Shown piece by piece: positions 1 to 64,000 of a stretch of 64,000 nt of DNA. Below the pieces are notes generated by a model. The model did not search any database, was not told the origin of the DNA, and saw only the letters and a list, made by a program, of their open reading frames with translations. The DNA comes from Variovorax sp. PAMC28562. Its GTDB lineage: Bacteria; Pseudomonadota; Gammaproteobacteria; Burkholderiales; Burkholderiaceae_C. The DNA lies in the NCBI RefSeq assembly GCF_014303735.1, contig NZ_CP060296.1, positions 507,501-571,500 of the forward strand, in the 5' to 3' direction. Every line of letters starts with the position of its first letter. Positions within the stretch are counted from its first letter, which is position 1. Made by a program: the position numbers and the translations under genes.

Positions 1-350
1 ATGACATGTTTACTTGAAACCCGTCAACCCCTGGGGCCTTTACCTTTTTCGACTTCTAAGAAAGTTCAATCAGAACTTTTATTTCCGTCGCATCCAGCGC
101 AGCCTTCGATTATGACGTGGTTTTCGCAGCCCCGTCAACTTCTGCAGCTTTTCTTTACCTGGCCCGCATTTCAGGTCACCCATCTGTCCGCCAAGACGCT
201 AAACAGATTGCGCCAGGCCATCGAGTATAAAAAATCTCGATGCTCGCGCAAGGAGGGCAGCACACAGAGGGCGAACTACAGCGTCGTTTCGAACTCTGCA
301 CCGCGTGCCGCAAGTGAAGAGACCGTCTCGCCTCCGATAATCCGTGCCAC
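1..350. other. Upstream region with no supported gene
   Basis: An open frame starts exactly at base 1 on the plus strand, but its composition does not look coding and it runs out of frame into the next gene. No convincing minus-strand gene was seen. The stretch is less GC-rich than the gene that follows, which fits an intergenic promoter region. No clear ribosome binding site precedes the start at 351. Confidence 0.5.
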
Positions 351-2252
351 ATGGCACTCATCACTCTCCTCGACGCACAACTCGCGTACGGTCACGTTCC
401 GCTGCTCGATCATGCGGACTTCTCTCTCCTTGAATCCGAACGAATCGGCCTGATCGGCCGCAATGGCACGGGCAAGTCTTCGCTCCTCAAGATCTTGGCC
501 GGCCTTGAAAAGCAAGACGACGGAACGCTGCAGCTCCAGCAGAACCTTCGCATCTCCTACGTCGCGCAGGAACCGTTACTGGACATGGATGCGGACGTCT
601 TCACAGCCGCGAGTGCCGGCCTCGCCGAAGTTATCGCAGTTCGAGACCTCTACCTATCAGGTGCGGACGGGCTGGATCTCGATGCGCTCCAGTCGAAGAT
701 CGAAGCTTTCGACGCCTGGAATTGGGAGCAGCGCGTAGAAGAAACGCTGCACCGGCTGCACTTGGACCGCAACGCCCGCGTCGGATCCCTTTCGGGCGGT
801 ACGCGCAAGCGGGTCGCCCTGGCACAAGCGCTGGTGGCATCACCCGACGTGTTGCTGCTGGACGAACCCACCAATCACCTTGACCTCGATTCAATCGAAT
901 GGCTTGAGCAGCTATTGATCGACTTCAAAGGCAGCGTCGTGACTATCACGCACGACCGCAGCTTTCTGAATCGTGTTGCCACTCGCATCATCGAGCTGGA
1001 CCGGGGCAAGCTTGGCTCTTATCCGGGCAATTTCGAGCAGTACCTCATACAGAAGGAGGAGCAACTCGCTCAGGAGGCGGTGATCAGCGCCAAGGCCGAC
1101 AAGCTGCTCGCTCAGGAAGAGATCTGGATTCGCAAAGGCGTGGAAGCACGCCGTACCCGAAGCCAGAGCCGCATCAGCCGACTCGAGGCGCTACGCGACA
1201 ACCGCACCGCGCGCCGCGATGTGCAGGGCAGCGTCAATATGGATGTTGCGTCAGGCCAGTCGAGCGGGAAGATCGTGGCCGAGCTCACAGAAGCCTCAAA
1301 GTCGTTCGGTCCCAAGACTGTCATCCGCAACTTTACCGGCACGATCCTGCGTGGCGACAAGGTGGGGCTGATGGGCCCAAACGGCGCCGGGAAGACCACT
1401 CTGCTCAAGCTGATCCTTGGCGAACTCGAGCCCGACAGCGGGAAGATTCGCCGTGGCACCAATTTGCAGGTCGCGTACTTCGACCAAATGCGCGACAAGC
1501 TCGATCTCGACGCCACGCTCGAGGATTTCATCAGCCCCGGCAGCGAGTGGATCGAAATCGGCAACCAGCGCAAGCACGTCAAAAGCTACCTGGCCGACTT
1601 CCTGTTCTCGCCGGCCCGCGGAAACTCACCCGTTCGATCGCTCAGCGGCGGTGAACGAAATCGCCTGCTCTTGGCGCGCCTGTTCGCGCGGCCAGCCAAC
1701 GTGCTGGTACTCGATGAGCCAACCAACGACCTGGACATCGACACGCTCGAACTGCTTGAAAGTCTGCTGCAGGACTACGACGGCACGGTCTTCCTCGTGA
1801 GCCACGATCGCACCTTCCTCGACAACGTCGTCACCAGCACGATCGCTTTCGAAGGCGACGGCCACTGGCGCGAGTACGAAGGCAGCGTCCGAGACTGGAT
1901 GATTCAGTCGAAGCGCGCACGAGAGATCGCTGAACAGCGCGCCGCAGCGGCGCCGCCCGCCGCGCCTGCCGCAGCGGCCGCTGCGCCGAAAACCGCAGCC
2001 GCACCGGCGCGCGTCGTCACACGCAAGAAGCTGAGCTACAAAGAACAGCGCGAACTGGAAGCGCTACCGACACAAATCACAGCGCTCGAGGACGAACAAA
2101 AGCGGATTGCAGAAATGCTGGCAGTCGACGGCGGCGCGATCTATTCGAGCGAAGCCTCGCGCGCAGCCGAACTGGGCGAGCGCCATTCGCAGATCGACGA
2201 AGAGTTGCTGGTCGCGCTCGAGCGCCAGGAAGAGCTCGGCACTACGCGTTAG
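351..2252 (+). CDS. uup: ABC-F family ATPase, Uup type
   Basis: This is a 633-residue soluble protein with two tandem ABC ATPase domains and no membrane segments, so it is an ABC-F protein rather than a transporter. The first domain has Walker A GRNGTGKSS, signature LSGGTRKR and Walker B LLLDEPTNHLD. The second has GPNGAGKTT, LSGGERNR and LVLDEPTNDLD. Between them is the charged helical linker expected of the family. An Ala/Pro-rich stretch leads to a C-terminal coiled coil rich in Glu and Arg, which is the hallmark of Uup over EttA or YheS. Family members act on ribosomes, and Uup is also linked to DNA structure and transposon excision. The ATG start gives the usual MALITLLDAQLAYG beginning. 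No strong Shine-Dalgarno sequence is visible. Confidence 0.95.
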   Translation: MALITLLDAQLAYGHVPLLDHADFSLLESERIGLIGRNGTGKSSLLKILAGLEKQDDGTLQLQQNLRISYVAQEPLLDMDADVFTAASAGLAEVIAVRDLYLSGADGLDLDALQSKIEAFDAWNWEQRVEETLHRLHLDRNARVGSLSGGTRKRVALAQALVASPDVLLLDEPTNHLDLDSIEWLEQLLIDFKGSVVTITHDRSFLNRVATRIIELDRGKLGSYPGNFEQYLIQKEEQLAQEAVISAKADKLLAQEEIWIRKGVEARRTRSQSRISRLEALRDNRTARRDVQGSVNMDVASGQSSGKIVAELTEASKSFGPKTVIRNFTGTILRGDKVGLMGPNGAGKTTLLKLILGELEPDSGKIRRGTNLQVAYFDQMRDKLDLDATLEDFISPGSEWIEIGNQRKHVKSYLADFLFSPARGNSPVRSLSGGERNRLLLARLFARPANVLVLDEPTNDLDIDTLELLESLLQDYDGTVFLVSHDRTFLDNVVTSTIAFEGDGHWREYEGSVRDWMIQSKRAREIAEQRAAAAPPAAPAAAAAAPKTAAAPARVVTRKKLSYKEQRELEALPTQITALEDEQKRIAEMLAVDGGAIYSSEASRAAELGERHSQIDEELLVALERQEELGTTR

Positions 2253-2256
2253 CAAT

Positions 2257-2310
2257 TGCGGGCGCCAAGCCCGCAGCGATTAGCCTGGGTTGTCCGACGC
2301 GTCAGCGTCG
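2257..2310. other. Two tandem hairpins after uup
   Basis: TGCGGGC (2257-2263) pairs with GCCCGCA (2269-2275), starting 5 bases after the uup stop. A second stem follows, CGACGC (2295-2300) with GCGTCG (2305-2310). Neither is followed by a T-run, so they are not classical intrinsic terminators. They could be a Rho-assisted terminator or mRNA 3' end protection between uup and the next gene. Confidence 0.45.
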
Positions 2311-2393
2311 GCGACTGCGCTATACAAACGCACCTCACATCACACCGCCTCAGCATGTCCTTGTCCAGTGCCCCGCAGCATCCGATCAAAACC

Positions 2394-4100
2394 ATGCAGC
2401 GCTGGTGTGCCGCAGTGGCTGCGGCGCTGCTCCTTTCGGCCTGCGCACAGTTGCCCAAGAATGTCGAACGGCCGGTGTCGAGTGCATTGGCATCGAAAGG
2501 GGATACCGCGCTTGCCATGCTGGTCCAGCGACGGCATGACGCCGCCTCGGCCCGGTTCGACTCCGGCTTCGTTTTACTCGACGGACCACAGGCGGCCTAC
2601 GGCAGTCGGCTCGCGCTGGTCGAATCTGCGCAAAAGACGCTCGACCTCCAGTACTACGCCATCCACGCCGATGCCAGCACCGGCCGGTTGCTCTCTGGTG
2701 TACGTGATGCGGCGGCACGTGGCGTACGCGTACGCATCCTGATCGACGACTTCCACAGCACCGGACGCGATGCGCTCGTGCTGCGTTTGGCCTTCGAGAA
2801 AAACATCGAGATGCGAATGTTCAACCCTTTGGCCGGCGACCGCGACTCAGCTCTTTCTCGCATGGCCAACTCGCTGGGAGAAGCGTCGCGGGTACAGCAG
2901 CGCATGCATAACAAGCTCTTCATCGCCGACAACGCCATGGGTGTGGCCGGTGGTCGCAATTTAGGCGACGCGTACTTCGGCAACTCCACCGTCGGCAACT
3001 TCGTCGACCTCGACGTGCTCGCAGCCGGTCCCATCGTGCGCGACTTGTCCAGGAGCTTCGACACCTACTGGAACAACGAGCGTTCCTATCCTGTCGAGTC
3101 GTTGGTGTCGCAAGCGGAGCTCGCCCAAATTCGGGAGCGCTCCCGCGATGCCACCGCCGCGGCGCGCGAGGGAGCCAGCGCAACAGCATCAACCTCGCCC
3201 GCAACACGCACCGACGACGGTCCGACGCCCGAACAACGCTCGCACGCATGGGACGAAAAGCCAATCGACCTCGCAACCGCCGCTTTCGTCTGGGCGCCCG
3301 CCGTCGTACTGGCAGACCAGCCTGGCAAGATTCCGCCGGACAACAGTAGCCCCAACGCCGGCGACGGGCGGGCGCCGGCCCTGGTCATCAGCCAGCAGAA
3401 CGGCACGCAAAATTCCCCGGCCAACCGGGCCCTCGATGCGGCTGCAGACCTTGCCGCCGGAAGCGACACCGTCGTCGAAGGTTTGCTCCAGCTGATCGGC
3501 CAGTCGCGCCGCGATCTGTTGATCATCTCGCCGTATTTCGTGCCGGGCGACGATATGAAGCAGGCGTTTGCCGCGGCGCGGGCGCGCGGCGTGCGCGTTC
3601 GCGTGCTCACCAATTCACTCGCGTCCAACGATGCGCCTGTCGCCCACGTCGGCTACGCGCGGCATCGCGAAGAAATGCTGGCGATGGGCGTCGAGCTGTA
3701 TGAGTTGCGAAGCGGACGGGCAGACTTCGGCAGCGCCTTCGGCGCGTCCGGTGCAAGCGTGACCGGCGCGTCCAAAGCCATGTTGCATTCCAAAGTGCTG
3801 GTGCTGGACGGTCGCTTGCTGGTGGTCGGCTCCATGAATCTCGACCTGCGCTCACAGCTGCAAAACACCGAAGTGGCATTGCTCATTCGCAGCGACGAGC
3901 TTTCACGCATCGCCACGAGACAGATCGAGGCTGCGCTGCACGAAGGGGCCTGGCACGTCGAACTCACTGACGGCAAGCTCATCTGGCGCGCGCCGACGGG
4001 TAGCGGTTTGCAGGACACGACGACCGAGCCAGATGCCAGCGCCAGCCTGCGTTTACTGCTCAAGCTCTTCGGCCCGCTGGCGCCCGACAAGCTGCTCTGA
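2394..4100 (+). CDS. Phospholipase D-family lipoprotein (cardiolipin synthase-like)
   Basis: From the chosen ATG this is a 568-residue protein starting MQRWCAAVAAALLLSAC, a lipoprotein signal with lipobox LSAC. It is therefore probably anchored in an envelope membrane. It carries two HKD catalytic motifs: HNKLFIADNAMGVAGG in the first half and HSKVLVLDGRLLVVGS near the end, the latter followed by MNLD. Two HKD motifs are the signature of the phospholipase D/cardiolipin synthase superfamily, which does phosphatidyl transfer or phosphodiester hydrolysis. A low-complexity segment of about 100 residues (Ala, Thr, Pro-rich) separates the two halves. An in-frame ATG at 2355 would add 13 residues, but it weakens the signal peptide. 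The exact substrate cannot be read from sequence. Confidence 0.85.
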   Translation: MQRWCAAVAAALLLSACAQLPKNVERPVSSALASKGDTALAMLVQRRHDAASARFDSGFVLLDGPQAAYGSRLALVESAQKTLDLQYYAIHADASTGRLLSGVRDAAARGVRVRILIDDFHSTGRDALVLRLAFEKNIEMRMFNPLAGDRDSALSRMANSLGEASRVQQRMHNKLFIADNAMGVAGGRNLGDAYFGNSTVGNFVDLDVLAAGPIVRDLSRSFDTYWNNERSYPVESLVSQAELAQIRERSRDATAAAREGASATASTSPATRTDDGPTPEQRSHAWDEKPIDLATAAFVWAPAVVLADQPGKIPPDNSSPNAGDGRAPALVISQQNGTQNSPANRALDAAADLAAGSDTVVEGLLQLIGQSRRDLLIISPYFVPGDDMKQAFAAARARGVRVRVLTNSLASNDAPVAHVGYARHREEMLAMGVELYELRSGRADFGSAFGASGASVTGASKAMLHSKVLVLDGRLLVVGSMNLDLRSQLQNTEVALLIRSDELSRIATRQIEAALHEGAWHVELTDGKLIWRAPTGSGLQDTTTEPDASASLRLLLKLFGPLAPDKLL

Positions 4101-4207
4101 GCAGCCGGTGGGCAGCGAGCGGACGGCGAGGTTGGTGGTCGATTGGCTGAGTCGACTCGGCCAAACGGCCTGTTGTCCGCCCATGGGCGAGACCGGATGA
4201 TCGCTCG

Positions 4208-5509
4208 ATGAAATCTTCCGCATTGGTCTTTGCGATGATCGCCAGACCGCTCGCCATGCTTGCCCTCGTGACCCTGACCGCATGCGGCACGCAGCAACCT
4301 GCCGCTTCCGCTTCGCCACCCGCTGCTGCAGCGGCGACAGCATCTGCGCAAACCAGCGACAGACCGCCATCGCCGGCCGCGGTCACTGCGGCACCACCCC
4401 CGCCACCCATCATGGCGTTCGACGACGCCGTAACCTTTGCCGCCACCAACCTCTTCGGCAAGGCGGTGTTGCCGGACGGCGCCCGCAGGTTGCCGCTGGT
4501 GATCGACCCGCTGATCGACGGCAACACCGGTGCCCAGTCTGTGTCGACCCAAGCAATGGAGCAACGCATCGGCGCGATGCTGCGCGCGAACTTTCCGCGC
4601 TACGACCTGCAGCCTTTCACGACCACGGCATTGACGCGTTCACCGCTGCTTTTCATCGGCACGGTGACGGCTGTCGACAAGGCCGGCAGCAATGCGCCGG
4701 GGCCGCGCGAGTGGTACCGCGTGTGCCTTGCGCTGATCGACTTGCAGAGTGGCAAGATCGTGTCGAAAGGGCTGGGGCGCGCCCGCCCCGACAGCGTGGA
4801 CTCCACGCCCATCGCGTTCTATCAGGACAGTCCGGCGTGGGTTCCCGATGGCGCCACCGACGGCTACGTGAAGACCTGTCAGGGCACCAAGGTCGGCGAT
4901 CCGATCAACCCGGCGTACTGGGACAAGATCGTTGCCGCCGCCATGATCAACGACGCGATGAACAGCTACAACGCGGGCCGCTATGAAGACGCACTCGACC
5001 TGTATCGCGGCATTGCGCGCTCGGGCGGCGGCGACCAGCTGCGTGTTTACAACGGCGTCTATCTGTCCAGTCTCAAGCTCGGCCGCAAGGACGATGCAGC
5101 GCAGGCCTTCGGCAAGATCGTCGACTACGGCATCGCGCAAAAACGAATTGCGATGAAGTTTTTGTTCAGGCCCGGCTCGACGCTGTTCGTGAATGATCAA
5201 CAGATCAACACGCAGTACCAGGTCTGGCTGAAGCAGATCGGTGCGCGCACCGGAACAGCCAACGCCTGCATGGAAGTGTCGGGCCATACCAGCCGCACCG
5301 GGCCAGAACCGTTGAACGATCGATTGTCATTGGTGCGGGCGCAATACATCACTCAACGCCTCGATAACGGTCTGCCCGGAACGGCCAGGCGAACCGTCGC
5401 CGTTGGCAAGGGCTCGCGTGAGCCGATCTCCGGACTCGGCACCGACGACGCGCGCGACGCGCTCGACCGGCGCGTGGAGTTCAAGGTGATCGCCTGCCCG
5501 ACGACCTGA
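4208..5509 (+). CDS. OmpA-like lipoprotein, paralogue of the gene at 41375
   Basis: This 433-residue protein starts with a lipoprotein signal (lipobox LTAC) followed by an Ala/Pro-rich spacer. The middle has a TPR-like stretch (SYNAGRYEDALDLYRGIARS). The last 110 residues form an OmpA/Pal-type peptidoglycan-binding domain ending in ALDRRVEFKVIAC. The usual GHTD of the loop is GHTS here, so the Asp that binds diaminopimelate looks replaced, while the later Arg is kept. The protein at 41375-42613 matches it along its whole length. It follows the phospholipase D lipoprotein by about 100 bases and may be co-transcribed with it. Exact function is unknown; an outer-membrane, peptidoglycan-associated role is inferred. 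Confidence 0.8.
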   Translation: MKSSALVFAMIARPLAMLALVTLTACGTQQPAASASPPAAAAATASAQTSDRPPSPAAVTAAPPPPPIMAFDDAVTFAATNLFGKAVLPDGARRLPLVIDPLIDGNTGAQSVSTQAMEQRIGAMLRANFPRYDLQPFTTTALTRSPLLFIGTVTAVDKAGSNAPGPREWYRVCLALIDLQSGKIVSKGLGRARPDSVDSTPIAFYQDSPAWVPDGATDGYVKTCQGTKVGDPINPAYWDKIVAAAMINDAMNSYNAGRYEDALDLYRGIARSGGGDQLRVYNGVYLSSLKLGRKDDAAQAFGKIVDYGIAQKRIAMKFLFRPGSTLFVNDQQINTQYQVWLKQIGARTGTANACMEVSGHTSRTGPEPLNDRLSLVRAQYITQRLDNGLPGTARRTVAVGKGSREPISGLGTDDARDALDRRVEFKVIACPTT

Positions 5510-5538
5510 GCGCTGAACGCCGCAGCCAGCCCATCACA

Positions 5539-6963
5539 TCACATCAAATCGCGAACCCGGGAAAAAGTCTTCCAGAACGTCGCGTCCTGCGCGGTCGCAA
5601 AGTTGATGCGCATCAGCGTCGATGGCGGCCGCCTTGCATGGAACAACGAACCCGGCGCCAGCAGATAGCCTTCGTCGAGCATGCGCTGCGTGAGCGCATC
5701 GGTGTCTACGCCGGTATCCACCCAACCGAACAAACCCGCCGGCTCCGACACGAAGCTGCAGTCGTGCGCCAGCGCGAGCTTGACGCTGCGGGCACGCGCA
5801 CCGTCGAGCCGAAGGCGGATGCGGTCGGCGTGCCGGCGCAACTGCCCCTGGTCGATGCACCACGCCAGCGCCCGCTCGAACAACGCGGGCGTCGTGAGAG
5901 TCGTGAGCAGTTTGGTTTCGAGCAAGCGGCTGAACACATCGGGAGGCGCCGCCAGAAAACCGATGCGCCAGTTGGGCGCCAGAATCTTCGCGAAGCCGCT
6001 CACGTAGATCGTGCGCTGCAGCCCGTCGAGCGCGCTCAAGCGCGTCGCATGTTCGGGCGCGAGGTGGCTATAGGTGTCGTCTTCGACGATATGAAAGTCG
6101 TGCTGATTCGCAAGCTTCAGCACACGGTGCGCGCTGCCCGGCGTCAGGCTGTAGCCGGTCGGGTTGTGCAGCACGCTCACGCTGACAAAAAGCTTCGGCT
6201 GATGCGCTTCGCAATACCGCGCCATCACTTCGAGATCGGGCCCATCGGCACGGCGCGGCACCGGCAGGATGCGCATGCCGAGCGATTCCAACCGTGCAAA
6301 TTCAATTGCCCAACCCGGCTCTTCGACCATCACAGGATCGCCCGCACGCAGCAGCGTGCGGCTCACGATGTCCAGCGCGTGCGTGGCGCCGATGGTCGTG
6401 ATGATCTGGTCGGGCGACGCCGGCACGTTGATGCTGGCGAGTTTTTGCGAAAGGCTGCGCCGCAGCGCAGAGTCGCCAGCCGGCTCGCCGTACTGCAAAG
6501 ACAACTCTTGCAACGCGCTCGTACTGGTCAACCGCCGCACCGAGGCCGGCATGAAGGTCGACTCCATCCAGTCCGGCGGAAAAACGCCCATGCCCGGTTG
6601 CGGCTTGTCGCTCTGCCGATGGAACATGCCGCGAATCAACGAGCTAGCGTCGGCCGGCACACCGGAAATAAGCAACGGCTTCAGCACAGCGCTGGCCTCC
6701 CCGGCCGCACGGGCGTCCTGCGATTGCGTCGGCGCTGAATCGCGCACGTAGAAGCCGCGCTGCTTGCGGGCCTCCACCAGGCCTTGCGCCAGCAACTGGT
6801 CGTACGCCGCCACCACGGTGTGCGGGCTCACGCCTTGCTGCCGCGCGCATTCGCGCACCGAGGGCAAGCGCGCGCCTGGCGCCAGCAGCCGGTTTCGGAT
6901 GCGCTCGGCAAAGCGTCCGGCGAGCTGTTCGGTGAGCGATTGGGTCGAAGTACGTGTCAGCAT
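5539..6963 (-). CDS. MocR/GntR-type regulator with aminotransferase domain
   Basis: A 474-residue fusion. The N-terminal 75 residues are a GntR winged helix (LPSVRECARQQGVSPHTV). The rest is a fold-type I PLP aminotransferase domain. The pyridoxal-binding lysine should be the one in SGFAKILAPNWRIGF, and the PLP-phosphate Arg follows it. MocR proteins sense amino acids or PLP adducts and regulate nearby genes. It is transcribed away from a co-directional cluster of amino-acid exporters and PLP enzymes, so it is the probable regulator of that cluster. The intergenic space between it and the first exporter holds an inverted repeat. Confidence 0.9.
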   Translation of the reverse strand: MLTRTSTQSLTEQLAGRFAERIRNRLLAPGARLPSVRECARQQGVSPHTVVAAYDQLLAQGLVEARKQRGFYVRDSAPTQSQDARAAGEASAVLKPLLISGVPADASSLIRGMFHRQSDKPQPGMGVFPPDWMESTFMPASVRRLTSTSALQELSLQYGEPAGDSALRRSLSQKLASINVPASPDQIITTIGATHALDIVSRTLLRAGDPVMVEEPGWAIEFARLESLGMRILPVPRRADGPDLEVMARYCEAHQPKLFVSVSVLHNPTGYSLTPGSAHRVLKLANQHDFHIVEDDTYSHLAPEHATRLSALDGLQRTIYVSGFAKILAPNWRIGFLAAPPDVFSRLLETKLLTTLTTPALFERALAWCIDQGQLRRHADRIRLRLDGARARSVKLALAHDCSFVSEPAGLFGWVDTGVDTDALTQRMLDEGYLLAPGSLFHARRPPSTLMRINFATAQDATFWKTFSRVRDLM

Positions 6964-7082
6964 GCGTGTCCGTCTGTGCCCCGTTTTTCACCTCTGTACC
7001 GAAGGGCCGGCCAATACAGACGAGATCCTTGTCCGACGATCTGTGTCGGTACTGTAATGGTCAAGAGTTTAGAGTCTGTTCC
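6964..7082. promoter_or_regulatory. Divergent promoter region, MocR to LysE cluster
   Basis: These 119 bases separate two divergent starts. GTACCGA (6996-7002) and TCGGTAC (7046-7052) form a perfect 7-bp inverted repeat with wide spacing. A second pair, ACAGA (7016-7020) and TCTGT, lies inside it. This is a candidate site for the MocR regulator; binding is inferred. Confidence 0.4.
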
Positions 7083-7682
7083 ATGGACTGGCAAGAATTC
7101 ACCGCGCTGATGGTGTTGGCTACGGCGATGAGTTTTTCGCCGGGGCCGAACACGACGCTGTCGACCGCGCTCGCGGCCAACGGTGGTCTGAAGCGCGCGA
7201 TGCGTTTCATCGTCGCCGTGCCCGTGGGCTGGACTTTGTTGCTGGTGCTCTGCGCTGCCGGCATCGGTTCACTGGTGGTTGCGGTGCCCGCGCTGCGCCT
7301 GGTCATCAAGGCACTCGGCATCGCTTACTTGCTGTGGTTCGCCTGGAAGCTGAGCCGCAGCGCAACGCTCGGCAGCGCCGATGAGGCGCAGCTGTCGGTC
7401 GGCTTCGTCCAGGGCGTGATGCTGCAGTTCATCAACATCAAGGCCTGGTTGCTGGCACTCACGCTGGTGGCGGGCTGGATCGCCGGGCAGCCCGATGCGC
7501 TGGGTCGCTTCGCCATCGTCGCGCCAGTCATGCTGTTTTATGCATTCGCGAGCAACCTGGCCTATGCGGTGGTCGGTGCCGTGCTGCGCACCTGGCTTAC
7601 CGAAGGAAAGCGCCTGTTGTGGTTCAACCGCGGCATGGCCGCCGTGCTGGTGCTCACGGCCTGGTGGATGGTGGGCGTATGA
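7083..7682 (+). CDS. LysE/RhtB family amino-acid exporter
   Basis: This 199-residue membrane protein begins MDWQEFTALMVLATAMSFSPGPNTT. The SPGPN motif in the first helix is characteristic of LysE/RhtB exporters, and five to six hydrophobic helices follow. Such proteins export amino acids or homoserine lactones using the proton gradient. The reading frame is open further upstream, but the ATG at 7083 gives the family start. Its stop overlaps the ATG of the next transporter (ATGA at 7679-7682), which argues for translational coupling. It is the first gene of the MocR-controlled run. Confidence 0.88.
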   Translation: MDWQEFTALMVLATAMSFSPGPNTTLSTALAANGGLKRAMRFIVAVPVGWTLLLVLCAAGIGSLVVAVPALRLVIKALGIAYLLWFAWKLSRSATLGSADEAQLSVGFVQGVMLQFINIKAWLLALTLVAGWIAGQPDALGRFAIVAPVMLFYAFASNLAYAVVGAVLRTWLTEGKRLLWFNRGMAAVLVLTAWWMVGV

Positions 7683-8629
7683 AGGGCTTGCAGCTCAAGG
7701 ACGAAACGCTGGGCATGTGGCTCGGCGTATTAGGCGTCGCCATCTTCGCCGTCACGTTGCCGATGACGCGGCTGGCGACGGGTACGCAGGCAGCGCCGCA
7801 GCTGTCGCCGTGGTTCGTCACCGTCGGCCGCGCGGCGCTGGCCGGCGCGCTCTCCGTCGTTTTCTTGCTGGCGACGCGATCGCCGCGGCCGCAACGTCAT
7901 CAATGGAAGCCGCTCGGCATCGCCGTGCTTGGCAACGCGGTCGGCTATCCCTTGTTGCTCGGGTATGCGTTGCGCGTCGTCACCGCGAGCCATGCGGCTG
8001 TCATCACTGCGCTGCTGCCGCTTGTCACCGCCGCCGTTGCAGCTTGGGTGTTGCATCAGCGCGCGCGGCTCGGCTTCTGGGTGTGCGCCGTGGTCGGCAG
8101 CCTGCTCGTTGTCGCGTTTTCGATGCTGCGCGCCAGCAGGCACGGCGGCGGGTTCGGTTTCGAATGGGCCGACCTGTTGCTGGTCGGCGCGGTGATCGCG
8201 GCGTCGTTCGGCTATATCTACGGCGCGCAGGTCACGCCGTCGCTCGGTGCCGAGCGCGTGATCTGCTGGGTCTGCGTGATGGCGTTGCCCTTCACCTTGC
8301 CGGCGACGCTCGTCTTGTGGCCGGCACAAGTCGTCGCGGTTTCGGCGTGGGTCGGCTTCGTCTACGTCGGCGTGTTCTCGATGTGGATGGGCTTCTTCGC
8401 CTGGTATCGGGGCCTGGCGCTCGGCGGTGCACTGCGCGTGAGCCAGGCCCAACTGTTGCAACCGTTTCTGTCGATCCTCGCGTCGATCCCGCTGCTGGGC
8501 GAACCGCTCGACGTCGTCACACTGGGCTTCGCGGTCGCAGTGGTCGCGACCGTGGTCATCGGCAAGAAGCTGTCGCAGCCGCGCGCGATGCCGACGGTTG
8601 CCACCCCCGCGATCGACACGCTCCGTTGA
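7679..8629 (+). CDS. EamA/DMT family transporter
   Basis: A 316-residue protein with about ten hydrophobic helices arranged as two EamA repeats. An example is the C-terminal block GFFAWYRGLALGGALRVSQAQ followed by PFLSILASIPLLGE. DMT transporters move small metabolites, often exporting amino acids. The ATG lies inside the stop of the preceding LysE gene (4-base overlap), so the two are coupled. The substrate is unknown. The neighbourhood suggests amino acids or related amines. Confidence 0.87.
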   Translation: MKGLQLKDETLGMWLGVLGVAIFAVTLPMTRLATGTQAAPQLSPWFVTVGRAALAGALSVVFLLATRSPRPQRHQWKPLGIAVLGNAVGYPLLLGYALRVVTASHAAVITALLPLVTAAVAAWVLHQRARLGFWVCAVVGSLLVVAFSMLRASRHGGGFGFEWADLLLVGAVIAASFGYIYGAQVTPSLGAERVICWVCVMALPFTLPATLVLWPAQVVAVSAWVGFVYVGVFSMWMGFFAWYRGLALGGALRVSQAQLLQPFLSILASIPLLGEPLDVVTLGFAVAVVATVVIGKKLSQPRAMPTVATPAIDTLR

Positions 8630-8681
8630 AAATCGACCGCTACCAAAAATCACCCGCTCATCAGGCAATCAAGGAAAAAGC

Positions 8682-9890
8682 ATGAACTGGAAAATGGCCG
8701 CACGAGCCGAAAAGATGAATCCCTCGGTGTTGCGGGAAATTCTGAAGGTCGCCGAACAGCCCGGCATCATCAGCCTGGCGGGCGGCCTGCCCTCACCCAA
8801 GACCTTTCCCATCCAAGAGTTCGCCGACGCATGTGCCGAAGTGCTGCACACCGATGGTCAGGCAGCCTTGCAGTACGCGGCGAGTGAAGGCTATGGGCCG
8901 CTGCGGCAAGCTGTTGCCGACATGCTGCCGTGGAACGTCGATCCTTCGCTGGTGCTCATCACCACCGGCTCGCAGCAAGGACTCGACCTGGTCGCCAAGG
9001 TGCTGATCGATCCGGGCAGCAAGGTGCTTGTCGAAACCCCGACCTATCTTGGCGCGCTGCAGGCTTTCGGCCCGATGGAGCCGGTGCCGGTGAGCGTGGC
9101 GAGCGACAACGACGGCGTGCTTGTCGACGACCTGTTGGCCAAGGCCAAAGACGCGCGCTTTGTCTATCTGCTTCCCAACTTCCAGAACCCGACCGGCCGC
9201 ACCTGGACCGAGGCGCGGCGCGCCGCCGTCTCGGCCGCCGCAGCCAAGGCAGGCCTGCCCATCGTCGAAGACAACCCCTACGGCGACCTGTGGTTCGACG
9301 CACCGCCGCCGCTCTCGCTCACCTCGCGCAACCCGGAAGGCTGCATCTACCTCGGCTCTTTCTCCAAGGTATTGGCACCGGGACTCCGCCTGGGCTTCCT
9401 GGTCGCGCCCAAAGCGATCTACCCCAAGCTGTTGCAGGCCAAGCAGGCGGTCGATCTACACACACCGATCTTCACGCAGCGCATGGTGTCGTCGGTCATG
9501 AAAGACAACTTTCTGGACCGCCACGTGCCGACGATCCGCGCCCTGTACAAGCGCCAGCGCGACGCGATGATCGCTGCCCTGCGCCGCGAGATGAAGGGAC
9601 TCGACGTCGAGTTCAACACGCCGGTCGGCGGCATGTTCCTGTGGGCGCGCATGCCCGAAGGCATCGACACCGTGGCGCTGTTGCCCAAGGCGGTGGCGCG
9701 AGGGGTGGCTTTTGTGCCGGGTGCGCCTTTCTTCGCTGGAGAAGGCGATCCGCGCACGTTGCGACTGTCGTTCGTGACGGCCAGCGTCGAAGAAATCGAC
9801 ATCGCCATCGCCGCGCTGGCCGCCACGTTGCGCGAACAGTTGGCGCACAACGCCGCGGCCGAGGTCGAGCGCGAGCTGGCCTCGACCTGA
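8682..9890 (+). CDS. PLP-dependent aminotransferase (2-aminoadipate type)
   Basis: A 402-residue fold-type I aminotransferase without a DNA-binding domain, unlike the MocR protein nearby. Family motifs are ISLAGGLPSPKTFP at the N-terminus, NFQNPTGRTW in the PLP pocket, and GSFSKVLAPGLRLGF with the Schiff-base lysine. Relatives include LysN-type 2-aminoadipate and aromatic or branched-chain aminotransferases. The open frame extends 84 bases upstream, but the ATG at 8682 gives the expected MNWKMAARAEKM start. Within the cluster it probably deaminates the amino acid sensed by the MocR regulator. Confidence 0.88.
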   Translation: MNWKMAARAEKMNPSVLREILKVAEQPGIISLAGGLPSPKTFPIQEFADACAEVLHTDGQAALQYAASEGYGPLRQAVADMLPWNVDPSLVLITTGSQQGLDLVAKVLIDPGSKVLVETPTYLGALQAFGPMEPVPVSVASDNDGVLVDDLLAKAKDARFVYLLPNFQNPTGRTWTEARRAAVSAAAAKAGLPIVEDNPYGDLWFDAPPPLSLTSRNPEGCIYLGSFSKVLAPGLRLGFLVAPKAIYPKLLQAKQAVDLHTPIFTQRMVSSVMKDNFLDRHVPTIRALYKRQRDAMIAALRREMKGLDVEFNTPVGGMFLWARMPEGIDTVALLPKAVARGVAFVPGAPFFAGEGDPRTLRLSFVTASVEEIDIAIAALAATLREQLAHNAAAEVERELAST

Positions 9891-9921
9891 ACGACTGAAA
9901 CAGAAACCTAAGAACCGAACC

Positions 9922-10563
9922 ATGCTCAATATCTGGGGCCGCATCAGTTCACTCAACGTGCGCAAGGTCGTCTGGTGCGCGCAGGAGCTCGGGCTCGACT
10001 TCCAGCGCACCGAAGCCGGCGGCCGCTTCGGCGTGGTGCAAACGCCCGAGTATCTGGCGCTCAATCCGAACGCGATGGTGCCGATGATCGACGACGGCGA
10101 GGGTGCCGAGCGCGTCGTGCTGTGGGAGTCGAACGTCATCGTCCGCTACCTGTGCGCGAAGCATTCGCTCGGCAAGCTCTATCCAGACTTGCTGGGCGAA
10201 CGCTTCGATGCCGAGCGCTGGATGGACTGGCAGCAAACCGCGTTGAACCCGGTGAGCGCGGGCGCTTTCGTGCAGTGGATTCGCACGGCGCCGCATGAGC
10301 GCGACGATGCAGTGATTGCGCGTTCGGTCACCGCAGCCGAGCCTCTCTTCACCCTGCTCGACACGCATCTGGCGGACCGGGCCTACATGGCGGGCGACCG
10401 CTTCACCATGGCCGACATCCCGATCGGTTGCGAGGCGCATCGCTGGTTCGGCTTGCCCGTCACCGAGTACACGCGGCCGGCCTGGCCGAACCTCGAGCGC
10501 TGGTTCGCCGACGTGTCGGCACGCATCGGCGCACGCGGCGTGCTCGACCTCGCACTGGAATGA
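9922..10563 (+). CDS. Glutathione S-transferase family protein
   Basis: A 213-residue two-domain cytosolic protein. The N-terminal thioredoxin-like domain has WGRISSLNVRKVVW with the probable activating Ser, NPNAMVPMIDD with the cis-Pro, and WESNVIVRYL for the glutathione gamma-glutamyl site. The C-terminal helical domain contains GDRFTMADIPIG, the usual N-capping box. It conjugates or isomerises electrophiles with glutathione, with unknown substrate. It lies in the co-directional cluster, 31 bases after the aminotransferase. Confidence 0.9.
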   Translation: MLNIWGRISSLNVRKVVWCAQELGLDFQRTEAGGRFGVVQTPEYLALNPNAMVPMIDDGEGAERVVLWESNVIVRYLCAKHSLGKLYPDLLGERFDAERWMDWQQTALNPVSAGAFVQWIRTAPHERDDAVIARSVTAAEPLFTLLDTHLADRAYMAGDRFTMADIPIGCEAHRWFGLPVTEYTRPAWPNLERWFADVSARIGARGVLDLALE

Positions 10564-10570
10564 TCTGCCC

Positions 10571-11512
10571 ATGAAAACCCGCGCCTTCAAACAAGTCGAC
10601 GTGTTCACCGCGGTGCGGTACCGCGGCAACCCGCTGGCCGTGGTGCTCGATGGCACCGACCTCGACGACGCCGAGCTGCAACGCTTCGCGCACTGGACCA
10701 ACCTGTCGGAAACGACCTTCGTGCTGCCGCCGACCAACGATGCCGCCGACTACCGCGTGCGCATCTTCACGCCCGGCGGCGAGATGCCCTTTGCGGGCCA
10801 TCCCACGCTGGGCAGTTGCCATGCCTGGCTGGAGGCCGGCGGTCGACCGAGATCCGAAGGCCACGTGGTGCAGCAATGCGCCGCCGGGCTTGTCACGGTG
10901 CGGCGCGAAGCCGGCGCCAACGGCGATCGGCTTGCCTTCGCGGCGCCCAAGCTCAAGCGCAGTGCGCCGAGCCCCACCTTGCTGGCCAAGGTGGCGAGTG
11001 CGCTCGGACTGAAGGCGCATCAGATTCTGTCGGCCCAACTGCTCGACAACGGACCGGTGTGGCTCGGGCTGCTGCTGAACGATGCGGACACGGTGCTCGC
11101 GCTGACGCCGGACCATCGCGCGCTCAAGGAACTGGGACAAGCGGTCGGCGTCGCCGGCGTTCCTGCGCCTGCCAAGAACGGCGCGCTTATCGGTCGGTCG
11201 AACCGCGAGGCACGCGCCTTCGGCAGTGCGGACAAGGCGAGCGTGAAGCCCATCGCCCCGATCGCGGCCGACCTGGAAGTCCGCGCGTTCGCTGCCAACA
11301 TGGGCATCGAAGAAGACCCGGTCACCGGCAGCTTGAACGCCGGTCTCGCCGAATGGCTCATTGCCGACGACCACCTGCCGGCCCGCTACCTCGTCGCACA
11401 AGGCCAGACGCTGGGCCGCGACGGCCGCGTGACCGTCGAGCGCGATGCCGACGGCACGATCTGGATCGGTGGCGATTCGGTCACCTGCATCGACGGCACG
11501 GTCACGTTGTAG
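10571..11512 (+). CDS. PhzF family isomerase-like protein
   Basis: This 313-residue protein belongs to the PhzF/diaminopimelate epimerase-fold family. The conserved NLSETTF segment carries the catalytic Glu. TPGGEMPFAGHPTLG is the second family motif, and EEDPVTGSLN closes the active site near the C-terminus. PhzF proteins isomerise small amino-acid-derived acids. Most non-phenazine members have no known substrate, and no phenazine genes are seen here. It begins 7 bases after the GST stop, so it is probably in the same transcript. Confidence 0.88.
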   Translation: MKTRAFKQVDVFTAVRYRGNPLAVVLDGTDLDDAELQRFAHWTNLSETTFVLPPTNDAADYRVRIFTPGGEMPFAGHPTLGSCHAWLEAGGRPRSEGHVVQQCAAGLVTVRREAGANGDRLAFAAPKLKRSAPSPTLLAKVASALGLKAHQILSAQLLDNGPVWLGLLLNDADTVLALTPDHRALKELGQAVGVAGVPAPAKNGALIGRSNREARAFGSADKASVKPIAPIAADLEVRAFAANMGIEEDPVTGSLNAGLAEWLIADDHLPARYLVAQGQTLGRDGRVTVERDADGTIWIGGDSVTCIDGTVTL

Positions 11513-11514
11513 CG

Positions 11515-12207
11515 ATGCCAGCCCGCCTCGACCACCTCGTCATCGCTGCAGCCTCGCTGGACGAAGGCGTGGCCTGGTGCGAGGCCACGCTCGGCGTCAC
11601 GCCCTCGCCAGGCGGATCGCATCCGATGATGGGCACGCACAACCGCTTGCTCGCCATTTCGAGCGATGCGTTTCCGCAGAGCTACGTAGAGATCATCGCG
11701 ATCAATCGCAAAGCGACGCCGACGCGCGCAGCCAGATTGCGCCGCTGGTTCGACTTCGACGATGCGGTGCTGCAGGCGGGCCTCGCACGCCACGGTCCGC
11801 ACCTGATCCATTTCGTCGCCCGCGTGGACGATGCGCGCGCCTCGCTGGAGGCGCTGTCGCGCCACCACGCACACATCGATCGCGGCCCCTTGATCGAAGC
11901 CGCACGCGACACGGCCGCCGGCCGCCTCGAATGGCAAATCACCGTGCGCGACGACGGCCAGCGCCTTTTCTACGGCGCGCTGCCGACGTTGATCCAGTGG
12001 GGCGCAGTGCACCCGGTCGAGAGCCTGCCAACTTCGGGGGTCTCGCTGCGTTCGATGCATCTGACACACCCGCGCGCCGACGACCTTGCAACCGCGCTGA
12101 CAGCCATCGGCCTCGTTGACATGAACGTGCTCGCCGGCGCACCGAATCTTGTCGCCGTGCTCGACACGCCGCGCGGCCCCGTCACGCTCGAATCCAAGGG
12201 ACTCTGA
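11515..12207 (+). CDS. VOC/glyoxalase-like domain protein
   Basis: A 230-residue soluble protein starting MPARLDHLVIAAASLDEGVAWCEATLG, a typical vicinal-oxygen-chelate start with the first metal-binding His. The rest matches glyoxalase-like proteins of about this size that have two beta-alpha-beta modules. It starts 2 bases after the PhzF stop and ends 2 bases before the next exporter, so it is almost surely in the operon. Its reaction is not evident; a metal-dependent lyase, isomerase or dioxygenase is possible. Confidence 0.75.
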   Translation: MPARLDHLVIAAASLDEGVAWCEATLGVTPSPGGSHPMMGTHNRLLAISSDAFPQSYVEIIAINRKATPTRAARLRRWFDFDDAVLQAGLARHGPHLIHFVARVDDARASLEALSRHHAHIDRGPLIEAARDTAAGRLEWQITVRDDGQRLFYGALPTLIQWGAVHPVESLPTSGVSLRSMHLTHPRADDLATALTAIGLVDMNVLAGAPNLVAVLDTPRGPVTLESKGL

Positions 12208-12209
12208 CC

Positions 12210-12842
12210 ATGCTTTCTGTCACCGAACTCACCTGGTTCGCCATCGCCTCGCTGCTGCTGGCGCTGACCCCGGGGCCGAACATGATCTATTGCGTCTCGC
12301 GCACGCTGGTGCAGGGGCGGCGCGCGGGGTTCGTCTCGCTGGCGGGCGTGTTGCTGGCGTTTCTGGTGCATCTGGTCGCCGCGGCGCTCGGGCTGACGGC
12401 GCTGTTGCTCGCCGTGCCGCTGGCCTTCGATGCGATACGCCTGATCGGCGCGGCTTACCTGCTTTGGCTCGCATGGCAGGCGGTGAAGCCCGGCGGCACA
12501 GCGCCCTTCGAGCCGCGTGCACTGCCGGCGGACCGGCCGGGCAAGCTCTTTCGCATGGGCTTCCTGACCAACCTGTTGAACCCGAAGGTGGCGATGTTCT
12601 ACCTCTCGTTCTTTCCGCAATTCATTCACCCGGAGCGTGGCTCGGTGTTGCTGCAAAGCGCGATGCTGGGCGCGGTGCAGATCACAGGCAGTGCGCTGGT
12701 CAATGCGACGCTGGTGTTCGGCGCGGCGGGCATCACGGCAGTGCTGTCGCAGAGCACCGGCTGGCTGCGTACGCAGCGCTACGTGATGGGCGCCGTGCTC
12801 GCAGCCATCGCAGTGCGCATCGCGCTGACGGAGCGCAAATGA
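12210..12842 (+). CDS. LysE/RhtB family exporter, second copy
   Basis: A 210-residue membrane protein with LTPGPNMIYC in the first helix and GFLTNLLNPKVAMFYLSFFPQF in the middle, both strong LysE/RhtB signatures. About six membrane helices are visible. It is not a close duplicate of the copy at 7083. Its stop overlaps the ATG of the dehydratase gene (ATGA at 12839-12842). Two exporters in one cluster suggest an export-plus-degradation strategy against amino-acid overload. Confidence 0.9.
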   Translation: MLSVTELTWFAIASLLLALTPGPNMIYCVSRTLVQGRRAGFVSLAGVLLAFLVHLVAAALGLTALLLAVPLAFDAIRLIGAAYLLWLAWQAVKPGGTAPFEPRALPADRPGKLFRMGFLTNLLNPKVAMFYLSFFPQFIHPERGSVLLQSAMLGAVQITGSALVNATLVFGAAGITAVLSQSTGWLRTQRYVMGAVLAAIAVRIALTERK

Positions 12843-13852
12843 CCGCCGTGCTTTTGTCGGAGAACACGCCCGCACCCGCACCCGCACCCATGCTGTTCGA
12901 CCGCGAAGAAATCGAAGCCGCACAACGAACGGTGTATGCCGCCATGCCGCCGACGCCGCAATACGCGTGGCCGCTGCTGTCCACACGGCTCGGCGCTACG
13001 GTGTGGGTCAAGCACGAGAACCACACGCCGGTCGGCGCCTTCAAGATCCGTGGCGGCCTCACTTACTTTGAGATGCTGGCGCGGCAACAGCCCACCGTGC
13101 GCCATGTGATCAGTGCAACCCGCGGCAACCACGGGCAGTCGGTCGGCTTCGCAGCACGGCGCCACGGGCTCGCCGCCACCATCGTCGTGCCGCACGGCAA
13201 CTCGGTCGAAAAGAACGCTTCCATGCGCGCGCTCGGCGTCACGCTGATCGAACACGGCAACGATTTTCAGGAGGCGAGCGAACATGCCGGCATGCTGGCC
13301 ACGCGCGACGGCCTGCACCGCGTGCCGTCGTTTCATCGCGATCTGGTGCGCGGCGTCGCCACGGCGTATGTCGAATTCTTCGACGCCTTGCGCGACACGC
13401 CACCCGACGTTCTGTTCGTCCCGATCGGGCTCGGTTCCGGCTTTGCAGCCGCCGCCGTGGCGCGCGCGCATTGCGGCGTGTCGACGCAAATCATCGGCGT
13501 GGTGTCGTCGCACGCCACGGCCTACCGCGATTCCTTCAAGGCAGGACGGATGATGGAGGCGCCTGTCAGCACGCGACTGGCTGACGGCATGGCCTGCCGA
13601 ACGCCCGTGCCCGAGGCACTTCAGGTCATCCAACGCGAAGCCGACGATGTGATTGCGGTGAGTGACGACGAAGTCGCCGAAGCCATGCGTGCGCTATTTA
13701 TTGATACGCACAACGTGGCCGAGGGTGCCGGTGCTGCGGCGCTGGCAGCGGCCCTGCAACAGCAGGACCGCTGGCGCGGCAAGACGGTGGGCATTGCGCT
13801 CACCGGCGGCAATGTCGACACCGGCATGTTCGCCGGTGTCCTTGCAAGCTAG
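12839..13852 (+). CDS. Threonine/serine dehydratase-like PLP enzyme
   Basis: A 337-residue fold-type II PLP enzyme. VKHENHTPVGAFKIRGG holds the Schiff-base lysine, ATRGNHGQSVGFAARRHG is the substrate loop, PIGLGSGFAAAA is the glycine-rich PLP phosphate loop, and TGGNVD closes the pocket. No C-terminal ACT regulatory domain is present, so it resembles catabolic threonine or hydroxy-amino-acid ammonia-lyases, which make a 2-oxo acid and ammonia. It is the last gene of the cluster and is coupled to the LysE exporter by a 4-base overlap. Confidence 0.88.
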   Translation: MTAVLLSENTPAPAPAPMLFDREEIEAAQRTVYAAMPPTPQYAWPLLSTRLGATVWVKHENHTPVGAFKIRGGLTYFEMLARQQPTVRHVISATRGNHGQSVGFAARRHGLAATIVVPHGNSVEKNASMRALGVTLIEHGNDFQEASEHAGMLATRDGLHRVPSFHRDLVRGVATAYVEFFDALRDTPPDVLFVPIGLGSGFAAAAVARAHCGVSTQIIGVVSSHATAYRDSFKAGRMMEAPVSTRLADGMACRTPVPEALQVIQREADDVIAVSDDEVAEAMRALFIDTHNVAEGAGAAALAAALQQQDRWRGKTVGIALTGGNVDTGMFAGVLAS

Positions 13853-13856
13853 CCAG

Positions 13857-16800
13857 TTAGAACGCGAACTTCACACCCAGCGATCCCTGCACCGAAGTCT
13901 TCACCCGCGCATCGCTGCCACCGGAGTGAAACAGCTTGCCCACTTCGCCGTACAGGCTCACCGACTTGGTGACCGACAGCGTGGCGCCGACAGCCAATTC
14001 GGTCGACGTGTAGCCGATGCGGCTTGAGATCGTGGTCGCACCTGCCAGTCCGACGAAGGTCGCCGTATCGGTACCACCGAATCCGTGCCACAGGTTCACC
14101 CGTGCGTACGGCTGGAAGCGACCCATAGACGTCATCATGTCGCCCGCAAAGCGCACGCCGATGCGGCCGAGGATCTGACTGTCCGGGTTTTGCTGCACGT
14201 TGGTGAAGCCGGTGATGCCGGTGTTGTCCAGGTTCAGGCGGTGATACACCAACTGGGCCTGCGGCTCGATCGCCCAGCCGTCGCCGATCGCAAAGCGCTG
14301 GCCGACTTCAGCCGAGGCCAACAGGCTGTCGCCCTTGGTCTTGGCGCTCGGCTTGAACAGCGCATCGGCGGTCACGTCCTGGCGGCCGTACTGCAGCACA
14401 AAGTCGGCGTACATGCCTTGCGGGATCTGGTAGGTCGCGTAGCCGGCCAGGTACTGGCTGTCGGCGCGGAAGCTGCCGGCATAGCCGCTCAGGCCACCGA
14501 GGCCGAAGTTGCCGTTGACGTTGGCATCGGTGCGCAGTGCTCCGATGTAGACGCCGGCGTTCCAGCGGTCGTTGGCGAAGAGGTCGACGCCAGTCTGGAA
14601 GCCGGTGGTGCTGGCGCGGGTGTCGGTCCCGACGGTGCCGTTTTGCGCGATGGTGGTGGTGCCACCGAAAACACGACCCCAGGCGCGGCGATTGCCACTG
14701 CCCCAGCCGGTGTCGCCGGTTGCACTGCTTGCGCCGGTGGCGGGCGCCGCAGCGACGTTGGCTTCGTCGCCCATGCGGCGGTGCAGGTTGCCGAGCATCG
14801 CCAGGTCGCCCTGGCGCAGCACATTGCCCATTGCCGAATACACCGGCACTTCGGCGCGGTAGCTCGGGACGCTCAGCGTCGGGAAGGTCGGCGTGACGGG
14901 CGTGCCTGGCGTCACGGGCGCGACCTGCGTGGTGTCCTGCGAACGCAAAAAGAAACTGCTGCCGTTGCCGGCCGCATCGGCTGCGTACAAACGGTACTGG
15001 AAAGCGCCGGCATCGACGTGGCCCCCGGCCAGTGCGAAGGCGGTCTTGGTGCTGGTGGCGCCGCCTTGTGCGGTCACGACTTCGATGCCATTGCCGGTGG
15101 TCAGTGCGCCCAGGCCGCCGAAGTTGGTGATGGCGACGTTGGTCGAGCCCGAGGCGCTAGCACCCGCGCCGTTCAACACCAGGCGGTCGGAGGTGCCGTT
15201 GGCGCCGAGCAGGGTGCCCAGTGCCAGCGTACCGCCGTTGCCCACGTACGCGCCGTTCACCGTCAGCGTGGTGCCGGGTGTGGTGCCGACGATCGATACG
15301 ATGCCCGAGTTGGTGAGCGAGGCGACGGTCTGGCTGTTGCCGTTGAGCGCCAGGGTGGCGCCAGAGGCGACGGTGTGGGCCGAGGCGGCGCTGAGGGCAT
15401 TGGCTGCGGTCGCCGAGAGCGTGCCCTGGGCCACGGTGGTGGTGCCGGTGTACGTGTTGGCACCTGAGACGGCGAAGACGCCGGTGCCTGTCTTTATCAG
15501 CGAGCCGCTGCCGAAGATCGCGCCAGTGAAGGCCGTGCTGGTATTCGCGCCGCCGGTGGTCAGTGCGGCAGAGCCGAGCGTCACGGCGCCTGCGCCGGCC
15601 AGCGAGCCGATGGTCTGCGCCTGGTTGGCGAGTGCGAGCGTAGCGCCGTTGGCCACGGTCACGGCCGTATTGGATGGCAGCACGTTGGCCGCACTGGCCT
15701 GAAGAGTTCCGGCATTCACGTTGGTGGCACCGGCATAGCTGTTAGCGCCGCCGAGCGTGAAGGTGCCGGTGCCCGTCTTCACCAGCGACCCGGTGCCCGA
15801 GACCACACCGTTGAAGGCCGTGCTCGCGTTGTTGCCACCGGTCGTGAGCGTTGCACTGCCGAGCGTGACAGCGCTGCCGGCGACGCCGGCCAGGGAACCG
15901 ATGGTCTGCGCCTGGCCATTCAGGTCGAAGGTGGCAGCATTTGCAACGGTGAGCGCCGTACCGACCGGCAGCACATTGGCGGCACCGGCGCGCAAGACGC
16001 CCGCGTTGACCGTGGTCGCGCCGCCGTACGTGTTGACGCCCGACAGGACGAGGGTGCCGCCAGTGTTCTTGATGAGGCTGTCTGCGCCCTGGATCGAGCC
16101 AGCGAAGTTGCCAGCGTTGACCGTCAGCGCCTTGGAAGCGTCCGTGCCCGTCAGTACCGTTCCAGCACCTTGCAGGTTGGCAACGCTCGTGTTGAAACTG
16201 TTGAGATCGAGCGTTGCGCCCTTGGCAACCGTCGTCGATGCATTGATCGAGGTCAGAGCGTTGAGGCCGGTGGCGTCGCCGGCGCGCAGTGTGCCGCCGG
16301 CCACGTTCAGGCTCGCCACGTTGGTCGTTGTGACGGACGCAGGCGTGAACAGCACCACGCCGTTGTCGGTCGCGTTGCCGAAGGTCGCGACCGATGCCTT
16401 GTTCGTGATGCCAGCCGTGAAAGTAAACGTCTTGCCTGTCGCTGCGGCCACGGTGGCCGATCCGTTGAAAGTGATGCTCTGCAAGGCATCGCCGAACGCC
16501 ACATCGTTTGTCGCCAGCAATTCACCACCGGTCATGACGACCGCGCCAGTGCCCAAAGCTTGCGCGTTATTGAACGCCAGGGTTCCCGCAGTGATGCCCG
16601 TACCGCCCGAATAGGTGCTGGCGCCGGTCAGCGCCAGCGTTCCGGCGCCGACTTTGACGACTGAACCGCCGGTCGCAGTGGCGGCGTTGTTGTAGCCGTT
16701 GCCATTGAGGTCCTTGAACTGCTTGCCCAAGTCAGAAATGACGCCGCTGACGGTGTCGCTGTCACCCAGAATGCTGGCAGCGCCGACCGTCAACGCTTTT

Positions 16801-17987
16801 CCGCCCAAGACCACGTTGCCGGCGCCTGACAGCCTGCCGATCGCAACGCCGGTGGTGGAGTCGCTGATATAGACCGTGCCGGCGACGGCGTTGTTCACCT
16901 TGGCACCGCTCAGATCTACCGTGCCCAGGAGATACAGCCGACCGTCGGTGTTGTTGATCGTGGCAGTGCCGCCCGTGCTGTTGCCCTCGAAATAGATTCG
17001 ACCGCCGCCGCTGTTGTTGAGGGTCGACGTTGCCGCCGTCGTACCGGCTTGAAAGTCGATCAACGCGCCGGCAGCCTTGCTGCTGATGGTGGCATTGCCA
17101 GCCGACGCGCCGGCAGCGAACGTCACGCCGGAGTTCGTTCCCAGCGTGTCGGTACTTCTCAGCGTTTGGATCTGCAAGTTGCCGGCAGTAACACCAGTGC
17201 CCGTGAAGTCGAGCTCGCCGTTGTTGTAGATGCTGACCGCGTTGCCGCCCGTCCCGAGGGCGCCGTTGCTCGTGATCGCGATATTGATGCGGCCCGAAGC
17301 GGGGACATTCGGCACATCGTTGCGGCCGACTTGCGTGGTTCCGGTAAACCCTGCGCTGCTGCCCGACAGTGTCAGTCGCGTCGTTTCGCTCGGGCTGGTC
17401 CCGAGGTTGACCAGCGCCAGTGCACCGCTGCCGGCGAAGCCGCCGCTCAGGACATTTGCGAAGGCGTCGTTGACGTCAATCGAGCCACCGCCAACCGATA
17501 CGGTTATGGCCCGCGCGCTCGTTACGCCGCCGGCTCCGAACTGGAGTGTGCCCCCGTTGAGTTGCAAGCCGTTGGCCGCGTTTCCCAATACAAGATCACT
17601 GGAAATGCGCAAAATGCCGGCCGCAATCGAGGTGACGCCGACGTAGGAGTTGCCTGTGTTACTCAGTTGCAGCGTGCCCGTACCGTCCTTGACGATTCCA
17701 CCGGCAGTCGTGAAGTTACTGATCAAACCGGTCTGGTCTGCGACAGCCGTCGGAGCCACCGTGAGCGTCACGCCGCCCGATGCGTTGATCGGAGTGTTGT
17801 ACGTGCCGGTCGCCCCATAGGAAGTCGACTGCGCAAGCGCCCCGGTCGCACCCAATCCACCAATCAGCGCTGCGGCCACGATGGCCACAGTCGACCCGGA
17901 ACGTTTGCCGCGCGAACGTGTGACTTCAGAAACGGCAACCCATGCGCCGAGTGCATGGTTCCAGACGCTGCGATACGAGGTGTTCAA
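13857..17987 (-). CDS. Autotransporter with AIDA-type passenger and beta-barrel
   Basis: A 1376-residue type V secretion protein. It begins with an extended signal peptide region (MNTSYRSVWNHALGAWVAVS) and a Sec signal ending near GALAQ. The passenger is rich in Gly, Thr, Ala and Asn and contains many autotransporter-associated repeats of the form GTGTFTLGGANSYAGATNVNAG, so a beta-helix is expected. The last 280 or so residues are the translocator barrel, ending GVKFAF with the terminal Phe needed by BAM. Three near-identical units of about 285 bp lie around 15230-16090. It stops 4 bases from the end of the convergent dehydratase gene. The role is probably adhesion or aggregation; no protease triad is seen. 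Confidence 0.93.
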   Translation of the reverse strand: MNTSYRSVWNHALGAWVAVSEVTRSRGKRSGSTVAIVAAALIGGLGATGALAQSTSYGATGTYNTPINASGGVTLTVAPTAVADQTGLISNFTTAGGIVKDGTGTLQLSNTGNSYVGVTSIAAGILRISSDLVLGNAANGLQLNGGTLQFGAGGVTSARAITVSVGGGSIDVNDAFANVLSGGFAGSGALALVNLGTSPSETTRLTLSGSSAGFTGTTQVGRNDVPNVPASGRINIAITSNGALGTGGNAVSIYNNGELDFTGTGVTAGNLQIQTLRSTDTLGTNSGVTFAAGASAGNATISSKAAGALIDFQAGTTAATSTLNNSGGGRIYFEGNSTGGTATINNTDGRLYLLGTVDLSGAKVNNAVAGTVYISDSTTGVAIGRLSGAGNVVLGGKALTVGAASILGDSDTVSGVISDLGKQFKDLNGNGYNNAATATGGSVVKVGAGTLALTGASTYSGGTGITAGTLAFNNAQALGTGAVVMTGGELLATNDVAFGDALQSITFNGSATVAAATGKTFTFTAGITNKASVATFGNATDNGVVLFTPASVTTTNVASLNVAGGTLRAGDATGLNALTSINASTTVAKGATLDLNSFNTSVANLQGAGTVLTGTDASKALTVNAGNFAGSIQGADSLIKNTGGTLVLSGVNTYGGATTVNAGVLRAGAANVLPVGTALTVANAATFDLNGQAQTIGSLAGVAGSAVTLGSATLTTGGNNASTAFNGVVSGTGSLVKTGTGTFTLGGANSYAGATNVNAGTLQASAANVLPSNTAVTVANGATLALANQAQTIGSLAGAGAVTLGSAALTTGGANTSTAFTGAIFGSGSLIKTGTGVFAVSGANTYTGTTTVAQGTLSATAANALSAASAHTVASGATLALNGNSQTVASLTNSGIVSIVGTTPGTTLTVNGAYVGNGGTLALGTLLGANGTSDRLVLNGAGASASGSTNVAITNFGGLGALTTGNGIEVVTAQGGATSTKTAFALAGGHVDAGAFQYRLYAADAAGNGSSFFLRSQDTTQVAPVTPGTPVTPTFPTLSVPSYRAEVPVYSAMGNVLRQGDLAMLGNLHRRMGDEANVAAAPATGASSATGDTGWGSGNRRAWGRVFGGTTTIAQNGTVGTDTRASTTGFQTGVDLFANDRWNAGVYIGALRTDANVNGNFGLGGLSGYAGSFRADSQYLAGYATYQIPQGMYADFVLQYGRQDVTADALFKPSAKTKGDSLLASAEVGQRFAIGDGWAIEPQAQLVYHRLNLDNTGITGFTNVQQNPDSQILGRIGVRFAGDMMTSMGRFQPYARVNLWHGFGGTDTATFVGLAGATTISSRIGYTSTELAVGATLSVTKSVSLYGEVGKLFHSGGSDARVKTSVQGSLGVKFAF
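15230..16090 (-). repeat. Three tandem ~285-bp repeats inside the autotransporter
   Basis: The passenger repeats a module of about 95 residues, each with a QAQTIGSL-like core; the last copy is divergent. The corresponding plus-strand landmarks lie near 15326, 15609 and 15899, giving a period of 283-290 bp. The units are in frame, so recombination between them would change passenger length without breaking the gene. Confidence 0.75.
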
Positions 17988-18228
17988 AAGAGGCTCCGAT
18001 GACGGTGAAAATGTCCGCTACGCCCAGTAACAACTAAGCCTGCGAAATAACGAAATTGAGTATCTTAGTGTTACACAGGTTTGGCTTGTTGCTGTTGCTG
18101 ATAAGTACCAAGTACTACCTTCTAAAGCGAACTGCCAATTTGTTCCACCTCATTGAATGCTATAAAAACGATAGCAAAAGTCGCAAGCGGGACAAGCTTT
18201 TCCAGCCTTGCTATTGCCAAATAGACCC
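17988..18228. promoter_or_regulatory. Divergent AT-rich intergenic region with inverted repeat
   Basis: This gap separates the autotransporter start from the phosphatase start and is clearly more AT-rich than the flanking genes. It probably holds both promoters. GCTAT (18159-18163) and ATAGC (18171-18175) form a perfect inverted repeat in AT-rich sequence, similar to the one at 39001-39017. No gene is seen. Confidence 0.5.
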
Positions 18229-18903
18229 ATGGGAACCCTCTACTTCGTGCGCCACGGACAAGCAAGCTTCGGGGCGTTGGACTACGACAACTTGAGCGAT
18301 TTGGGAATCCGTCAGGCCGTGCGGCTTGGCGAGTACTGGCGCGAACGGGGCGTGAAGTTCGACGCGGTGATCACCGGAACGCTCAAGCGCCATGTCCAGA
18401 CATGGAACGGCATCGCCGAGGGTTTGGGCATCGAGCGCGACGACGTGCTGCCGTGGCCGGGGCTGAACGAGTACGACAGCGAGGCCATCATTGCGACGAT
18501 TCACCCGGAGAAGCTTGAAAAAGCCGATTCACCGGAGATGTACCGCCATCATTTCCGGCTACTTCGCACTGGCCTCGCCGCGTGGATGCAGGGCAAGACC
18601 GAGCCGGTCGGCATGCCCAGCTACATCGACTTTCTGGCGGGTGTCACGACCGCGCTAGACCACGTGCGAGACAGGCACCATGGCGCCAAGGTGCTGGTGG
18701 TGTCGAGCGGTGGGCCGATCAGCACGGCGGTCGGCCACGTATTGGGGACCAGCCCCGAGACGACGATCGAGCTCAACATGCGCATTCGGAACACCTCGAT
18801 CACAGAGTTCGCGTTCACACCGAAGCGCCACATGCTGGTCACCTACAACACGCTGCCGCACCTCGACGGGCCGGACTACGAGAGTTGGGTTACGTACGCC
18901 TGA
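18229..18903 (+). CDS. Histidine phosphatase superfamily protein
   Basis: A 224-residue cytosolic protein beginning MGTLYFVRHGQASFG. The FVRHGQ motif supplies the nucleophilic His and first Arg of the phosphoglycerate mutase-like superfamily. The second Arg and the acid lie in ITGTLKRHVQT and WPGLNEYD. The usual second catalytic His in the HGG motif is Ser here (VVSSGGPIS). Substrates cannot be read from sequence. The start at 18229 was chosen because it gives the compact family N-terminus. Confidence 0.85.
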   Translation: MGTLYFVRHGQASFGALDYDNLSDLGIRQAVRLGEYWRERGVKFDAVITGTLKRHVQTWNGIAEGLGIERDDVLPWPGLNEYDSEAIIATIHPEKLEKADSPEMYRHHFRLLRTGLAAWMQGKTEPVGMPSYIDFLAGVTTALDHVRDRHHGAKVLVVSSGGPISTAVGHVLGTSPETTIELNMRIRNTSITEFAFTPKRHMLVTYNTLPHLDGPDYESWVTYA

Positions 18904-18924
18904 AACGTGCGCCTGAAGCCGCCT

Positions 18925-19194
18925 TCAGCGCAGCGGCTTCACGAACTTCAAGGTCATGCGGTCGGACTCGCCGATGCCTTCGAACCTTTTCCGGTCGACA
19001 TCACCACCGCGCAACGTCGGCGGCAGCGACCAGACGCCGTCCGGATGGTCTTTGGTGTCGAGCGCGTTGGCGTTGATCTCGTTGCGCGCGGCCAGCTCGA
19101 AGCCCGCTGCGCGGGCGCGGGCGATGACGAAATTTTCGGGCCCGTAGCCGCGTCCGGCAGCGGACATCGTGTGCCAGCCGAGGCACCTCGTGCG
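18925..19194 (-). pseudogene. C-terminal remnant of a class I SAM methyltransferase
   Basis: These 80-90 codons read as the tail of a predicted methyltransferase family: ARARAAGFELAARNEINAN, then GVWSLPPTLRGGDVDRKRF and a GESDRMTLKFVKP ending. The SAM-binding Rossmann part is absent. Reading upstream in frame, the first codon met is the TGA at 19195-19197 that ends the GIY-YIG-like gene. The body of the methyltransferase must therefore have been lost by deletion or insertion. The ATG at 19167 could start a short peptide, but function is unlikely. Confidence 0.65.
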
Positions 19195-19578
19195 TCAAGC
19201 CTGCCAGACACCGAAACCGAGTCTGCGCAGCGAGATGCCGAGCTCGACCTCCATGTCACGCGCTGCGTCGTATGGCATCGGGTTGTAGCGATCGTAGAGT
19301 TTCGGCAGCAGCCGCACACCGAAGTCGCGCACGAACACGTTGGCCTGGATACCGGCCTTGTGCTTGTCGAAGCGCACGTCGGGATCGAGCCCCGTCATGC
19401 CGACGTAGACGAAGGGCTTGCCCAGCGTCCAGCCAGAGTTGGCCTTGCGAAAGCGCGTGCTGTTCCAGACCTGGTCGTCGAGCTCCACGACATACACGTG
19501 GTAGTGGTGACTGCGGGGAATGCGCGGGACTTTTGGCGCCTTGGGGACTTTTGGAACGCTGGGAACGCGAGGCGGCAT
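19195..19578 (-). CDS. GIY-YIG-like small protein
   Basis: A 127-residue protein. It starts with a Pro/Lys/Val-rich repeat (VPSVPKVPKAPKVPRIPR) and then has YHVYVVELDD, with PFVYVGMTGLDPDVRFDKHK further on. The YVGMTG...R...H pattern fits the GIY-YIG nuclease-like fold, with a DMEVELGISLR segment near the end that could carry the catalytic Glu. It could be a nuclease or a non-catalytic relative. Upstream in-frame sequence looks non-coding, so the ATG at 19578 was chosen. It sits between a DUF4124 gene and a truncated methyltransferase. Confidence 0.6.
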   Translation of the reverse strand: MPPRVPSVPKVPKAPKVPRIPRSHHYHVYVVELDDQVWNSTRFRKANSGWTLGKPFVYVGMTGLDPDVRFDKHKAGIQANVFVRDFGVRLLPKLYDRYNPMPYDAARDMEVELGISLRRLGFGVWQA

Positions 19579-19582
19579 GCGG

Positions 19583-19855
19583 TCATCGTATTTGACGAAC
19601 CTGCACAGGTCGGGCGTTCGGTGGTGGAACCATCGGCAGCGGCGCACGATAGCCCTCCGGCTTCCACTGCTGGCTTGCCGTCGACCCCGAACTGAAGACT
19701 TTGACAGCGCGGTTGCCGTCGCATAACGCGTCCGAAAACGAAACCTTGCCGTTCTCGTCGGTGCATCGCTGCACCTGCGCTTGAACGCTGCCGACGCTGA
19801 CGGCTGCGAGTACAGCTGCGCACGCCATAAGCCACTGCCTCCGCGACGCGTGCAC
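19583..19855 (-). CDS. DUF4124 domain secreted protein
   Basis: About 90 residues with a Sec signal (basic start, then MACAAVLAAVSVGSVQAQ). Next comes QRCTDENGKVSFSDALCDG, the DUF4124 pattern of a short exported beta domain with two Cys. The start is uncertain: GTG at 19855 lies 4 bases after the upstream stop and gives a better signal peptide than ATG at 19828. The function of this family is unknown. It probably shares a transcript with the binding protein gene. Confidence 0.6.
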   Translation of the reverse strand: MHASRRQWLMACAAVLAAVSVGSVQAQVQRCTDENGKVSFSDALCDGNRAVKVFSSGSTASQQWKPEGYRAPLPMVPPPNARPVQVRQIR

Positions 19856-19859
19856 GGCA

Positions 19860-21029
19860 TCAGCGCAGTACGCGCCCCTCGGCCGTGATGTAGACCAGGT
19901 CGACCGCGCGCGCCGCATCGTGCAGTGGCGGACGCAAATTCACGCGAAAGCCGCCGACGTCGTAGTCGGTCATGCCGGTCATGGCTTTTTGCAGCGCCAC
20001 GCGTGTGGGGGACGGCCCGGCTCGACGCGCAGCCTCGGCCAACGCCTTGGCGGCGATGAAACCTTCAAGTCCTTCGTACGATGCGATCTGATCCGAGTCG
20101 CCGACCGCCACCAGATATTCCTTGACGATGGCGACCGTGGCCGAACTGCGCGGCGACGGCACCACCTGCGAAATGATGACGCCACGGATTTCCTTGCCGA
20201 GCGCTGTGTAGAGCGGATCGATGCCAACGACGGAGAACGTCATGAACGCGCTCCCGTAGCCGGTCTTGCGCATCTCGCGGACGAACGCTGCGGTGGTCGA
20301 TGAGAGCGACGCCTGAATGATGGTCTGCGGTTCAGCCTTGGCGATGACGGCTACCGCCGCGGCCACTTGCGTGCTGCCCGGCTTGACGAAAACGGTCGCA
20401 ACCGGCGGCGGCAGCTTCAGCTCGACCGCGGCGTCTTCTACCGCCCGCAATGCGGCGCGGCCCATCGCGTCGTCGTCGGCGACGACTGCGATGCGTTTTT
20501 GCCCGAGGATGCCGCAGTGCCGGAGCATCGCGAAGGCCTCGTCGGCCATGCTCGGCCGTACATGGAAAACGTTGGCGTGCGCCTTGTCACGCAACAAGTC
20601 GGGAGCCGCAAAAGGGGCGAAGAACGCTGCGCCCTGCTGCTGCGCCACTTGTGCGCCGGCCATGCTGCTGGCGGTACCGACATAGCCGAACAACACATCG
20701 GCGCCGTTGCCCAGCAATTTGGTGGAATTGGCCTTGGCTCGCTCTCCGTCGTAGCCATCGTCGAGCTGGCGCAGTTCGAGCGTCGGGCCGGTGGTGCCAT
20801 GCTCGTTCCATGCGTCGACGTAGAGCTTGGCGCCCGCCGCAAATGCCATGCCGATTTCGTTGGCCGCGCCGGTCATGGGAATGGACTGGCCGACGATGAT
20901 CTTCCAACCCGGGACGCGACGCGCAGCCTGGGCAAACGACGTCGTCCCGATCAGGGCGGCGGCGCCCGTCGCCCCCAACAACCCGATGGCAGCAGCCGTC
21001 CGGGCAAATCCTCTTCGAGTGGCTTGCAT
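19860..21029 (-). CDS. Branched-chain amino-acid-type ABC substrate-binding protein
   Basis: A 389-residue periplasmic protein of the type I binding fold (Peripla_BP_6, LivK-like). The signal peptide starts MQATRRGFARTAAAIG and ends near FAQA; the twin Arg may indicate Tat export. The mature part begins WKIIVGQSIPMTGAANEIG, the typical first strand of the family. The frame is open to 21083, but the ATG at 21029 gives a normal signal. No permease or ATPase genes accompany it, so it is an orphan receptor. The ligand is unknown. Confidence 0.85.
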   Translation of the reverse strand: MQATRRGFARTAAAIGLLGATGAAALIGTTSFAQAARRVPGWKIIVGQSIPMTGAANEIGMAFAAGAKLYVDAWNEHGTTGPTLELRQLDDGYDGERAKANSTKLLGNGADVLFGYVGTASSMAGAQVAQQQGAAFFAPFAAPDLLRDKAHANVFHVRPSMADEAFAMLRHCGILGQKRIAVVADDDAMGRAALRAVEDAAVELKLPPPVATVFVKPGSTQVAAAVAVIAKAEPQTIIQASLSSTTAAFVREMRKTGYGSAFMTFSVVGIDPLYTALGKEIRGVIISQVVPSPRSSATVAIVKEYLVAVGDSDQIASYEGLEGFIAAKALAEAARRAGPSPTRVALQKAMTGMTDYDVGGFRVNLRPPLHDAARAVDLVYITAEGRVLR

Positions 21030-21106
21030 GATCGTGTCCCTGGAGCGCATGAAAACGGTTGCAAATTGATTGCCATGAAACAATCAATTACAAAGGTCAT
21101 CATACG

Positions 21107-21122
21107 CAAACCTCAGGGTTTG
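21107..21122. promoter_or_regulatory. Inverted repeat upstream of the binding-protein gene
   Basis: CAAACC (21107-21112) and GGTTTG (21117-21122) form a perfect 6-bp inverted repeat with a 4-base centre, about 80 bases upstream of the start at 21029. It could be an operator. It lacks a T-run, so a terminator for the gene at 21208 is less likely. Confidence 0.25.
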
Positions 21123-21207
21123 TACGACTGCAGCGCATGGCCGCCGGGCGCGCCTGTGACTTTATGCGCACTCTGGCAACCCGGCGCCATGCGCGCCTGA
21201 CTTCAGG

Positions 21208-21720
21208 CTATCCGCGCGTTGTCGCGTTCTCTTTCATCTTTGCGAGCGTGACCATCAACGCAGCGCTGCCGAGCATCTTGATGAGCCCCGAATGCTGCGC
21301 ATAGAACTGGCTCACCTGGTCGACGATGCCGGGGTGCGCCTGCTCGGCATGCGCCGCGATGTCGGTCACCTGGGCCGGCGACAACTGCGATGCCTGGTCC
21401 GGTGTGACCTGTGTCTGGCCGGGCGACAGGATGCGGCCGAGCGCACCGCCTGCGATGGCCGATGCGGCAGCCGGCCCGAGCGTGGCAAGAATCTGGTTCA
21501 GCACGCCCGCCTGCTGCGTGGAAGACGATTGGCCGAACAGCTTTCCGACCATGTCGCCGAAAGGCGGCGTCTGGTCGGAGCGCATCGCGCCCGCCAGGCC
21601 GGCTCCCAATTCGTCGGTCGACGCGTGCTGAGCCACTTGATCGAAATGCTGTTCGGCATTTGCTCCGTTCGCAGCGCCGTTACCAGCCAGCGCGCTCTGA
21701 AGAATGTCCATCAATCCCAT
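21208..21720 (-). CDS. Conserved YidB-like protein of unknown function
   Basis: A 170-residue protein starting MGLMDILQSALAGNG with no signal peptide. It is rich in Ala, Gln and Gly and has an amphipathic, low-complexity character (SSSTQQAGVLNQILATLG). A hydrophobic stretch near the C-terminus (MLGSAALMVTLAKMK) could contact a membrane. It resembles small YidB/DUF937-type proteins, but the match is by impression only. It follows the GlsB/YeaQ-type gene by 22 bases, suggesting a stress-related operon. Confidence 0.6.
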   Translation of the reverse strand: MGLMDILQSALAGNGAANGANAEQHFDQVAQHASTDELGAGLAGAMRSDQTPPFGDMVGKLFGQSSSTQQAGVLNQILATLGPAAASAIAGGALGRILSPGQTQVTPDQASQLSPAQVTDIAAHAEQAHPGIVDQVSQFYAQHSGLIKMLGSAALMVTLAKMKENATTRG

Positions 21721-21742
21721 GATTTTCTCCTTGTCTTTCGGT

Positions 21743-21991
21743 TCAGCTCTTGCGCGCGACGAGCCCGTAGAGCACCAGCAACACGATCGCGCCGACCACC
21801 GAGGCGATGAAGCCCGCGCCCGCACCCGCCGTGTACCAACCCATGGCCTGCCCGATGTAGGTCGCGATGAGCGATCCTGCAATTCCGAGGACCGTGGTCA
21901 GGATGAAGCCCAGTGACTGGTTGCCCGGCAGCACGGCACGTGCCACCAAACCGGCGACGAAGCCGATCAGAATTGTCCAGATGATTCCCAT
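21743..21991 (-). CDS. GlsB/YeaQ/YmgE family membrane protein
   Basis: An 82-residue protein of almost only hydrophobic helices with Gly-rich spacing: MGIIWTILIGFVAGLVARAV, then GSLIATYIGQAMGWY and IASVVGAIVLLVLYGL. This is the transglycosylase-associated/GlsB pattern, commonly induced by general stress. The GFVAGLVAR core and the length match the family. It probably heads an operon with the 170-residue protein downstream. Confidence 0.88.
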   Translation of the reverse strand: MGIIWTILIGFVAGLVARAVLPGNQSLGFILTTVLGIAGSLIATYIGQAMGWYTAGAGAGFIASVVGAIVLLVLYGLVARKS

Positions 21992-22049
21992 ACTTTTTCC
22001 TTTTGTCGGTTGTTGAGCCCGCCCGATGATAGAGCGACCAAGCTGACGG

Positions 22050-23786
22050 CTAACTGTGTTCTGCCGGCGCGACGAGCGCAGGCTGGAGCGCCTTTGACAC
22101 GGCCGTTGCGAGCGTCGAAATATCGAAAGGCTTGATCAGGATCGACTGCGTACCGAGCACACGTCCGACCTCGGCCATGTCGGCATAGCCGGTCGCCAGG
22201 ATCACCGGAATATCGCCTGCCTGCTCGCGCGCCCTGGCAATCACTTCGGCGCCATTCATGCCGGGCATCGCGTAGTCGACGATCAGCAAATCCTGCGGCG
22301 CAGCCCCGAGCGCGGCCAGTCCACTGGCACCGCCAGCCGCTTCGCTCACCGCGTAACCCAGCATCGTCAGACTGTCGACGATGGCGCGACGAACCTCGGC
22401 GTCGTCCTCGATCACCAGCACCCTTTGCCGCTCGGCGGCGACCTCCGGCGTCGGTATCGCGGCGTTCGAGGCCCCGGCTTGGACCCGATCGTTGGACGCC
22501 GGAAAGCGCATCTCGACCACGGTGCCGCGACCTTCCTCGCTGCGCACCGTGGCAATGCCGCCCGACTGCTGCGCGAAGCCATAGACCTGACTCAGCCCCA
22601 GGCCCGTGCCGCTGCCTACCGGCTTGGTCGTGAAGAACGGGTCGAACACCTTGGTCAACAGATGAGGAGGAATGCCAGCGCCGGTGTCGACCACCGACAC
22701 GGCGACATAGGAACCGGGCTTCAACAAGGCGCCCACAGGATCAGCGACATGCCCGGCGTCTCGGCCGTCCGCACTAGAAGCCATGTGGGCCACCGATGCG
22801 CAGATGGTCAGGGCGCCACCACCCGGCATGGCATCGCGCGCATTGACCGCCAGATTGAGCACGGCCATTTCCAGCTGATTGGCATCGAGCACGGCCCAGG
22901 CGGGTTCGTCGGCCAGCTGCAGTTCGACGTTGACGGACGGGCCGACCGACACCGCGACCAGTTCGCGCAACCCTTCCAGTAGCGCATTGACGTCGGTCAG
23001 CCGCGGCAACAGCGACTGGTTGCGAGCGAAGGAAAGCAGTTGCCCGGTGAGCTTGGCACCGCGTCCGACCGCACCCTTCGCGCGCGCCGCGATGCCCAGC
23101 ACCTTGTCGTCCTTGGCGACACGCGACACCATGTCGAGGTTCATGTTGACCACGTGCAGCAGGTTGTTGAAGTCGTGCGCGATGCCGCCCGTGAGCCGAC
23201 CGATCGCCTCCATCTTCTGCACCTGGATCAACGCGGCCTGGGCCCGCTCCCGTTCAGCGATCTCAGCCATCAGGCGGTCGTTGGCGCCGGCCAGCTCGCG
23301 GGTGCGCGACTCGATGCGTTCCTCGAGCGCGCCGTTCAGCCGTTCGACTTCGGCACGCGTGTCCTGCAGTTGCTGCAGGTTGAGCCGCGTCGCGTATTGG
23401 CGGCGACGCGCACGCACTGCGGCATCGGCCGCCCGCGCCAATGTTTCGGAATGCACTGGCCGCTCCAATACGAATACGTTGCCGAGTTTCTGCAGCAGCG
23501 CAAGCGCCCTTCGCGACCGACCATTGGCATCTCGCGAAGCCAACACGATAAAAGGAAAATCAGACCAGCTGGGCTGCGCGGTGACCCAGGCGCTCAACGG
23601 CATCTCCGGCACTTGCAGCAAAGACTCTTCGGTCAGGATCGCGGTCGCCGCGCCTTCATCGAGATTGGTCAGCATCTCCTCGGCCGACTCGCACACCAAC
23701 GCCACCAGATCGCGACCGGCCAAGACCTTTTGAACCACCGCGGCATCGCGTCCGCGCGGCGTATGAATCAGTACGCGCCCTTCCAT
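22050..23786 (-). CDS. Hybrid sensor histidine kinase with receiver domain
   Basis: A 578-residue soluble protein. Residues 1-125 form a degenerate receiver-like N-domain, and 135-190 are a coiled coil. The H-box GIAHDFNNLL has His204. The catalytic domain runs about 300-430, with the N-box near NLAVNARDAM, DTGAGIPP and GTGLGLSQVYG. Residues 455-570 are a receiver domain with phospho-acceptor Asp504 in LLIVDYAMPGM and Lys552. No membrane segments are present, so it senses an internal signal or a partner. It starts 2 bases after the stop of the KaiC-like gene, an arrangement that points to a KaiC-kinase partnership. Confidence 0.92.
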   Translation of the reverse strand: MEGRVLIHTPRGRDAAVVQKVLAGRDLVALVCESAEEMLTNLDEGAATAILTEESLLQVPEMPLSAWVTAQPSWSDFPFIVLASRDANGRSRRALALLQKLGNVFVLERPVHSETLARAADAAVRARRRQYATRLNLQQLQDTRAEVERLNGALEERIESRTRELAGANDRLMAEIAERERAQAALIQVQKMEAIGRLTGGIAHDFNNLLHVVNMNLDMVSRVAKDDKVLGIAARAKGAVGRGAKLTGQLLSFARNQSLLPRLTDVNALLEGLRELVAVSVGPSVNVELQLADEPAWAVLDANQLEMAVLNLAVNARDAMPGGGALTICASVAHMASSADGRDAGHVADPVGALLKPGSYVAVSVVDTGAGIPPHLLTKVFDPFFTTKPVGSGTGLGLSQVYGFAQQSGGIATVRSEEGRGTVVEMRFPASNDRVQAGASNAAIPTPEVAAERQRVLVIEDDAEVRRAIVDSLTMLGYAVSEAAGGASGLAALGAAPQDLLIVDYAMPGMNGAEVIARAREQAGDIPVILATGYADMAEVGRVLGTQSILIKPFDISTLATAVSKALQPALVAPAEHS

Positions 23787-23788
23787 GC

Positions 23789-25306
23789 TCAGGCGACGGC
23801 AACCATCGCGTCGCCGAGCAAACGAACACCACCGTTGTAAGACGGCACGCCCGACAGAACGCCCTCGAAATCGGTCAAGGCAGGCCCCACTTCGACGCCC
23901 GCATCGCCCAGCCTGAACTCGCGAATCGTCAGCTCGTGCCGGTTAGTCCGGCTCTTCACCACCGACACCGCCTTCAACAGTTGCCCGCGCGCCTCGAAAA
24001 AACGGAACAGCACGATGGCGTCCGACAAGTAGCTCAGGTCGAGGTCGCTGCGCACGTCGCCGACGATGCCATGCTGCCCGAGCACCAGCAAAGTAACGAT
24101 GCCCTGCTGATTCAAGAAGTTGAGCAGCTCGTGCATCTGCAGCAGCAGGAACTTGGCGCCCGGCATGGCCTGCAGGTACGCGTTGAGACTGTCGATCACC
24201 ACGGTGCAGGCGCCGCGCTTTTGCACTGCATTGCGAACCATGTTGGTGAACTGCCCAGGTGATACCTCGGCCGGGTCGAGCGCGAACACCTCGAGCTGAC
24301 CGTTTTCGAGGTAGCTGCGAATCGGCAGATTCAGCGAGTCGCAGCGCTGCAGCAAGGTGCCCATCCCTTCGTCGAACAGGTAGTAAGAAGCGCGCTCGCC
24401 ACGTTGCAATGCCGCGAGCACGCAAGACATCGCGGTCGTCGTCTTGCCCACGCCCGACGGACCAACGAACAAGGTATTGCTGCCACGCGCCAGGCCACCG
24501 CCGAGCAACGCATCGAATGCGGTGGTACCTGTGCGGACCGATGACGCCTCGAACTCGGTCCTGTGTTCAGCGGCGATGAGGCGCGGGAATACTTCGAGGC
24601 CACCGGTGTCCAAGCTCACGTCGTGGTCGCCACCGCGGTACTTCACGCCCCGCATCTTCACGATGCGCAGATGGCGCCGTACCGGGCCGTAGTCTCCGCT
24701 GGCCTGATCCAGCCCCAGCACACCGTGAGCAATGCTGTGCAATTGCAGGTCGCCCCCGGAAGCCGTCATGTCGTCGAGGAGAAGCACCGTGCATTCGCGC
24801 GCGGCGAAAAAATGCTTGAGCGCCAGAATCTGGCGGCGGTAGCGCAACGGGTCTTGCGCCAGCAAACGCATCTCGGAAAGACTGTCGAAGACGACACGGC
24901 TGGGCGTCAGCCGCTGGACCGCTGACATGACTCCGCGCGTCGTTTCTCCCAGCTCGACTTCGGACGAATAGAGAATCGACTGCTCCGCCGACGCACTCAA
25001 GCCCTCCTCAGTCACGAGCTCGAAAACCTCGATGCCTTCGAGCGACCAGCCGTGCGAAGCGGCGACGATGCCGAGCTCGGCAGCGGTCTCCGAAAGGGTC
25101 ACGTAGAGACCGCGCTCGCCGCGCTCACGACCGTCCAGAAGAAATTGCAGGCCGAGCGTGGTCTTGCCAGCGCCCGGCGTTCCTTCGAGCAGGTAAAGAT
25201 GGCCCCGCGGCAGGCCGCCGCCCAGCACGCTGTCGAGTCCGGCAATGCCGGTAGAAGCGCGCGGCTGCGCCGGAAAAGATGCGGGAGACGAGGGCGGGGT
25301 GCGCAT
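23789..25306 (-). CDS. KaiC-like RecA-fold ATPase
   Basis: A 505-residue protein with two KaiC domains. The first has STGIAGLDSVLGGGLPRGH and Walker A GTPGAGKTT; the second has GTTAFDALLGGGLARGS and GPSGVGKTTT. FDSLSEMRLLAQDP in the first domain and VIDSLNAYLQAMPG in the second are the Walker B strands. KaiC is the cyanobacterial clock ATPase; relatives in other bacteria act with sensor kinases in stress or phototaxis responses. No kaiA or kaiB is seen nearby. The start at ATG 25306 follows AT-rich sequence shared with a divergent gene. Confidence 0.92.
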   Translation of the reverse strand: MRTPPSSPASFPAQPRASTGIAGLDSVLGGGLPRGHLYLLEGTPGAGKTTLGLQFLLDGRERGERGLYVTLSETAAELGIVAASHGWSLEGIEVFELVTEEGLSASAEQSILYSSEVELGETTRGVMSAVQRLTPSRVVFDSLSEMRLLAQDPLRYRRQILALKHFFAARECTVLLLDDMTASGGDLQLHSIAHGVLGLDQASGDYGPVRRHLRIVKMRGVKYRGGDHDVSLDTGGLEVFPRLIAAEHRTEFEASSVRTGTTAFDALLGGGLARGSNTLFVGPSGVGKTTTAMSCVLAALQRGERASYYLFDEGMGTLLQRCDSLNLPIRSYLENGQLEVFALDPAEVSPGQFTNMVRNAVQKRGACTVVIDSLNAYLQAMPGAKFLLLQMHELLNFLNQQGIVTLLVLGQHGIVGDVRSDLDLSYLSDAIVLFRFFEARGQLLKAVSVVKSRTNRHELTIREFRLGDAGVEVGPALTDFEGVLSGVPSYNGGVRLLGDAMVAVA

Positions 25307-25413
25307 GGAGAATGGCTTGTTCGTTTCGAAAACATTCTGGTGGCAAGCTTGTGCTGCGCATGTCATGCACCGTCCTACAACCCGCGCCGGACAGGCGCGC
25401 TATACCTCGTCCC
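25307..25413. promoter_or_regulatory. Divergent region, KaiC-like gene and PEBP gene
   Basis: Only 107 bases separate the two divergent starts, so the promoters overlap or lie back to back. No operator-like repeat stands out. Confidence 0.4.
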
Positions 25414-26052
25414 ATGCTTGAAAAATTACCCGACGTCATCGGTCACGCATTGCACGATGTGCGTGCCGGCCTCGACCAACTCGTATTCAACACGCTCGGC
25501 CTGCGCAGCGGGCTCGCGGCGATCGAAGTCTCGAGCCTCGCCTTCGTCGATCACGCACCCATTCCCGATCGCTACACGGCCGACGGCATCGGCCACTCGC
25601 CCCCGCTGCAATGGGCCAAGGTACCGGCCGATGTCGCGAGCCTGGTGCTGCTGGTGGAAGACGCCGACTCGCCGACGCCCAACCCGCTGGTGCATGCGAT
25701 CGTGGTCGACCTGCCACCGCAGGACGGCGGCATCGCCGAAGGCGCACTCGCGAGTTCGGAGCACGACGGCACTGGCCTGCACACCGGTCGCAACTCTTAT
25801 CTGCAGTCGGCCTGGTTGCCGCCCGATCCGCCACCCGGTCACGGTGTGCATCGCTATGCATTTCAAGTCTTCGCGTTGAAGCCCGGCGAGGCGTTTTCCG
25901 AAACACCGGGGCGCGACGAGCTCGTGGATGCGCTGCGTGCGAGAGCCGTGGCGAGCGGATTGCTGATCGGCACCTGCGAGCGGCCTGACGGCTCGGTCAA
26001 GGTGGGCAAGACCGAATCCGTGCCTTTCGGAATGACGCCAGCCGCCGGCTGA
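25414..26052 (+). CDS. YbhB/YbcL family Raf kinase inhibitor-like protein
   Basis: A 212-residue protein of the phosphatidylethanolamine-binding fold. Family motifs are EVSSLAFVDHAPIPDRYTAD, then SPPLQWAKVPAD and LLVEDADSPTPNPLVHAIV, with the ligand-pocket Asp and His. PPPGHGVHRYAFQVFAL is the C-terminal motif. An N-terminal extension of about 40 residues is unusual compared with YbhB. There is no signal peptide, so it is probably cytosolic. It diverges from the KaiC-like gene. Confidence 0.88.
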   Translation: MLEKLPDVIGHALHDVRAGLDQLVFNTLGLRSGLAAIEVSSLAFVDHAPIPDRYTADGIGHSPPLQWAKVPADVASLVLLVEDADSPTPNPLVHAIVVDLPPQDGGIAEGALASSEHDGTGLHTGRNSYLQSAWLPPDPPPGHGVHRYAFQVFALKPGEAFSETPGRDELVDALRARAVASGLLIGTCERPDGSVKVGKTESVPFGMTPAAG

Positions 26053-26089
26053 TCAGGGGCCGGTGAAGGCCGAGCGGCGACCGATAACG

Positions 26090-26893
26090 TCAGGGCGCCA
26101 ACATGCCTTTGGAACGAATGACGTCGGCCGCGCCCGCACCGGTCATGCGCGACATGAAGGCTTGCGCCGTGGCCGCATGCATCGACGCCGCACCGACCCC
26201 GCCGGCATAGCTGGTGTAGTTCTGGATTTCTTCAGGCAGTGGCCCGACCAGCGTGACGCCGGCTACCGGCAGGATCTCGCTGATCTGCTGGATCGCCAGA
26301 TCGGCCTCGCCTGTCACGAGCTTGGCCGCAGAGTACCCACCCTGCACGAGCACCGCCTTGGCCGCGACCTGCGAACCGATGCCGAGCCGATCGAACAAGC
26401 CTTGCAGGTAGATGCCGCTCGAGCCCCCCGCTGCCGGGTCGATGTACGCGACAGCGCGGGCGTTCAGAACCGTCTGCTTGAACTGTTCGACCGTGCGGAT
26501 CTCCGGCAACAACGAGCCCGCCTTCACACCCACGCCAGCGCCGACTTTTGCCAGGGTGGCAACGCTGGACGGCACGACCTTTCCTGTCTCGGCGTATCGC
26601 GCGAGTGCCGCCGGCGTGATGACCACCACGTCGAATGCCTCACCGCCGTCGACACGCTTTTGCAGGGCGCCGGCGGTGCCATCCGCGACTTCGACCTTGT
26701 TGCCGGTTTCAGCTTCGAAGGCGGGCACGAAGGCCAGCACCACTTGCTTGAAGGCGCCCGATGTCAGCACCTTGATCGTGTCGGCGAAAGCAGCCGGCGT
26801 GAAGGCCAGGGACGCTGCGCAGGCAATGCCAGCAAGCGATCTTCCCGCCGATCGGATAGGTGTGCTTGTTTCTGTTTTCGTTTTCGTTTTCAT
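26090..26893 (-). CDS. ModA-like extracellular solute-binding protein
   Basis: A 267-residue protein with a Sec signal ending near AAFA and a Lys/Thr repeat (MKTKTKTETST) just before it. The mature part reads DTIKVLTSGAFKQVVLAFVPAFE and continues FDVVVITPAALARYAETGKVV, a type II binding fold of the molybdate-binding kind. The ligand is unlikely to be molybdate, since no modB or modC is present. Its ATG overlaps the stop of the creatininase-family gene (26890-26893), so the two are coupled. It may supply a substrate to that hydrolase or to a distant permease. Confidence 0.8.
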   Translation of the reverse strand: MKTKTKTETSTPIRSAGRSLAGIACAASLAFTPAAFADTIKVLTSGAFKQVVLAFVPAFEAETGNKVEVADGTAGALQKRVDGGEAFDVVVITPAALARYAETGKVVPSSVATLAKVGAGVGVKAGSLLPEIRTVEQFKQTVLNARAVAYIDPAAGGSSGIYLQGLFDRLGIGSQVAAKAVLVQGGYSAAKLVTGEADLAIQQISEILPVAGVTLVGPLPEEIQNYTSYAGGVGAASMHAATAQAFMSRMTGAGAADVIRSKGMLAP

Positions 26894-27741
26894 TCCGGGT
26901 CCTTTCCCAAAATCGACAAGGGCAAGCGTGCCACTTCGGCGAGCAGCAGCGCGAGTTGTCGCGCAGCAGCTTCGACCACCGCGCGCCCCTTCACCGCCGT
27001 CGCCGCAAGCGCGTTGCCAGCCGCGCCCTGCGCGTTGTAATCCTGCATGGCCCAGCCCAGCTTGGCGCTCTTGCCGTTGCCCAAAATGGCGTAGTCCGCG
27101 GCGCGCTGCCGAGATGCGGACGCAAAGTCTTCTGCCGCCTGCATGCGGACGAGTTCAGGATGCAGCGCCAGCACCATCGAGGTCTCGATGTCGCCGGCAT
27201 GCACGCCGAAGCGATGCTCGTCGGCACCGAACTGCGTGCCTGCGTCGCCCAGCGGCAAATTGAACCAGCTCACGCTGTAGACGATGAGGTCGTGCGCCTC
27301 GCGCAGTTCGCGCGCCACGACGTCCATAGCACCGACATGCCCACCGTGGGCGTTGAACAGAACCAGCTTCTTGATGCCGGCACGCGCCACGCCGGCGCCG
27401 ATCTCTTTCCACATTCGGATGAGCGTTTCGGCCGACAGCGTCAGCGTGCCGGCAAAGCGTGCGTGCTCCGGGCTCAGGCCGATCGCCTGCGTCGGCAGCA
27501 CCAGCACCGATGCATCGGTCGGCAACAACGGGAGCATGGCGGCGACGATGCCATCGGCCAGCCGCGTGTCGACACCCAGCGGCAGGTGCGGCCCGTGCTG
27601 CTCGGTCGCGCCGAGCGGCAGCACCGCGACGGTGCGGGTCGCGTCGAGCGCCGCGAAGTCGCGCGTCGTCAGGTCGGCCCAGAAGCGATGCGGCGCGATA
27701 GTGTTGGCGGCACTGGGGGCACTGGCGTTGGATGCGGTCAT
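26890..27741 (-). CDS. Creatininase family amidohydrolase
   Basis: A 283-residue metal-dependent hydrolase. The motifs GATEQHGPHLPLGVDT, NAHGGHVGAM and VHAGDIETSMV carry the Glu, His and Asp ligands of the binuclear metal site. Relatives include creatininase, the MftE peptidase and dapE-like amidases. The real substrate is unknown. It is coupled to an orphan ModA-like binding protein and diverges from an SDR gene over 34 bases. Confidence 0.9.
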   Translation of the reverse strand: MTASNASAPSAANTIAPHRFWADLTTRDFAALDATRTVAVLPLGATEQHGPHLPLGVDTRLADGIVAAMLPLLPTDASVLVLPTQAIGLSPEHARFAGTLTLSAETLIRMWKEIGAGVARAGIKKLVLFNAHGGHVGAMDVVARELREAHDLIVYSVSWFNLPLGDAGTQFGADEHRFGVHAGDIETSMVLALHPELVRMQAAEDFASASRQRAADYAILGNGKSAKLGWAMQDYNAQGAAGNALAATAVKGRAVVEAAARQLALLLAEVARLPLSILGKDPE

Positions 27742-27775
27742 GCAGCAATCTTAGAGCGGTGTTTCAATTGGCGGC

Positions 27776-28573
27776 ATGGACCTTCAACTCGAACACCAGC
27801 ACATCCTCATCACCGGCGGCAGCAAAGGCATCGGCCTGGCTTGCGCGCTCGGTTTTCTGCGCGAAGGCGCGCGCGTCAGCCTGGTCTCGCGTGACCAGGC
27901 GAATCTCGACCAGGCCAAGCGCACGCTCGTTGAGCAACTGGCCGACGCCGCCAGCCGCGTGGCGCTGTATGCCGCCGATCTCAAGCTGCCCTCCGAGGCG
28001 ATCGAGGCGCTCGACGCTGCCGAAGGCAACTTCGGCCCGGTCGACGTGTTGGTGAACTCAGCCGGTGCCGCCAAACGCACACCGCCGGATCTGCTCGACG
28101 CCATGGTCTGGCATGAAGCGATGGAAGCGAAGTACTTCACCACCATCCACATGATCGATCCGGTGGTCAAGCGCATGGGCCAGCGAGGTCGTGGCGCCAT
28201 CGTCAACGTCGTCGGCGCCGGCGGCAAGGTCGCGAGCCCCGTGCACATGCCGGGCGGCGCGGCCAACGCGGCGCTCATGCTGGTCAGCGCCGGCATGGCT
28301 GTCGCCTACGCGCCGCGGGGCGTACGCGTGAATGCGGTGAACCCCGGCCTCACGCTCACCACCCGGCTGCAGGAAGGCCTGGCCGTCGACGCCAAGGCAC
28401 AAGGCATCGACATGGACGAGGCGCTGAAGCGCGCCACCGCGCGCTTGCCACTCGGCCGTATCGCCACGCCGGAAGAAATCGCCAACGCGGTGGTGTTTCT
28501 GGCATCGTCGAAAGCCAGCTACATCACCGGGGCGATCCTGGCGATGGACGGCGCCGTGACACCGATGGTGTGA
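27776..28573 (+). CDS. SDR family protein with altered active site
   Basis: A 265-residue Rossmann protein. ILITGGSKGIGLACA gives the cofactor motif (residues 13-20) and VLVNSAG is the family NNAG motif. The catalytic Tyr-x3-Lys is not present: the aligned region IVNVVGAGGKVASPVHMPGG has Gly160 and Asn164 instead, and the Ser position is Gly. The C-terminal ATPEEIANAVVFLAS motif is normal. It may use another mechanism, bind NAD(P) without catalysis, or serve as a scaffold. It is followed 58 bases later by an MDR-type oxidoreductase. Confidence 0.85.
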   Translation: MDLQLEHQHILITGGSKGIGLACALGFLREGARVSLVSRDQANLDQAKRTLVEQLADAASRVALYAADLKLPSEAIEALDAAEGNFGPVDVLVNSAGAAKRTPPDLLDAMVWHEAMEAKYFTTIHMIDPVVKRMGQRGRGAIVNVVGAGGKVASPVHMPGGAANAALMLVSAGMAVAYAPRGVRVNAVNPGLTLTTRLQEGLAVDAKAQGIDMDEALKRATARLPLGRIATPEEIANAVVFLASSKASYITGAILAMDGAVTPMV

Positions 28574-28631
28574 TCCCACAAACAACGACAACAACCGATC
28601 GATACCGATCGAAAGCAAGAGAGAACGATTC

Positions 28632-29642
28632 ATGAAAGCTGTCGGATACCGCCACGCATTGCCCATCGACGATCCTGCGGCGCTCGAAGACTTCGAGCTG
28701 TCCGCGCCCAGCCCCGGCCCGCGCGACCTGCTGGTGCGCGTGAAAGCGATCTCGGTCAACCCGGTCGACACCAAGGTGCGCAAGAACGCCGCACCCGAGC
28801 CCGGCCAGACCAAGGTACTGGGCTGGGATGTGGTCGGCCTCGTCGAGGCGATCGGCGCCGAGGTGAAGAACTTCAAGGTCGGCGACCGCGTGTACTACGC
28901 CGGCTCGATCACGCGGCCGGGGGCCAACAGCGAGCTGCACGCAGTCGACGAGCGCATCGTGGCAAAGGCACCGACGAGCCTGGACGATGCGCAAGCGGCC
29001 GCGCTGCCGTTGACCACGATCACCGCCTACGAACTCCTGTTCGATCGGCTCGGCGTGCCGAAGGGCGGTGGCGCCGGACAGACGCTGCTGATCGTCGGCG
29101 GTGCCGGTGGCGTCGGCTCGATCCTCATTCAGCTGGCCCGTCAGCTCACGCAGTTGAAGGTCATCGCCACCGCGTCGCGCGCGGAGACACGCCAGTGGTG
29201 CCTGGACCTCGGCGCGCATGCGGTCATCGACCATTCCAGGCCGCTTGCAACCGAGCTCAGGGCCGGTGGTTTCGGCGAGGTCGACATGGTCGCCAGCCTC
29301 ACGCAGACGGTGCAGCACTACGCGCAGATCATCGAAAGCCTGAAGCCGCAGGGCAGCATCGCAGTGATCGATGACATGCCGACGCTGGACGCGATGCCGC
29401 TCAAGACCAAGTGCCTGTCACTGCATTGGGAAATGATGTTCGCGCGCTCTCGTTTCGAGACGCCCGACATGGACGAGCAGGGCAAGCTGCTGGCCGAAGT
29501 CGCAGCGCTGGTCGACGCTGGCAAGGTCCGCACGACTGTCAACGCCAATCTCGGCACCATCAACGCGGCCAACTTGAGAAAGGCACATGCGCTGGTCGAG
29601 AGCGGCAGGGCACAGGGGAAGGTCGTGCTGCAGGGGTTCTAG
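28632..29642 (+). CDS. Zinc-type alcohol dehydrogenase-like (MDR) oxidoreductase
   Basis: A 336-residue medium-chain dehydrogenase. The GroES-like N-domain has VKAISVNPVDTKVRKNA and LGWDVVGLVEAIGAEVKNF. The Rossmann part has LLIVGGAGGVGSILIQLARQL with the NADP motif. The zinc ligands of classical ADH are missing, so it resembles quinone oxidoreductase or zinc-type ADH-like proteins that reduce enones. The start ATG follows an AGAGAGAA-like ribosome site. The substrate is unknown. Confidence 0.9.
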   Translation: MKAVGYRHALPIDDPAALEDFELSAPSPGPRDLLVRVKAISVNPVDTKVRKNAAPEPGQTKVLGWDVVGLVEAIGAEVKNFKVGDRVYYAGSITRPGANSELHAVDERIVAKAPTSLDDAQAAALPLTTITAYELLFDRLGVPKGGGAGQTLLIVGGAGGVGSILIQLARQLTQLKVIATASRAETRQWCLDLGAHAVIDHSRPLATELRAGGFGEVDMVASLTQTVQHYAQIIESLKPQGSIAVIDDMPTLDAMPLKTKCLSLHWEMMFARSRFETPDMDEQGKLLAEVAALVDAGKVRTTVNANLGTINAANLRKAHALVESGRAQGKVVLQGF

Positions 29643-29680
29643 CCCAGACGTCTAGCCCGTCTCGGCCCGGCCCGGCGCTC

Positions 29681-31039
29681 TTACCTCGCCTTCGACACCC
29701 GCCAGACAGCGTTACCCACGTCGTCTGCCACCAGCAGCGCACCCGACTTGTCCAGCGCGACGCCGACCGGTCTGCCTTGCGCTTTCTCGTCGGCAGTCAG
29801 AAACCCGGTGAGCACATCGACCGGCGCGCCGCTAGGGCGGCCGCCGATGAAGGGCACGAACACCACTTTGTAGCCCGACAGCGGCTTGCGGTTCCACGAG
29901 CCGTGCTCGCCGATGAACACGCCATTGGCGAAGTCGCCCGGCATGCCACGCGCGTTGGAGAAGGTCATGCCGAGCGGCGCCACGTGGGAACCGAGTGCGA
30001 AATCGGGCGGGATCGCCTTGGCCACCATGTCGGGCCGCTGCGGCGAGACGCGCACATCGACATGGCCCCCGTAGTAGCTCCACGGCCATCCATAGAAAGC
30101 GCCGTCCTTGACGGAGGTGAGATAGTCGGGAACCAGGTCGCTGCCGATCTCGTCGCGCTCGTTGACCACGGTCCAAAGCACCTGGGTGTCGGGCTCGAAA
30201 CCCAAGCCGTTCGGATTGCGCAGGCCGCTCGCGAAGAGTCGCTTGGCGCCGCTCTTGACGTCGACTTCCCAGATGGCGGCTCGGCCTTCTTCAGCCGGTA
30301 TGCCGTTCTCGCCGATGTTGCTGTTGGAGCCGACCGTCACATAGAGCTTGGTGCCGTCGCGGTTGGCGATGACGTTCTTGGTCCAGTGGTGGTTGATGCC
30401 AGCCGGCAGGTCGGTCACCAGCGTGGGCGCTGCGGTGATCTTGGTCTGGCCTTCGGTGTAGGGCACCTTTACCAGCGCATCGGCGTTGGCGATGAAGAGT
30501 TCGTTGCCGACCAGCACCATGCCGTAGGGCGAAGTCAGGTTCTGCAGGAAGATTTCCTTGACCTCCGCCACACCGTCGTTGTTAGTGTCACGCAGCAGCG
30601 TAATGCGGTTGGCACTGGGCGTGCCGGCGCCGGCACGCTTCATGACCATGCCCATGATCTTTTGCCTGATCTGCGCGAAGAGGCCGTCGCCACCGTCCTT
30701 GGGCTCGTTCGGCTTCGGGGGCTTGTTGCTTTCGGCCACCAGCACGTCGCCGTTCGGCAGCACGTAGACCCAGCGCGGATGGTCGAGCCCGCGCGCCAGG
30801 GCCGTCACCGCGAACCCGCTGGCGGGCGTCGGCCCGGCGGTGTCGGTCCAGCCGACGGCGGGTGCGATGTTGACGGTGGGAATCAGCGTCGGGTTGGGGG
30901 CGGCCAGCTGGGGTGTGGGGCCGGTCGTGCGTTCGGGCGGCAGCTTGGCGGTTTCACTGCAAGCGGCGAGCAGCACTGCACTGGCGACAGCCATGACGGT
31001 CAGCACCCCGGCGGGCCGGCGCGTCGTAAATCGGTTCAT
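29681..31039 (-). CDS. Glucose/sorbosone dehydrogenase-family lipoprotein
   Basis: A 452-residue exported protein with lipobox LLAAC at residue 20-25. The rest is a beta-propeller of the GSDH family, with repeated strands such as [21 protein letters not shown] and [16 protein letters not shown]. Relatives oxidise sugars, some with PQQ as cofactor, and many are annotated as sorbosone dehydrogenase. The reading frame is open further upstream, but the ATG at 31039 gives the clear lipoprotein signal. It is convergent with the MDR gene. Confidence 0.83.
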
Positions 31040-31166
31040 TCGGAATTCTCCTTGCACGTCGATCGGACGTCCCAACAGCTTGCTCCACTGGCAGGCGAAC
31101 GCTGTCGGCGACAGGCGCTTTCTGCCGTGAGCGCCCCCCTTTGGCGCATCGCCGCTACCATGCCGC

Positions 31167-31985
31167 ATGACCGAAGACCTGTTCCGCACCGACGCCTACC
31201 TGCGCGAATGCGAAGCCCATATCGTGCGCGTCGACGATGCGGGCATCGTGCTTGACCGCACCGTGTTTTATCCGCTGGGCGGCGGTCAGGCCGGGGACAG
31301 CGGCGTTTTGACGCTGGCCGACGGGCGCGAAATCGTCATCGTCGACACCCGCAAGGCGAAAGATGCCGACGGCAAGCCGACCGCCGAGATCGTTCATTTG
31401 CCGGCGCCCAATCAGGCTGACGATGCCGTTTTGCTCGCCACGCTGCAGCCGGGCGATCGCGTCATGGCTCGCATCGACTGGGAACGCCGCCATCGACTCA
31501 TGCGCTTTCACACCGCCACCCATCTGCTGTGCCATCTGGTGCCGCAACCGGTCAACGGCTGCTCGATCACGCCCGACTACGCGCGGCTCGACTTTCATAT
31601 GACCGAGCCGCTCGACAAGGACGCGCTGACCGCCGGCCTCGCACGGCTCGTGGCCGCAGCGCATCCGCTGGCGGTGGGCGCCATCACGGATGCCGAGCTC
31701 GATGCCAACCCGGCGCTGATCAAGAGCATGAGCGTGCAGCCGCCGCGTGGCAGCGGCACAGTGCGCACGATCCGCATCGGGCGCACTGGCAACGGCGAGG
31801 AGGAAAGCGAGCAGATCGACTTCCAGCCCTGCGGCGGCACGCATGTTGCAAACACGTCGGAGATCGGCGCCGTGGTGGTGACGAAGATAGAGAAGAAAAG
31901 CGCTAACAGCCGACGGGTCGTCCTCGGTTGGGCCGCGCCGACCGGAACTAACCCGATCACTCCCCGCTCCGACACTCCGGCATGA
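31167..31985 (+). CDS. AlaX-like alanyl-tRNA editing protein
   Basis: A 272-residue protein with the AlaRS editing-domain motifs. [13 protein letters not shown] gives the Gly-rich start, [10 protein letters not shown] the HxxxH zinc ligands, and [16 protein letters not shown] the CGGTH motif with the third zinc ligand. Such stand-alone editing proteins deacylate Ser-tRNA(Ala) or Gly-tRNA(Ala) in the cytosol. The C-terminal 25 residues are Pro/Thr-rich and probably disordered. Its stop overlaps the start of the DsbD-like gene (31982-31985), an unusual pairing of a tRNA editor with an envelope protein. Confidence 0.9.
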
Positions 31986-34264
31986 ACCCCTCCCCATCGC
32001 TTCTCCCCGCTCGACCGACGTCCGGCGTGAGGGGACTGTCCCGGACGTTGTCCAGTGACGCGTCCAAAGCGGCACGCATCAGCGCTACGGCGGCTCTCGT
32101 TTCCGTCGCAGCGTTGCTGTCGCTCAGCTTTCCGGCCCACGCCCAGTTGTCGCCCAAGACCAGCGCGGTCGTCACCACCTCGCACGTGCGCGCCGAACTC
32201 ATCGCCTATGCGCCCGATGGCGTGGCGCCTGGCGCCCCAGTATGGGTCGGCCTCCAGATCGCCCACCAGCCGGAATGGCACACCTACTGGAAGAACGCTG
32301 GCGATTCCGGCTTGCCAACCGAGTTGGCGCTGACGCTGCCACCCGGCATCACCGCGGGCGACATTGCCTGGCCGGTGCCCGAAAAGATCGCGGTCGGGAC
32401 GCTGGCCAACTACGGCTATGAAGGCACGGTGGTGTTGCCGGTGCCGCTCACGGTCGCGCCCGACTTCAAGCCCGCCACCTCGCTGACTGGCAGCCCCGAC
32501 ATCGACATCCGGCTCAAGGCGTCGTGGCTGGTGTGCCGGCAGGAATGCATTCCCGAGCAGGGCGATTTTTCTCTCAAACTTCCGGTTCAGGGCTCGACCG
32601 CGCTCGACAAAGCCGGCTTCGACGCGGCGCTGGCAGCGCAGCCGGTCTCGCTCGCCCGGCCCGGCACGATCGAGGTGCAGGGCAAGACGCTCAAGGTGCG
32701 CCTCGACGGCCTGCCCGCCGCGGTGCAGGGCAAGACGCTCGGCTTCTTCCCCGAAACCGGCGACGTGATCCATACCGCGGCGATTCCGGGCAAGGACTGG
32801 ACGCAGGCGTGGGACGGCGCGGCGTGGACCGCCACCATCCCGTTGGCCGACCAGCGCAGCGCCCGCCCGACCGTCATGCCGGTGGTGGTGACACTGGCAG
32901 TGTCGGACCGGCAGCCCGGCCAGCCCATCGCATGGCGTGCCGAAGCGCCTGTCTCCGGCATCTGGCCGACCTCCGCACCGCGCGCTGAAGTCTCGCCGGC
33001 CCTGCAATCCGCGCTGGCTGCCAACGCGGCTGCGGTACCGGCTGCGGCCCCGAACTCAGCCACTGCTGGCAGCTTCATCGCCGCCCTCTTCGGTGCCTTC
33101 ATCGGCGGCCTGCTGCTCAACCTGATGCCGTGCGTGTTCCCCGTGCTGGCGATCAAGGTGCTGGGTTTCGCACGCCAGGCTGGCGACAAGCGCGGCCACC
33201 GCAGCGCCGGCGTCGCCTACACGGCCGGCGTGATGTTGTCGTTCCTGGCGCTGGGCGGTGCGATGCTGATGTTTCGTGCCGCCGGCGAACAAATGGGTTG
33301 GGGCTTTCAATTGCAGTCGCCGGTGGTCGTTGCGGTGCTGGCCGGCCTCTTCACGATGATCGGGCTCAACCTGGTCGGCGTGTTCCAGTTCGGCATCCTG
33401 GTGCCGCATTCGCTGTGCGCCGCGCAGGTCAAACACCCGGTCGCCAACGACTTCTTGTCGGGCATCCTGGCCGTCGTCATCGCCTCGCCCTGCACGGCGC
33501 CTTTCATGGGCGCCTCGCTCGGCTTCGCCATCGCGCTGCCGGCTGCGCAGGCGCTGATGCTGTTTGCCGCACTCGGCTTCGGGCTGGCCTTGCCGTACCT
33601 GGCAGCGGGCTTCATTCCAGCGGTCGCACGGCTGCTGCCAAAGCCGGGCGCCTGGATGGAAACACTGCGGCATGTCATGGCGTTTCCGATGTTCGCCACC
33701 GTCGCCTGGCTGGTCTGGGTGCTCGGCCAGCAAAGCGGCATCGACGGTGCTGGCGCGTTGCTCGGGCTGCTGGTGTGCCTCTCTGCCCTCGCCTGGTCGT
33801 TCACGCTGCGCGGCCGCACTCGCATGCTCGTCTCGGGCTTGCTGGTGGTGTGCAGCGCGGCGGTGGTGGTCGCCATCGGCGGCAACATCGTGCGCACGGT
33901 CGAACCGGCGGTCGCTGCGAGTGGCGCGCGCTGGCAACCGTGGTCGGCGGCGCGCGTGGCCGAACTCAATGCCGAAGGCCGGCCGGTGTTCGTCGACTTC
34001 ACTGCGGCGTGGTGCGTCACCTGTCAGTACAACAAGAAGGCGACCTTGAACAACGCCGCGGTGCTGGCTGATTTCGAGGCGCGCAACGTGGCGCTGCTGC
34101 GCGCCGACTGGACCCGCCAGGACCCGACGATCACCGCCGCCCTGACGGCGCTGGGCCGCAGCGGCGTGCCGGTCTATGTGCTGCACGTTGCAGGGAAAGC
34201 GCCGGTCGTCATGACAGAAATCCTCAGCGCAGAAGAGGTCCGGGCAGCGCTCGCGGCGCTGTAA
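31982..34264 (+). CDS. DsbD-like thiol:disulfide interchange protein
   Basis: A 760-residue membrane protein. After a signal peptide (ending near AHAQ), an extracytoplasmic domain follows, about residues 60-350 with WLVCRQECIPEQGDF. The central region has about eight membrane helices, including LMPCVFPVLAIKVL and ASPCTAPFMGAS with the paired Cys of the DsbD core. The C-terminal thioredoxin domain has FVDFTAAWCVTCQYNKKATL. This is the DsbD/ScsB architecture, which moves electrons from cytosolic thioredoxin to periplasmic partners. The likely partner is the redoxin gene 90 bases downstream. The start overlaps the AlaX stop. Confidence 0.92.
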   Translation: MNPSPSLLPARPTSGVRGLSRTLSSDASKAARISATAALVSVAALLSLSFPAHAQLSPKTSAVVTTSHVRAELIAYAPDGVAPGAPVWVGLQIAHQPEWHTYWKNAGDSGLPTELALTLPPGITAGDIAWPVPEKIAVGTLANYGYEGTVVLPVPLTVAPDFKPATSLTGSPDIDIRLKASWLVCRQECIPEQGDFSLKLPVQGSTALDKAGFDAALAAQPVSLARPGTIEVQGKTLKVRLDGLPAAVQGKTLGFFPETGDVIHTAAIPGKDWTQAWDGAAWTATIPLADQRSARPTVMPVVVTLAVSDRQPGQPIAWRAEAPVSGIWPTSAPRAEVSPALQSALAANAAAVPAAAPNSATAGSFIAALFGAFIGGLLLNLMPCVFPVLAIKVLGFARQAGDKRGHRSAGVAYTAGVMLSFLALGGAMLMFRAAGEQMGWGFQLQSPVVVAVLAGLFTMIGLNLVGVFQFGILVPHSLCAAQVKHPVANDFLSGILAVVIASPCTAPFMGASLGFAIALPAAQALMLFAALGFGLALPYLAAGFIPAVARLLPKPGAWMETLRHVMAFPMFATVAWLVWVLGQQSGIDGAGALLGLLVCLSALAWSFTLRGRTRMLVSGLLVVCSAAVVVAIGGNIVRTVEPAVAASGARWQPWSAARVAELNAEGRPVFVDFTAAWCVTCQYNKKATLNNAAVLADFEARNVALLRADWTRQDPTITAALTALGRSGVPVYVLHVAGKAPVVMTEILSAEEVRAALAAL

Positions 34265-34354
34265 GACTCGGGCGGCTACGGGTTGTCACACCGGCGTTAG
34301 AAAAGCGGCCTAAGCTGTCGTCAGTGTTAGATTTTTCACTGTCAGGAGTCCAAG

Positions 34355-35104
34355 TTGGCCCAGCCATCTCCTTCCCAAACTGAATCCAGCGAATCCCGCG
34401 GATCAGCGACGCCCTCGTCTTCTCCATCCCGCACCCGCCGTGTCGCGCAGACCGCGCGCAACGCCCGTGCCGCCCTCGATCGCGCCTCGCGCCGCGCCGT
34501 CATGGCGGCGGCTGTGGCGCTTGGCGCCACCTTCTTGGTGGGCACCACCGCCTTCGCAGCGCCGTCCGTCGGCCAACAGGCGCCCGACTTCATCGCCGTC
34601 GACACCCGCGGCCAGCAGCACAAGCTGTCTGACTTCGCCGGCAAGTTCGTGGTGCTCGAATGGACCAACCCTGGCTGCCCTTTCGTTCGCAAGCACTACG
34701 GCAGCGGCAACATGGCCGCCACCCAAAAGTCCGCAACGTCCAAGGGCGTGGTCTGGCTGTCCATCAGCTCGACCGAACGCGCCGCCAGCGACTACCTGAA
34801 GCCGGCCGCGCTCGACAGCTGGATGAAAGAGCACGGTGCCGCGCCGAGCGCTGTGCTGATGGACGAAGACGGTGCCATCGGCCAGGCTTACGGTGCGCGC
34901 ACCACGCCACATATCTCCATCGTCGATCCCACGGGGATGCTGGTCTACGCGGGCGCCATCGACAGCATCGCATCGTCTCGGCCCGATGACGTCGAGACCG
35001 CGACCAACTACGTGAACCAAGCGTTGGGCGAAGCCTTCGGCGGCAAGCCGATTTCGGCTGCAACGACGCGCGCCTACGGGAACTCGGTCCGGTACAAGGC
35101 CTAG
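34355..35104 (+). CDS. Redoxin/thioredoxin-fold secreted protein with TTG start
   Basis: A 249-residue protein whose best start is TTG at 34355: AGGAG sits 6 bases upstream and no other start has such a site. The N-terminus is long and Ser/Arg-rich, followed by a hydrophobic signal (MAAAVALGATFLVG). The redoxin domain begins VGQQAPDFIAVDTRGQQHKL and has TNPGCPFVRKHY with a single Cys at the active site. Single-Cys members reduce or sense peroxides or bind partners. It follows the DsbD-like gene and is a plausible client of it. Confidence 0.8.
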   Translation: MAQPSPSQTESSESRGSATPSSSPSRTRRVAQTARNARAALDRASRRAVMAAAVALGATFLVGTTAFAAPSVGQQAPDFIAVDTRGQQHKLSDFAGKFVVLEWTNPGCPFVRKHYGSGNMAATQKSATSKGVVWLSISSTERAASDYLKPAALDSWMKEHGAAPSAVLMDEDGAIGQAYGARTTPHISIVDPTGMLVYAGAIDSIASSRPDDVETATNYVNQALGEAFGGKPISAATTRAYGNSVRYKA

Positions 35105-35218
35105 CCGGTCCAGGCCTGAACGCAGGCGTGGACCAAAGCTGACCAATAGAGTCAGCCTCCGGTCAAGTGCGGTGAGCTAGCTTCGCGAGTTGCCCGCCAA
35201 CGACGTGAGACGCTGACC

Positions 35219-36517
35219 ATGACCCCAGGGACGACTTCCATCGCCTCCTCCTCGAAATTCGCCACCGTCCTGCGCGTGACCGGCGGTAATTTCATGGAGA
35301 TGTTCGACTTCTTTCTGTTCGGCTTCTACGCCACGCAGATCTCGAAGGCGTTCTTTCCGACCGGCAACGAGTTCGCATCCTTGATGCTGACTTTCATGAC
35401 CTTCGGCGCGGGCTTTCTGATGCGCCCGCTCGGGGCCATTTTTCTCGGCGCCTACGTCGACCGGGTCGGACGGCGCAAGGGCCTGATCGTCACGCTGGCG
35501 CTGATGGCGGTCGGCACCCTGCTCATCGCCTGCGTGCCGGGCTACGCGACCATCGGCCTGGCGGCGCCCGTTTTGGTGCTGATCGGCCGCTTGCTGCAAG
35601 GCTTTTCGGCCGGCGTGGAGTTGGGCGGCGTGTCGGTGTATCTGTCTGAAATGGCGACGCCTGGCCACAAGGGCTTTTACGTGGCGTGGCAATCGGCCAG
35701 CCAGCAGGTGGCGATCGTCGTCGCGGCGGCGCTGGGCTACTGGCTCAACGTGACCTTCACTCAGGTCGAAGTCACCGACTTCTACTGGCGCATTCCGTTT
35801 TTCGTCGGTTGCCTGATCGTGCCGGTGCTGTTTTTCCTGCGCCGCTCGCTGCAGGAAACCGAAGAGTTCATGGCGCGCAAGCACCGGCCGGATGCGAGGG
35901 AAATTTTCCAGTCGATGGTCGCCAACTGGCGCCTGGTGGTCGCCGGAATGATGCTGGTGTCGATGACGACGGTGAGCTTCTATCTCATCACCGTGTACAC
36001 GCCGACCTTTGGCAAGGCGGTGCTGCACCTGAGCACGACCGATGCGCTGATCGTCACGCTGTGCGTGGCGATTTCGAACTTCATCTGGTTGCCGGTGATG
36101 GGCGCAGTGTCGGACCGCGTGGGCCGCAAGCCGCTGCTGATCATCTTCACGGTGCTGGCGATCTTCACCGCGTACCCCTCGCTGAAATGGCTGGTCGGTT
36201 CGCCAAGCTTTATTCACATGCTCGAAGTCGAACTGTGGCTGTCGTTCCTGTACGCCAGCTACAACGGTGCGATGGTGGTGGCGCTCACCGAGGTGATGCC
36301 GGTCAACGTGCGCACCGCCGGCTTCTCGCTGGCATACAGCCTGGCGACGGCCATCTTTGGCGGCTTCACGCCGGCCATCGCGACCGGTCTGATCGAGATG
36401 ACGGGCGACAAGGGCGCTCCCGGTTTGTGGATGACGGCGGCTGCGATGTGCGGGCTGATCGCCACGCTGGTGCTGTACCGGCGGCAAGCGCCGCGGCCTT
36501 ACGGCGTGCCGGCCTGA
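35219..36517 (+). CDS. MFS transporter, citrate/tricarballylate type
   Basis: A 432-residue protein with 12 predicted helices. [19 protein letters not shown] and [20 protein letters not shown] are signatures of the metabolite:H+ symporter family (CitA/TcuC-like). DRVGRRKGL and DRVGRRKPL are the two MFS loop motifs. The likely substrate is citrate or a related tricarboxylate taken up with protons. It is convergent with the OYE-family gene. The ATG follows sequence with a weak ribosome site. Confidence 0.9.
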
Positions 36518-36530
36518 GCTGAAGCCCGCG

Positions 36531-37646
36531 TCAACGCGCGCCGAACGCGGTCTTGCCGAATACGGCCTGATGCTCGCGCGGCGGCGCGCGCCAATACGGC
36601 GGCGGCGCTTCGACGGTCGCACCCAGTTCTGCCGCGGCATGCCAACCCCAGCGCGGGTCGTACAGCATCGCTCTGGCGAGCGCGACGAAGTCGGCCTGCC
36701 CGCTGGCAATCAAGTCCTCGGCTTGACGCGCTTCGGTGATCAGGCCGACAGCCATGGTCGTCACGCCCGCGGCGTCTTTGACCGCCTTGGCGAAAGGCAC
36801 CTGGTAACCGGGACCAACGGTGATTTTCTGCAGTGGCGAGATGCCGCCCGAGGAGACGTCGATCCAGTCGACGCCGCGCGTCTTCAGCTCCTTGGCGAAC
36901 GCAATGGTCTGCCCGATGTCCCATCCGCCTTCGACCCAATCGGTCGCGGAAACTTTCAGCCCGACCGGCTTGTCGGCGGGGAAAGCGGCACGGACCGCGT
37001 CGAACACTTCGAGCGGAAAGCGCATCCGGTTCTCGAGCGACCCGCCGTATTCGTCGTTGCGCTGGTTGCTAATGGGCGACAAGAACTGGTGCAGCAAATA
37101 GCCGTGCGCGCCGTGAATTTCCAGGCCGTCGATGCCGAGCCGCGCTGCACGCTTCGCCGTAGCGACGAAGGCATCGCGCACGCGCTGCAAGCCGAAGGCA
37201 TCCAGCGCCAGTGATGCCGCTTCGCCTGCTTTCTGCGGCACGGCCGACGGCGCGTGCGGCACCCAACCGTCCGGCGCGTCGGCTGGAATAAGTTGCCCGC
37301 CATCCCACGGCACGTGGCTCGATGCCTTGCGGCCAGCATGGGCGATTTGCATCACGACAGCCGTGTTCGAAACCTGTCGGATGGCGGCCAGCATGGGCAC
37401 CAGTGCCGCTTCGGTGACGTCGTCCCACAGGCCGAGGTCACCCGGTGTGATGCGGCCGAGTGCCTCCACGGCAGTCGCTTCGATGATCAGCATGCCCGCC
37501 CCCGACAAGGCGAGGCCGCCGAGATGAATGAGATGCCATGCATTGGCTTGCCCGTCGGTCGCGGAGTACTGGCACATGGGAGAGACGACGATGCGATTGG
37601 GCACCGTGAGATCACGCAAGGTGAAAGGCGAAAAAAGGGCACTCAC
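36531..37646 (-). CDS. NADH:flavin oxidoreductase, OYE/YqjM family
   Basis: A 371-residue FMN TIM-barrel enzyme. It starts at GTG 37646 with SALFSPFTLRDLTVPNRIVVSPMCQYSA; GGAG lies upstream of this GTG and the start matches YqjM relatives. Key residues are MCQYSA for flavin redox tuning, QIAHAGRKA, DGLEIHGAHGYLLHQF with the catalytic His pair, NDEYGGSLENR, and GLITEARQAEDL. It reduces activated alkenes with NAD(P)H in the cytosol. It is convergent with the MFS gene and divergent from hemE. Confidence 0.9.
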   Translation of the reverse strand: MSALFSPFTLRDLTVPNRIVVSPMCQYSATDGQANAWHLIHLGGLALSGAGMLIIEATAVEALGRITPGDLGLWDDVTEAALVPMLAAIRQVSNTAVVMQIAHAGRKASSHVPWDGGQLIPADAPDGWVPHAPSAVPQKAGEAASLALDAFGLQRVRDAFVATAKRAARLGIDGLEIHGAHGYLLHQFLSPISNQRNDEYGGSLENRMRFPLEVFDAVRAAFPADKPVGLKVSATDWVEGGWDIGQTIAFAKELKTRGVDWIDVSSGGISPLQKITVGPGYQVPFAKAVKDAAGVTTMAVGLITEARQAEDLIASGQADFVALARAMLYDPRWGWHAAAELGATVEAPPPYWRAPPREHQAVFGKTAFGAR

Positions 37647-37737
37647 GAGCAAACTCCGGTAGGGGGGCGTTTCAAGCATGCCAACAATGCGGCCCCTCGA
37701 CGCACCCGCCCTCAAAAGCCCCTGCGACAATCCCACG

Positions 37738-38877
<1,140 letters not shown>

Positions 38878-39234
38878 GCGGCTGTAAGGCCGACCAAGCC
38901 AGTTCACGTTTGTCAACCCTTAAAAACCACGAGCGCCGATTGACTTATGCACAAAAGTCTTGCTGCGGTGCGCAAAAACAGCATGCGTGAAGTATTCCCT
39001 GCTACCAAAGCGATAGCGCTCCTAAGTCATTGATTTATATGGATTTCCAGATTTGCTTTTTTTGTGGGCATTCCAGCGAAGCCCTTGATTTGCGGGGCTC
39101 TGCGACGTCTCAGGCAAGGATATCAACAAAGTTATCCACACAAACTCTGGATGATCTGCAAAGGGCAAGGAAATCAACGACTTAACCCGTCTTGTTCAAC
39201 TTCGCTTTAAGAAACACGCGTACCGGAGGCGGCC
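38878..39234. other. hemE-priA intergenic region, AT-rich, with two DnaA-box-like sites
   Basis: This 357-base gap has no gene. It holds TTATGCACA (38945-38953) and TTATCCACA (39132-39140), both matching the TTATNCACA DnaA-box pattern on the plus strand. An imperfect inverted repeat, GCTAC (39001-39005) with ATAGC (39013-39017), lies between them. It probably contains the priA promoter. Whether DnaA binds is inferred. Confidence 0.55.
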
Positions 39235-41364
<2,130 letters not shown>

Positions 41365-41374
41365 CGGGTTCGGA

Positions 41375-42613
41375 TCAGCCGGCGCGGTCGCAGCCGACGA
41401 TCTTGAACTCGACACGGCGGTCCAGCGCATCGACCGCGTTGTCTGTTCCGCTGCCGATGAGGTTCTCCCGAAAGCCCATGCCGGCCGCGCGCGTGCGGTC
41501 GCCCAGCACGCCAGAGACGCCTGTCAGGCGCTGGCGGATGTAGCCGGCTCTTTGCAGCGACAGCGCATCGTTCAGCGACTCCGCGCCGGTGCGACTGGTG
41601 TGGCCGACGATGTCCATGCAGACGTTCGCTTGCGTACTGACCTGCGCGATGCGCGCGAGCCACAGACCGTAGGAACCGCTGACCTTGGGATCGGACCAGA
41701 ACACGGTGGTGCCGGGGTTGAAAAGAAACTTCACCCCGAGTTGCTTGTTGGCGATGCCGAAAGCGACGATGTTCCCAAACGCCTTGTCGGCTTCGGCGGC
41801 GCGATCGAGCTTGACCGATGCAAGGTAGATCCCGCTCAGCACCCGAAGTTGCTCACCAGCGGGTGTCGCGTTGGCCAGGTTGTATTGATTCAGTGCGTCT
41901 TCATAGCGGCCCGCGTTGTAGGCGGTGCCGGCCTCGCTCACGATCGGCGCCACCGGCAAGCGTTGCATGTAGTACGCGTCGGCCGGCTGCCCGGCCGGCG
42001 TGACGGTGGTGCGCGCATAGCCTTCGATGAGCTGGTCTTTGGGCAGCACCGGGCTGTCTTGCTCGAAAGCCAGCGGCGTGTTGTCGAGCTCGTCGTCGCG
42101 CAACACGGCCGACGATTGCGCGACCACCATGCCCTTGCGCAAATCGGTCAACGCGAGGTTGATCTGTAGTGCGCCGCGTGACTTGCCGACCTGCCGCTGA
42201 CGTGTGAGCGTGCCCGTCAAAAGATAAGTGGCCTTGTCGAGGTTGGCGCGTTGAAACGGCAGCAGCTCAAGCGACGCGTGCTTCGACCGGATGCGATCCG
42301 AAACACGACCTTGCAGCAGCTGCGTCGATACGGTCTGCTGCCCACTGTTCGCATCGATCATCGGATCGAGCACCACACCGCGGCGACCTGTGTCCAACAT
42401 GCCCGACAACGATTGCGTTTGTGACACCAGCGCGTCGGTGACCTGCGCGACGGCCTGGTCGACACGTTGCGCTGCAGTCGTCGGTGCCGACCCGGTGCTG
42501 GCACAGCCTGCGATGGTCAAGCCGAGCATCAAGGCTGCGGACAAGGACACTGCTTTGAGCCCCCGCAGCCGAGGAAAGGAGAGCACGGATACGGAAAAAG
42601 TCATGGTCGACAT
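41375..42613 (-). CDS. OmpA-like lipoprotein, paralogue of the gene at 4208
   Basis: A 412-residue lipoprotein with signal lipobox TIAGC. A TPR-like motif (AYNAGRYEDALNQYNLANAT) is followed by an OmpA-like C-domain with VGHTSRTGAESLNDALSLQR and ALDRRVEFKIVGC. As in the paralogue, GHTD reads GHTS. The start at 42613 or 42604 is ambiguous; the latter overlaps the stop of the kinase gene by 4 bases. It probably acts with the membrane Ser/Thr kinase encoded just upstream. Confidence 0.78.
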   Translation of the reverse strand: MSTMTFSVSVLSFPRLRGLKAVSLSAALMLGLTIAGCASTGSAPTTAAQRVDQAVAQVTDALVSQTQSLSGMLDTGRRGVVLDPMIDANSGQQTVSTQLLQGRVSDRIRSKHASLELLPFQRANLDKATYLLTGTLTRQRQVGKSRGALQINLALTDLRKGMVVAQSSAVLRDDELDNTPLAFEQDSPVLPKDQLIEGYARTTVTPAGQPADAYYMQRLPVAPIVSEAGTAYNAGRYEDALNQYNLANATPAGEQLRVLSGIYLASVKLDRAAEADKAFGNIVAFGIANKQLGVKFLFNPGTTVFWSDPKVSGSYGLWLARIAQVSTQANVCMDIVGHTSRTGAESLNDALSLQRAGYIRQRLTGVSGVLGDRTRAAGMGFRENLIGSGTDNAVDALDRRVEFKIVGCDRAG

Positions 42614-44169
42614 TCGCTTTTGAGAAGAGAGGTATCGCCGGCCCGAAGTGGTCCGAGCGAAGCGGATTGAAGAAGCTCGCTGCATCTACTGCGAGAGGCG
42701 ACGGTTGGATGGACGGTCGCGCTGGCGGCCGCCGCTTTTGCTTTGGCCGATGCGGTCGACGCCATTGAAGAAATCACCATGGGCTCCGGCAATGTCGACG
42801 CCTTTGGCTCCGTGGCCAACCCGGTCATTGCGGACGGCGCAGGTGGTGCGGCCTGGGCGGGAAGTCCAGGAAGCGGAGAGACCTCCGTGTGAGTGCGCGT
42901 GACCGCCTCGCGCATCTGCCTCAACTTCAACGCCTGTTTCTGCCCGAGTGCAGAGCGTGCTTCAGCGTCGGCATGGCGCGCCTGGAACATCGTGCCGCCG
43001 ATGACTGCAGCGACCAGTGCGACGCAAAGCGCTGCGATCACGAAGTAACGTGCACTGCCCTGCCGCCGGACTGCGCCACGCGATGTGGCGGAGAGCGCGG
43101 CGCCGCTCGACCAGAGTGGGTCCATCTCACTCAGATCGAGCCGCGTCTCAGCAGTCGACTGCCATGCGCCTTGCTCGATCGGTTCGAGCGGGGCCGGGTA
43201 GGTCGGATACGTCCCGGTGTTATCCGATGAGCTACCGGAGTTCGTCGATGGCGTTTCGGTTTCGCGGCCATTCAGTTGCGCCCAAAACGCTTCAGTCGTT
43301 TGCGTTCGGTCTTGCGGTCGCAGCGCCAATGCGTTGTCGATGGCGGCGAGAAACGGCACGCCGTAGCGGCCTTTGGCCCGCTCTGAAATCGGCGCCAACC
43401 GGTCTTCCATCAAACGCTCGATCGCGGCCATCGGCCGCTCGCCGGTGATCGCTGCGTACACCACGCCCGCCAGTGCATACACGTCGGTCCAGGGGCCTTG
43501 CTTCATCGACGGCGCCTCGCCGTATTGCTCGATGGAGGCAAAGCCGCGCTGGCGCACAGCATTGGGTGTCTGCGCGATGTTGCCGATAACGCGACGTGCC
43601 GCGCCCAGGTCGAGCAACACCGGGCCACTGCGCGATACGATGATTTTTTCGGGCGCTACGTCGCGGTGCAGGCAACGCACCGCGTGCATCGCGGAAAGCC
43701 CGGCAAGCAACGGGTGCAGCAGATCGAGCAGCTGCTTTTCGTCCGGAGCGTGACCGAGATCGGCGAGCCACTGCGCCAGCGTCGGGCCTTCGTAGTACGG
43801 CATGGCCATGTAAGCCGTGTCATTGGCCTCCCACCAACGCAGCACCTTCACGACGGCCGGATGATCGAAGCGCGCGAGCGTCCGGGCTTCGTTGATGAAG
43901 CTGCGCAACCCTGACTGATAAAGGTCGACATGCCGCTCCGACTTGACGACCACCGCGGGCGATGCAGCCGACCGAGCAGCCAGCGCAGCCGGCAGGTATT
44001 CCCTGATGGCAATGCGCTCTCTTGAAGAAGGATCGAAGGCAAGGTAGACGATGCCGAAGTCGCCTTCGGCGATCAGACCCGTGATCTCGTATTCGAACGG
44101 CTTCGTGCTCTCGGCCGATGCAGCCGCGCCCGCCCCGTTTTCCTCGATGCGATGCCGCGTCGACGTCAT
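42601..44169 (-). CDS. Membrane-anchored Ser/Thr kinase-like protein with altered catalytic motifs
   Basis: A 522-residue protein with a kinase domain at about residues 25-300 (G-loop GLIAEGDFGIVYLAFD), a transmembrane helix (YFVIAALCVALVAAVIGGTM) and an exported Ala/Pro-rich tail. Several invariant residues differ: the ATP-anchoring Lys of the VAIK motif is Arg56 (IAIREYLP), the HRDxKxxN loop reads HRDVAPEK (residues 168-175), and DFG is DLG. The catalytic Asp170 and the DLG Asp remain. It may be weakly active or a pseudokinase. It overlaps the downstream OmpA-like gene. Confidence 0.85.
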   Translation of the reverse strand: MTSTRHRIEENGAGAAASAESTKPFEYEITGLIAEGDFGIVYLAFDPSSRERIAIREYLPAALAARSAASPAVVVKSERHVDLYQSGLRSFINEARTLARFDHPAVVKVLRWWEANDTAYMAMPYYEGPTLAQWLADLGHAPDEKQLLDLLHPLLAGLSAMHAVRCLHRDVAPEKIIVSRSGPVLLDLGAARRVIGNIAQTPNAVRQRGFASIEQYGEAPSMKQGPWTDVYALAGVVYAAITGERPMAAIERLMEDRLAPISERAKGRYGVPFLAAIDNALALRPQDRTQTTEAFWAQLNGRETETPSTNSGSSSDNTGTYPTYPAPLEPIEQGAWQSTAETRLDLSEMDPLWSSGAALSATSRGAVRRQGSARYFVIAALCVALVAAVIGGTMFQARHADAEARSALGQKQALKLRQMREAVTRTHTEVSPLPGLPAQAAPPAPSAMTGLATEPKASTLPEPMVISSMASTASAKAKAAAASATVHPTVASRSRCSELLQSASLGPLRAGDTSLLKSECRP

Positions 44170-44347
44170 TGAACCCCCCTGTTTTGGGAGGCACTCTAAC
44201 AGTGTCATGAATACAAAATAGCTACACGATTCGACACATTCAAGTTTGAATGTGAACCGCTGCAGACGTCCCGCCCAACCCTGTCGAGGTTTGTTTTTGT
44301 CCGTTCTTCCTACGCCGCGAGAGGCGCTCGCGCCCTAATCTCTGGCG

Positions 44348-45244
44348 ATGAAAAATCAGTCGATGCCAATGCCGAGACGTCTGCTGCGTTGGGTCATGCC
44401 TTTGATGATTTCCCTGGCGCCTTGGTCGGCCCATGCGCAGGAAGACTCGAGCGCCGAGGGCTTGCGAGCGCAATACAAGACGATGACGCCGGCCCTGGCC
44501 AGCAATCCGTTTCATCGCAAGTTGGTGCTTCAGTCCGAGGAAGGTTCGGGCAAGCTGAGCGGCAATATCTATGCGGTGGTGGACCATCCGTATGCCGACG
44601 TCGCCAGCGCCTTCAAGCTGCCGGCCACCTGGTGCGGTGTGCTCATGCTGCATCTCAATACCAAATACTGCGGCGTGCAGGGAAGCGGCGCCAGCCCGAC
44701 GCTCAATGTTGCAGTCGGGCGCAAGTTCGATCAGCCTGTGGCAGACGCCTCACAAGTCAATTTCGTTTACTCGCTCAAGGCCGCGACAGCGGACTACCTC
44801 GACGTCAATCTGAATGCCGCGAGCGGGCCGATGTCGACGCGAGACTACCGCATCGTGCTCGAGGCAACGCCTATCGACGCCAGCACGACTTTCATTCATC
44901 TCGGCTATTCGTATGGCTACGGCGCGGCGGCCAAGATCGCGATGCAGGTCTACCTGGGCACCATCGGAAGCGACAAGGTAGGTTTCACCGTCACAGGCAA
45001 GAACGGCAAAGGCGAACCCGATTATATCGGCGGCGTGCGCGGCGTGGTCGAACGCAACACCATGCGCTACTACCTCGCGATCGACGCCTATCTCGATGCG
45101 CCCTCGCCGCAGCAGCAAGACCAGCGTACCGCGGCCTGGTTCGATGCCACAGAGCAATACGCACTGCAGCTGCACGAGATGCCCAAGGACGACTACGTCG
45201 CGATGAAGAGAAGCGAGTACCGCCGACTGATTGCCAAGCAATAG
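44348..45244 (+). CDS. Secreted hypothetical protein
   Basis: A 298-residue protein with a signal peptide ending near SAHAQ. No named domain was recognised. The mature part is mostly beta-like and has features such as HLGYSYGYGAAAKIAMQVYL and IGGVRGVVERNTMRYYLAIDAYL. Two Cys (WCGVLM and KYCGVQ) are close together and could form a disulfide. The size and motifs match conserved hypothetical proteins of this bacterial group, from memory only. Its neighbours do not suggest a pathway. Confidence 0.7.
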   Translation: MKNQSMPMPRRLLRWVMPLMISLAPWSAHAQEDSSAEGLRAQYKTMTPALASNPFHRKLVLQSEEGSGKLSGNIYAVVDHPYADVASAFKLPATWCGVLMLHLNTKYCGVQGSGASPTLNVAVGRKFDQPVADASQVNFVYSLKAATADYLDVNLNAASGPMSTRDYRIVLEATPIDASTTFIHLGYSYGYGAAAKIAMQVYLGTIGSDKVGFTVTGKNGKGEPDYIGGVRGVVERNTMRYYLAIDAYLDAPSPQQQDQRTAAWFDATEQYALQLHEMPKDDYVAMKRSEYRRLIAKQ

Positions 45245-45422
45245 GCCAGAGGCATGGAGCGGCAAGGAGGCGGGCATAGAGAGCAAGACTATGCGGGCGA
45301 CGCAGCGCGAATGTCGTGTCGCCTTGGCGATCAAATAGTCTGCAAAATGAAGCGATGCCTTGACCCTGCTCAGCAAACCGTAAGCAGGTAGGTGTCTGAT
45401 GTGTCGACTACCGGAGAACGCC

Positions 45423-46169
45423 GTGAAAACGCTGTCAGCCTTGTTGAGTGGCCTCGGTGCCCTCGCCGCCTTTGCCGTTGCCAGCACAGCATTGCCTGCG
45501 TCGGCGGCGGAGCTGGAACTTGAAGGTCCGCGCCTGCGCGTCAGCGGCATGCTCGATGGCAGTGCTACCAAAGCATTCATCGAGCACCTCGGCACCGGAA
45601 AAGTTCGCGTTGTCGTCTTCGAAGACTCGTTCGGTGGCACCGCGGAGGCAGCCGAGATTTATGCCAAGGCCATCCGGGCCAGCGGCGTCAACACAGAAGC
45701 ACGCGGCCAGTGTTACGCCGCCTGCGCCTACGCGTTTCTGGCCGGCAAGGAGCATCGCTTCGGCCGCGGGATACAGGTCAACGGCTTGCTGATTCCGGTC
45801 GCGATGCGTCCCAATCCCAGTGAGTTGCAAAGCCGTTGGCGCGGCGACGAAGCACAGAAAACGTTGGCGGAGTTCACCGCCGTTTCCTCGTCGGGGCCCG
45901 CGACACTGCCAGTGTCGACCTCCGACTCGCCGAGGGGCGCACTGTCTGCGACCACCGTCGCATCTCCCGCTACGGTCTCGTCCACAGCCCCATCGGCGCC
46001 ACGCGAAAATTGGCAGCCAGACCATGGTCTGCTGTTCAGTTCGACTCCGACGCTCTTCGGCCGCGTCTACAACACCTATTACTGCGATGGCTCGCAGGGC
46101 CGCGACGTTTCGAAGTGCGAAGCGTTGAGCGATGCCGACCCTTACAAGCTCGGCGTGTTGACGCCTTAG
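45423..46169 (+). CDS. ClpP/crotonase-fold secreted protein without active-site Ser
   Basis: About 248 residues with a signal peptide (LALA/ASAA end). The middle reads VFEDSFGGTAEAAEIYAKAI followed by EARGQCYAACAYAFLAGKEHRF, which resembles the periplasmic ClpP-class fold. The usual CxSAC nucleophile motif is CYAAC here, so the Ser is Ala and activity is doubtful. The C-terminal half is low complexity. The start is GTG at 45423, with GGAG 8 bases upstream; the ATG at 45399 is a weaker alternative. Confidence 0.65.
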   Translation: MKTLSALLSGLGALAAFAVASTALPASAAELELEGPRLRVSGMLDGSATKAFIEHLGTGKVRVVVFEDSFGGTAEAAEIYAKAIRASGVNTEARGQCYAACAYAFLAGKEHRFGRGIQVNGLLIPVAMRPNPSELQSRWRGDEAQKTLAEFTAVSSSGPATLPVSTSDSPRGALSATTVASPATVSSTAPSAPRENWQPDHGLLFSSTPTLFGRVYNTYYCDGSQGRDVSKCEALSDADPYKLGVLTP

Positions 46170-46181
46170 CGGTACCAGCAG

Positions 46182-47162
46182 TTACCAGTGGCCCGGGTCC
46201 GGCACAAAGCCGTACTGCGGGTTGCGTGGATTGGCCGGGAAAGGGCGAGGCCGGTCCGGCACATCGACGTCGGCCGGCAGCACACCCATTCGCACAAGAT
46301 TTGCACGGCTGTCGTATCGCACCGCAATGACTGCGTCGGGCGCGCTTGCAGCCCGCTCGAAGCGCGTGTGCCCCACCACCGATTCTTCGCGTTGGCCATG
46401 CCCTGTGCCTAGCTTGGCTGTGCTGTCTGCGCTGAATTCGCCAGATGGGCCAGATGGGCCGGCAGAGGCTTTGGCTTCGCCACGCGTTTCCGGGGCGGGC
46501 GATGCCGACGGCGCAGGTGCCTCTTGCACACTTCGCTCACGTCGCTCGCTGCGGCCATCCGACTCGCTGCGCTCGTTCTGCGCCGCGCCTTGATCGCTGC
46601 CGTCACGCCGCAGTGCCTGCCGTGGTGCCACCTGCATCGGTGCCGCCACGGAGCCCCGCTCACGAAACACCGCAATGCCGATCACGCCCACGTCGAGCGG
46701 CCGACCCGTCCGCGCCGCATAAGACTGCGCCTGCGCGGTGAACTCGAAGGCGGCGATCTCGCGGTCTGTCTTACGCCAGCCATCGATCTGGCCTGCGTCG
46801 AGCGGGCCGAGCACATAACCGTTCTGCTGCCAGCCCGCGGTCTGCCCCGTCAGAACGTTGACTCCGTCGACCGCCATCACGACAAGCACGCGCTCGCGTC
46901 GCAAGTTGCGAATGCGAAGCCCGTATCGCGCACCTGGCCGGCCAGGCACATAGCGCTCACCGCCGCTCGCATAGACCGGAAGCGATTGGCCGGTGTCGCG
47001 GTCGACCACTTCGAGTTGCAACCAGCGGCCGCCCGTCGTCGTCGATGCGAGCGGCGCTGAGCTCGACCAGCTCGGCCCTGCGCAGGCGCCCAGAAACGCC
47101 ATGGCCGGCAACGCCAGCAACAAACGCCGCCTCGGTGCAGGAAGGTCGATAGAACGGGCCAT
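46182..47162 (-). CDS. Lipoprotein of unknown function
   Basis: A 326-residue protein with lipobox FLGAC after an Arg-rich start. Residues 30-190 look folded, with a repeating beta pattern such as LQLEVVDRDTGQSLPVYASG and YGLRIRNLRRERVLVVMAVD. Then comes a low-complexity Ser/Ala/Pro/Glu/Arg-rich tail of about 100 residues. No family was recognised. It is convergent with the ClpP-like gene 12 bases away and is followed downstream by nothing on its strand. Confidence 0.7.
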   Translation of the reverse strand: MARSIDLPAPRRRLLLALPAMAFLGACAGPSWSSSAPLASTTTGGRWLQLEVVDRDTGQSLPVYASGGERYVPGRPGARYGLRIRNLRRERVLVVMAVDGVNVLTGQTAGWQQNGYVLGPLDAGQIDGWRKTDREIAAFEFTAQAQSYAARTGRPLDVGVIGIAVFRERGSVAAPMQVAPRQALRRDGSDQGAAQNERSESDGRSERRERSVQEAPAPSASPAPETRGEAKASAGPSGPSGEFSADSTAKLGTGHGQREESVVGHTRFERAASAPDAVIAVRYDSRANLVRMGVLPADVDVPDRPRPFPANPRNPQYGFVPDPGHW

Positions 47163-47273
47163 GGAAGTGCTCCTGAAGAACGGTCGAAATTGAACCGTCC
47201 GACTTCTACGGCCGACGCGCAGCAATGGGGTTAAGTGCCGGTCGATCGGTGTCCAGGCCCAACGACCAGGATG

Positions 47274-48263
47274 TCAGCGAATCCATGCGACCGCGAGCGG
47301 AAAGCTGAAGAACGCCGCCACCGTGGTCCACAGAATGATCCGCGCAATGCGCCCGTTGTCTGCGCCGAAACGCTCAGCCAGCATCGCCACATTGCTGGCG
47401 CTCGGCAAGGCCGCGACCAGCACGATCGCCGCCAGAGCCATTGGGCTGATGGGCAAACCCAGCGCCATCGCGCCACGTGCCACCGCATAGACCAGCAGCG
47501 GATGCACCACCAGTTTGACGATGACCACAGGAAGCACATCACCGATGCGTGACAGGCCGCGGTGCGGCGCTTCGGGAAACTGCAGAGCGTGACCGCGGCT
47601 CAACAAAGCCGAGCGCGCCAGCACCGCGCCGATAGTGAACAGCGCCGCAGGCGAGGCGGCATCGGCCAGCATCGCAATCGTGTCCGCAATGGGCGCGGGC
47701 AATTTGAGTTGCACCGCAGACACCAGCGCCCCGAGCAGGATGGACCACGGCAGCGGATTGACCGACATGCCGCGCATCGCCTGACGGACCGCTTTCGCCG
47801 CACCGTGTTCGTCGGCGCCGTCGAGTCGCGACAACGCGATGCACACGGACGACGTCACCAACGTATCGAAGGCGATCGTGATGATGACCGGCCCCGCCAC
47901 CTGCGGCCCGAGCAGCGCAGCCAGCAACGGCACACCCATGAACCCGGTGTTGGGAAAAGCCGCTACAAGCGCCCCGAAGGCCGCGTCGTTCCATCCGATG
48001 CGCGCACTCCGCGTACCCCACACCACGGCACCGACCACGATCAGCGCACACACGCCCCACACCAGCGCAACGCTGCCGTCGAGCAACTGGGCGATGGGCG
48101 TGCGGGCGCCGAAGCGAAACAGCATGCACGGCAACGCAAAGTAAAGAACGAAGGTGTTGAGGCCCGGAATGGCATCCAGCGGCAGCACCCGACTACGGGC
48201 TGCCGCATAGCCAGCTGCGATCAGCGCGAAGAACGGAAAGGTGACAAGAAAAATCTGCAGCAC
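47274..48263 (-). CDS. AEC family transporter (auxin efflux carrier type)
   Basis: A 329-residue membrane protein with about ten helices, five on each side of a loop. The first helix reads LQIFLVTFPFFALIAAGYAAA and the second part starts NTFVLYFALPCMLFRFGART. The GTG start at 48263 was chosen because it gives the family N-terminus; the frame is open further to 48311. AEC members export or import organic acids or malonate. The substrate here is unknown. Confidence 0.85.
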   Translation of the reverse strand: MLQIFLVTFPFFALIAAGYAAARSRVLPLDAIPGLNTFVLYFALPCMLFRFGARTPIAQLLDGSVALVWGVCALIVVGAVVWGTRSARIGWNDAAFGALVAAFPNTGFMGVPLLAALLGPQVAGPVIITIAFDTLVTSSVCIALSRLDGADEHGAAKAVRQAMRGMSVNPLPWSILLGALVSAVQLKLPAPIADTIAMLADAASPAALFTIGAVLARSALLSRGHALQFPEAPHRGLSRIGDVLPVVIVKLVVHPLLVYAVARGAMALGLPISPMALAAIVLVAALPSASNVAMLAERFGADNGRIARIILWTTVAAFFSFPLAVAWIR

Positions 48264-48365
48264 GCGGCGATTGTCGGCGCTGCTGGTGCCGCTGCTGGTG
48301 GCCCGTATCATTGATCGCTTTGCGCTCGCGGCCCCGCTGGCCGACCCGTTCAGTACCCTGCCCCC

Positions 48366-50474
48366 ATGTCATCCGGTCTCAATCTCGCGCAACAGGAAGC
48401 GGTCAACTATCTGCACGGGCCGTGCCTGGTGCTGGCCGGCGCCGGCTCCGGCAAGACCCGGGTCATCACGCACAAGATCGGACGGCTCATCGAAACCGGC
48501 ATGGCGCCGAACCGCATCGCGGCCATCACCTTTACGAACAAGGCCGCTACCGAAATGCGCGAGCGCGCCAAAGGGTTGATCGGGCGTGACGCAAAGAAGG
48601 TAGTGATCTGCACCTTCCATGCGCTGGGCGTTCGCATGATGCGGGAAGACGGTGCAGTGCTCGGCCTGAAGCCCGCCTTCAGCATCCTCGACAGCGACGA
48701 CGTCACCAAGATCCTCAAAGATGCCGGCGGCACCACCGATGCCGCGACCGCGCGCATCTGGCAGTGGACCATCAGCAAGTGGAAGAACATGGGCCTGAAT
48801 GCGGCTCAGGCCGAGGCCATCGCGGCGGACGACAACGAGCGCATCACCGCCAAAGTGATGGGCCGCTACGAAGAGCGGTTGTCGGCCTACCAGAGTGTCG
48901 ACTTCGACGACCTGATCGGTATGCCGCTCAAGCTGCTGCAGCAACACGCCGATGTGCGGGTCAAGTGGCAAGCCGCACTGGGCCATGTGCTGGTCGACGA
49001 ATACCAGGACACCAACGCGACGCAGTACGAAGTGCTGAAGGCGCTCGTCGGCGAGGGCGGGCGCTTTACCGCGGTGGGTGACGACGACCAGTCGATCTAC
49101 GGCTGGCGCGGCGCGACGCTCGACAACCTGAAAAAGCTGCCGATCGACTATCCGACACTTAAGGTCGTGAAGCTCGAACAAAACTACCGCAGCACATCCG
49201 GCATCCTGCGTGCGGCCAATAACGTGATCGCGCCGAATCCAAAGCTGTTCCCGAAAACGCTGTTCAGCGAACTGGGCGAAGGCGAACCGGTGCGCGTGGT
49301 CGATGCCGACAGCGAGGCGCATGAAGCCGAACGCGCAGTGGCGCGGATCCAGAGCCTGCGCGCCGGCGAAACCATCACGCAAAGCTCTACCGGCACGCAG
49401 CACCTGGAGTGGCGCAACTTCGCGGTGCTGTATCGCGCCAATCACCAGGCACGGGTGTTCGAGCAGGCGCTGCGCAAAGCCAACATTCCCTACAAGGTAT
49501 CCGGCGGGCAAAGCTTCTTCGATCGGGCCGAGATCAAGGATCTGTGCGGCTGGTTCCGGTTGTGGGTCAACAACGACGACGATCCGGCGTTTCTGCGCGC
49601 AGTGACGACACCCAAGCGCGGCATCGGCCATACGACGCTGGCCAGCCTGGGCACCTTCGCGAGCCAGTACAAGCTGAGCTTGTTCGAGGCGCTGTTCAGT
49701 CCTTCATTGCCCAGCGTCATGGCCAAGCGCGCGCACGAGCAGTTGCACGAGTTCGGCCGCTACATCAACGACCTCGAATACAAGGCGCGCCGCACCATGG
49801 GCGCCGAAGATTCGCGCGCTTTCATGACCGAATGGCTGAAAGAGATCGACTACGAGAAGCACCTGTACGACGGTGAAGACAGCGAGCAGGTCGCGGCTGC
49901 ACGGTGGACCAACGTGCTGGAGTTCTGCGACTGGATGTCGGCCCGCGCCGGCGGCGAGATCGACGATGCGTCGGGCGCGACGGTCGAGAGCGAACGCAAG
50001 AGCCTCCTCGAAGTGGCGCAGACCATCTCTTTGCTCTCGACCATCAGCGAACGCGAGAAAGACCAGAACGTCGTCACGCTGTCGACGCTGCATGCCTCCA
50101 AGGGTCTGGAGTGGCCGCACGTCATGCTCGTCGGCGTGACCGAAGGGCTGTTGCCCTTCAAGCTCGACGACGACAACGGCAAGCAGGAAAAGATCAGCGA
50201 CAGCACGTTGGAGCGGCTGCAGGAAGAGCGCCGGCTGATGTACGTCGGCATCACGCGTGCACAACGCACGCTGGCCGTGAGCTGGACCAAGAAGCGCAAG
50301 AAGGGCCGCGAGATGATCGCCGGCATTCCGAGCCGCTTCATCGCTGAAATGGCACTCGACAAGACCACCGCCAAGGAAGACCCGCGCGAGAAGCTCAAGG
50401 CCCTGCGTGCCGAGTTCGCGCGCAAGGCACTGGACAGCGCAGCCGCTGCAGCGGCCGCCGCCGCGGCGCCATGA
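48366..50474 (+). CDS. rep: ATP-dependent DNA helicase, Rep/UvrD family
   Basis: A 702-residue superfamily 1A helicase. LVLAGAGSGKTRVITHKI is Walker A, AITFTNKAATEMRERA motif Ia, VLVDEYQDTNATQYEVLK Walker B, and GDDDQSIYGWRGA motif III. LEQNYRST, STLHASKGLEWPHV and EERRLMYVGITRAQ are motifs IV-VI. The length and KLEQNYRSTSGIL fit Rep rather than UvrD, but the difference is subtle. It moves 3'-5' on single-stranded DNA in replication or repair. Its stop overlaps the next gene by 4 bases. Confidence 0.9.
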   Translation: MSSGLNLAQQEAVNYLHGPCLVLAGAGSGKTRVITHKIGRLIETGMAPNRIAAITFTNKAATEMRERAKGLIGRDAKKVVICTFHALGVRMMREDGAVLGLKPAFSILDSDDVTKILKDAGGTTDAATARIWQWTISKWKNMGLNAAQAEAIAADDNERITAKVMGRYEERLSAYQSVDFDDLIGMPLKLLQQHADVRVKWQAALGHVLVDEYQDTNATQYEVLKALVGEGGRFTAVGDDDQSIYGWRGATLDNLKKLPIDYPTLKVVKLEQNYRSTSGILRAANNVIAPNPKLFPKTLFSELGEGEPVRVVDADSEAHEAERAVARIQSLRAGETITQSSTGTQHLEWRNFAVLYRANHQARVFEQALRKANIPYKVSGGQSFFDRAEIKDLCGWFRLWVNNDDDPAFLRAVTTPKRGIGHTTLASLGTFASQYKLSLFEALFSPSLPSVMAKRAHEQLHEFGRYINDLEYKARRTMGAEDSRAFMTEWLKEIDYEKHLYDGEDSEQVAAARWTNVLEFCDWMSARAGGEIDDASGATVESERKSLLEVAQTISLLSTISEREKDQNVVTLSTLHASKGLEWPHVMLVGVTEGLLPFKLDDDNGKQEKISDSTLERLQEERRLMYVGITRAQRTLAVSWTKKRKKGREMIAGIPSRFIAEMALDKTTAKEDPREKLKALRAEFARKALDSAAAAAAAAAAP

Positions 50475-50929
50475 GAGCTTTGGCTGCCACCTTGTTGATG
50501 TCAGGCTGCATCGCCTCAACGACTGCTATGGCGCAGAGCGGACCGGGCACGTGTCCTGCAGGCGCGAGCGACATGTCGACCGAAATGCTCTACGGCACCT
50601 GGCAAGTCCGCTTCGACGATGCGCCCGCGGTAGCCATCGTCACGCTCGGCAAGCACCCGGACTACGACGGTGTGCGCGGCACGATCACGCGCGATGGCGC
50701 CCGAAGTGGCGACGCTGCTTTGCGCTCGGTAGCGCAACTTGCAGGTGACATCGACGCCGAAGGTCAGCTTGCAATCGACGAATCGCAAGACGGGCGCAGC
50801 ATCAGCGGCGTGTGGGACGGCACGCTGCAGCCCGGCTCTTGTGGCGAGGAATTCAGGGGGACGTGGCGCAACGTCGCCGACGAGAGCACGCATCCGTTCG
50901 TGCTCCACAAGACCGGCCCATATCGATGA
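50471..50929 (+). CDS. Small secreted or lipoprotein of unknown function
   Basis: A 152-residue protein starting MRALAATLLMSGCIASTTAMAQ. The lipobox could be LMSGC, or cleavage could be after MAQ. The mature part has paired Cys (GTCPAG and GSCGEE) and a beta pattern such as LYGTWQVRFDD and SGVWDGTLQPG. It resembles small calycin-like domains, but no family is certain. It is coupled by a 4-base overlap to the helicase, which is probably a chance operon. Confidence 0.65.
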   Translation: MRALAATLLMSGCIASTTAMAQSGPGTCPAGASDMSTEMLYGTWQVRFDDAPAVAIVTLGKHPDYDGVRGTITRDGARSGDAALRSVAQLAGDIDAEGQLAIDESQDGRSISGVWDGTLQPGSCGEEFRGTWRNVADESTHPFVLHKTGPYR

Positions 50930-50943
50930 TCGCAAGGACAGCA

Positions 50944-52101
50944 ATGACTTCACGCATTCGTACACTCGCCGCGCTGCTGGCCCTATTTGGCTTCGCATGC
51001 GCAAAGGCGCAAGCTGCGGACAAGCCACCGAGCCAACTCGCCAGCGCGCAACTCACCTGGCAACAGTGCAGCGCGCTGGGGGCGAGCAACGACGCACGGC
51101 TCGCGTGCTACGACCGCTGGGCTCAGCAGCAGACGCTGCCACCGACGTCCGTACCGACCGCGCCGCCCGTGCTGGCCACGACACAGCCGGCCACCCCCGT
51201 CGATGCGTCCATACCGGCAACCCGCGTGGTGTCGGTCAGCACCGAAGAAGGTTGCCGCGACCGCCAATATTCCGAGCTGTCGCGCTTCTGGGAATTGGAG
51301 AACGGCAGCGACTGCGGCACCTTCGTGTTCCGTGGCTATCGCCCGATCAATGTCTCGTTTTCAGCGGCCAACGACAAACCGGGAATTCCGACGTCACCGG
51401 CCGAAGGTCACACCGGCACCGCGACCGCGTATCAGGCCAACGAGATGCGCATCGGTGTCTCGATCAGAACCAAACTGGCGCAAGGCCTGCTGACGCAAAA
51501 CGATCCACAAAAAAAGGATTCGCTCTGGTTCGGCTACTCGCAGCAATCGACCTGGCAGATTTTCAACAGCGAGCTGTCGCGCCCCTTTCGCACTACCGAC
51601 CATGAGCCTGAGCTGATGTACGTCTACCCCACCGACTTCGCCTTACCCGGGGGGTGGAGATGGCGCTATGCCGGCCTCGGTCTGGTACACAACTCGAACG
51701 GCCAGAGCCTGCCGCTGTCGCGCAGCTGGAACCGTACGTACCTGATGGGCGGCATGGAATTGGATGACCGCTTTACCGTCACCGGCCGCATCTGGAAGCG
51801 CATCAACGAGAGCGCCCAGAGCGACGACAACCCGGATATCGAGAACTTTGTCGGTCGCGCTGAGATCACCGGCCGCTGGAACTTGAATCGCGACAACACG
51901 CTCGGCGTCACGGTGCGCAACAACCTGCGTGACAGTGGCCGCGGGTCGGTGCGCTTCGAGTGGCTCAAGGCCATCGGGGATCCGACCAAGAGCAACCTGC
52001 GCTTTCATACGCAGCTGTTCCATGGGTACGGCGATACGCTGGTCGACTACAACCGCAAACGCACTGTGCTGAGCATCGGCCTGAGCCTGGTCGACTTCTA
52101 G
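50944..52101 (+). CDS. pldA: Outer-membrane phospholipase A
   Basis: A 385-residue exported protein with a signal ending near AQA and a Pro/Thr-rich linker to about residue 90. The remainder is a 12-strand barrel with the PldA signature LGLVHNSNGQSLPLSRSWNR. This holds the catalytic His and Ser, and the Asn of the triad lies further on. It hydrolyses outer-membrane phospholipids and works as a calcium-dependent dimer. AAGGA with 5 bases spacing supports ATG 50944; another start at 50926 overlaps the previous stop. Confidence 0.9.
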   Translation: MTSRIRTLAALLALFGFACAKAQAADKPPSQLASAQLTWQQCSALGASNDARLACYDRWAQQQTLPPTSVPTAPPVLATTQPATPVDASIPATRVVSVSTEEGCRDRQYSELSRFWELENGSDCGTFVFRGYRPINVSFSAANDKPGIPTSPAEGHTGTATAYQANEMRIGVSIRTKLAQGLLTQNDPQKKDSLWFGYSQQSTWQIFNSELSRPFRTTDHEPELMYVYPTDFALPGGWRWRYAGLGLVHNSNGQSLPLSRSWNRTYLMGGMELDDRFTVTGRIWKRINESAQSDDNPDIENFVGRAEITGRWNLNRDNTLGVTVRNNLRDSGRGSVRFEWLKAIGDPTKSNLRFHTQLFHGYGDTLVDYNRKRTVLSIGLSLVDF

Positions 52102-52108
52102 CGCAACC

Positions 52109-52408
52109 CTAGCGCATCGGCGCCGGGGCTGCACTCCAGCTCGGGTCGATGCGGCCCGGCAAGCCTAGCTGCTTGTCGACATGCAGTTCGTGATTGATCT
52201 GCTCCAGCAAATGTCCGAGGCGAATGGCCTCGGGACGCGCGGAGGCAGCCCCGGTTTCGAGCAAGCGCATCTGCTCGGCGAAAGCTTCGGTCAGCTGCAC
52301 CCATGCATCGAACGACGCGCTGACACTGCTCGATGGCATGTGCGGCACCGTCGTGGTGCCCATCGCATCATCGACGGAATAGTCCGCAGCAAAACCATCG
52401 TCGTTCAT
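52109..52408 (-). CDS. Small hypothetical protein
   Basis: A 99-residue protein with no signal peptide: acidic start (MNDDGFAADYSVDDAMG), then helical sequence ASFDAWVQLTEAFAEQMRLL and HLLEQINHELHVDKQLGL. No family was recognised. It is convergent with pldA (7 bases) and divergent from the Crp-type regulator. The composition fits a real gene, but this is uncertain. Confidence 0.5.
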   Translation of the reverse strand: MNDDGFAADYSVDDAMGTTTVPHMPSSSVSASFDAWVQLTEAFAEQMRLLETGAASARPEAIRLGHLLEQINHELHVDKQLGLPGRIDPSWSAAPAPMR

Positions 52409-52621
52409 GGCTTGGAGTCTCCGTCTGAATGTTGCAAGCTTGAGTTGCTTTTGTAGACCCGCAAGTTGAATCGGTCTGTACGGAAGCGAACGTGCGTGCA
52501 GCACGAGGGCACGTGCAATGACAAACGGTTTCGCGGCGCCTATCGACCGGCCTCATACTGTCCGTTCGCTTCGAAACGGCATTCGACACGGCCTGCAACT
52601 GCTGGCTCCTCCCCCTTTCGG

Positions 52622-53338
52622 ATGCGCCAGCAACCGAAAGCCTTCTTGCCCACTTCGTCGAATCAAATGATCGAGCGGCTGCCGCGCGCCGCCCGTTCCA
52701 GGCTCATCGCACTCTGCGAACCGCACCCGCTGGTACTGTCCGAAGTCCTTTGCGAGGCCAAAACGTCCACGCGGCACGTTTACTTTCCGACGGAGGGCTT
52801 TATCTCGCTGGTGTCCGTCATCGATGGGAACCAAGGCATCGAAGTCGGAATGGTCGGACAAGAAGGCATGCTGGGTGCGCATCTGGCGCTCGGCGTGGCG
52901 TCGCAGCCTCTGCACGCGCTGGTACAGGGTACCGGGTCGGCATTGCGGATCAATGCTCGCGCCTTTCGCGTCGAATTAAGCCAAAGCCCGGCGTTGCAAA
53001 GCGCGGTCTTTCGTTATCTCCATGTGCTGATGGCTCAGCTCGCTGTATCGACCGCCTGTGTGCGCTTTCACTCCGTGCAACCAAGATTGGCCCGTTGGCT
53101 CTTGATGAGCCAGGACCGAGCAGCCTCGGACGGTTTTCGTGTCACGCATGAATTTTTGGCCTACATGCTCGGCGTTCGAAGGGTGGGAATCACTTCTGCA
53201 GCGAGTGCATTGCGGCGCGATGGGCTGATCAGCTATCACCGTGGTGACGTGACAGTGCTCGATCGCAAAGGCCTGGAAGCCGCTGCCTGCACTTGCTATG
53301 CGGCGGATTGCCGGTCTTACGCAGCTGTCATGGGGTGA
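52622..53338 (+). CDS. Crp/Fnr family transcription regulator
   Basis: A 238-residue protein. The cyclic-nucleotide-like beta roll has STRHVYFPTEGFISLVSVIDG and VGMVGQEGMLGAHLALG. The C-terminal winged helix has MLGVRRVGITSAASALRRDGLI. The N-terminal Cys cluster of FNR is absent, so it does not bind an iron-sulfur cluster in the usual way; a CTCYAADC cluster lies at the C-terminus. The effector is unknown. Its plus-strand end is next to a strong minus-strand terminator at 53369-53396. Confidence 0.85.
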   Translation: MRQQPKAFLPTSSNQMIERLPRAARSRLIALCEPHPLVLSEVLCEAKTSTRHVYFPTEGFISLVSVIDGNQGIEVGMVGQEGMLGAHLALGVASQPLHALVQGTGSALRINARAFRVELSQSPALQSAVFRYLHVLMAQLAVSTACVRFHSVQPRLARWLLMSQDRAASDGFRVTHEFLAYMLGVRRVGITSAASALRRDGLISYHRGDVTVLDRKGLEAAACTCYAADCRSYAAVMG

Positions 53339-53361
53339 GGCGACGCGCCACTGCGGCGCGC

Positions 53362-53396
53362 ATAAAAAAACGGATTGCGCTGACGCGCAATCCGTT
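53362..53396 (-). terminator. Intrinsic terminator, probably of an ancestral tRNA-Phe
   Basis: A perfect 12-bp stem (53369-53380 with 53385-53396, loop TGAC) is followed on the minus strand by a run of seven T. It therefore terminates minus-strand transcripts. It lies 10 bases downstream of the CCA end of the 13-bp tRNA tail at 53407-53419, the spacing expected for a tRNA terminator. No minus-strand gene now reads into it except that remnant. Confidence 0.75.
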
Positions 53397-53406
53397 GATT
53401 TCAATT

Positions 53407-53419
53407 TGGTGGCCTGGGG
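53407..53419. repeat. 13-bp direct repeat, left copy (tRNA-Phe 3' end)
   Basis: TGGTGGCCTGGGG is the plus-strand form of the last 13 bases of tRNA-Phe including CCA. The same 13 bases occur at 55853-55865, at the start of the longer tRNA fragment. Beyond the 13 bases the left copy diverges. The two copies flank the AbiE operon. Confidence 0.7.
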
Positions 53420-53687
53420 GCCGGTTCGAAAGTTCTTGCGCAACCCGTGCGCGTAGACCTTGACCGCGAGAGCGGTGTGCAAGGATGAGGGGAACTGCAA
53501 GCAAGCCCTCACGCCACAGGGCGCACCCGCGTTTTACTGGCAAGCGCAGCGCGCAGCGGCACCGCTGCGAAGGCATCTGCAATGGGGGCCGAAGGGGCGA
53601 GACGCCGCAGGTGGCTCGATGCGCAGCACGCACAGCGCGAAAGCCGTCCGCTTGGGCCGTGTGCAGCGTTCCGAAAACGATCGAGAC

Positions 53688-53810
53688 GTCCGAAATAAAT
53701 TACAAGTTTCGGACATATTAAATGGATAACGTATTCAAAAGTCCGAAGACAACCACATCTTTCGGACAAAATATTGCTTTACGTCCAAAAAACAGTTACA
53801 AATATCGGAC
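53688..53810 (+). promoter_or_regulatory. Three inverted repeats, candidate AbiEi operators
   Basis: Three repeats built on GTCCGAAA/TTTCGGAC lie just ahead of abiEi. First: GTCCGAAA (53688-53695) with TTTCGGAC (53707-53714), perfect over 8 bp. Second: GTCCGAA (53741-53747) with TTCGGAC (53761-53767). Third: GTCCAAAA (53783-53790) with a degenerate TATCGGAC (53803-53810). A further half-site GTCCGAC overlaps the start codon (53817-53823). Centres are about 53 and 43 bases apart. AbiEi proteins are known to repress their operon by binding inverted repeats. Confidence 0.65.
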
Positions 53811-53814
53811 AAGT

Positions 53815-54534
53815 ATGTCCGACCTTAAATCCGCTGTCCTATCCCTCGTCAAAGCTGACGGGGCCAGCCGTGTCTGGGTGCCGACGGACTTTGCCGCCTT
53901 CGGCAGCCGCGATGCGATCGACAAAACACTGCAACGCCTGGTCCACGACGGTGAGCTGAGACGCATCGACAGAGGGTTGTACGACAGGCCGACCCTCAAC
54001 AGCCTCACAAAACGCCCCACCAGTCCGGACTACCGCGCCATCGTGGACGCCATCGCTCGTCGGGATCAACTTCGCCTGCTGGTCGACGGCCTGACTGCGG
54101 CGAACGACCTTGGCCTGACCGACGCGGTGCCCGCCCGCGTCACGATCCACACCGACGCCAGACGGCGATCCGTGAAGCTGGACAACCTGGTCATCGAGTT
54201 CAAGCAGACGGCCCCCAGCCGTCTGTATTGGGCCGGCCGGCCAGCCATGCGTGTTGTGCAGGCCCTGCGCTGGCTGAAAGACACCTTGGCCACCGACCGG
54301 CAGCGGATCTTGGGCAAGTTGGGCAAGCTGCTGGCTGATCCGGTCCACGGCGACGCCATACGCAAAGACCTTCTGGAAGGCTTCAGCACGTTGCCGACCT
54401 GGATGCAAAGCCTCGTACGCGAACTGCCGGGATGCGATCCCAAGATCACGGCCGCCGCGCTACTCAAACGAGCCAAATCCAGCACAAGTGCGAAGCGCCC
54501 CTGTCCGAAGAGCGCGATCGGGGAGGCTGCATGA
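53815..54534 (+). CDS. abiEi: AbiEi-type antitoxin, winged-helix regulator
   Basis: A 239-residue protein. The first 60 residues form the winged-helix domain (GSRDAIDKTLQRLVHDGELRRIDRGLYDRP). The rest matches the AbiEi C-domain, which blocks the AbiEii toxin by a type IV-like mechanism. The frame is open from 53722, but the ATG at 53815 gives the family start and leaves the operators free of coding. The 4-base overlap with the toxin gene is typical of this system. It probably represses its own promoter. Confidence 0.85.
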   Translation: MSDLKSAVLSLVKADGASRVWVPTDFAAFGSRDAIDKTLQRLVHDGELRRIDRGLYDRPTLNSLTKRPTSPDYRAIVDAIARRDQLRLLVDGLTAANDLGLTDAVPARVTIHTDARRRSVKLDNLVIEFKQTAPSRLYWAGRPAMRVVQALRWLKDTLATDRQRILGKLGKLLADPVHGDAIRKDLLEGFSTLPTWMQSLVRELPGCDPKITAAALLKRAKSSTSAKRPCPKSAIGEAA

Positions 54535-55604
54535 ACGCCGACTTCCAGACCGTGATCGCGGCTGCAGATGCCGAGCGACGAGATCTTTTCCTCGGTGCTG
54601 CGGCGCGCCTCGGCTCCGCCGTCCAGAACGTCGAGAAAGACTTCTGGGTCTGCTGGGCTTTGGACGCGCTGTTCAACGGCCTTCCGGCTGGTGGCCCGCG
54701 GCTGCTCTTCAAGGGGGGCACATCCCTCTCGAAGGCCTTCGGACTCATCTCCCGTTTCTCCGAAGACATCGACATCACGGTCTTCCGCGATGACCTGGGT
54801 CAGGGCGTCGAAGCGGCAGACCTGGACGCGCTCAGCGGCAAGAAGCGCCGCGCCCGGCTTGACGCCATCCGCGATGCCTGCAAAAGCTACATAGCCGGGC
54901 CGCTGACCACCCAGTTCACCGAAGCCGCAGCCGCTGCGATTCCCGAAGAGCGATTCCTGCTGGAAGCCGATCCGGAAGATAAGGACGGTCAAACCCTTCT
55001 GTTCTGGTATCCCCAAGTCACGGCGGCCGAAGGCGACTACATTCGCGCCGCCGTCAAGATCGAGGCTGGCGCGAAATCCGCCCTGGACCCGCACATCGCC
55101 GCGACTGTGACGCCGTACGTTGCGGCCGACTTGCCCGATCTGAATCTCGTCGTCTCCGGCGTGACGACAGTCCAACCGGAACGAACGTTCTGGGACAAGG
55201 TGATCATCCTGCACGGTCTGCGCCAGTGGTACGACCGTCGTCAGGAACTGCGCCACGAAGGGCAGCGGGTATCACGTCACTATTACGACATCCATCGCCT
55301 TTTGCAGGCGGAAGGCGCACCAGCCTGGCAAGCCAATCTCGATCTTGCCGCAGACTGCGCAACACATGCCAGGTTGTTCTTCGGGAGCCCTGACCTGGGG
55401 CTGGACTCAGCAGCCGCAGGCACATTCACGCTGACCCCCGACGCTGCGATGCACGACGCGCTCGGGCGAGACTACGCGGCCATGTCCGGAATGATCTTCG
55501 GCGACATCCCGCCTCTGGATACGGTACTGGCAAGTGTTGCGTCGCTTCAAGAAGCGATTAACGCCGCGGCCAAGTCACCCTTGGGCAGAGGGACGTCAGC
55601 ATGA
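54531..55604 (+). CDS. abiEii: AbiEii-type nucleotidyltransferase toxin
   Basis: A 357-residue protein of the AbiEii/AbiGii family. The motifs are NVEKDFWVCWALD, FKGGTSLSKAFGLISRFSEDID (GGTSLSK at 62-68 and the SEDID acid pair at 77-81), and TVQPERTFWDKVIILHGLRQW. These are the nucleotidyltransferase core that binds GTP or other NTPs and inhibits growth; related toxins modify tRNA or other targets. The start has GGAGG upstream. The system is known for phage abortive infection. It looks intact. Confidence 0.9.
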   Translation: MNADFQTVIAAADAERRDLFLGAAARLGSAVQNVEKDFWVCWALDALFNGLPAGGPRLLFKGGTSLSKAFGLISRFSEDIDITVFRDDLGQGVEAADLDALSGKKRRARLDAIRDACKSYIAGPLTTQFTEAAAAAIPEERFLLEADPEDKDGQTLLFWYPQVTAAEGDYIRAAVKIEAGAKSALDPHIAATVTPYVAADLPDLNLVVSGVTTVQPERTFWDKVIILHGLRQWYDRRQELRHEGQRVSRHYYDIHRLLQAEGAPAWQANLDLAADCATHARLFFGSPDLGLDSAAAGTFTLTPDAAMHDALGRDYAAMSGMIFGDIPPLDTVLASVASLQEAINAAAKSPLGRGTSA

Positions 55605-55663
55605 TCGACTATTTCAGCAACCGCAAAAACGGGCCTGTCGTTTCGCCCGTACTCAGGACGTGA
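55601..55663 (+). CDS. Tiny ORF coupled to abiEii
   Basis: ATG at 55601 overlaps the abiEii stop (TGA 55602-55604), giving MIDYFSNRKNGPVVSPVLRT and a stop. The coupling suggests translation, but 20 residues with no recognised family may be a truncated third gene or chance. Confidence is low. Confidence 0.2.
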   Translation: MIDYFSNRKNGPVVSPVLRT

Positions 55664-56058
55664 TTACTCCGACGGAGGCTTATGGTGTACCCAAAAAGAC
55701 TGCGCGTGAAAAGCAACCTGAGTACACCGTTAGGTACACGCAAGAACGGGACGTTGTGGGATTCAGAGATACCGCTTGAGCCGCCCTTTCGGGCTAAGTC
55801 CTTGATTCACAAGGACTTCTGAGCTGACTTGGGATCTACTGAGAAAGAAAGATGGTGGCCTGGGGCGGAATCGAACCACCGACACGCGGATTTTCAATCC
55901 TCAAATAACACTGTTGATCACTGTTCAGTGCTGTTGATAGAATCAATATAAATCAACATCTTACAGAGACTGTGCTGGTCAAAACACCAGTAATGCATGG
56001 ATTGATGTTGATCTAAATATTGGTGAAGTGGCTACATGGTGGCTACACCAGGATCAAC
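55605..56058. other. Region between abiEii and the integrase
   Basis: The stretch holds a 20-codon ORF coupled to abiEii (55601-55663), the tRNA-Phe fragment (55853-55900), and short repeats ahead of the integrase (55911-56060). No other gene is supported. A short GCCC-TTTC-GGGC hairpin lies near 55783-55794. Confidence 0.5.
55853..55900 (-). repeat. tRNA-Phe 3' fragment (attachment site)
   Basis: On the minus strand the sequence carries the anticodon loop TTGAAAA, the T-arm and GGCCACCA, that is, the 3' part of a tRNA-Phe (anticodon GAA). The identity block is 48 bases and begins at the anticodon stem; the 5' half is absent. This is the pattern left where an element integrated in a tRNA gene: the 3' fragment stays at one end and the rebuilt gene lies at the other, here beyond the right edge of the window. 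The first 13 bases repeat at 53407-53419. Confidence 0.8.
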
Positions 56059-56060
56059 AT
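55911..56060. promoter_or_regulatory. Integrase arm or operator-like repeats
   Basis: Three decamers start with CTGTT at 55911, 55921 and 55931, two of them CTGTTGAT. ATCAACAT appears at 55952-55959 and 56053-56060, and ATGTTGAT at 56005-56012. The last ATCAACAT overlaps the integrase start. GTGGCTACA is repeated at 56028-56036 and 56039-56047. They could be integrase arm-type sites or an autoregulatory operator. Confidence 0.5.
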
Positions 56061-57387
56061 GGCCCGCCCCCGCAAAGACCAGCCCCTCGACCTCACCCAA
56101 GCCATGGAGCTGACTGCTGGAGCCATAGAGCGCCTTGTCTGCCCGCCCGGCAAGGACCAGGTTTTCCTGCGGGATAGCAAGTCGCCGGGTCTGCGAGTGC
56201 GCGCCACGGCCAGCGGCGCCAAGTCGTTCGTCTTCGAAGCCAAGCTCGACCGCAAGACGATCCGCCGCACCATCGGCGATGTGAAGGCGTGGCCCATCGA
56301 AGAGGCGCGCGTCGAGGCGAACCGACTTCGCGTCACGCTGGACAAAGGGCACGACCCGCGCGAACTGGATCGCGAGCTTGAAGCGGTGAAGGCTGCAAAG
56401 GTCGCTGAAGGCGTCGCCAACGCCCTGACGGTGCAAGAAGCGTGGGACAGGTACACCAAGGAGCGGAAACCTCACTGGGGCGACCGGAACTACGCCGACC
56501 ACGAGAAGATGACGCAAGAGGGTGGCAAAGCGCACAAGCGCCACGCCGATGTCAAAACAATTGCCGGCCCTATGGCGTCTCTCATGTCCATGCGCCTTGT
56601 CGACCTCGACGCCGCGGCCATCGAATCATGGGCGGCACACGAAGCCAAGACCCGCCCTGCCCGCGTGCGCCTCGCTCTCCGGCTGCTGAAGGCTTTCCTT
56701 CGCTGGGCCGGTGGCGAAGCCGATATGAAGGGCAAGGCAGATCCAACCGCGGCCAGCGCCAAGAAAACGCGGGAGATCGCTGGGAAGCCGCAGGCCAAGA
56801 ACGACTATCTGCAGCGGGAACAACTGGAGGCGTGGTTTTCCAAGGTGAAGCAGATCCCCAACCTCACCATCTCCGTGTACCTGCAGGTGCTGCTGCTGAC
56901 CGGCGCTCGGCGGGAAGAGTTGGCCGCGCTGCGTTGGGCCGACGTGAACTTCCAATGGAAAGGCATGAACATGAAAGACAAGATCGAAGGTCAGCGGCCT
57001 GTTCCGTTGACGCCCTACGTGTCGTCGCTGCTTCGCTCCCTGCCACGACGCAACGAGTGGGTGTTCTCCAGTCAGACCAGTAAGTCGGGGCGCCTTGCAG
57101 AGCCGAGCATTGCGCATCGCAAGGCATGCACAGCCGCAGGGCTCAAATTGACGCTGCATGGCTTGCGCCGGTCTTTCGCCAGCCTGTGCGAGTGGCTGGA
57201 CATCCCTGGCGGCATCAGCGCCCAGATCCAAGGACACGCACCGCAAGGCGTGCGCGAGCAGAACTACATCCGGAGGCCACTGGATCTCCTGCGGGTGCAC
57301 CACGAGAAGATCGAGGCGTGGATGCTGGAACAGGCAAAGATCACGTTCGACCCGTCGGCCGATGCCCAGCTCAAGGCCGTCGCCTGA
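56059..57387 (+). CDS. Tyrosine recombinase/integrase of the element
   Basis: A 442-residue phage-type integrase. Residues 1-110 are the arm-binding N-domain of the DUF4102-like kind (LRVRATASGAKSFVFEAKLD), then a core-binding domain, and the catalytic domain from about 250. Catalytic residues are Arg284 in LLLTGARREELAAL, His367 and Arg370 in LTLHGLRRSF, His393 in GHAPQGVREQ, and nucleophile Tyr403 in NYIRRPLDLL. All are present, so it should be active. It starts 159 bases after the tRNA fragment, as expected for a tRNA-targeted element. The ATG was chosen because an AGGA precedes it; a TTG at 56020 is in frame. Confidence 0.92.
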   Translation: MARPRKDQPLDLTQAMELTAGAIERLVCPPGKDQVFLRDSKSPGLRVRATASGAKSFVFEAKLDRKTIRRTIGDVKAWPIEEARVEANRLRVTLDKGHDPRELDRELEAVKAAKVAEGVANALTVQEAWDRYTKERKPHWGDRNYADHEKMTQEGGKAHKRHADVKTIAGPMASLMSMRLVDLDAAAIESWAAHEAKTRPARVRLALRLLKAFLRWAGGEADMKGKADPTAASAKKTREIAGKPQAKNDYLQREQLEAWFSKVKQIPNLTISVYLQVLLLTGARREELAALRWADVNFQWKGMNMKDKIEGQRPVPLTPYVSSLLRSLPRRNEWVFSSQTSKSGRLAEPSIAHRKACTAAGLKLTLHGLRRSFASLCEWLDIPGGISAQIQGHAPQGVREQNYIRRPLDLLRVHHEKIEAWMLEQAKITFDPSADAQLKAVA

Positions 57388-57398
57388 AAAAGTAAAAA

Positions 57399-57414
57399 GG
57401 TGCCCGGAGGCACC
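57399..57414 (-). terminator. Minus-strand hairpin terminator after the integrase
   Basis: GGTGCC (57399-57404) and GGCACC (57409-57414) form a perfect stem with CGGA loop. Five A precede it on the plus strand, so the T-run lies on the minus strand. It therefore appears oriented against the genes on both sides, perhaps guarding the integrase from antisense transcription. It may work weakly in the plus direction too. Confidence 0.45.
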
Positions 57415-57552
57415 CTACAGAACCTACAAAAGGTCCGCAACTCCAGGCCGACGTCGTGTTCGGCCGCCGCGCGACAATGCACGCTCCAGACGCCCCTGCG
57501 CCATCGGCGCGTCGCTTTTTGATCCGTCCATCCCTCGTACTCGTCGTCGCTT

Positions 57553-58143
57553 TTGCCTCAATTCCTGATTTCCTTCCGCTCACGCAGGCTCCTGCTTGCG
57601 CTCGCGTTGTCTTTGCAGATCGGCTGCAGCGTGCAGCCATCTTCGACAGATGCGCCCGCAGCCGTGTCCTTGCAGCCGGGCACCCGCATCGATGTCGCTT
57701 TCTCACCGGAAGCGGGTGCAGAGGCCCTGGTGCTCAAGGTCATGGACAGCGCCCAGCGATCGTTGCGCCTTGCCGGCTATTCCTTCACATCTCCCGCCGT
57801 CGTCCGTGCACTCGTGAACGCGCGCAAGCGCGGCGTGGACGTCAAAGTCCTACTGGATGACCGGGGCAACCGCGGTAAGGCCAGCATCGCCGCAATGAAC
57901 TTGATCGCAGGCGCCGATATACCGATCAGGGTGATCTCGAGCTATGCCATCCACCATGACAAATACATCGTGGTCGATGGCCGGCACACGGAGACGGGTT
58001 CCTTTAACTACAGCCAGGCGGCCGCACGGTCCAACTCCGAGAACGTGCTCGTGGTCTGGAACGATGAACGCGTCGCGTCGAGTTATCTCGCGCATTGGGA
58101 CAGCCGCTGGGCTCAAGGGGTTGCGGTGGAAGTGAGCTTCTGA
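57553..58143 (+). CDS. Single-HKD phospholipase D-family lipoprotein (Nuc-like)
   Basis: A 196-residue protein starting at TTG, with a hydrophobic signal and lipobox LQIGC. It has one HKD motif, HHDKYIVVD (His135, Lys137, Asp142), followed by GSFNYSQAA. One motif per chain means it should act as a dimer, as for plasmid-encoded endonuclease Nuc and relatives. The substrate may be DNA or phospholipid. The lipoprotein signal places it in the envelope. It is 2 bases from the DUF6794 gene, so both may share a transcript. Confidence 0.82.
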   Translation: MPQFLISFRSRRLLLALALSLQIGCSVQPSSTDAPAAVSLQPGTRIDVAFSPEAGAEALVLKVMDSAQRSLRLAGYSFTSPAVVRALVNARKRGVDVKVLLDDRGNRGKASIAAMNLIAGADIPIRVISSYAIHHDKYIVVDGRHTETGSFNYSQAAARSNSENVLVVWNDERVASSYLAHWDSRWAQGVAVEVSF

Positions 58144-58145
58144 GC

Positions 58146-58430
58146 ATGGACGGCTCAGACGGCTTTCCGGAAACAGTCGACGCAGCTGTTCGGCTGCTGA
58201 TCGCGATGGTGCCGAAAGCAGAACAGGCACGAATCGCAGCCATGGCGCGGGACGAACTGGTGGTGTTGCACTTCGGTTTGGGCCTGTGGATCCGAAACAA
58301 CCTCGGGCTGTGGCAAGGCAACCGGGCGTTGCTCGAAGCTTGTGGTGTCCAAAGCCCAGACGATGCTTCGACCTTCCTCATCGAGGCGTTCTGGCGGGAG
58401 CTGCGTGCCCTGGAGCCAAAGCTTCACTGA
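58146..58430 (+). CDS. DUF6794-like small protein
   Basis: A 94-residue soluble protein with FPETVDAAVRLLIAMVPKAE, HFGLGLWIRNNLGLWQGNRA and DDASTFLIEAFWREL. This matches the DUF6794 pattern: a small helical domain of unknown function, often found beside defence or signalling genes in mobile elements. It immediately follows the PLD-type lipoprotein gene. Confidence 0.75.
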   Translation: MDGSDGFPETVDAAVRLLIAMVPKAEQARIAAMARDELVVLHFGLGLWIRNNLGLWQGNRALLEACGVQSPDDASTFLIEAFWRELRALEPKLH

Positions 58431-58685
58431 ACATTGACCGGCGCCACCCGACTCCAGCGGCTCGGACGCCGTGACTTATTTCCGCGGCGAGTCTGTGTTC
58501 AAGTCAATCCCTTAGTGCGGGGGATTTCACAATTTAGCTGTACCCATTGTCCACAGTGAGCGTGCATAACATTGTGGACAACTGCGCTGGCACAGGGCCG
58601 GATCGTTGCTGTGCGGGCCTTCGCCGGTGGTGCTCTGTATTTAGGCACCGACCTCAGTAAGTCTGCCAGCCTTGCACGGAGGGCG
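58431..58685. other. Gap between DUF6794 gene and YedK gene
   Basis: About 255 bases between convergent genes, with no clear gene. Moderately GC-rich; a weak palindromic tract CCCATTGTCCACAGTGAG is present near 58541. Nothing else stands out. Confidence 0.35.
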
Positions 58686-59393
58686 CTAGGGTGCTTTGTC
58701 ACTATCGTTGGACGCGACCAGCGTTGCTGGTGCAACGATAGGCCCGGCGACGAACACATCCACCGACGCGAGTCGCAACATCTGCTTGGCTTCCTCGACG
58801 GTGCCGGCCAGCCACTGGTCGACATCGCCGGCCTCGATTGGGATCACGCTGCGCTTGTCCTGCGCGTCCGGGGCGAACTTCGGATCGGGCTTGTGCATGC
58901 GGCGCATCAGTTCGTGGTCGTCGGCGTTGAGTGTGAGCATCGTGTAGCTCTCGTGCACCTCGCCGGTGTCCTTGTTCGTCCAGACGTTCCACAGGCCCGC
59001 CAGACCCCACGGCGCGCCATCCGCGCGGCTGAACTGCCACCAGATGTTCTTGCCCGTTTCCCAGTTGGGTTCGTCGAACGATGCCGCTGGAATGATGCAG
59101 CGCTGCCCGCGCTTCCACGGGTCTTTGTAGCTGGCCTTCTCCGCCAGCTCTTCGCTGCGCGCATTGTTGGTGGGAAACTTGAGTTTGGGTTCTTTGGCGA
59201 ACCATGGGATCAAGCCCCACTGGCCGACGACCAGCTCGCGCTCGTACCCTGTTGAATGACGTGCGCGCCGAATGAAAGGCCCCGGCGACCGCGGGAAGAC
59301 CTGGCGCGGAAACAACGGCGGCCGGTTCGTTGGGCCGAGGTGCCAGAAGCGTTCCATCTCCGCTTCAGCGGGCGTGACGTAGCGATTGCACAT
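58686..59393 (-). CDS. SOS response-associated peptidase (YedK/HMCES, SRAP)
   Basis: A 235-residue SRAP protein. It begins MCNRYVT, where Cys2 forms the covalent bond with abasic DNA after Met removal. NNARSEEL (Asn77), ASFDEPNW (Glu108) and MRRMHKPD (His167) are the other active-site elements. Such proteins crosslink to abasic sites in single-stranded DNA to protect forks. It is probably the second gene of a short operon behind a LexA-like box at 59598-59613. The start overlaps the upstream 70-residue gene by 29 bases. Confidence 0.9.
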   Translation of the reverse strand: MCNRYVTPAEAEMERFWHLGPTNRPPLFPRQVFPRSPGPFIRRARHSTGYERELVVGQWGLIPWFAKEPKLKFPTNNARSEELAEKASYKDPWKRGQRCIIPAASFDEPNWETGKNIWWQFSRADGAPWGLAGLWNVWTNKDTGEVHESYTMLTLNADDHELMRRMHKPDPKFAPDAQDKRSVIPIEAGDVDQWLAGTVEEAKQMLRLASVDVFVAGPIVAPATLVASNDSDKAP

Positions 59394-59577
59394 CGTCAGA
59401 TGCTACTGGCTTGAGCCACTCGGCGGCCGCGTCGGCGGGCGGCATGGTGCGTAGGTGCTCATCCCGCCAAAGGTCGCGCGCCAACTCTTCAAGCACGGCC
59501 GCATCGAGCGTTCGCCACCGCTGATGAAGGCGATGTGCGCAAGCCCCAATCCAAACGTCAGCGTTCAACAATTCCAT
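59365..59577 (-). CDS. Small protein upstream of the YedK gene
   Basis: A 70-residue helical protein: MELLNADVWIGACAHRLHQ then LDAAVLEELARDLWRDEHLR, ending with an Ala-rich segment. No family was recognised. It shares its strand with YedK and overlaps it by 29 bases, so the two are likely translated together. The start could also be GTG slightly upstream. It may be an SOS-linked accessory. Confidence 0.6.
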   Translation of the reverse strand: MELLNADVWIGACAHRLHQRWRTLDAAVLEELARDLWRDEHLRTMPPADAAAEWLKPVASDDVQSLRHAR

Positions 59578-59587
59578 ATCGACATCG

Positions 59588-59613
59588 TACACAAACACTG
59601 TACATTCATCCAG
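59588..59613. promoter_or_regulatory. LexA-like box and GTACA/TGTAC repeat between divergent genes
   Basis: CTGTACATTCATCCAG (59598-59613) resembles a LexA box (CTGT-8-ACAG) with one mismatch in the second half. It overlaps GTACACAAACACTGTAC (59588-59604), a GTACA/TGTAC inverted repeat. The site lies between the divergent 70-residue gene (with YedK) and the 91-residue gene, so both directions could be SOS-controlled. Confidence 0.5.
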
Positions 59614-59614
59614 C

Positions 59615-59890
59615 ATGCGGGTGAGAATGAAACGACGATTCAAGGCTGGCGTGGAACTGGACGACCGGCAGTTTCACGCTCAACCGTGGGTCATCGGGTT
59701 GCTGCAGTACCAGGGCAGCGCGCTGTATCTGTGTGCGAGCACCCCTGACGGCAACCCACCTCCTTTTGGCATGCTTTACCGGCCCGCCCTGAAGGCTTGT
59801 TATAGCGACACGATCAGCTTCACCGGCATCGAGCTGGAGGGGCACCAGTGGCTGGTGCAGGTATGGTTTTGCGAGGTGGGGAATAGATGA
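59615..59890 (+). CDS. Unknown 91-residue protein, divergent from YedK operon
   Basis: A soluble protein: MKRRFKAGVELDDRQFHAQP, then YQGSALYLCASTPDGNPPPFG and ITGIELEGHQWLVQVWF-like strands. The pattern suggests a small beta-rich domain. No family was recognised. The start may be ATG 59615 or 59627. Its stop overlaps a 28-residue ORF (59887). It shares the LexA-like region with the YedK operon. Confidence 0.55.
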   Translation: MRVRMKRRFKAGVELDDRQFHAQPWVIGLLQYQGSALYLCASTPDGNPPPFGMLYRPALKACYSDTISFTGIELEGHQWLVQVWFCEVGNR

Positions 59891-59973
59891 GCCTCACGGA
59901 CATCTTCAACGCCGAGCAGGCGCGCATCTATGGCCCGCTGATGATCGCGTCACAAGAGGCCGCCACGCGCTGA
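59887..59973 (+). CDS. 28-residue ORF coupled to the previous gene
   Basis: ATG at 59887 overlaps the stop of the 91-residue gene, giving MSLTDIFNAEQARIYGPLM and a stop at 59971-59973. It may be a leader or a short remnant. It lies right before the frameshifted HTH-like gene. Confidence 0.3.
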   Translation: MSLTDIFNAEQARIYGPLMIASQEAATR

Positions 59974-60207
59974 CGGCCGTCGAATTTAGGCAGACGCTGC
60001 TTGATGTTCGCTGGAAGCGATCGGACTTCTGCTGTATGGGGGGTGCGAACGCAACACGCCGAGCCGCTGGGCGAACGGCGTCGTACCGGTGCCGGCTTGG
60101 GTTCGCGTATATCGCGGCGTTCTGCTGGAACTAAAGGGCATGCACGCGACGTACTTCGATCCGATGGTGGCGCCTGACACCTTAGGTTCGCAGTCGGTGG
60201 CCCGTTG
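59970..60207 (+). pseudogene. Frameshifted HTH-like gene
   Basis: One frame reads AVEFRQTLLDVRWKRSDF, then the match moves by one frame after TGGGGGGTGC (60037-60046) and continues NTPSRWANGVVPVPAWVRVY and ELKGMHATYFDPMV to a stop at 60205-60207. The second part is like small HTH proteins with a VSRWANG helix. A one-base change in the run of six G (60038-60043) would restore one protein. No normal start codon is seen (CTG at 59970). Confidence 0.5.
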
Positions 60208-60514
60208 ATTTCCGCCAGCGGTGGTCGGAGCCCGGTCCCGACGCAAGGAGAGCCGCGTTTCGATCTACGACTGCTCTTTCGGGATCGTCGCTATTCGGAC
60301 GCTCGTTGCTCTGGCTCTCGATGAAGGGCACGTCGATTGCCCCACGCAGCATGGCGTGTAGCTCGACTTCCACCTTTAACGAATTGATCAGCGTCTGTGC
60401 GGTTTCGCAGACGGCACGCTGTCTGGCGATGTCGAGCGGCTTCGTGTCGTCGTCAAGGCTTTCGAGAACCTTGAACAAATGCCCTCGCATGGTCTCAATG
60501 TTTCGCTTCGACAT
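60182..60514 (-). CDS. Small hypothetical protein paired with a Myb-like gene
   Basis: A 110-residue protein: MSKRNIETMRGHLFKVLESL, then ARQRAVCETAQTLINSLKVEVE. The start MSKRNIETMRGHLF and length match a phage or element-type hypothetical family I recall only loosely. The C-terminal part is low complexity. It overlaps the start of the HTH pair partner by 20 bases, and its end overlaps the frameshifted gene by 26 bases on the other strand. Confidence 0.6.
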   Translation of the reverse strand: MSKRNIETMRGHLFKVLESLDDDTKPLDIARQRAVCETAQTLINSLKVEVELHAMLRGAIDVPFIESQSNERPNSDDPERAVVDRNAALLASGPGSDHRWRKSTGHRLRT

Positions 60515-61127
60515 CTTGCAGTTTCCTTTGGACGTTGTGGTGGAGACGGATCAGTGATCGCAGTTCGGGCGGGTAGGCGTGGTGTCGCTGGTCCCATGTG
60601 CTGAGCACGTATGCATGGCCGCGTTCGATACCAAGAACGTCAGCGCGGTGGTAGATGTTCCGATCGGTGCGACGGGGCAGCAGACAGGCAAACACAGGCA
60701 CGGGCGTGCATGGGTAGTGAGCCCACAAGATCTCGTCCTCCTCCTGCGACCATGCTTTTCGCATCCGCAGGTTGAGGTAAAACGCGCGCGCCCGAAGGGC
60801 TTCCGGCGGCCGAGTAAGCATGGCTGCCAGAAAAATAGTGTCGACCGCGCCGTATAGATCCCTGAGCATGGAATCTTCATCCAGCGCCCAAGGCACTGGA
60901 GGCGTCAACTTGTGAATCCCGAATTTGAGGCGACGTATAACGACGCCGACTTTGGAACGACCGAGCCTTTTGCCTATCGCGGCGTCGGTCATTGCGGCGC
61001 ATTTAGCGAGCATGAAAGCGTCATCCTCGGCAGACCAACGGCGACACCGGTTTTCCTCTGTCCCAGTCGTTCGTGGCTGCCGGATGGCAGGCGCTATGGG
61101 CTTCCGTGGACGTTGTGGCATCTGCAC
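60495..61127 (-). CDS. Myb/SANT-like HTH protein of phage or element type
   Basis: A 210-residue protein with two repeats of a Trp-Ser-x-Glu-Asp pattern: RRWSAEDDAFMLAKCAAMT and KAWSQEEDEILWAHYPCTP. Each is followed by a helix-turn-helix-like segment (IGKRLGRSKVGVVIRRLKFGI). This suggests DNA binding with Myb-like modules. The C-terminus has YPPELRSLIRLHHNVQRKL. Such proteins are common in phages and integrative elements, with unknown targets. It is upstream of the 110-residue gene in the same operon. Confidence 0.65.
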   Translation of the reverse strand: MQMPQRPRKPIAPAIRQPRTTGTEENRCRRWSAEDDAFMLAKCAAMTDAAIGKRLGRSKVGVVIRRLKFGIHKLTPPVPWALDEDSMLRDLYGAVDTIFLAAMLTRPPEALRARAFYLNLRMRKAWSQEEDEILWAHYPCTPVPVFACLLPRRTDRNIYHRADVLGIERGHAYVLSTWDQRHHAYPPELRSLIRLHHNVQRKLQDVEAKH

Positions 61128-61371
61128 AGTTTTTCAGACTGTGACGTTGCCAGCCATGGCAGAAAACCGGATGTGCAGCAGGCCCGTCAAAGGGCACTCG
61201 CATGCACGCGCACGCGCCTTAATTGATTTGTCGACGCAGCGTACAGCGAAGATGTGAGGCGCGCGCTTCGAGTACTACCAGACGTAATCACCGTGCGCGG
61301 TCTGGAGAAATACGGGTGCGGATTGTGTAAAAGTACACTGAACCAAGTTGTTTAGGTGTACCATAACAACT
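61128..61371. other. Gap before the 62-residue gene
   Basis: About 244 bases between divergent genes. GTACAC (61333-61338) and GTGTAC (61356-61361) form an inverted repeat near the start of the 62-residue gene. The sequence becomes AT-rich near 61340-61370. No gene is supported. Confidence 0.4.
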
Positions 61372-61560
61372 ATGGAAACGAAAAAGACTCACGGTGGCGC
61401 TCGCGAAGGTGGCGGCAGGAAGCCGCAAGTTGCTGGCGCGCCGGCCACAGCCCCGGTCACGATCAAGCTATCTGACGCCCAGAAGGAGAAGCTTCAGCGG
61501 CTTGGCGGAGCACCTTGGGTTCGTGACCGGATCGACAAGGCGAAAGAGCCAACGAAGTAA
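61372..61560 (+). CDS. Small element-type protein with GGAREGGGRKP start
   Basis: A 62-residue protein: METKKTHGGAREGGGRKPQV then PVTIKLSDAQKEKLQRLGGAPWVRDRI. The REGGGRKP start and VTIKL helix are common in small plasmid or phage proteins that may bind DNA as ribbon-helix-helix dimers. This is by resemblance only. It is first in a run of plus-strand unknown genes. Confidence 0.65.
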   Translation: METKKTHGGAREGGGRKPQVAGAPATAPVTIKLSDAQKEKLQRLGGAPWVRDRIDKAKEPTK

Positions 61561-61568
61561 GGCGCCGC

Positions 61569-61617
61569 GCCTCAGGGCGCTGGGGGCATCAGCCTGTTAC
61601 CCCCAGAAAGCTGAGGC
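61569..61617 (+). other. Nested perfect hairpins in the leader of the 305-residue gene
   Basis: Outer stem GCCTCAG (61569-61575) pairs with CTGAGGC (61611-61617). Inner stem CTGGGGG (61580-61586) pairs with CCCCCAG (61600-61606). Together they make a long structured RNA immediately after the 62-residue gene and ahead of the next one. There is no T-run, so it is not a plain terminator. It may be a regulatory or processing structure. Confidence 0.5.
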
Positions 61618-61696
61618 ACAAAAGGCGACGGCCACAGGAGGTGAGATTCCTGGAGCCGTCTAACCACAACGTGCAACTTTTGAAGGACCGCACACC

Positions 61697-62614
61697 ATGG
61701 CTATACAAATTATCACTCCCGCCCGCGGCAAGCAGCACACAGCGAAGCGCGGTAAAGCGCAGGACCGCACGAAAGCTCCGCAAAGCGCCCCAGCATCAAA
61801 CTGGCGGACGATCGCCACCTCGGCACGCGATGCAGCGTGCAACTTAATGGAAGCAGCGGAAGAGCGCGCCGAGCAGGAAATGGACACCGACGGCTTTCTG
61901 CGTTTGATGAACCTGGCAACCATCATGCTGGGACAATTCAGCTTTCAAGACGAGCAGCGCTCAAAGCAAGAATGCGAACGGGTCGTCTTCGACACGATGG
62001 CGATGATCAATGGCGCTCTGCACACTCCGGAAGAGATGGACAGCGTCGCGCGTTCACTTGGCGCACAGACATACGACATTCTCGACAAGATGTCCGATGT
62101 CATGACGAGCGGCTCTTACAACCCGGAATATGAGCGCATTGCACGGGCAGCCATTGAGGCAGCGACTGTCGTAGATCCACAAGACGCCGTGCCTTTGGAT
62201 GCCGCAAGAGCCCGCGGGCCGTGCGACAAGAAATCGTCGGCGCAATCTCCGAAGCGCGTTGATGACGAACCGGTCGACATCGAGGGCTTGATCTTGCGCG
62301 CTACCTGCCATGCGCACGAAGCATGCGCAGTTCTCAGTGCGATCACAGAGGAACTGAACAGCAATGCTGCTTACGGTGGGTCAGATCTCGCAGAGATCGC
62401 CGCTAAATCCCTTGAATCGATCTCGCAAACTGACACGAAAGAGGACGAATGCAACCCCGCAAGCAACGCTCTGTGCGTGGCAATCGCAGTGCTCACCATG
62501 GTGGCGCATCAGGACACAAACATTGCGCTGTGGGCATCTATCAGCCTGCTTGAATCATCCAAGCGCCACATCGACCGCGCCATCATCAAGATCATTCGGG
62601 AGCGCCAAGCATGA
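61697..62614 (+). CDS. Unknown 305-residue protein of the element
   Basis: A soluble, largely helical protein. The basic N-terminal tail (GKQHTAKRGKAQDRTKAPQS) is followed by acidic helices such as ACNLMEAAEERAEQEMDTDG and DECNPASNALCVAIAVLTMV. No named domain or catalytic motif was recognised. The composition is less GC-rich than the chromosome genes. The ATG was chosen because GAAGGA lies 9 bases before it. The stop overlaps the next gene by 4 bases. Confidence 0.7.
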   Translation: MAIQIITPARGKQHTAKRGKAQDRTKAPQSAPASNWRTIATSARDAACNLMEAAEERAEQEMDTDGFLRLMNLATIMLGQFSFQDEQRSKQECERVVFDTMAMINGALHTPEEMDSVARSLGAQTYDILDKMSDVMTSGSYNPEYERIARAAIEAATVVDPQDAVPLDAARARGPCDKKSSAQSPKRVDDEPVDIEGLILRATCHAHEACAVLSAITEELNSNAAYGGSDLAEIAAKSLESISQTDTKEDECNPASNALCVAIAVLTMVAHQDTNIALWASISLLESSKRHIDRAIIKIIRERQA

Positions 62615-63273
62615 AGCCCGCAAAGAGCAAGATCACCGGCGTAGATTGCTTCGGCGATAGCCGCGGCAACTATTACTTCGGTCGGCCTGACGCGTTGATC
62701 GCTGCCGGCTTAGTTGAACCCGACCAGTTACCCGGCAAGGCTGGCATGCCTCGAACGTCAGTGATGTTTGTTAAAGGCATTCAGCAACCTCGCACGGCAC
62801 GCCCCCAGCACAATCAAGATTGGATGCAGGTTGCCAAGATTGGCAGCGCATTTCGAGTGACCAAGGGCGTCACAGGCGAAGAGAGCGAACGCCGCGAGCA
62901 GACCGAAGAAGATGAGCGCGAAGCCCGCTCACGCATCAAACACGATCCCGGCCTGTCCGCATCTCATGAAGCAGTCCGCGACGCCAGCGCTTTGTTCAAG
63001 GTTGGCGATTCGGTGACAGTGGCGGGCTGCGCTGCCGTCATCTCACAGGGTTACGGAGTACACCGCACGAAGGAGAAAGGCGGGGAATATCTGCAAGACG
63101 ATGGATCGCGCAGCAGCTACAGGCTCGGCTACATCATTCAGTTCAGAAACGGGGAAACGTACTTTGTAGAGGCATGGAAGGTGACAGATCCGGAAGGGGC
63201 ACCAACCCATCTCCAGTTGGTTGGCGTTCCATCGGTTCGGACGCAGCGACCAATGATTGCGCTCAGGGGCTGA
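62611..63273 (+). CDS. Unknown 220-residue protein of the element
   Basis: A soluble protein with a highly charged middle (EESERREQTEEDEREARSR) and beta-like ends such as VDCFGDSRGNYYFGRPDALI and RLGYIIQFRNGETYFVEAWKV. No family was recognised. It is translationally coupled to the 305-residue gene (62611-62614 overlap), which suggests they work together. Confidence 0.7.
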   Translation: MKPAKSKITGVDCFGDSRGNYYFGRPDALIAAGLVEPDQLPGKAGMPRTSVMFVKGIQQPRTARPQHNQDWMQVAKIGSAFRVTKGVTGEESERREQTEEDEREARSRIKHDPGLSASHEAVRDASALFKVGDSVTVAGCAAVISQGYGVHRTKEKGGEYLQDDGSRSSYRLGYIIQFRNGETYFVEAWKVTDPEGAPTHLQLVGVPSVRTQRPMIALRG

Positions 63274-63377
63274 TCGCTCCACTACTCTCAGTTCTGCCAG
63301 CCATAGGCTGATCCCCGAAAACCTGCTTCCCTGGCGGGCTTGGCTGGCATCTTTCTTAAGGGGCGCAAGGGGCGCAT

Positions 63378-64000
63378 ATGCAAACTATTTACCGTCAAGA
63401 CACTGGCCGCATTACAGTCGCCGACGCGAAGGAATTGATTCGCAAAGCCGCACCGATTGAGCGGGTGGTTAATGTGTACGTCGAAGTAGGCCCCGACGAT
63501 GAGGCCGTTGCCGACTCGCCGCTGATCATCGAACAGGGCACTGCCCGACGTTATGACCTGAGCATAGAAAGCGACTTTGATGAACTGTGCAAACAGCTTT
63601 CGATTGAGCCCCGCAATCGCTGGCGCCCGGCACTTACCGGATACAAGTCTGACGCGAGGCAGGACGCTCTCTACTCGATCGACCACATGGAGTTTGTCCG
63701 ACTCGCGGAGCTCCATGGTGGGACTGTCGTGGTCCGTCCTTCCAAGAGGGCAAAGCCAGTCGTTACAACAAGCGAATATGCAGAGTTAGAAAAAATAGTT
63801 GATTGGTACAACGCAGTGCTGGGCGCGGACATCTGGCGCAAGCTTCCTGCGGTAAAAGCCGAAGATGCTGCGCTGCTGATGAGCGAATTTTCTCCGGCTT
63901 CGACTAAAGCAGCCGACATCAAAGCCGACGGCATAGCTAACCTGCAAGTGAATGCCGATGAGTTTGCGCTGATGCTCAGCGCCTTCGAGGCTTTGAGCAC
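63378..64000 (+). CDS. Unknown protein, truncated by the window edge
   Basis: An open frame from ATG 63378 runs off the right end after at least 207 codons. AAGGGG sits upstream as a ribosome site. The start is MQTIYRQDTGRITVADAKEL and later VVRPSKRAKPVVTTSEYAEL. No family was recognised. The end is outside the window, so size and domains are unknown. Confidence 0.65.
   Translation, partial: MQTIYRQDTGRITVADAKELIRKAAPIERVVNVYVEVGPDDEAVADSPLIIEQGTARRYDLSIESDFDELCKQLSIEPRNRWRPALTGYKSDARQDALYSIDHMEFVRLAELHGGTVVVRPSKRAKPVVTTSEYAELEKIVDWYNAVLGADIWRKLPAVKAEDAALLMSEFSPASTKAADIKADGIANLQVNADEFALMLSAFEALS

Follow-up and report, generated by a model that had tools for sequence, protein, structure and literature searches.

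In the 4.69-Mb single-contig genome of Variovorax sp. PAMC28562 (G000), an AbiE operon is enclosed by two copies of the end of a tRNA-Phe gene, one of which stands beside a transcription terminator. How did the operon come to lie there, and what parted the tRNA gene from its terminator? The window analysed here is a stretch of 64,000 nucleotides (G000:C1:507501-571500); positions without prefix are counted from its first letter, those with the prefix C1 along the contig. The features discussed are collected in Table 1.

Table 1. Coordinates of the AbiE relic, its host flank and the adjoining end of the outer element.
Feature	Position	Strand	Basis or remark
Host gene, Crp-like regulator	52466..53338	+	Pfam HTH_Crp_2; in G068 the orthologue stands by the terminator and an intact tRNA-Phe
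Original tRNA-Phe terminator (stem of 12 pairs, T run)	53364..53396	-	Same place and spacing as in G068
Distal 13-bp copy of tRNA-Phe 3' end, outer core of AbiE island	53407..53419	-	Exact match, tRNA comparison
Non-coding stretch like genus-dispersed repeat	53420..53640	+	Homology starts almost at core; neighbours of other copies
Three operator-like palindromic units	53688-53720, 53741-53773, 53784-53816	+	Upstream of abiEi
abiEi, DUF6088 antitoxin-like, 239 aa	53815..54534	+	Pfam DUF6088, PADLOC AbiEi 3.2e-99
abiEii, nucleotidyltransferase toxin-like, 357 aa	54531..55604	+	Pfam AbiEii, PADLOC AbiEii 2e-97
Stump of third operon gene, abiJ-like	55601..55671	+	79% identity to L063, 77% to L064
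Integrase attachment/promoter region, ends at missing integrase start codon	55682..55852	-	Homology to intact islands
48-bp copy of tRNA-Phe 3' half, shared by AbiE island (inner core) and outer element (distal att)	55853..55900	-	
Integrase of outer element	56020..57387	+	Element of ~28 kb, runs to C1:591422, beyond window

Exact copies of the 13-mer of the tRNA-Phe end, TGGTGGCCTGGGG, stand at 53407-53419 and 55853-55865, with no third copy in the window; 100 dinucleotide-preserving shuffles of the window averaged 0.01 exact matches, without a single shuffle reaching two. The 13-bp tRNA-Phe end noted originally is thereby exact and beyond chance, and the minus-strand terminator 10 bp from it is real. 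In the whole genome the 13-mer is found three times, always on one strand, the third occurrence lying where an intact tRNA-Phe(GAA) ends, at G000:C1:591423. Identity to this tRNA extends over 48 bp at the 55853 copy and over 13 bp at the 53407 copy. By our reading of tRNA anatomy, the 13 bp represent the 11-nt acceptor end and two bases of the T-stem, which corresponds to the T/acceptor-junction subsite of Islander (PMC4383910).

The terminator consists of a 12-pair stem (53369-53396) and a T run, seen as A7 at 53364-53370 of the plus strand. Folded with its flanks it reaches z = -4.64, and a spacer of ten bases (53397-53406) separates it from the 13-mer. The sole Rfam match at E<=1 within 53340-55920 is weak and lies over this terminator (23.4 bits, cut-off 114). 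The 55853 copy had been described as having no terminator next to it: a T run is indeed absent, and a 9-bp hairpin (AAGTCCTTG/CAAGGACTT) can be seen by eye about 30 bp away.

An empty site is present in another genome of the genus, G068. There, the terminator comes after an orthologue of the Crp-like regulator (85% amino acid identity), and 10 bp beyond the terminator lies an intact tRNA-Phe; both host flanks meet at this point, and neither the AbiE segment nor the outer element is present. The flank upstream of tRNA-Phe is 88.8% identical to that of G000 over 1640 bp. The G068 assembly is 58% complete, with the empty site spanned by one contig, and this is the one clean empty site in which the crp/terminator flank was found, the other genome with this flank, G055, being occupied. 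It had been stated beforehand that in an empty site tRNA-Phe should directly adjoin the terminator and the segment 53420-55852 should be missing, and G068 shows just this arrangement. Together with the integrase-island end described below, the empty site supports the view that the AbiE segment split the tRNA gene from its terminator.

The opposite end of the segment reveals what kind of element it was. Next to 55853, the sequence shares 98% identity with an end adjoining intact tRNA-Phe in G055 and, with the tRNA excluded, 85% with G044 and 83% with G050. In G050 and G044, the homologous end leads directly into an intact tyrosine integrase (Arm-DNA-bind_3, Phage_int_M, Phage_integrase). In the window and in G055, homology breaks off where the integrase would begin, at its start codon, and the next sequence is what remains of an abiJ-like third gene, whose complete version in L064 (Rhodoferax MAG) codes for an AbiJ_NTD4 protein of 303 aa. 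Judged by this homology, the 171 bp beside the second tRNA copy are the attachment/promoter end of a tyrosine-integrase island. Because the integrase-end homology stops at the start codon and meets the abiJ-like stump, 53407-55852 is the integrase-less relic of a tRNA-Phe island and not a complete island. The earlier proposal of an AbiE island in the same tRNA gene thus holds for its origin and has to be corrected for its state. Both attachment ends are kept, as the 13-bp copy at 53407 and the 48-bp copy at 55853. A complete parent with integrase, AbiE and abiJ was absent among the genomes examined. A plasmid search gave 407 matching records, none of which reached 80% query coverage, and a phage search gave five, each matching in the tRNA end alone.

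The AbiE pair itself seems well preserved. AbiEi and AbiEii both read as intact, and their genes overlap by 4 nt (54531-54534) in an apparent bicistronic operon. The abiEi start was placed by eye and agrees with L063 and L064, the Pfam and PADLOC scans having taken a longer frame from 53722; AbiEii was scanned from 54432, its 357 aa being counted from 54531. Motifs I-II of AbiEii, hG[G/S]x15DhD as given in PMC3985639, are present by eye with the arginine (KGGTSLSKAFGLISRFSEDIDI); for motif IV, +DxxD, the nearest candidate by eye is RHYYD, in which the first aspartate is replaced. The type IV toxin-antitoxin AbiE, as portrayed in PMC3985639 and PMC7319586, shares with the window two genes with a 4-nt overlap, AbiEi combined with the nucleotidyltransferase AbiEii, and upstream inverted repeats, the latter serving AbiEi autoregulation according to PMC7319586. 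It differs in three respects: AbiEi here belongs to the DUF6088 kind, the operator-like units number three, against the one or two 23-bp repeat pairs of those accounts, and the ancestor of the window operon had an abiJ-like third gene downstream. The pair appears to fit an autoregulated type IV toxin-antitoxin and presumably works as a defence system of this type. Of the open reading frames of at least 90 aa in the 2.4-kb segment, abiEi and abiEii alone were scanned, and no function is assigned to the others outside the overlap of the abiE frames.

AbiEii relatives (E<=1e-30) are found in 17 of 101 genus genomes, G000 included. Among the other 16, the gene lies on contigs without tRNA-Phe in 14 and more than 1 Mb away on the tRNA contig in two. 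None of the 16 thus has AbiE near tRNA-Phe, which, most genus genomes being drafts, means absence there in the assembly. Conserved chromosomal AbiE genes had been named as the finding that would speak against an island; with 17 of 101 genomes and the copies of the others elsewhere, AbiE is not conserved chromosome.

The AbiE-side integrase family has members in 14 of the 101 genomes at E<=1e-100, with none in G000 at this threshold. Our census comprised 99 tRNA-Phe ends, one from each of 98 genomes and, from G021 (6% contamination), a further copy; of the 101 genomes, G022 (a match without tRNA) as well as G012 and G088 (no match) were excluded. An integrase start lies 172-176 bp downstream of the tRNA at 10 of the 99 ends (71.8-100% identity). 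Three more ends carry integrase relatives of 39-42% identity at 205-253 bp, and one (G040) a frameshifted stump. Terminator counts depend on our own hairpin rule: by it, terminators lie within 20 bp at 50 of the 99 ends and at 21-100 bp at 25 more, and none lies within 100 bp at 9 of the 10 integrase-bearing ends. At these nine (e.g. L145, L146), the stretch from the tRNA to the integrase gene on the same strand showed no terminator, so that the tRNA promoter might drive the integrase of this family.

Distal ends were located for four of the ten tRNA-adjacent integrases. Their cores measure 14 bp in G067 (104 kb from the tRNA), 20 bp in G094 (69 kb), 14 bp in G023 (87 kb) and 23 bp in G015 (on another contig), each with a hairpin nearby by eye; for G092 the internal junction, a 16-bp core between two stacked family members, was located. 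The 13-bp core of the window fits this class of 14-23 bp, though it is shorter. The distal terminator of G067 is 89-91% identical to terminators beside tRNA-Phe in G032 and G063. The distal host sides of G094 and G015 had no match among the tRNA-Phe loci compared, and no distal ends of G050, G044, G074, G038 and G052 were seen on the tRNA contig among the 12-mer hits read. PADLOC matched defence families in three of four sampled members (G044, G067 and G074, not G094); the sample was ten chosen proteins, seven of them matched, and the G044 and G074 stretches were tested without defined island borders. Stacks at tRNA-Phe also occur elsewhere: G092:C3:320410-410520 holds two family integrases 90 kb apart, and G099:C7:18396-28872 has an integrase that follows a 35-bp tRNA copy at a distance of 10 kb from the tRNA.

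To the left of abiEi in the relic lie about 190 bp of non-coding DNA that have copies of 70-78% identity in many genus genomes (including L278-L291), and copies are also found upstream of AbiE in L068 and L069. No Rfam family fits this repeat. Because the repeat starts almost at the distal edge of the core, a deletion may have shortened the core to 13 bp. Other copies of the repeat have, as two of their neighbours, RPA and DUF2958 genes. As the left flank resembles repeats near such genes, PAGI-2/ICEclc-type ICEs were considered as parent islands; this candidate found no support, with the relaxase model TIGR03760 matching in one of 16 genomes (G015).

Beyond the second tRNA copy begins the outer element. 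The 48-bp 3' half of tRNA-Phe (55853-55900) is repeated at C1:591423, within the intact minus-strand tRNA-Phe(GAA) called by ARAGORN. The approximately 28 kb between the 48-bp copies start with the integrase and continue with matches to phage primase, helicase and lytic tail families. The element is thus prophage-like, and it left the 48-bp tRNA copy, a core that by our reading of tRNA anatomy reaches the anticodon. Its integrase is weakly similar to the AbiE-side family. At the tRNA-side end, a hairpin and a T run start 24 bp after the tRNA, so the tRNA has a terminator again. Within the element, an int-alpA RNA (RF02996) scores above the gathering cut-off at 63296-63362, and 57553-58430, next to the integrase, encodes a PLD-domain protein matching DrmC models and a DUF6794 protein.

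We consider it likely that 53407-55852 is the remnant of a decayed, integrase-less tRNA-Phe island that was later displaced by the prophage-like element. The integrase of the parent, presumably a larger island, would have recombined near the junction of T-stem and acceptor stem of tRNA-Phe. Because of this crossover position, a short tRNA copy would have stayed beside the host terminator, and the tRNA would have been rebuilt with downstream sequence of the island. The parent would have carried an abiEi-abiEii-abiJ cargo facing the integrase gene. One deletion or perhaps several would then have removed abiJ except for the stump, together with the integrase as far as the start codon; nearly all island sequence on the other side of abiE is likewise absent, which would leave the 2.4-kb AbiE relic. 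Finally, the ~28-kb prophage-like element would have entered the same tRNA through the anticodon loop, moving the relic 28 kb away from the intact gene and supplying the new terminator.

The AbiE island had originally been called the older of the two, with the integrase element second. This order is probable, though the sequence does not fix it. In the reverse order, the prophage-like element would have come first to the empty tRNA-Phe, and AbiE later into the distal tRNA copy of the prophage. The final map would be identical, the 48 bp of tRNA at 55853 can hold the short core of the AbiE-side family, and integration into a flanking att of a resident element is among the events described in PMC7563491. 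We nevertheless regard this order as unlikely, as the integrase of the family stands at intact tRNA in 10 of the 99 tRNA-Phe ends and the AbiE-type end adjoins an intact tRNA in G055. The prophage integrase moreover looks complete and that of the AbiE relic is lost, which suits an older AbiE insertion. It is highly improbable that AbiE is cargo of the outer element, in other words that a single element reaches from 53407 to the intact tRNA. The two segments do adjoin, each with tRNA-Phe ends as borders; yet the outer element has its own complete 48-bp pair (55853 and C1:591423) with the integrase just inside, AbiE lies outside this pair, and the AbiE end comes from a different integrase family, so we reject this explanation. 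The idea that the 13-mer, short on its own at 13 bp, is a chance match, or that AbiE is ordinary conserved chromosome, is hardly credible given 0.01 matches expected in the window, the position of the 13-mer at the exact spacing of the empty site, which G068 provides, and the AbiE locations in the other 16 genomes with an AbiEii relative (none found near tRNA-Phe). The G068 empty site contradicts this idea, and conserved chromosome is rejected.

G055 allows a comparison of the integrase-less end. AbiEii was not found in its assembly, where the contig stops 230 bp from the tRNA; the absence of AbiE rests on the AbiEii search, the comparison of the segment with the genus having scored two candidates per genome. 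At the integrase-less junction, G000 and G055 are identical in 225 of 230 bases. Host flank identity is lower: towards the tRNA 92.5% over 2079 bp, towards crp 80.7% over 913 bp and 90.7% over 3939 bp; junction identity is above it with p = 0.0014 against the 92.5% flank and p = 2.7e-13 against the 80.7% flank. This similarity, from a short sample of attachment DNA that may be constrained, suggests horizontal exchange after loss of the integrase. The G055 junction beside the terminator retains 46 bp of tRNA, and its stack was therefore built differently from that of G000. A bolder reading, which we hold to be rather doubtful, is that the AbiE unit of 2.4 kb represents a miniature defence element lacking an integrase, which is still able to enter tRNA-Phe with integrases of full islands supplied in trans and which crossed Variovorax species after the integrase was lost. 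The apparent exchange of the integrase-less end between G000 and G055 makes such borrowed-integrase movement testable.

Does the locus belong to a known kind of element? CIMEs are characterized in PMC7563491 and PMC5704250, in the classical form of the class, as decayed elements of 1.2-13 kb that keep att ends and cargo and have lost integration and transfer genes; PMC5704250 outlines a history of integration, decay and second integration. The AbiE relic likewise keeps both attachment ends, has lost its integration gene and seems, from its gene content, to have lost conjugation/mobilization genes; it has cargo and lies distal to a second element. Two differences exist. Its partner is prophage-like instead of an ICE or IME, and the parent island is only putatively conjugative or mobilizable: its relatives are tRNA-Phe islands, and TIGR03760, an ICE relaxase and the transfer marker used, was matched in one of 16 genomes searched. 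As the locus matches the three steps of integration, decay and second integration, it is a CIME-like relic in a tandem tRNA array, and therefore of a known kind. We found no paper that combines Variovorax, tRNA-Phe and genomic island.

Islander, as presented in PMC4383910, takes tRNA fragments as marks of island ends and recognises crossover subsites in the anticodon loop and at the T/acceptor junction. Here, too, tRNA fragments bound each element, and the 13- and 48-bp tRNA copies of the two insertions stacked in one tRNA gene point to two crossover subsites. The rule for array members worded in PMC4383910, own integrase and own fragment, would leave the AbiE relic uncounted because it is an inner element without integrase. 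The defence operon has outlived the island that carried AbiE in. Since island finders that depend on an integrase would overlook relics of this sort, a short tRNA core adjoining a displaced terminator offers a usable search rule.

Two further AbiE loci were noted in MAGs. A second AbiE relic with other breakpoints lies at 7285-9600 of L063 (Burkholderiales MAG), its AbiEii being 89% identical to that of the window. A stump of about 65 residues (by eye) from an integrase of the AbiE-side family faces an abiJ stump there, the same gene pairing as in the window. The tRNA-Phe end that this relic adjoins is degenerate, an intact tRNA being absent, and an apparent gyrB is nearby (by eye). In L064:6254-15389, AbiE, the complete abiJ-like gene, DUF4007 and a PAPS-reductase-like gene stand together with a tRNA-Arg upstream; this is the same AbiE module at another site.
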